22,354 bases of DNA, taken from a virus. Shown piece after piece: positions 1-22,354 of the stretch. The stretch lies in the IMG/VR virus record IMGVR_UViG_3300032323_001002, positions 1 to 22,354 of that record. One strand, written 5' to 3'. Position 1 is the stretch's first letter; every line of letters starts with the position of its first letter. Below the pieces are notes generated by a model that saw nothing but the letters and a program-made list of their open reading frames with translations, was not told the DNA's origin and searched no databases. Made by a program: the position numbers and the translations under genes.

Positions 1-1
1 A

Positions 2-1495
2 ATTAAATCCGATCTAAAAAAAGGTAAAAAGGAAGTAATAAAAAAATACGGTATTTCGGAGGATACATACGACGAATTAAAGGAAGCGCAAGAACACGAC
101 GACTTTTGGTTTTTAAACGATAAAAACAAAATATCAATCAATCCATTCAAATACAAATTATTTTTGGAACGCAATGGATTTAAAAAGCATTTCCCAAACG
201 AATCCGATAAACCACAATTTGTATACATCCAATCAAACAAAGTTAGATTGACATCCGTTTCAAAGATTAAGGATTTCGTACTGGATTATTTAATTGAACG
301 AAAAGAATTTGATGTTTGGAATTATTGCGCCAATTATCAAATGCTATTTTCTGAAACTTATTTGTTGATGTTGGAATCCATTGATTTGATGATGCTAAAA
401 GATGAACGAAAAAAATCATTTTTAGCATTTCAAAATGGTATTTTAGAAATCACCGATAAAGAAATAAAATTGATTGATTACATTGATGTTGATGGTTATG
501 TTTGGGAATCAAATATCTTGAATCGTAACTTTGTGTTTTGTGATGATTTCACAAATGATTATCAAAAGTTTATTTATAACATTTCCGCACAAAATCCATT
601 CCCAATTGAATGCACCATTGGTTATTTATTGTCAACCTATAAAAACCGATCCAATGTTAAAGCCGTAATTTTAAATGATGAAATCATTTCAGACAATCCC
701 GAAGGCGGAACAGGAAAAGGATTATTTGTGCAAGGATTGAGCCATATCAGAAATACATCAATCATTGATGGCAAACAATTTGATTCAAAAAAATCATTCG
801 CATACCAAACCGTTTCATTGGACACAAAAATCCTTGTGTTTGATGATGTAAAAAAGAATTTTGATTTTGAGGATAAATTTTCAATTGTGTCGGAAGGTTT
901 GACATTGGAACGCAAAAATAAAGATGCAGTAAAATTGAATGTTCACGAATCACCAAAAATTGTAATGTCAACTAATTACGCAATAAAAGGTGAAGGAAAT
1001 TCACACAATAGAAGAAGGCACGAAATTGAAATTGCACAATATTACGGCAAAGATTTAACACCTGATGAAGAATTTGGAAAACAGTTGTTTGATGAATGGG
1101 ATTTGGAAGAATTCCAGCGTTTTGACAATTATATGGTCAATTGCCTACAAATGTTTTTGAAATCAGGATTGATGAAACAAAACGCAAAAAATATCAAATT
1201 ACGAAAATTCATTGCAGAAACAAATATGGATTTTTACGAATGGATCATTGATGCGGAAAATTTCCCAATCAATATGCGAAATGATAAATCGGTTTATTTC
1301 AATGCATTTATCAATGATAACAAGGATTATGATAAATGGTTGAAACGAAATAGATTTAATATTTGGATTCAGAAGTATGCAAGTTTTATGGATTATCGAT
1401 TTGAGCAAGGAAATTCAAACGGATTGAAATGGTTTGGTATCTTTGAAAAGAATGTGCAAAATGTTGAACAAAATGATGATGATTTCATTTTTTAA
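2..1495 (+). CDS. SF3-type replicative helicase, probably C-terminal part of a primase-helicase (5' partial)
   Basis: The reading frame is open from base 2 with no stop, so the gene begins left of the window; the in-frame TTG at 164 is an internal leucine, not a start. Numbering from that TTG, the P-loop GGTGKG is at residues 181-186, the Walker B segment ILVFDDV at 223-229, the SF3 motif C IVMSTN at 256-261, and an arginine cluster RRRH follows as candidate arginine finger. This order is that of superfamily 3 ATPases, which unwind DNA as hexamers at a viral origin or fork. In phages this domain is commonly fused behind a primase domain (D5/DUF5906-like architecture), so a primase upstream is inferred but not visible. 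The next gene, another helicase, starts 10 bases after the stop, suggesting one replication operon. Confidence 0.85.
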   Translation: MKSDLKKGKKEVIKKYGISEDTYDELKEAQEHDDFWFLNDKNKISINPFKYKLFLERNGFKKHFPNESDKPQFVYIQSNKVRLTSVSKIKDFVLDYLIERKEFDVWNYCANYQMLFSETYLLMLESIDLMMLKDERKKSFLAFQNGILEITDKEIKLIDYIDVDGYVWESNILNRNFVFCDDFTNDYQKFIYNISAQNPFPIECTIGYLLSTYKNRSNVKAVILNDEIISDNPEGGTGKGLFVQGLSHIRNTSIIDGKQFDSKKSFAYQTVSLDTKILVFDDVKKNFDFEDKFSIVSEGLTLERKNKDAVKLNVHESPKIVMSTNYAIKGEGNSHNRRRHEIEIAQYYGKDLTPDEEFGKQLFDEWDLEEFQRFDNYMVNCLQMFLKSGLMKQNAKNIKLRKFIAETNMDFYEWIIDAENFPINMRNDKSVYFNAFINDNKDYDKWLKRNRFNIWIQKYASFMDYRFEQGNSNGLKWFGIFEKNVQNVEQNDDDFIF

Positions 1496-1505
1496 TTGGT
1501 AACTT

Positions 1506-2804
1506 ATGAATTTACGTGATTATCAAATTAAAATATCAGCCGATGCGTGTGAAACGCTACAACGGAAAATGATTGTCTACCTTGCAATGGAAGTCAGAAC
1601 AGGCAAAACATTGACCGCATTGCAAACCGCTGAAAATTATGGTGCGAAAAATGTTTTGTTCCTAACTAAAAAGAAAGCAATCAATTCAATCCAAAATGAT
1701 TACAACAATTGCAATTTTACATTTCAATTAACAATCATCAATGATGAATCAATGCACAAAATTACAAACACCGATTTTGATTTAGTCATTCACGATGAAC
1801 ACCACAGGTTTGGCGCATACCCAAAGCCAAATGCATCCGCAAAACTATTCAAACAAAAGTACGGTAATTTGCCAATGATTTTTTTATCAGGGACACCAAC
1901 ACCTGAATCGCATTCGCAATGGTTTCATCAATTTTGGGTTTCAAATCATTCACCATTTAAGGATTTCAAAAATTTTTACGATTGGGCAAATAAATATGTT
2001 GACATCAAAATCAAACATTTAGGTTATGCACAGGTTAAAGATTATTCCAATGCTGATAAAAAAGCGTTTTGGCATTTGATTAGATATTACATTCACACCT
2101 TTACACAACTTGAAGCAGGATTTGTGACAAACGTAACTGAAAACATTTTATATTGTGATGCCGATCCAATAACACACCGAATTGCCGAAAAACTAAAATC
2201 GGATTTGGTTGTTCAAAACAAACAAGGTCAACTAATCCTTGCAGACACATCCGTAAAACTGCAACAAAAATTGCATCAAATTTATTCCGGAACGTGCAAA
2301 TTTGAGGATGGATCATCAAAGGTCATTGACTATTCAAAGGCAATGTTTATCAGGTCGCAATTTGCGACATCAAAAATTGGTATATTTTATAAATTTGTTG
2401 AAGAATACAATGCATTGAAACACATTTTTGGTGATCAATTAACAAACGATTTGAACGAATTTGACACAACCAACAAATCAATTGCATTGCAAATTGTAAG
2501 CGGATCTGAAGGTATAAGTTTGAAAAATGCAAAATATTTAGTTTACTACAACATCGATTTTTCCAGTCGTTTATATTGGCAATCACGTGATCGATTAACA
2601 ACAATGTCACGTTCAGAAAATGATGTTTTTTTTATCTTTACAACTGGTGGAATTGAAGATAAAATTTATAGAGCCGTGCAACAAAAAAAAGATTATACAA
2701 TACAAATATTTAAACGTGATTATGGAAAACAGGATTCAATCAAAAATCATAAAAAAGCTGGAAGCCGAAGGTTATTTTGTTATCAAACTAATCAAAACAA
2801 ATAA
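1506..2804 (+). CDS. SF2 DExH-box helicase (SNF2/DEAD-like)
   Basis: A 432-residue superfamily 2 helicase or translocase that would use ATP to move on or unwind nucleic acid in phage replication or recombination. Visible motifs: motif I EVRTGKT (29-35), motif II DEHH (97-100), motif III SGT (128-130), a motif V-like SGSEGISLKNA (332-342) and motif VI QSRDR (359-363). The motif I form xxRTGKT is slightly unusual but retains the essential GKT. The ATG start is 10 bases after the upstream stop. The last 27 residues, rich in Lys and Arg, are encoded in the same DNA as the start of the nuclease gene in another frame, so this tail may be an overprinted extension rather than part of the helicase fold. 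SF2 helicase beside VRR-NUC nuclease is a common phage gene pair. Substrate is not deducible. Confidence 0.9.
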   Translation: MNLRDYQIKISADACETLQRKMIVYLAMEVRTGKTLTALQTAENYGAKNVLFLTKKKAINSIQNDYNNCNFTFQLTIINDESMHKITNTDFDLVIHDEHHRFGAYPKPNASAKLFKQKYGNLPMIFLSGTPTPESHSQWFHQFWVSNHSPFKDFKNFYDWANKYVDIKIKHLGYAQVKDYSNADKKAFWHLIRYYIHTFTQLEAGFVTNVTENILYCDADPITHRIAEKLKSDLVVQNKQGQLILADTSVKLQQKLHQIYSGTCKFEDGSSKVIDYSKAMFIRSQFATSKIGIFYKFVEEYNALKHIFGDQLTNDLNEFDTTNKSIALQIVSGSEGISLKNAKYLVYYNIDFSSRLYWQSRDRLTTMSRSENDVFFIFTTGGIEDKIYRAVQQKKDYTIQIFKRDYGKQDSIKNHKKAGSRRLFCYQTNQNK

Positions 2805-2970
2805 AAACGGAATCCCTGATTTGTTAGCCGTGAAAGGCAATGAATGTAAATTTGTGGAAGTAAAAACACCAACAGGCAAATTGTCTGAATTACAAAAATT
2901 ACGAATTGAACAACTTAAAAAACTTGGAATCGATGCAACAGTGTGGACAGATTACAATTGCGAATTTTAA
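2722..2970 (+). CDS. VRR-NUC domain nuclease
   Basis: An 82-residue stand-alone VRR-NUC protein of the PD-(D/E)xK nuclease superfamily. The catalytic pattern is clear: GIPD at residues 30-33, EVK at 46-48 and a downstream glutamine at 58, preceded by the N-terminal helix typical of the family (MENRIQSKIIKKLEAEGY). Small phage VRR-NUC proteins are usually about this size and are thought to act as structure-specific nucleases in replication or recombination. I chose the ATG at 2722 because the family helix begins there; a more upstream in-frame start would add unrelated residues and a downstream one would remove the domain's first helix. The gene therefore overlaps the helicase by 83 bases in the +1 frame. 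Biological substrate and partner are inferred only from the neighbouring helicase. Confidence 0.85.
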   Translation: MENRIQSKIIKKLEAEGYFVIKLIKTNKNGIPDLLAVKGNECKFVEVKTPTGKLSELQKLRIEQLKKLGIDATVWTDYNCEF

Positions 2971-3016
2971 ATTAAACCTAAATTTTGAAACGCAATTATC
3001 AAAGAAAGGCAGACCA

Positions 3017-3175
3017 ATGCGGTTGAGTGGTATTGCATTGCAACGGCAAAAACCTGCCGTGTGGATCAATAAACAATTGATGCACGGAACAATTTACACA
3101 TTTCGGTATTTAGACAATGACGAATTCATTTCATTTGAATTTGATCCTTATGATAATTTTATCGGAATCGTTTAA
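3017..3175 (+). CDS. Small hypothetical protein
   Basis: A short, probably beta-rich protein I do not recognise. With the ATG at 3017 it has 52 residues and begins MRLSGIALQRQ; an AAAGAAAGG stretch lies just upstream and could act as a weak ribosome site. The same frame is open further left, with an ATG at 2933 and a TTG at 2906 inside the nuclease gene, so a longer product overlapping the nuclease is possible; residues before 3017 (for example SKKGRP) look plausible as protein. The C-terminal half, with alternating hydrophobic and charged residues and the stretch FEFDPYDNFIGIV, argues that it is a real coding frame. It lies between the nuclease and the terminase genes, a place where phages often carry small accessory genes. 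Function unknown. Confidence 0.55.
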   Translation: MRLSGIALQRQKPAVWINKQLMHGTIYTFRYLDNDEFISFEFDPYDNFIGIV

Positions 3176-3183
3176 ATATTTTA

Positions 3184-3191
3184 TACCTTTG
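3184..3191 (+). promoter_or_regulatory. Bacteroidetes-type -7 promoter box TACCTTTG
   Basis: TACCTTTG is a perfect match to the Bacteroidetes -7 consensus TAnnTTTG, in a short AT-rich gap between stop 3175 and ATG 3197. No clear -33 TTG is present 17-23 bases upstream. Only five bases separate the box from the ATG, so transcription would start about at the start codon. Confidence 0.55.
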
Positions 3192-3196
3192 CATTT

Positions 3197-3412
3197 ATGA
3201 TCAAGGCAAAAATATATGTCGAAACCGAATCCGAAATTGAAACACGTGATTTCTATTTTGACATAAATGATGTTAATGGTTGCTACATATACAATGAAGA
3301 AACAATGTTCATTTTAATCAATGGATATGATTATTCAATTGTGTTTGATGTGCTAATTTTTAAACAATGCATTGAACATCTTAATAAACGAAAACTTTTT
3401 AATCTTAACTAA
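3197..3412 (+). CDS. Small hypothetical protein before terminase
   Basis: A 71-residue protein of unknown function. The sequence alternates hydrophobic and polar residues (KAKIYVETESEIETRDFYF, then FILINGYDYSIVFD), suggesting a compact beta-sheet fold, and ends with a short helix containing a lysine-rich segment. No signal peptide, membrane segment or catalytic motif is visible. The start is the ATG directly after the TACCTTTG promoter box; the stop codon overlaps the ATG of the small terminase by one base (TAATG), so the two genes are likely translated in a coupled manner and transcribed together. This position suggests a link to packaging or to the switch from replication to late functions, but that is inference from location only. 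Confidence 0.7.
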   Translation: MIKAKIYVETESEIETRDFYFDINDVNGCYIYNEETMFILINGYDYSIVFDVLIFKQCIEHLNKRKLFNLN

Positions 3413-3852
3413 TGGGAAAACATAAATACATAAAATCACCTGATCAAATGTGGGATTTGTTTTTGGAATACAAAAAGGAAACAAAAAGCAATCCAATCCG
3501 CATTCACGATTTCAAAGGAAGTTTGGCAAATGAAGTGTTTATTGAGAAAGAAAGACCATTGACCGACAAAGGGTTTTTCAACTTTTGCCGTAGAAACATT
3601 TGTTGTGTGCGACAATATTTTGACAATCAGGATAATTTGTATACGGATTATATTGCAATCTGCAAACACATAAGGGAAGAAATTGACCAAGATCAGATTG
3701 AAGGCGGTATGGCAGGAATTTACAATCCATCAATAACGCAACGATTAAACAACCTAACTGAACGCACTGACATCACAACCGATGGCAAAGACATCAACAC
3801 ATCAATAATGGTTGAAATTGTAAAACCAAATGAAGGCGACAATAGTATTTGA
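3412..3852 (+). CDS. terS: Terminase small subunit
   Basis: A 146-residue protein that should recognise phage DNA and deliver it to the large terminase subunit. It resembles the DNA-packaging protein family found in Bacteroidetes phages: an N-terminal helical part starting KSPDQMWDLFLEY, a central region with GFFNFCRR followed by helices, and the characteristic C-terminal segment EGGMAGIYNPSITQRLN at about residues 102-118 with the oligomerisation helices before it. The start ATG overlaps the preceding stop by one base. Its last 23 bases overlap the start of the large terminase gene, the classic terS-terL arrangement, which supports the call. The exact DNA recognition site (pac or cos) cannot be read from the sequence. 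Confidence 0.85.
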   Translation: MGKHKYIKSPDQMWDLFLEYKKETKSNPIRIHDFKGSLANEVFIEKERPLTDKGFFNFCRRNICCVRQYFDNQDNLYTDYIAICKHIREEIDQDQIEGGMAGIYNPSITQRLNNLTERTDITTDGKDINTSIMVEIVKPNEGDNSI

Positions 3853-5035
3853 AAAAATTTGGAATTCAATCAATGCGAAAAATAGTGATGGCACACGGAA
3901 ATACCGATATATCATAAACACAGGATCATCACGATCATCAAAAACGCATTCAATTATCCAATGCCATTATTTGAAAGCGTGGGAAAAGCCAAGGCGAATT
4001 TCCATTTGGCGAGAAACAAAGAAGGACACAAAAGATACGGTATTGGCGGATTTCAAAAAAGCATTGCCATCATTTGACAAACACCAGTTTGTGCAATTCA
4101 ACAAAACCGAATCTATTTATACATTTCCAAATCAATCAACAGTTGAAATTTGTGGTGGGGATGATGAATCACGTGTACACGGATTTCAAGGTGACATTGC
4201 GCATTTCAATGAGCCGTACAATATCAGCCGTGAAACATTTGACCAAATCGATATGCGGACATCGGAATTCGTGATCATTGACTGGAATCCAAAAACAAAA
4301 CACTGGATTGATGATTTGTCAAAACAGGACAATGCAATTGTGATCCATTCCACATTCAAAGACAATCCATTTTGTCCAGTTGAGCAACGCAACAAAATCC
4401 TATCTTATGAGCCAACTGAATATAACATTCACAATGGAACGGCAAATGATTATATGTGGCAGGTTTACGGATTAGGATTGAAAGCGGAACGACCAAACCG
4501 AATTTATAAAGATTGGATCAGGTTACCTGCAAACCAATGGAATCAAATTCACTATTCATCTTATTTTGGTTTGGATTTTGGATTGAGTGCGCCTTGTGGA
4601 TTGGTCGAAATGAAATTTGATGGTGACCGCACATTCTATTTAAAACAACATTTGTATAAACCATTGAATGCAATGGCATCGACATTGTCGGATGAATTTG
4701 CCAAATTGGGCATCAGCAAAGTAAAAGAAATAATTTGCGATTCAGGAAATGAATTGAATCAATCCGAAGCGCAAAAGTTGATCAATGCGGGTTACAATAT
4801 CATAAAAGCCAAAAAAGGAAGTGGATCAGTTGTTGCAGGAATTGAATTGATGCAGAAATACAAAATTGTTGTGACTGATGATTCATTTGAATTGCTGGAT
4901 GAATATGAAAATTATTGTTGGCGAGTGGCAAAAGGTGTGCAACTGGATGAGCCTGATCCATTGTGTGCGGATCACTTGTTGGATGCATCCAAATATGTTA
5001 TCAATTGGTTTGGGCGCACCAATTATTTGCATTAA
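3830..5035 (+). CDS. terL: Terminase large subunit (PBSX/Terminase_3 type)
   Basis: A 401-residue packaging motor: an N-terminal ATPase pumps DNA into the procapsid and a C-terminal RNase H-like nuclease cuts it. Visible ATPase motifs are the Walker A GSSRSSKT (32-39), a Walker B-like IAHFNEP (123-129), and the coupling region around IIDWNP (149-154) and HSTFKDNP (173-180). Nuclease acidic residues are D249 in FGLDFGLS, D304 in IICDSG, and D381/D385 in ADHLLDASKY, the usual three-metal-ligand pattern. Length matches the PBSX family. The Walker B has Asn where Asp is usual before the catalytic Glu, a variant I recall from this family. ATG 3830 lies within terS. The stop is followed by the first sizeable intergenic gap and a promoter. 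Confidence 0.95.
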   Translation: MKATIVFEKIWNSINAKNSDGTRKYRYIINTGSSRSSKTHSIIQCHYLKAWEKPRRISIWRETKKDTKDTVLADFKKALPSFDKHQFVQFNKTESIYTFPNQSTVEICGGDDESRVHGFQGDIAHFNEPYNISRETFDQIDMRTSEFVIIDWNPKTKHWIDDLSKQDNAIVIHSTFKDNPFCPVEQRNKILSYEPTEYNIHNGTANDYMWQVYGLGLKAERPNRIYKDWIRLPANQWNQIHYSSYFGLDFGLSAPCGLVEMKFDGDRTFYLKQHLYKPLNAMASTLSDEFAKLGISKVKEIICDSGNELNQSEAQKLINAGYNIIKAKKGSGSVVAGIELMQKYKIVVTDDSFELLDEYENYCWRVAKGVQLDEPDPLCADHLLDASKYVINWFGRTNYLH

Positions 5036-5053
5036 GAAACAAAAATTTTCTTA

Positions 5054-5087
5054 TTTGTAATTATTATAAATAATTTTATTAACTTTG
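5054..5087 (+). promoter_or_regulatory. Promoter for the head (portal) operon
   Basis: TTTG at 5054-5057 and TAACTTTG at 5080-5087 fit the Bacteroidetes -33/-7 consensus (TTTG, then TAnnTTTG) with a 22-base spacer. The element lies in the 69-base gap between terL and the portal ATG at 5105, giving an expected leader of roughly 14 bases. The spacer contains a 7-3-7 AT palindrome (5059-5075) that could be an operator or chance. Confidence 0.75.
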
Positions 5088-5104
5088 CACATTAAAGTGT
5101 ATTT

Positions 5105-6313
5105 ATGTTTGATTCTTTATTAGGTCGGTTTGGCTATATAAAAGCCGAACGCAATCGATTGGGTGAATTTTGGTACACAATCGACACCAATGGTTTTGCT
5201 GATGATGGTAAGTATTTACAATTGTCATTGACAAATCCTGTATTGATGACCATTATTGCATTGCGATCAAACATTTATTCGCAAATGGAAATAAAGCATT
5301 TGAATGCTAATGGTGATATAATTGAAAATTCACCTGTCATTGCATTGCTTAATTCACCAAATTATTTCCAGTCAAAAGAGGATTTCTTTTTTCAGCAAAT
5401 GTGGTTTATGTCCGCATCGGGAAATAATTACACATACCAACGAAAAGCATTCAACACGGATCAATTGCCAAAGGCATTGTACAACCTTGTTCCTGCTGAA
5501 ATTGATTTCAATAATTCAAATAAGTTAAGCAAATTTATATTCACCAACAAAGATTTCAATGCTTATGGTGAACGAAAAATAAAATACAAATTGGATGATA
5601 CATTGATTGAAATACCAATCAATGCAATAATTCCGTTTTATGATCTTGGAAATGGTTTGACAAACAATGCGTTTATGCAATCGCCAAGCCGTGTGCGTGG
5701 AATATTGAAACCATTGCAGAACATTGAAGAAAACTTGAAAGCAAAGCACGTAAATTTGCAAATGGCACAAAAATTCATTGGGCGCAATCATTCAACTGGA
5801 AATGAAGCGCAAATGCAGGAAGGTGACAAAAATGCAATTGAACGTGTGATTTCATCCAAATCATTGGTTTTGACAAACCGTGCTAATGTGGAAGTGCAAC
5901 ATTTGGTGAACAACTTAAAGAATTTAAGTTTGGATGATCAATTCAGTCAGGATGCATTGAAATGTTTGTTGGCATTCGATATGAACAAAGATGTATTGAA
6001 TTATTTTGGTGCAGGATCATCAACATTTGAAAACCAAGAAAAAGGCGAATTAAGATATTTGCAAAATTCAATTATTCCAACGGCAAATTCAACAATGAAT
6101 TCATTTTCGCAACAATTTGGATTGTTTGAAAAAGGTGAACGATTGGTTGCATCATTTGATCACATGAATATAATGCAACCGGTGATCAATGAAAAAATTG
6201 ACACGTTGAAGAAAATGGAAGAAACAATTAAAATTGCAATGGAAAACGGAACAATGACACAGGCGGAAGCGGTTGAAACCTCCAACAAATTGCGGTCAAA
6301 ATTAGGGTTGTAA
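5105..6313 (+). CDS. Portal protein (HK97-like)
   Basis: A 402-residue portal protein forming the dodecameric ring at one capsid vertex through which DNA enters and to which the tail attaches. It starts MFDSLLGRFGYIKAER and shows the HK97-type portal pattern: an N-terminal region with NPVLMTIIALRSN (entry of the wing), WFMSASGNNYTYQ around residue 100, the LYNLVPAEI strand, a segment around FMQSPSRVRGILKPLQNIEE leading to the long helices, and a C-terminal helical part with KKMEETIKIAMENG. Position directly after terL and before protease and capsid genes fits the standard order. The ATG is the first one after the promoter. The stop TAA overlaps the ATG of the following small gene by one base. 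Confidence 0.92.
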   Translation: MFDSLLGRFGYIKAERNRLGEFWYTIDTNGFADDGKYLQLSLTNPVLMTIIALRSNIYSQMEIKHLNANGDIIENSPVIALLNSPNYFQSKEDFFFQQMWFMSASGNNYTYQRKAFNTDQLPKALYNLVPAEIDFNNSNKLSKFIFTNKDFNAYGERKIKYKLDDTLIEIPINAIIPFYDLGNGLTNNAFMQSPSRVRGILKPLQNIEENLKAKHVNLQMAQKFIGRNHSTGNEAQMQEGDKNAIERVISSKSLVLTNRANVEVQHLVNNLKNLSLDDQFSQDALKCLLAFDMNKDVLNYFGAGSSTFENQEKGELRYLQNSIIPTANSTMNSFSQQFGLFEKGERLVASFDHMNIMQPVINEKIDTLKKMEETIKIAMENGTMTQAEAVETSNKLRSKLGL

Positions 6314-6426
6314 TGAAGGAAAAGTTTGATAAATTACAGGATAAAAAAGGATTGAAACCTGAATTGGTGAAATCAATTGCTGATAAAAAGAAAGCGTTTT
6401 TAAACGGTAAAACAATAAAGAAATGA
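6313..6426 (+). CDS. 37-residue lysine-rich small protein between portal and protease
   Basis: A complete short frame from ATG 6313 to TGA 6426. Its ATG shares a base with the portal stop (TAATG) and its stop overlaps the ATG of the protease gene (ATGA), so it is stitched on both sides by translational coupling signals, which is strong evidence that it is translated. The product starts MKEKFDKLQDKKGLKPELV, is about one third lysine, probably alpha-helical, and contains no cysteine or membrane segment. I know of no defined function; small lysine-rich proteins at this place could assist portal or prohead assembly, which is inference from position only. It is shorter than most gene callers' cut-off and is easily missed. 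Confidence 0.7.
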   Translation: MKEKFDKLQDKKGLKPELVKSIADKKKAFLNGKTIKK

Positions 6427-7283
6427 TTGAAGTAAAAGAATTTCCAAATCGCAGTTTTGAAACACAAGCGGAATTGTTTAAAGAATTGCGAGAAAATAAA
6501 AAAACATTGATTTCAATGAAACGTGCAACGGACAAACGTGCCGATTCATTTTGTTTTTACACCACATCGAATTCAGCATATAAGTCAGAAACACAAAAGA
6601 ATGATGATCCTGCAAACAATGAAATGTTAATGATGGATAATTTAGCCGTGAAATGTGTGATCAACACAACCAATTATTTGGATTCGCACGGTGATGTTCA
6701 CATCAATGGCATTTGGAACAAATCGATTGCCGATAATAATGGAAAAGGATTTTTGCATTTGCAGGAACACCAACGTGAATTTGACAAAATCATTTCAGAT
6801 AATGCAACGGCATCAATTCAGACAATTAGTTGGAATCAATTAGGATTGCCTTATGATGGTAACACCGAAGCATTGGTGTTTGATTCATTGATCCAAAAGA
6901 AACGCAATGAATTTATGTTGAAACAATATGCAAACGGTTGGGTAAAAAATCATTCAGTTGGAATGCGTTATGTCAAAATAGAATTGGCGATAAATTCGGA
7001 GGCGGATTATGATGCTGATGAAAAAGCCGTTTGGGACAAATATTATCCAATCATTGCCAATAAGGAAGTGGCTGATGAACGTGGATATTTTTGGGCGGTT
7101 ACCGAAGCAAAGATAATTGAAGGTAGTGCGGTTGTGATGGGATCAAATGATGCTACACCAACATTGCCAACAAACGAAAATAAAACAATAGCCGTTGATG
7201 ACAACACTATTGAAACGGATGTGCCGACAATTGATGTCACACATCAAATTGAGCAATTAAAAGAAATAATTAACAAAATCTAA
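6423..7283 (+). CDS. Prohead protease (HK97 gp4/S78-like)
   Basis: A 286-residue protein matching the HK97 prohead maturation protease family, which removes the capsid delta domain and itself before DNA packaging. Visible: the entry strand VINTTNYLDSHGDVHINGIW (about 79-98), where the family typically has a V-D-x-x-G-D-x-I pattern, candidate catalytic His116 in LHLQEHQ, candidate Ser178 in VKNHSVGMRY, and the closing motif IIEGSAVVMGSN (231-242). The C-terminal 45 residues are acidic and Thr-rich, probably a scaffold-like or self-cleaved tail. Location between portal and capsid genes supports the call. It starts with an ATGA overlap with the small gene before it and ends 11 bases before the capsid ATG. 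The first 65 residues are not recognised. Confidence 0.85.
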   Translation: MIEVKEFPNRSFETQAELFKELRENKKTLISMKRATDKRADSFCFYTTSNSAYKSETQKNDDPANNEMLMMDNLAVKCVINTTNYLDSHGDVHINGIWNKSIADNNGKGFLHLQEHQREFDKIISDNATASIQTISWNQLGLPYDGNTEALVFDSLIQKKRNEFMLKQYANGWVKNHSVGMRYVKIELAINSEADYDADEKAVWDKYYPIIANKEVADERGYFWAVTEAKIIEGSAVVMGSNDATPTLPTNENKTIAVDDNTIETDVPTIDVTHQIEQLKEIINKI

Positions 7284-7294
7284 ATTTCAAAAGG

Positions 7295-8506
7295 ATGGAA
7301 TTAAATGAATTAATCAAAGGTTTTGAAGAAAAAATTGATGCCTTAAAAACCGAAAGCGTTTCGAAAAATGATTTAGAAAACTTAAAATCAGAAATGGAAA
7401 CAATCAAATCACAAATCACAAATGCGGAAACAATCAATGGATTGACTGCAAAAATGGATGAATTAGCATTGCAAATTGCTGAAAAATCAACTGTTGAAAA
7501 CAACAGTCCATTTGCTGAATTAGAGCAAGTGCTTATTGAAAAAGGTGATGCAATCAAAAACCAAAAAACACAAGGGAACATTGCAAACGTAACAATCAAA
7601 GCGGTTGGTCCAGTATTAACAACAAACGTAACTGCTGGTGCAGGTGGAAATGTTGTTGCAATGACTCAATCAACTGGTGAGTTATATGCTACTGCTGATA
7701 ATCGTTTATTCGCTGAATCAATTATGAATGCAATGCGTGTTGATCTTGACACTATTACTTACATTGATGAAGTTGAAGGTGAAGGCGGTGCAGGAATGAC
7801 ATCAGAAGGTGGAACAAAATCACAAGGTGATGTTGATTATGTTGAAAGAACGGTTGCATTACAAAATGTAACGCATTTCATCAAAGTATCAACCAAAATG
7901 TTACGTCAACCTTCATATATTGTTGATGCAGTACGTTCAAAATTGTTAAGAAAATTACAATTGAAAAAACAAGAGCAATTGTTGAGTGGTGATGGCACTG
8001 CACCAGACATCAAAGGAATCAAAGAATGGGCAACCGCTTATGATGGTGCTGATTTTGATGGAAGTGTAGTTGAGCCAAACCTTAATGACTTAATCCGTGT
8101 GTGTGTTGCATTGATCTCAAAAGAAGCGGATGATTTCGTTCCTAATTATGTGATCGTATCGCACAAACGTATGGCGGATATGGATTTGAAAAAAGCAACT
8201 GATGGTCATTATGTATTGCCTCCATTTTCTTCATTAGACAATAGAGTTGTTGCAAGTGTACGTGTAATTGCATCAAATGAATTTACTGACAATGAATTGT
8301 TAGTTGGTGATTTCACAAAAGCAAATTATGTATACAACAGTGACATCCAATTGTCAATCAATTTGGATGGTAATGATTTCATCAAAAATTTACGCACTAT
8401 ATTGGCGGAACAGGCAATTGCATTGTACGTTTCAAGTAATGAGCAAGGCGCATTTGTTTTGGTTGACAATATTGATACTGCATTAACTGATTTAGCAACT
8501 GCATAA
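7295..8506 (+). CDS. Major capsid protein (HK97 fold)
   Basis: A 403-residue HK97-fold capsid protein. Residues 1 to about 65 form a charged coiled coil (ELNELIKGFEEKIDALKTE and onward), the delta or scaffold domain expected to be removed by the protease encoded just upstream; cleavage probably falls near residues 90-110, before the glycine-rich NVTAGAGGNV. The mature part shows familiar features: ESIMNAMRVDLDTI (N-arm), the E-loop region around EGEGGAGMTSEGGTKSQ, HFIKVSTKML, and the spine-helix end with LLSGDGTAPDIKGI at 229-242, then P- and A-domain strands. Codon choice looks different from most neighbours, with more GCT, GGT, CGT and TTA, as expected of a very highly expressed gene. The start ATG directly follows AAAAGG. 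Confidence 0.92.
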   Translation: MELNELIKGFEEKIDALKTESVSKNDLENLKSEMETIKSQITNAETINGLTAKMDELALQIAEKSTVENNSPFAELEQVLIEKGDAIKNQKTQGNIANVTIKAVGPVLTTNVTAGAGGNVVAMTQSTGELYATADNRLFAESIMNAMRVDLDTITYIDEVEGEGGAGMTSEGGTKSQGDVDYVERTVALQNVTHFIKVSTKMLRQPSYIVDAVRSKLLRKLQLKKQEQLLSGDGTAPDIKGIKEWATAYDGADFDGSVVEPNLNDLIRVCVALISKEADDFVPNYVIVSHKRMADMDLKKATDGHYVLPPFSSLDNRVVASVRVIASNEFTDNELLVGDFTKANYVYNSDIQLSINLDGNDFIKNLRTILAEQAIALYVSSNEQGAFVLVDNIDTALTDLATA

Positions 8507-8508
8507 TT

Positions 8509-8703
8509 ATGGTTGTAGTTTTATTGCAAGACATTGGCAGTAAAGCAAAAGGCACAATAATCAACCTTGAATCAACACATGCTTCAAGGTTGATTAAAAA
8601 TGGAATGGCTGAATTGCCAAACCAAATGCCAGTTGTTGAAACTGCATCAGTTGAAGTTGAAGAAAAACCAAAAAGAAAGCGCAAACCAAAAACACAGGAA
8701 TAA
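8509..8703 (+). CDS. Small basic-tailed protein downstream of capsid
   Basis: A 64-residue protein starting two bases after the capsid stop. Residues 1-36 (VVVLLQDIG, then GTIINLESTHASRLIKNGMAE) follow the pattern of small proteins often found after phage capsid genes, with a short beta part and a helix ending in an x-L-I-x-x-G-x-A motif; the tail is acidic (VETASVEVEE) and then strongly basic (KPKRKRKPKTQE). It might be a minor head or decoration protein or bind DNA or RNA through its tail, but no function is established from the sequence. A perfect 14-bp inverted repeat lies within codons 17-30. The stop overlaps the next ATG by one base (TAATG), so it is probably co-translated with the connector gene. 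Confidence 0.7.
   Translation: MVVVLLQDIGSKAKGTIINLESTHASRLIKNGMAELPNQMPVVETASVEVEEKPKRKRKPKTQE
8558..8596 (+). repeat. Perfect 14-bp inverted repeat inside coding sequence
   Basis: The left arm TAATCAACCTTGAA (8558-8571) and right arm TTCAAGGTTGATTA (8583-8596) are exact reverse complements around an 11-base loop. It lies 51 bases after the capsid stop, within the small downstream gene. No T run follows on either strand, so it is not a standard terminator; a transcript-stabilising or processing hairpin is possible. Confidence 0.85.
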
Positions 8704-9335
8704 TGTCAATCATTACAATAGAACATTTTAAACAAGCAAATAATTTGTACATTCCAATTGCAACTGATTTTCCTGTTGCAAACACATCGGCAACACCGCC
8801 AAATGTGTCGGATGCAATTACAAATTTGATCACAAAGGTTGAGAAAAATGTTTTGTTGAATGCATTGGGATTAAGCGCATACAATGAATTGATCAGCGTT
8901 TTGCCTGATATTGATGAGCCGGAAAACGAAAAATGGAAAAAATTAGTTGAAGGTGAAGAATATGATGGCAAATTGTGGAATGGTTTACAATGGGAATTTT
9001 CATTGTTGGCTTATGCCGTGAAAATGGAATTTTTATTTTTGAATGCACAAAATTTGCAAGGCATTGGAGTTGTTGAAGCGCAACCACAAAATGGTGTGTT
9101 TATGAGTCCGCAATTTGAAATTGCAAATTTGTCAGTTAAGTTTGTCGAAATGTATCAAGGCGATTTCCTTTATCATCCAATTGTTTATGATGATTTCATT
9201 GATTGGGCTGGAAGTCGACAAAGCGAAACCGAGCCATCATTGTATGGTTATTTATACGACAAACGTGCGGATTTCGAAAATATTGATTTGAATAAATTTC
9301 AGATTTACAAACCATTTAATTCGTTTGGTTTATGA
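8703..9335 (+). CDS. Putative head-tail connector / head completion protein
   Basis: A 210-residue protein in the position of head-tail adaptors, between capsid and tail genes. The N-terminal part contains NVSDAITNLITKVEKNVLLNALGLSAYNEL split over about residues 34-63, a helical pattern (two helices with an x-L-G-x-x-x-Y-x-E-L end) seen in Bacteroidetes phage adaptor-like proteins; a middle aromatic helix (WNGLQWEFSLLAYAVKMEFLFL) and an aromatic-rich C-terminus (PSLYGYLYDKRADF) follow. No catalytic motif is visible. It starts on a TAATG overlap and ends on an ATGA overlap with the next gene, tying it to both neighbours. The adaptor role is inferred from gene order and helix pattern; a minor capsid protein is an alternative. 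Confidence 0.6.
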   Translation: MSIITIEHFKQANNLYIPIATDFPVANTSATPPNVSDAITNLITKVEKNVLLNALGLSAYNELISVLPDIDEPENEKWKKLVEGEEYDGKLWNGLQWEFSLLAYAVKMEFLFLNAQNLQGIGVVEAQPQNGVFMSPQFEIANLSVKFVEMYQGDFLYHPIVYDDFIDWAGSRQSETEPSLYGYLYDKRADFENIDLNKFQIYKPFNSFGL

Positions 9336-9871
9336 TTGTTTTTGAAACGGAATTTGGCAGATTGGTTGATCAAATACCGCCAATTGTTGATGCAAAAGGA
9401 AATGAATTTCCTGTAAAATATAATTGGGGAAATAAAGATGATTTGTTTGCTTATTTAAAAATCGCAAAGACAAACGCATTTCCGTTAATTTGGGTTGAAA
9501 ATACACCTGACATTCACAATTTACGTGAAAATAGTGTTTTCAGAAATGCAAGAATCAATGTAATTTCAATTGCGCAAGTTCCTGCAGAATTCAATCCATA
9601 CCAATATCAATACGATTTCAAAGAGATTTTGCAACCAATTGCGGACAAAGTTATTGATGCAATAAAACAAAGCGGAATTGCAATGCTAAATATGGCAAAC
9701 GTGAACACATCACGTGTGACAAAATTCAGTTTGCAAGAAGTTGACAAATCCCTGACATACATTTGCAATGCAATTGTAATGGATTTTGATGTGAAAATTG
9801 TCAAAATAAAATCAGGAAGTCAATCAGGCGGACAAATTGATGAAAGTTGTTTAAATAATATAAATTTTTAA
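9332..9871 (+). CDS. Putative tail completion / tail terminator protein
   Basis: A 179-residue protein of mixed alpha/beta type. Features visible include a strand followed by AYLKIAKTNAFPLIWVENTP (about 40-59), the strand NARINVISIAQV, a helix with ILQPIADKVIDAIKQSG (about 99-115), and the paired strands ICNAIVMDFDVKIVKIK near the end, where the last visible domain closes. This strand-helix-strand order between the connector gene and the tail tube gene is what neck or tail terminator proteins (lambda gpU-like) show, so that role is suggested from position and rough fold, not from a diagnostic motif. The ATG overlaps the preceding stop by four bases (ATGA). A 12-base AT-only gap separates it from the tail tube gene. 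Confidence 0.55.
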   Translation: MIVFETEFGRLVDQIPPIVDAKGNEFPVKYNWGNKDDLFAYLKIAKTNAFPLIWVENTPDIHNLRENSVFRNARINVISIAQVPAEFNPYQYQYDFKEILQPIADKVIDAIKQSGIAMLNMANVNTSRVTKFSLQEVDKSLTYICNAIVMDFDVKIVKIKSGSQSGGQIDESCLNNINF

Positions 9872-9883
9872 AATAATAAAAAA

Positions 9884-10801
9884 ATGGCAATATTAACAGG
9901 TACAAATTGTACAACCGATCGTTTGGGAACAGGAATGGAATCCTGCCAAACAATTGAAGGGTTACCAAGTGGTTTGATTTTGACACCAAAAGGTTGGTCA
10001 TTATCAAAAACAAGTGGAACATTTGACAAAACTTATGTTCAAATGCAAATCCAATCCGGTCTATTCATTCCAATGGTGGGATGTTTTGATGCGGTTTCTG
10101 AAACACCTGATCCAACAACCGAAGAATCACAAAGTGGTTTGATGTCAGTTGTTAGACAAGGAAAACCAACATTCACATTCACATTCAAGAATGGTTTGGC
10201 AGGTCACAAAGCACGTTATTCATACAATTCGTACAACGAATATGATGCATTGATTGTTTACGAAAGTGGTGTAATCAAATGTGCGGAATCAGTTGATGGA
10301 TCAAACATCAAAGGAATGACAATTGGTATGTTAAACACAGGTGGTTATTCTGAAAATAATGGTACAAATTCAGCAAGTTCAGTTTTGAAATTCCAAGTGA
10401 CAAACCCACAGGAATATAACCAATACGTTACTTTGTTGAGTGGTTTGGATTTCAATCCAAATACTGAAATCAATGGAATCACCGATGTGAAATTGACAGG
10501 AACGGCAGATGCAACAACAAACACATTATTTGTTAATGCAGTTTGGTTACACAATGAGCAATTCAATTTTTCATTCTTTACATCAAGTAATTTCAAAATT
10601 ACAGTTGAAGGAACGGAACAACCAATTGATGGATTTAGTTATAATACAACAACAAAACAATATGAAATTCTTGTTGATTATAATTTTGGTGCAGGTGATG
10701 AAATTGTTGCTGAATTGTTTGATGGTGATGAAGGATTACCTTGTGTGAAAGTTGGCGATAAATTTTATCGCGGTGCAACACCAATAATGATTGCAAGTTA
10801 A
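9884..10801 (+). CDS. Putative major tail tube protein
   Basis: A 305-residue protein placed where the tail tube gene is expected, followed directly by hairpins and a terminator, as for an abundant structural product. The sequence is beta-rich with few charged helices: MAILTGTNCTTDRLGTG, then LILTPKGWSLSK, a central TFTFTFKNGLAGHKARYSY, and a C-terminal part after about residue 195 (ITDVKLTGTADATTNTLFVN and FKITVEGTEQPIDGF) that may be a separate Ig-like decoration domain. Cysteines at about 9 and 21 could pair. No sheath gene follows, fitting a non-contractile tail. The call rests on gene order, composition and size; proteomics of particles would settle it. Confidence 0.65.
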   Translation: MAILTGTNCTTDRLGTGMESCQTIEGLPSGLILTPKGWSLSKTSGTFDKTYVQMQIQSGLFIPMVGCFDAVSETPDPTTEESQSGLMSVVRQGKPTFTFTFKNGLAGHKARYSYNSYNEYDALIVYESGVIKCAESVDGSNIKGMTIGMLNTGGYSENNGTNSASSVLKFQVTNPQEYNQYVTLLSGLDFNPNTEINGITDVKLTGTADATTNTLFVNAVWLHNEQFNFSFFTSSNFKITVEGTEQPIDGFSYNTTTKQYEILVDYNFGAGDEIVAELFDGDEGLPCVKVGDKFYRGATPIMIAS

Positions 10802-10803
10802 AA

Positions 10804-10840
10804 ATAATTTATGTAACTTGCACAAGTTTTCATAATTTAT
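10804..10840 (+). repeat. Near-perfect inverted repeat after tail tube gene
   Basis: ATAATTTATG at 10804-10813 pairs with CATAATTTAT at 10831-10840 (9 of 10), and inside it AACTTG (10815-10820) pairs with CAAGTT (10823-10828). A short T-rich stretch (10842-10847) follows. It may be a first weak terminator, an RNA-stabilising hairpin or an operator ahead of the next promoter. Confidence 0.7.
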
Positions 10841-10857
10841 AGTTTTTAAAGTTGGTG

Positions 10858-10891
10858 AAAAAGCCATTCGCATTGTCGGATGGCTTTTTTT
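10858..10891 (+). terminator. Rho-independent terminator, probably bidirectional
   Basis: The stem AAAAAGCCATTCG pairs with CGGATGGCTTTTT around the loop CATTGT, including one T-G pair, and is followed by a run of T ending at 10891. The A run on the left makes it also usable on the other strand. It closes the head and tail tube operon and lies 57 bases after the tube gene's stop. Confidence 0.9.
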
Positions 10892-10912
10892 AATTTATAG
10901 TGTTTTTTTATT

Positions 10913-10920
10913 TACCTTTG
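10913..10920 (+). promoter_or_regulatory. -7 promoter box TACCTTTG for tail assembly genes
   Basis: TACCTTTG matches the Bacteroidetes -7 consensus TAnnTTTG perfectly and is placed between the terminator and ATG 10940, predicting a leader of about 16 bases. There is no clear TTG at the -33 position, where the terminator's T run lies. It would restart transcription for the tape measure and tail tip genes. Confidence 0.65.
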
Positions 10921-10939
10921 TAATTAAATTTTCTAAATT

Positions 10940-11278
10940 ATGATAAAATTATTTAATGTTATTTTGAACGGGATTGATGCTGAAAAGTATGCATCATTGT
11001 CAAATGATGACAAAAAACAATTCATTATCAAACACACAAACCAACGCAATGAAAAGTTGATTGATGCATTTTTGCAAAAACCATTAAAAAATTCAACAGG
11101 ATGTTTGAATTGTGGTGAATTGAATAATAAAATTGAAAATCCATTTAAAGATGCCAATATCAGCGAAGGAATATCAGAAACGATTGAAAACAGTGATGAA
11201 TCAAGCGTGGTTGCAGGATCAGATGAAGGAAATAATATTGTCCGATCAAAAAAACCTAAAAGAAGAAAAACACAATGA
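10940..11278 (+). CDS. Hypothetical protein with CxxC, tail chaperone region
   Basis: A 112-residue protein, first gene after the terminator and promoter. The N-terminus (MIKLFNVILNGIDAEKYASL) is followed by a helical part with KKQFIIKHTNQRNEKLIDAFL and a CLNC pair at residues 55-58; the middle is acidic and Ser/Asn-rich (ENSDESSVVAGSDEGNN) and the C-terminus is very basic (KKPKRRKTQ). Its place between tail tube and tape measure is where tail assembly chaperones are encoded, so such a role is possible, but I see no defining motif. A CxxC pair alone would not make a complete zinc site. The 3' end overlaps the next gene by 56 bases and contains an A7 run in frame, which could permit ribosomal slippage. 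Confidence 0.65.
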   Translation: MIKLFNVILNGIDAEKYASLSNDDKKQFIIKHTNQRNEKLIDAFLQKPLKNSTGCLNCGELNNKIENPFKDANISEGISETIENSDESSVVAGSDEGNNIVRSKKPKRRKTQ

Positions 11279-11621
11279 GTTTTTGCGTGGTGAAAAACCT
11301 GATGGAAACAAAATTGGTCGATATTCTTTAAGTGATGAAGGGCAAAATTATGCGGATTTTAAAAATCAGGTCAATCCATTAGCAGGATTTGGTAATGTCG
11401 ATTTATTGTTGACACGTAGATTTTTCAATTCAATGTTTGTCACACCATATTACAAAGGCGCATATATTTTTGATGCAAAGGATGAAAAGCGCAATTTATT
11501 GATTGCGAAATATGGTTTGGATATTATGGGAATTTCACAGGAATATTTTGACAAAAGACAAAAAGAAATTTATTCAATTGCATTGATTTACAACATTAAG
11601 AAATATGCCAAAATACAATAG
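11223..11621 (+). CDS. Hypothetical phage protein between tail tube and tape measure
   Basis: With the ATG at 11223 the product has 132 residues. It begins MKEIILSDQKNLKEEKHNEF as a charged helix and continues LRGEKPDGNKIGRYSL, a pattern (N-x-x-x-L-x-x-G-x-x-x-D-G-x-x-x-x-x-Y-S) that I recall from a family common in Bacteroidetes phages and prophages; VDLLLTRRFFNSMFV follows, then YIFDAKDEKRNLLIAKYG. Because this N-terminal helix is part of the pattern, the start inside the previous gene is preferred; the frame is open back to a TTG at 11133. The function of the family is unknown to me; a minor tail or assembly role is inferred from place. The last 17 bases overlap the next gene. Confidence 0.65.
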   Translation: MKEIILSDQKNLKEEKHNEFLRGEKPDGNKIGRYSLSDEGQNYADFKNQVNPLAGFGNVDLLLTRRFFNSMFVTPYYKGAYIFDAKDEKRNLLIAKYGLDIMGISQEYFDKRQKEIYSIALIYNIKKYAKIQ

Positions 11622-12216
11622 TATTGACAATATTCCTGCAAAGGTGTTTTTTGATATTTTGAAGTCAGAAGATTACCAGTTGTTGAAGCCAAAGCCGAAG
11701 GAAAATAAAACATCCGAATTGAAAAAATTGTTTATGTCGATTTATGATGATTTTTTCACCAAATCGGAAAATAAAGAAGCAAAGCGGTATTTGGAATTAA
11801 ACAAAGAAATTTTGCAATTGGAATACAAAATCAATGTGATCAAACAAATTCTATATTTGTTGCATTATTATCCAAAAACACGAAAAATGCACAATGATTT
11901 GTTGAAGGCATTAAAAGATGGATGTGGTATTGAAATTGATGAAAATAATGCATTTAGTGATGAAGTGATCCGTGTTTTGAATGTTGATTTGGGAATGTTG
12001 GTGACTGATTTGCAATTTGCAAATGCTGAATTTGAAGAAATGATCCGCAAATCACAGGCAAAAAATTATGATTATTTTGATGCCATTGTAAATTTATCAA
12101 CTGCATTGCCAAACAATTCATTGTTGAAGGAATCAATGACATTAGCGGTTTATGTGGCATTGGAAAAGGAAGCAAAACGAATTTCAGATTTAAACAAACA
12201 AAAAAATAATGGCTGA
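11605..12216 (+). CDS. Putative tail assembly chaperone-like protein
   Basis: A 203-residue mostly helical protein directly before the tape measure gene. It starts MPKYNSIDNIPAKVFFDILK, continues with YQLLKPKPKENKTSELKKLF and an aromatic FMSIYDDFF, then long amphipathic helices (YLELNKEILQLEYKINVIKQ and DVIRVLN-like segments). This N-terminal pattern occurs in proteins at the same position in Bacteroidetes phages. Tail chaperones that bind and protect the tape measure are typically helical and encoded here, so the role is suggested by position, length and helix content, without a diagnostic motif. The gene starts 17 bases inside the previous gene and its last 8 bases overlap the tape measure start, consistent with coupled translation of chaperone and client. 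Confidence 0.6.
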   Translation: MPKYNSIDNIPAKVFFDILKSEDYQLLKPKPKENKTSELKKLFMSIYDDFFTKSENKEAKRYLELNKEILQLEYKINVIKQILYLLHYYPKTRKMHNDLLKALKDGCGIEIDENNAFSDEVIRVLNVDLGMLVTDLQFANAEFEEMIRKSQAKNYDYFDAIVNLSTALPNNSLLKESMTLAVYVALEKEAKRISDLNKQKNNG

Positions 12217-14932
12217 ATTTATTGAAGTATTAAGTCCAACGGCATTGGCTGATTTGGAAAAATTGAATGCCAAATTGATTGAAACGGTTTCAACTGTTGA
12301 CAAAATCAATGCGAAATTCAAAACCATTTCAACACCGAGTGGTGTAGATAGCGCAACCAATGATTTGTCACAAAAATACAAAGAATTGGAAGCAACGGTT
12401 GTAAAATTACAAGCGCAATTACAAAAGTCAGCGGATGCAAATGTGCGCAATGCTGAAAAAACACGTTTGGCTGAAATCAAATTGTCGCAGGATCGCGAAA
12501 AGGCATTTGACAAATACGAAAAGCAATTGGCACGTGAACAAGCCAAATTGAAAACGGCAGAAGGTGCATACCAACGAATCCAAAACGGATTGAATTCAAT
12601 GACCAATGCATACCGTGATTTGGCAATTCGCAAAGAATTGAATGGAACGTTGACAAAAGGTGAAGAAAAGCAATTTGCATATTTACAGGCACGAATCCAA
12701 AAGTTTGACACGGCATTGAAGGCAGTTGATGCATCAATGGGAAAATACCAACGTAATGTCGGTAATTATTCAAGCGCATTCAATCCATTGAATAATTCAA
12801 TCAATCAATTGACACGTGAAATGCCTGCATTTGCCAATAGTGTGCAAACTGGATTTATGGCGATTTCCAACAATTTACCAATATTTTTTGATTCAATGCA
12901 ACAAGTGATTGCGCAAAACAAAGAATTACAAAAACAAGGTCAACCAACAAAATCATTGTTCAGTCAATTAGCAGGTGCGGTTTTTAGTTTTGGAACGGCA
13001 TTGTCGGTTGGTGTTACATTGTTGACAGTTTATGGCAAAGACATTGCAGAATGGGCATCCAATCTAATGAAAGGCGGAAAAGCAATTGATGTTATTGGCG
13101 AATCACAAAGGCAATTAAATGAAATTAACAAAGAAGGACAAAAAAATGCAGTTGAAGAACAATTGAAAGTTAAATCATTGTTGGAAATTGCAAAAGATCA
13201 AAATTTGTCATATAAGGAACGAGTAATTGCAGTTAAGGAATTACAAAGCACTTACCCTGCCTATTTTGGTAATTTAGAGCAGGAAAAGATTTTGGCAGGG
13301 CAAACAAAAGATGCTGAAAATGAATTGACACAGGCGATTTTGAGCAGAGCAAAAGCGAATGCGGCAGTTGAAAAAATAACCGAAAACCAAAGCAAAATCA
13401 TTGATTTTGAATTGGAAAGGTTGGATTTATTGAAGAAAGTAAAAACCGCTGAACAAGATGTTGCGAATGCAAGAAAAGTGCAAACACAAACAACAGGTGG
13501 TGGAACGGTTGCAGGAACTTATGATCTTGAAACAAGCGCAATGATGCGTTTAACACGAAGTAAAAGCAGTTTAGTAAATGTTGAAAAGCAATTGGCAGAA
13601 TTAAAAGGTGTTAATGATGTTTTATCAAAGTTTGCAATTGAAAATCAAAAGAAGTCAATTAAATTAGATCAGGAATCTACAAAAGCAAAAAAAGAAAAAG
13701 CAAAAGCCGAAAAAGAATCGGTTGATCCTTCATCACTTCAAGCGATGGAAGATATGATTTCCAATTTGGAAAAGCAAATGAAACAAACCGATGTGACATC
13801 GGAAACATACAATTATTTAGGCGGTGTTTTGAAAATGGTCAAATTGTCTTATGATGCATTAGTCAGCGCAATGCAGAAAAAAGAAGCGTTATCAGTTCAG
13901 AGCAAAGGTGTGAAAACAATAATTGATGGAAACAAATTGTTGCACGAATCAACACAACAAGCGATTAAGGATTTTGAAGAACAAGCCGAAGCGACAAAGA
14001 AACAAAAAGAAGAATTAGAAAAACTGAAAAAAACAATTGAAGATTATGCAGTCAGTTTTTCAAGTGATTTTTTCAGCAAATCAGGTTTTCCAACATTATT
14101 CAAAGTATTAAATGATGAAATTGAAGGATTTGGCGATAATTGGGCGGTGACATTCCAAGCCATTGCAGAAATCGGCCAAGAAACATTCAATTTCATTTCG
14201 CAATTAAGCCAACAACGATTCAAAAACGAATATGATAATTTGGCAAAGGAAAAAGAAATTGCATTGGCATTTGCTGGTGAATCAACCGCAGGTCGAGAAG
14301 AAATTGAACGGCAATTTCAAGAACGGCAAAGCCAAATCAAAAGAAGGGAATTCAAAGCAAAACAACAGGAAGCGATGTTTAACATTGCAATTGACACCGC
14401 ACAAGCGATTGTTGGCGCAATTGCCAAATCACCTGCAACTGGTGGTATGCCTTGGACTGCAATAATTGCCGCAATGGGTGCTATTCAATTGGGTGTTGTT
14501 GCAAGTCAGCAAATACCTGAATATTGGACAGGAACGGACAATGCGCAACAGGGTTGGGCATGGACACAGGAAAAAGGTCGTGAAATTATCACCGACAAAA
14601 ATGGTCGAATCAAATCAACTGGAAGTGACAAAGGTGCATCATTGACATATTTGAACAAAGGAGATAAAGTATACAATGCACAAAAATCGGCATTGATGTT
14701 TGACAATGCTTTGAATGGTTTATTGATGCAAAACGGAATTGCGCAACCAAAAGTTGAAGTGAACAATGTGATATTGGATTCACAAGTTGATCGCATTGTA
14801 AATGCAGTTGGAAGCATTGATCCAGTATCATTGAACATTGACAAACGTGGTTTGAATGCTTATGTGCGAAATGGACATTCCACAAAAGAAATCCAAAATT
14901 TAAGAATAACAGGCAAAGGCAGAAAAGTATAA
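12209..14932 (+). CDS. Tail tape measure protein
   Basis: At 907 residues this is the longest gene in the window and shows the usual tape measure build: long coiled coil in the first 190 residues (for example ELEATVVKLQAQLQKSADA), a GKYQRNVGNYSSAFNPL segment followed by REMPAFANSVQTGFMAISNN that is typical of tape measures of Bacteroidetes phages, a hydrophobic stretch at about 250-277 (AVFSFGTALSVGVTLLTVYG), further coiled coils around 490-620, a second hydrophobic region at about 723-767 (ending MGAIQLGVVASQQIPEYWTG), and a C-terminal domain with EKGREIITDKNGRI and YLNKGDKVYNAQKS. It sets tail length; by the usual helix rise of 0.15 nm per residue a tail near 135 nm is expected. Large antisense frames over it reflect its repetitive codons. 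Confidence 0.92.
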   Translation: MAEFIEVLSPTALADLEKLNAKLIETVSTVDKINAKFKTISTPSGVDSATNDLSQKYKELEATVVKLQAQLQKSADANVRNAEKTRLAEIKLSQDREKAFDKYEKQLAREQAKLKTAEGAYQRIQNGLNSMTNAYRDLAIRKELNGTLTKGEEKQFAYLQARIQKFDTALKAVDASMGKYQRNVGNYSSAFNPLNNSINQLTREMPAFANSVQTGFMAISNNLPIFFDSMQQVIAQNKELQKQGQPTKSLFSQLAGAVFSFGTALSVGVTLLTVYGKDIAEWASNLMKGGKAIDVIGESQRQLNEINKEGQKNAVEEQLKVKSLLEIAKDQNLSYKERVIAVKELQSTYPAYFGNLEQEKILAGQTKDAENELTQAILSRAKANAAVEKITENQSKIIDFELERLDLLKKVKTAEQDVANARKVQTQTTGGGTVAGTYDLETSAMMRLTRSKSSLVNVEKQLAELKGVNDVLSKFAIENQKKSIKLDQESTKAKKEKAKAEKESVDPSSLQAMEDMISNLEKQMKQTDVTSETYNYLGGVLKMVKLSYDALVSAMQKKEALSVQSKGVKTIIDGNKLLHESTQQAIKDFEEQAEATKKQKEELEKLKKTIEDYAVSFSSDFFSKSGFPTLFKVLNDEIEGFGDNWAVTFQAIAEIGQETFNFISQLSQQRFKNEYDNLAKEKEIALAFAGESTAGREEIERQFQERQSQIKRREFKAKQQEAMFNIAIDTAQAIVGAIAKSPATGGMPWTAIIAAMGAIQLGVVASQQIPEYWTGTDNAQQGWAWTQEKGREIITDKNGRIKSTGSDKGASLTYLNKGDKVYNAQKSALMFDNALNGLLMQNGIAQPKVEVNNVILDSQVDRIVNAVGSIDPVSLNIDKRGLNAYVRNGHSTKEIQNLRITGKGRKV

Positions 14933-14933
14933 A

Positions 14934-17624
14934 ATGAGCAATCCAATCGACAATAACGAATTTAAGCATTATTTAAGGTTTAATTCACTTAATCAAACGG
15001 CATTATATGAAATTTGTGAGCCAGTTGGATTTGATGGTGCATCATTTGTGAAGGAACAAATTGAGAATCGATATGCACGTACAATTGAATACGGTGCAAT
15101 TGACACAATTGAATTTCCTGATGCATTTGGTAAAAAATTAGATGCGCCAAGAATTGTCAATCAATATGGTGACACGTTTGGCTTTATGGATTACGGTTTT
15201 CAATGGATCAAAAACATTTACGATGCATTTGGTTTTGAATCGGACATTGATTACATCATTTCATTGCGTGGAAGTGAATTTGCGGTTGGAAAATTAGATT
15301 TTACAACGGAAGGAATCACGGATGGATATTCTTATTTTAAATTTAGATTGATTCAGCAAAACAATGTGATGGATTTCCAACGGCAAATTGACACAAAATT
15401 CAATGCATTTGCTGATAAAGACATTAATGGAAACACAATTGCGCCAATCAGTACATTCAATTATTTACGCAGAAATACACCTGTAATTCGCCAAAGTTTA
15501 TTCAAACAACCGAAATCAATTGTGCAATTGGCAGGTGCGAGTAATCACGTAAATTATTCACAGGTTTCACAGGAATTCGGAATTGATAATACATTGGGTT
15601 GGTTAGATCCTGATGTTGGTGGAACAACATTTGCGGTCAATAACATTAGATTATTGAAAGCAAAAAATGATTTGGTAAATGTTTCAATAAATGTTGATTT
15701 AGATTCTGCCATTGATTACCGTGTGACAAATCCCGATGCGCAAAGCCGAATGTGGATGTCATTGTATTATGTTGTTTATTCAGGCACATTTGATTCATCA
15801 CAAGGAACAATCAACAATAATAATACAAGTAATGGACAGGCAACAGGATTAATCAATCAGGTGTTTTTTCAATCCGCAAGTGGTGGATCAAATTACATTC
15901 AACAATTACCAAACAATATTGATTTTACAATTCCAAATATTCCACGTGGACATTATTTATCGGTGTTTTGGGCATTGTCTTGGGACACAACCAATTTACA
16001 AAATCCAAACCGTGGTCGATTTGTTTTCACCAAATGTGATTTTAAAATAACGGCAACACAAGTTGGAATTGATGCAGTTATTAAGGCAACACGGTATATT
16101 GATTTGATTAAACAATCAGTCAAAACAATTAAGGATGTGCCTGTTGATGCAACGAATTTTGATGTTGGTGGTGAGCATTACAACCAAGCCGTTTTCAATA
16201 GAAGGATGATCAGTCAAAGAACGGATCATTTTTATAGCACGTTCAAAAACGTGATGGAATCCACAATGGAAGTCAATCAGGATTTTGAAATAAGCACGGA
16301 AGGAATAAAATTGCGCAATTTTGCTGAATTTTACCAAAATAATGAAATTGGATCATTTTTGGTTTTGCCTGACAAAGAATCAACCGAATCATTCAATCCG
16401 AGATTTATGGTCAACAATTTCAAATTTGATTACACAAAATTTGCAAATGATCGTTTGATTCAAGGAACAGTTGAAGGCATACACACGGAATCCGAATGGA
16501 TTGTGCCAAATAAAAATGTGGAAAACAAAAAAGAAGTAAATTGCAATTTTGTGCGTGATGGATTTTTTATTCAGGACATTATCAATCAGGAAATTGCAGA
16601 GCCAACAACCGCAACCGAAAATGATGATGATGTAATGATTGAAGATTTCATTGCATTACCGCCAAATTCATTTGGATCATTTGGTGCTTATTTGATGATG
16701 CGATTAGTCAACAACACATTGGAAATATTGAATAGAGATTCAGAAGGTGAAACAAATGATGTTGTATTTTCGTGGACAACATTAGGTTTGGCAATTGGTC
16801 AATCATTTCAAATCACCAGCGGTGTGAATGTAGGTAATTACACAATTGCTGATTTGACTGCAAGTGTAATTACATTGACACCTGTTGGATTTACACCAAC
16901 ATTCAATGGTGATGCATTTATCCAAGTGAAATATTTTTATTCAAATGTGCCATTCCAAACAAGAACGGATCAAAATTTTGCATCAACTGATAATCGATTT
17001 TTGCCAAATGTAAGATATTCAATCAAAAGAAACATTTTCAATTATTGGTCAAAATACATCAAAACAATGATGTTGTTTGCACCAACGATTTTCAAAAATG
17101 CATATTTCAAAAACAATGGCGCATTCAAATCACAAGAAAATGGCAAACCATTATTCATTGAAAATGCTGATGTAAATTATATTGATTTGGCTGATCCAAT
17201 TTTGGATGCGAAAATGATTCAATTGTCGGTTGTAGCCGAATTTGATGAAATCAAAGATTTGTTGCAAACATACGAAAACACAAAAGGATTTGTGCGTGTT
17301 TATGACAATACCGGCAATGTTGTTTTGGGTTACATTCAAAAGTTAGATTATTTATTCAAAAGTAAAGAATTATCATTGACATTGGAATTGAAATACAATC
17401 CGCAATTTTTGACATTGGTTTATGAAAATGGTGTGTTAACCGTTAATGGTGTTGCATACAATGTCAATGCTGAAAATTGGTGGATTTTTAAAAATGATTG
17501 GGCGCAGTTTTATGATCACAAAAATACACCAATCACAAAATTTTATAAATATAATTTTGTATCTTTGAACGGAATTTTCTACAATTCGGCAACAACTTTG
17601 CAAAATGCATTATTAACATTGTGA
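14934..17624 (+). CDS. Large tail tip / distal tail protein
   Basis: An 896-residue protein directly after the tape measure, the place of distal tail and tail-associated proteins. It is largely beta-rich. The N-terminal part has EYGAIDTIEFPDAFGKKLD and YGFQWIKNIYDAFGFESDID, resembling the structural tip proteins of Bacteroidetes siphoviruses; the middle (about 610-650) contains GVNVGNYTIADLTASVITL, a small beta domain pattern; the C-terminus has ENWWIFKNDWAQFYDHKNTP. No peptidase or glycosidase motif is evident. It probably forms the hub that joins the tube to the fibres, inferred from order and size. A promoter-like TATCTTTG lies in its last 65 bases. The stop overlaps the following ATG by one base. 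Confidence 0.65.
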   Translation: MSNPIDNNEFKHYLRFNSLNQTALYEICEPVGFDGASFVKEQIENRYARTIEYGAIDTIEFPDAFGKKLDAPRIVNQYGDTFGFMDYGFQWIKNIYDAFGFESDIDYIISLRGSEFAVGKLDFTTEGITDGYSYFKFRLIQQNNVMDFQRQIDTKFNAFADKDINGNTIAPISTFNYLRRNTPVIRQSLFKQPKSIVQLAGASNHVNYSQVSQEFGIDNTLGWLDPDVGGTTFAVNNIRLLKAKNDLVNVSINVDLDSAIDYRVTNPDAQSRMWMSLYYVVYSGTFDSSQGTINNNNTSNGQATGLINQVFFQSASGGSNYIQQLPNNIDFTIPNIPRGHYLSVFWALSWDTTNLQNPNRGRFVFTKCDFKITATQVGIDAVIKATRYIDLIKQSVKTIKDVPVDATNFDVGGEHYNQAVFNRRMISQRTDHFYSTFKNVMESTMEVNQDFEISTEGIKLRNFAEFYQNNEIGSFLVLPDKESTESFNPRFMVNNFKFDYTKFANDRLIQGTVEGIHTESEWIVPNKNVENKKEVNCNFVRDGFFIQDIINQEIAEPTTATENDDDVMIEDFIALPPNSFGSFGAYLMMRLVNNTLEILNRDSEGETNDVVFSWTTLGLAIGQSFQITSGVNVGNYTIADLTASVITLTPVGFTPTFNGDAFIQVKYFYSNVPFQTRTDQNFASTDNRFLPNVRYSIKRNIFNYWSKYIKTMMLFAPTIFKNAYFKNNGAFKSQENGKPLFIENADVNYIDLADPILDAKMIQLSVVAEFDEIKDLLQTYENTKGFVRVYDNTGNVVLGYIQKLDYLFKSKELSLTLELKYNPQFLTLVYENGVLTVNGVAYNVNAENWWIFKNDWAQFYDHKNTPITKFYKYNFVSLNGIFYNSATTLQNALLTL
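17560..17567 (+). promoter_or_regulatory. Candidate internal promoter box TATCTTTG
   Basis: A perfect TAnnTTTG box sits in an unusually AT-rich stretch at the end of the preceding coding sequence, 56 bases before ATG 17624. There is no good -33 TTG. In coding DNA such an 8-base pattern with six fixed positions also occurs by chance, so confidence is low. Confidence 0.3.
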
Positions 17625-18787
17625 TGGACTATTCATTTATACGATTTTTAACTGATTTTGAACAAGCGAAAAGAAATGAAAATTCGCCTGTTGCATCACT
17701 TATTTATTCAGGGTTAATTCAACAATTACCGAATGAAACGTTCACACAAATCACATCAATAAAAGGGGGTGTTTCTTTATTAGGAAGTTTGATTGCCGAA
17801 TTAGTAGATAATTGCGGAAATGTCATCAAAGATTTGGATGGCTTATTTTATTACGATTCATTTACCGATCAAAATGGTGATGACCAAATCAAATTTGAAT
17901 TTGGAATGATTGGTGAAGATTTCTATTCATTGCCATTGCATTTGAAATTGACCGATTTGGGCAACGGTGCAACATTATATTCAAATCCATTTTTGGTGAC
18001 ATCAATGGATGCAAATAAAACCAGCCGATTTGATTACACAAACAACGGATCAATTTATAACATTGATTACGCAACCGCACAAATTATTCAATCCATTCGT
18101 TTGTCATTTTGTTATGAGCATACACCAGTTAACAAAATGGAATTCAAACAATATACAACATCGAATGGTTATCAAATCAATTACCGAAATTCAACAACAT
18201 TTTTGCGCAAAAATTTGATTGAATATGTTGACAATTTTGTGAATGATCGTTTGAATGTGTTGTTTGCGCATGAAATCATTTTTTTCAATGGTGAACGTGT
18301 AACAGTGTCCGAATTTCAAGTTGATGAACGCAAAGGTGATTCAAACTATTTTACAGGAAATTTTACCACAAACAAACAAGGCGATATTTTCATTTGGAGT
18401 TTTCAAATATTTCAGCCATTGCAAGTTGTATCATATACAATTGAAAATGGTGGCATTTATTCAAACAATAATTTGCCAACACCAATCACGGAAATGGTTT
18501 TCAATAAAAATGTAAGTGTTGAGCCAAACAAAAAAGCATACATTTATCAAAATAACACATTGATTGACACGGCTGATATTGAGCAAGGATTGGACAATTC
18601 GGTTGTAATGCCATTTTTGTCATTTAATGATCCGTATGAAGTTGGGTTGTATCGATTATTAATTGGCAGTGATGCAATCCATAGTGGAGTAATTTATTTT
18701 GATGGCTACAAAAACAACGAATTTACATTTTCAATTTCGGGTGCTGAATTTGATTCAGATGATTTTAATAATGATTTTTTAATATAA
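17624..18787 (+). CDS. Tail/baseplate protein with C-terminal Ig-like domain
   Basis: A 387-residue beta-rich protein starting MDYSFIRFLTDFEQAKRNEN. I start it at ATG 17624, which overlaps the preceding stop by one base (TGATG), rather than at the GTG three bases upstream. Early residues contain QQLPNETFTQITSIKGGVSL, the middle a mixed sheet with DERKGDSNYFTGNFT, and from about residue 262 a segment LPTPITEMVFNKNVSVEPNK followed by AYIYQNN and GLYRLLIGSDAI that resembles SbsA-type or bacterial Ig-like domains found in surface-exposed proteins. It probably belongs to the tail tip or a side fibre. No enzyme motif was seen. Only four bases separate it from the next gene. Confidence 0.6.
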   Translation: MDYSFIRFLTDFEQAKRNENSPVASLIYSGLIQQLPNETFTQITSIKGGVSLLGSLIAELVDNCGNVIKDLDGLFYYDSFTDQNGDDQIKFEFGMIGEDFYSLPLHLKLTDLGNGATLYSNPFLVTSMDANKTSRFDYTNNGSIYNIDYATAQIIQSIRLSFCYEHTPVNKMEFKQYTTSNGYQINYRNSTTFLRKNLIEYVDNFVNDRLNVLFAHEIIFFNGERVTVSEFQVDERKGDSNYFTGNFTTNKQGDIFIWSFQIFQPLQVVSYTIENGGIYSNNNLPTPITEMVFNKNVSVEPNKKAYIYQNNTLIDTADIEQGLDNSVVMPFLSFNDPYEVGLYRLLIGSDAIHSGVIYFDGYKNNEFTFSISGAEFDSDDFNNDFLI

Positions 18788-18791
18788 AGAA

Positions 18792-19250
18792 ATGAATAAA
18801 AGCACAATAATAGCAAACATCAATGGCTTTATTACGGCATTGATAACACAACTAAAAACACGAAATGCGTTTTTGGAAGTTGTAACAAATTTATGGTCGA
18901 CAATTTATGATGACACCAAACAAAGCACATCATTAACACCATTGGATGCAACAACACCTTTGTTAGCAAATGTGAATTACAATTTGGTGTTGAGCAGATC
19001 AGGGAACAAAGTTTTCGTTCAAGGTTGGGTTTTTAACGCAGGAACAACACCAACAACTGGATTTTCACAAATATGCACAATTGACATTGCTGAATTGGAA
19101 GCAAAAGAAATTTTGTCATCATTTGTGGCAATTTCACCAACAACAAATGATGCAATTCAATTGGCATTTTCAGATAAATTGATTGCATATTCTTCAATCC
19201 CAGTTGGACAATATTTTTATTTTAACGGAATTTATTTCACAAACGATTAA
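18792..19250 (+). CDS. Small tail tip/fibre-like protein
   Basis: A 152-residue protein. The first 30 residues are helical (STIIANINGFITALITQLKTRNAF), suitable for a trimeric stalk or attachment; the rest is beta-rich with NYNLVLSRSGNKVFVQGWVFN, a pattern common in the globular ends of phage fibre proteins, and finishes with YFYFNGIYFTND. It lies between the Ig-domain tail protein and another beta-rich structural gene, so a tail fibre or baseplate component is likely, but no homologous family is named with confidence. The next ATG follows after three bases, in line with operon expression. Confidence 0.6.
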   Translation: MNKSTIIANINGFITALITQLKTRNAFLEVVTNLWSTIYDDTKQSTSLTPLDATTPLLANVNYNLVLSRSGNKVFVQGWVFNAGTTPTTGFSQICTIDIAELEAKEILSSFVAISPTTNDAIQLAFSDKLIAYSSIPVGQYFYFNGIYFTND

Positions 19251-19253
19251 GCG

Positions 19254-20234
19254 ATGGATGGCATTTTAATTCAAAAAGAAGCAGGAATTTACAACCAAAA
19301 CATTTTGCCTGATTTTGCAAATTTTGAACAACCATTTGTTTGGAACATTGTAAGCGGTGGCACAAATGCAATTGTTGAAAATATTGAAGTTGGTCAAGTG
19401 GCTTATGATGGCAATTTTGTTTGCTCAATGTTGATTTCAGGAACAGGACAATGCGTTTTCAATGTTGGTGATACACGTTTGGATGTTGTTGCAAATAATT
19501 TCAACCAACATTTAATTTCGTTCAGATTGCGCACGGAAAATGCAGGTGTTGAAGGAACATTTGTTGCATCGGCATTCATCAATGGTGTTGAACACGAAAT
19601 TGTGTGTGAAATGACTGCTGAAAATGGATTCATTCCAAATCAATGGAATACATTTTACCAAATTGTGAATGTGTTAAATAGTGATCCGATTTCATTTAAT
19701 TTTAAAATACAATCTGATTCAGTTGGCGAAACATTTTATTTTGATGGTTTCAAAATGGAAGCAATGAACAACAATCAAACATTGCCTTCAATTTATACAT
19801 TTCCGGAAACGGAAATGATTTGGAACATGCGTGTTGACACAACGAACACACAAAATTTGACTGCATCAACTGAAAATTCATTTGGTTTTGCGGGTGTTTT
19901 GTCACAACGTGGAACGGACATCATTTTGAGTGCAACAGGTGAAATCACACCGAGAAAATTAAACCGTGTGATTTCGGTTGATTATGCATTTGATTTATTG
20001 ATTCCAAGTGGATCAAACCATCATATTGATGTGCATTTGACTGTTGATGGTGTGATATATCGTGGTAATTCGGTATATTTTGTAAAATCAACAGGTGCAT
20101 CACAACATATAAGTGGCAGTTGGGTTGTTCCAATTGGTGATGGTTTTGATGGATTTCCTGCAATTATCACGTTGAATCCAAATGTGAATTGTACAATTAG
20201 TAACCGATTTTTAAGCGTGGTTGAATATGTTTAA
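19254..20234 (+). CDS. Beta-sandwich tail protein, possible carbohydrate-binding
   Basis: A 326-residue protein beginning MDGILIQKEAGIYNQNILPD. It seems to have two similar-sized beta-sandwich parts: residues about 20-175, with FVWNIVSGGTNAIVENIEVG, HLISFRLRTENAG and the closing FYFDGFKMEAMNNNQ, a pattern typical of jelly-roll carbohydrate-binding modules; and about 195-326, with a further set of strands and HHIDVHLTVDGVIYRG. Such modules in phage tails usually bind host surface sugars or decorate fibres. This role is inferred from fold-like sequence patterns and the location next to the fibre gene; no catalytic residues were recognised. The 3' end overlaps the fibre gene by 8 bases. Confidence 0.6.
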   Translation: MDGILIQKEAGIYNQNILPDFANFEQPFVWNIVSGGTNAIVENIEVGQVAYDGNFVCSMLISGTGQCVFNVGDTRLDVVANNFNQHLISFRLRTENAGVEGTFVASAFINGVEHEIVCEMTAENGFIPNQWNTFYQIVNVLNSDPISFNFKIQSDSVGETFYFDGFKMEAMNNNQTLPSIYTFPETEMIWNMRVDTTNTQNLTASTENSFGFAGVLSQRGTDIILSATGEITPRKLNRVISVDYAFDLLIPSGSNHHIDVHLTVDGVIYRGNSVYFVKSTGASQHISGSWVVPIGDGFDGFPAIITLNPNVNCTISNRFLSVVEYV

Positions 20235-21705
20235 AATTATAAAAAAGACACCTGCCGTTTGGCAACACGAATTAAATGGTCAGATTATTCATTTGTCATC
20301 ATTTGGTGTGGTTGCGGACATTTCATTGCAAACATTTATATTAAGAGCATTAAACGGATCTTATTTTCCACAACAATCGGTTGGGATTGCTGATATAATT
20401 GTAATTGATGAAACGGATGGATCAGTTGAAGAAACATTTGGCACAATCAATGAATTATTGAATCGATTAGTTGAATTGAATTATACACCATATATTGATG
20501 CAAATGGCATTTCAATGGATTTGCAACAAGTCACCGATAATGGTGCAACAACAACCAATGCAATTGAAACAGGAAATTTGACAATTGATGAAGTGAATGG
20601 CGGTGATCCGTGCATCACAACAAATCAAAGTTTGACTGATGGATTCATCATTTCACAACATCAGGACACGGATTCAAATTTTGCAATTTCGGTGCGATTT
20701 CCTGCAACCATAACAGGCAACCGAATTGTTGATTATCCTGATGGAAATGGAACATTGGCAACACAAGAATGGGTTGATGCAAATGTGCCTGTTGCAGTTG
20801 AAAGTGTAAATGGTCAAACTGGTGTTGTTGTTTTGGATGCTGATGACATAAGCGATTCATCAACCACAAATAAATTTGTCACAAGCGCAGAAAAAACCAC
20901 GTGGAACGGCAAACAAGATGCATTGGTAAGTGGCACAAATATCAAAACAATTGAAGGTGTTAATATTTTAGGCGGTGGTGATTTAGGATATTTTAATCAG
21001 TTAGCATTTGAGCAAAATTTTGGATATTTAACACCAATTGTTGGAACAACAAATTATTCATCAATAAGAACAACAACGAATGTAATTCAATCGGGTGTTA
21101 GTGCTGATTTTGCAAATGGTCCATCGCGAATGTTATACGCATCAATAACAACTGCAGGTAACTTTGCTTTTCAGCGTGGTACAACAGGGGGGTCATTTTT
21201 ATTGACTAGTTCGCTTAAATTTTATTGGAAACGCAGATTTTTTATTGATTCAAATATTAGCGGAACAAGGTTTGTTTGTGGTTTGTCAAATGCTTTTCAA
21301 TTAGCCGCACCGACAAACGTTGAACCTGACACTTTAATAAATACAATCGGGGTTTGTAAATTGTCAACATCAAACAATTTGCATTTCTTTTGGAATGATG
21401 CAACAGGAACGGCAACAACGGTTGATTTGGGCGCAAATTATCCAGCAAACAATGTGACTGCATATTTTTACGATTTGGAAATATTCAAAGAATTTTCAAC
21501 CGCAAACATTACTTTGAAATTGACACGAATTGATACAAGTGGCAACCGAATTAGTACAACGCAAGTTATAAGTACAAATTATAACAATTCATTAAGTCAC
21601 TCGCCTATTATTTACGCAACCAATAACGCAACAACGGGATCAGTAAGGTTTTTTGATTACGGAACAATGTTTAAAAACTACAATTTAGGATGGAATACTA
21701 TTTAA
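20227..21705 (+). CDS. Tail fibre / receptor-binding protein
   Basis: A 492-residue fibre. I start it at ATG 20227 (MFKIIKKTPAVWQHELNGQ), rather than the TTG at 20221. Residues to about 185 form an adhesin-like base; VESVNGQTGVVVLDADDIS (about 191-209), TSAEKTTWNGKQDAL and SGTNIKTIEGVNILGGGDL (about 236-254) are signature segments of trimeric phage tail fibres. From about residue 263 to the end is a distinct beta-rich domain with FVCGLSNAF, APTNVEPDTLINTIGVCKLS, FFWNDATGTATTVDLG and AYFYDLEIF, similar to C-terminal jelly-roll receptor-binding domains I recall in Bacteroidetes phage fibres. DNA encoding this part differs in look from the rest (a G6 run at 21187-21192, more CTT and GGG), suggesting module exchange. 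Confidence 0.75.
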   Translation: MFKIIKKTPAVWQHELNGQIIHLSSFGVVADISLQTFILRALNGSYFPQQSVGIADIIVIDETDGSVEETFGTINELLNRLVELNYTPYIDANGISMDLQQVTDNGATTTNAIETGNLTIDEVNGGDPCITTNQSLTDGFIISQHQDTDSNFAISVRFPATITGNRIVDYPDGNGTLATQEWVDANVPVAVESVNGQTGVVVLDADDISDSSTTNKFVTSAEKTTWNGKQDALVSGTNIKTIEGVNILGGGDLGYFNQLAFEQNFGYLTPIVGTTNYSSIRTTTNVIQSGVSADFANGPSRMLYASITTAGNFAFQRGTTGGSFLLTSSLKFYWKRRFFIDSNISGTRFVCGLSNAFQLAAPTNVEPDTLINTIGVCKLSTSNNLHFFWNDATGTATTVDLGANYPANNVTAYFYDLEIFKEFSTANITLKLTRIDTSGNRISTTQVISTNYNNSLSHSPIIYATNNATTGSVRFFDYGTMFKNYNLGWNTI

Positions 21706-22109
21706 CAAAACGTGGAAATATAATTGATGCAAACCGAACATTGATTCCAATGGTGGAAAATGATCCATTGTATGAAGGATATTTGAATTTCTTGAAAAAT
21801 GATGGAACGGTTGAAAGTACTGATTTATTTTCAGACATTGAATTGCAGGAAATATACAATGAATCAATACCGCAAACCGCATCAAAAATGCGTTTCTTTT
21901 TGTCTTTGTTAAATATAGGCATTACACGCACAATGGTGTATGATGAAATCAACAAAATTTCTGATCCAACATTGAAGGAAGTTGTTTTGATTAAGTTTGA
22001 TTTAAGCCAAGAATTTGACCGAAATGATCAGCATTTGATTTTGATGGCAAATCAATTTGGAATTACTGACAAACAATTGGATGATTTATTTATAGATTCA
22101 AATGAGTAA
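21690..22109 (+). CDS. Fibre-associated hypothetical protein
   Basis: A 139-residue protein starting 16 bases inside the fibre gene. Its C-terminal half shows a helical pattern (SKMRFFLSLLNIGITRTMVY, then INKISDPTLKEVVLIKFDLS, RNDQHLILMANQFGITDKQL, DDLF) that recurs in small proteins next to tail fibre genes in many phages, some of them regarded as tail or baseplate assembly factors. The N-terminal half is charged and contains YLNFLKNDGTVE. I would not assign a definite role; a chaperone or an accessory of the fibre is the most reasonable inference from the overlap, size and location. Its stop overlaps the holin-like gene by 8 bases. Confidence 0.6.
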   Translation: MEYYLTKRGNIIDANRTLIPMVENDPLYEGYLNFLKNDGTVESTDLFSDIELQEIYNESIPQTASKMRFFLSLLNIGITRTMVYDEINKISDPTLKEVVLIKFDLSQEFDRNDQHLILMANQFGITDKQLDDLFIDSNE

Positions 22110-22302
22110 GAAGGAATTTTTAGATAGTTTGCAAAGCAAATTCATCAGTAGGAAATTATTAGTTTTTGTGATTGCCTGTTGTGGTTTATTTAGTGGCAAA
22201 TTGACATCCAGTGATTTTGTAATGATTGCATCAACATATATGATTGCGCAAGGTGGAAAAGACATTGTTTTCGAATATTTAAAAAACAAAGGCAATGGAT
22301 GA
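22102..22302 (+). CDS. Candidate holin (small two-helix membrane protein)
   Basis: A 66-residue protein with two probable membrane helices: residues about 18-32 (KLLVFVIACCGLFSG) and about 37-52 (SDFVMIASTYMIAQGG), joined by a short turn, and charged ends (MSKKEFLDSLQSKF and FEYLKNKGNG). Size, topology and position after the tail fibre genes fit phage holins of the small type, which make holes in the inner membrane to trigger lysis. The pattern S-R-K-x-L and the final I-A-x-x-Y-x-x-x-Q-G-x-x-D recalls small membrane proteins of Bacteroidetes phages. No endolysin is present before the window ends, so the lysis call rests on topology and position only. Confidence 0.6.
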   Translation: MSKKEFLDSLQSKFISRKLLVFVIACCGLFSGKLTSSDFVMIASTYMIAQGGKDIVFEYLKNKGNG

Positions 22303-22354
22303 TTTTAAAACAATACAGGCAGAAATTGAACGAATCCGACATCATATGGATTTA
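22294..22354 (+). CDS. Start of an unknown gene (3' partial)
   Basis: From ATG 22294, overlapping the end of the holin-like gene by 9 bases, a frame is open to the window edge and gives 20 residues starting MDDFKTIQAEIERIR, a charged amphipathic helix. Its codons look like those of neighbours. A second ATG at 22299 (ATGA overlap with the stop) is also open in another frame and starts MILKQYRQKL. I prefer the first, but too few codons are visible to decide. A lysis gene is expected around here. Confidence 0.4.

Follow-up and report, generated by a model that had tools for sequence, protein, structure and literature searches.

The window analyzed here is the whole stretch of 22,354 bases that makes up virus record IMGVR_UViG_3300032323_001002. 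Genes for a terminase large subunit (3830-5035), a portal protein (5105-6313), and a tape-measure protein (12209-14932) were recognized in it, and the features around the capsid gene are collected in Table 1. The small gene behind the capsid gene encodes a protein that matches phrog_2616 (E value, 1.5e-4), a family of unknown function, and gives a weak DUF7302-like match (E value, 0.0066; 17.2 bits, cut-off 24.9). From its position, the next gene is taken to be a connector gene, and homologues in Muminvirus and Cellulophaga phage phi19:1 (in the latter, by MS/MS) are annotated as structural proteins; likewise from its position, the gene at 9884-10801 would be the major tail gene. In the window, as at several relatives' loci, genes start either right next to the stop of the gene before or overlapping it. 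The nearest named relatives are Muminvirus phages (32.6% identity for the capsid protein, 41.3% for the connector protein). No DNA match to the window and no match to the small protein were found in the named phage collection, and two scans of genome contigs found no relatives of the window.

Table 1. Features at and around the post-capsid hairpin, in window coordinates
Feature	Position	Strand	Remarks
Major capsid gene	7295..8506	+	PF05065 (E value, 2.4e-19); phrog_10
Small post-capsid gene, 64 aa	8509..8703	+	Lysine-rich tail; hairpin at nt 50-88
Hairpin 5' arm, TAATCAACCTTGAA	8558..8571	+	14 bp
Hairpin apical part	8572..8582	+	Mismatch 8572/8582; 2 bp (8573-8574 with 8580-8581); 5-nt loop 8575-8579
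Hairpin 3' arm, TTCAAGGTTGATTA	8583..8596	+	14 bp; next 8 bases are AAAATGGA, without a U tract
Next structural gene ("connector")	8703..9335	+	Without a top-1% hairpin in the window
Intrinsic-terminator-like hairpin and T run	10857..10890	+	After gene 9884-10801

The preliminary description had drawn attention to a perfect 14-bp inverted repeat in a 195-base gene, 51 bases past the capsid stop. Repeat and place are as described, the two arms being exact complements, and the predicted RNA fold is stable (-18.4 kcal/mol; z score, -8.45; 0 of 200 shuffles equally low) with 5 G-C pairs among the 16 of the stem. None of the 3677 other 48-nt windows in the 22-kb contig folds at so low an energy, and the hairpin is the sole perfect stem of at least 11 bp with a loop of 3 to 30 nt in the window. 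The further claim that such a stem is unlikely by chance in a coding region holds up under resampling: a perfect stem this long (at least 14 bp; loop, 3 to 30 nt) turned up once among 1000 windows in which 23 genes had been resampled synonymously, and in 8 of 300 first-order Markov windows. Synonymous resampling of the small gene alone gave no such stem in 20,000 trials (longest, 13 bp) and no fold matching the hairpin in strength in 200, and all 14 pairs formed in the hairpin's own register at a frequency of 3.5e-5 (400,000 draws). Rare codons in the arms had also been pointed out; across the called genes, CTT makes up 23 of 561 Leu codons and AGG 16 of 222 Arg codons, so that both are indeed rare.

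A repeated operator or mobile repeat was considered and rejected. The arm pattern with at most three mismatches has nine matches in the window, both hairpin arms included, against 6.0 expected, and 14 of 100 shuffles reach nine; moreover, the full hairpin occurs in just one other viral contig, the near-clone L003. At gathering score, an Rfam scan matched no known RNA family in the window and, in the relatives, only tRNAs (in L118, L033, L087, L108, and L112). L003 has 5 mismatches to the window over 2641-9339, with none in the small gene, and its near identity makes it uninformative on selection of the window hairpin. Past that stretch, 12 mismatches follow up to 9399 and then 37, 59, and 56 in successive 200-bp bins (ungapped comparison); this mosaic break (window 9340-9924) falls around and inside the gene at 9332-9871.

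In the orthologues of the small gene, the compensatory changes in the same arms that the preliminary description had proposed as a check are not found. Orthologues behind related capsids (L021-L023, L024, and L027, and the more distant L014, L015, L017, and L019) keep the protein frame and have lost the window's pairing, forming just 4 to 7 of the 14 Watson-Crick pairs (the row for L008, aligned at the wrong KG, was not used). Seen in isolation, this loss would have given the hairpin the look of an accident. L004 and L005, whose capsids are 69% identical, lack the small gene. The hairpin is thus not a fixed conserved feature of the small gene, an idea we dropped. L094, the closest relative that is distinct from the window (64% identity in the connector over 184 columns), carries its own slot hairpin in the small gene, with the center about 5.5 nt off the window's register as read from the alignment, so that the register differs even between close lineages. 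Protein kept and pairing lost is therefore what we see for the window's register, but in other lineages the hairpin is found relocated. Loss of pairing in orthologues would count against the earlier idea only if the hairpin stayed put; its place varies, which is why the same-arm comparison fails.

For the survey of hairpin positions, a search with an alignment of the connector gene yielded 95 relatives, 80 of which were kept; with L022 and L023 added, a small gene was called in 76 of 82 slots, giving 60 distinct DNA sequences, the window's included, and the non-redundant sample consists of 46 groups at 90% identity, the window among them. The place of the small post-capsid gene is here called the slot, and a strong hairpin is one in the top 1% (or 0.5%) of windows of its own contig. 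By eye, the slot holds interchangeable small lysine-rich proteins of three types, and the type seems to track that of the capsid C terminus; the L060 slot holds an unrelated 120-aa protein, and the slots of L004 and L050 hold no small gene. Capsid and small gene appear to have been exchanged jointly (L087 and L090 versus L088, L089, L091, and L098), a hint that small protein and capsid function together.

A top-1% hairpin lies in the slot and/or the connector gene at 43 of the 46 loci (18 slot, 23 connector, 2 both), with neither at L023, L079, and L100. At the top-0.5% cut, the distribution is 15 slot only, 23 connector only, none with both, and 8 with neither, and the 38 loci with a hairpin (83%) compare with 12.1% under random placement. 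The hairpin center lies 37 to 600 nt past the capsid stop. Within the connector gene, 25 of 46 loci have a top-1% hairpin at +150..290, and when only its first 350 nt are considered, the best window starts 183 to 190 nt inside the gene in 23 of 46 representatives. When 60-nt bins are counted from the connector start, the bin +180..240 (25/46 loci) and, in the small gene, the bin -120..-60 (16/46) are rich in hairpins, as are the terminator-region bins at +2100..2220 (14/43 and 20/43); the mean per bin is 4.1%. Several relatives have slot hairpins that are imperfect yet very strong, with -22.1 kcal/mol in L094, -21.3 in L099, -19.7 in L109 and L116, -19.2 in L112, and -19.0 in L108 and L113, and among the 60 distinct slot genes the longest perfect stem after that of the window is 8 bp. 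A Fisher test for mutual exclusion of slot and connector hairpins gives a p value of 2e-6, which is inflated by relatedness. The slot label needs 5 to 6 changes on the connector tree, and exclusivity is confounded by descent: the few independent pairs (4 on supported branches) give a median sign-test p value of 0.5. Other strong coding-embedded connector hairpins lie at +270 in L094 and at +55 to +60 in L004 and L080, and strong hairpins are also frequent near the gene end, 660-720 nt past the connector start (10/45 loci).

Selection on the pairing was assessed with synonymous nulls and with covariation. Among 41 small genes, 14 had at most 5 of 200 synonymous resamplings as strong as the native hairpin; for the connector genes, taken over their first 360 nt, the count was 19 of 46. 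The null is not beaten at some loci that share the connector hairpin (L052, 43 of 200; L050, 31; L004 and L080, 19 each). At the 30 of 46 loci whose connector genes could be aligned by motif, 88.3% of the cells of the connector hairpin are paired, and there are 15 changes on both sides of a pair versus 4.2 +/- 1.8 in shuffled alignments (0/500 as many) and at most 8 in slid controls; the pairs with a both-side change number 5, which 24 of 500 shuffles match. The type B small-gene hairpin (18 sequences) is paired in 90.2% of cells, with 7 both-side changes versus 1.4 +/- 1.0 (0/500) and at most 3 in slid controls; its further pair types (8) show no excess over shuffles (322/500). Some both-side changes are synonymous as read by eye, e.g., GGC/AAG in L108 versus GGT/AAA in L104, GCG/TCC in L108 versus GCT/TCA in L055, and GCC/TTG in L112 versus GCT/TTA in L096. 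RNAalifold recovered both stems in shortened form, and its covariation terms were close to zero (-0.19 and +0.04).

Control genes sharpen what these numbers mean. Stems in the capsid gene have up to 18 both-side cells at 75% paired, and many both-side changes were therefore dropped as proof on their own. By pairing, the inner 8-bp stem of the connector hairpin (0.875) ranks first among the 10,319 candidate stems of its gene, and the best control stems reach 0.815 in the capsid gene (19,499 candidates) and 0.790 in the next gene (8,075). Conservation of synonymous codons peaks at the 3' part of the connector hairpin (excess, 0.373; connector gene mean, 0.104, standard deviation, 0.078; capsid maximum, 0.257), and the mean energy there, -15.9, is the lowest of the gene (gene mean, -5.2; capsid minimum, -11.0). 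A second conservation peak of about 0.32, without an equally strong hairpin, lies at codons 53-63 (NALGLTTYN) of the connector alignment. On the mRNA strand, 41 of 234 cells of the type B alignment are G-U, which suits RNA, and a DNA palindrome was rejected for this hairpin; in the connector hairpin the strand asymmetry is weak, with 9 G-U versus 7 A-C cells over 9 pairs. Taken together, the comparison makes it well supported that a post-capsid hairpin is under selection in this phage group, and the nulls and the compensatory changes in the relatives' own hairpins, the latter weakened by some of the controls, support the earlier suggestion of selection on RNA. For the hairpin of the window itself, selection is supported by analogy.

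The sequence downstream of the stem distinguishes the slot version from a terminator. As had been noted, the hairpin of the window is not followed by a T run, and a terminator scan of the window does not call it. None of 20 slot hairpins reaches 5 T in 8 nt; lacking a U tract, the slot element is not an ordinary terminator, in line with the initial reading. The strong hairpins behind the major tail gene served as a positive control, and 35 of the 39 attain this T count near the stem end. Among the connector hairpins, 18 of 25 barely attain it near the stem end, and 0 of 24 do so directly after the stem; this version could be a weak terminator. Mean T counts in the 8-nt tail are 1.63 for the slot, 3.75 for the connector, and 2.31 for the background, and the stems have 9 to 18 and 11 to 20 pairs in the slot and the connector, respectively. 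Top-1% hairpins also occur in the terminase-portal region of 21 representatives, some 3330-3600 nt ahead of the connector gene. In 18 of these the stretch near the stem end contains 5 or more T in 8 nt, and a terminator between the packaging and the head genes is therefore likely.

Of four cultured flavobacterial phages, three have their strongest or a near-strongest hairpin behind the capsid gene. A scan of 49.4 kb of Cellulophaga phage phi19:1 put its strongest hairpin at 245 nt past the capsid stop (0/8234 windows lower), and that of Leeuwenhoekiella phage Arctus_1 is at +409 (0/7103). The best post-capsid hairpin of Muminvirus snusmum6-1 is at +329 (2/6553 lower), and Tenacibaculum phage JQ has a middling one at +188 (27/6778). 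The annotated coordinates place all four within the gene after the small gene. Elsewhere, the best hairpin of Escherichia phage HK97 is directly at the capsid stop (14/6614 lower) and that of Moraxella phage Mcat20 is at +595 (10/3931), so that a post-capsid hairpin is not peculiar to flavobacterial phages.

The repeat in the window is thus probably one case of a strong post-capsid mRNA hairpin found in phages related to flavobacterial ones. A strong stem past the capsid gene, within or ahead of the next head genes, is the constant part; the gene, its codons, the sequence, the register, and the tail all vary. Tailed phages need hundreds of capsid copies against about a dozen connectors from one operon, and the hairpin probably helps the capsid protein outnumber its neighbors. 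The tie to the capsid message that was proposed earlier agrees with the hairpin's position. The explanation we favor, although we give it somewhat less than an even chance, is that the hairpin, embedded in coding sequence and kept by selection, is no terminator and marks the 3' boundary of a stable capsid mRNA. The late operon would be transcribed through the hairpin region, and for as long as the downstream genes are being read, translating ribosomes would keep the hairpin melted. After cleavage and degradation of the downstream RNA, the hairpin could refold and block 3'-to-5' exonucleases, and an intact capsid message would remain, giving capsid in excess of the low-copy head proteins. The anatomy (a stable stem, no U tract, a place behind the capsid gene) is consistent with such a barrier. 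This role requires just a stable stem in the right neighborhood, which would explain the varying register, sequence, and host gene, and it is favored because the other mechanisms depend on features that vary here: a tail for termination, a fixed gene for a translational brake, and a sequence for an operator. We infer this mechanism from evidence that is entirely comparative, and partial termination is its main rival.

Partial termination would mean that some polymerases stop at the hairpin, as at a pause site or attenuator, leaving fewer copies of the downstream genes. Hairpins at the capsid gene ends of HK97 and SPP1 are listed as terminators, a putative one in HK97 (see below), the same operon has U-tract hairpins between terminase and portal and behind the major tail gene, and the connector tails are richer in T than the background, most reaching the threshold near the stem end. 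However, the slot tails are poorer in T than the background, that of the window included (AAAATGGA), no connector stem is directly followed by a T-rich tail, and the same phages are clearly able to place U tracts elsewhere; active translation over a coding-embedded site would also disfavor a hairpin forming behind the polymerase. We therefore regard termination as unlikely, if still the strongest competitor. A processing site for RNase III, parting the capsid message from the downstream messages, would account for a long stem without a terminator tail, free in position and sequence, and the stem lengths given above are in its favor. Yet a stem of 14 to 16 bp is short for typical sites, and the literature searched held nothing on such processing in Bacteroidota phages; we consider it improbable.

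It is about as improbable, or slightly more so, that the repeat in the window is a functionless product of chance or mutation (e.g., template-switch correction of an imperfect repeat), whatever the relatives have. The Markov windows produce such a stem now and then, the repeat had been singled out beforehand from many features, pairing is missing in L021-L024 and L027, and that of L094 is in another register. Against this stand the synonymous nulls for the window and for the gene, an energy below that of every other window, and the fact that the hairpin falls in the slot where relatives carry strong hairpins, in a window that has no connector hairpin. The resampling nulls and the energy rank thus make chance alone unlikely for the window, and for the phage group it is ruled out. 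Least probable, in our view, is a translational brake, in which the hairpin slows ribosomes in the small or connector gene and so limits that protein or coupled genes. The hairpin is inside a gene in both versions, its arms in the window contain the rare codons CTT and AGG, and the gene starts are closely packed, but the host gene differs between lineages, so that no single protein is targeted, and the connector hairpin lies some 190 nt inside its gene, far from the start codon.

Beyond the 3'-boundary role, we tentatively propose a fuller picture, possible but on the unlikely side, of a roaming coding-embedded element: one strong post-capsid hairpin would be selected, with gene and codons free; it would be rebuilt, partly by synonymous changes, in either the small gene or the next structural gene, one copy would be lost when another exists, and ribosome traffic would gate it, so that it serves as the 3' end of the capsid message only after translation of the downstream part has ceased. 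If true, structure and neighborhood are conserved rather than sequence, and a hairpin with a changeable address is selected within coding sequence. Alignment of one gene overlooks a hairpin that moves, as the same-arm comparison on its own would have done. To our knowledge, the tuning of late transcripts in phages is little known beyond a few model phages; cultured Muminvirus phages carry the hairpin, which opens it to experiment.

Several known systems resemble the arrangement in part. Intercistronic stem-loops, such as the REP sequence in malE-malF and that of the puf operon, shield upstream cistrons from exonucleases. Like the slot hairpin, they lack a U tract and lie between a high-copy and a low-copy gene, with place counting over sequence; they are intergenic, whereas the hairpins described here are coding embedded and kept partly by synonymous changes, and protection of the mRNA is here a conjecture. 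In phage T7, the terminator Tphi follows capsid gene 10 and reduces downstream expression. It shares with the window a hairpin after the major capsid gene and differs in being intergenic, in having a U tract, and in serving a single-subunit phage polymerase. HK97 has a putative terminator annotated immediately past the major head gene, and others past the portal and major tail genes; it thus resembles the window in a strong hairpin directly behind the capsid gene with sisters behind other head and tail genes. Its hairpin, however, lies in an intergenic gap and its 3' arm ends in TTTT, whereas here the hairpin is coding embedded, the slot version has no U tract, and the place shifts between two genes. 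Bacillus phage SPP1 has the same order of capsid, small gene (58-aa gp14), and connector adaptor (gp15), with a stem-loop behind the capsid gene, and its terminator table has an entry at 8775-8815, with capsid gene 13 ending at 8777 (PMC6316719). That element differs in being a Rho-independent terminator at the stop codon, with a T run and outside the small gene (PMC6316719). The HK97 and SPP1 cases show that a hairpin behind the capsid gene is already known. No hairpin embedded in coding sequence past a phage capsid gene was found in the literature searched (including PMC7077304, PMC7366714, and PMC6316719), which covers few subscription journals. What appears to be new is the coding-embedded position, the slot version without a U tract, and the change of address between genes.
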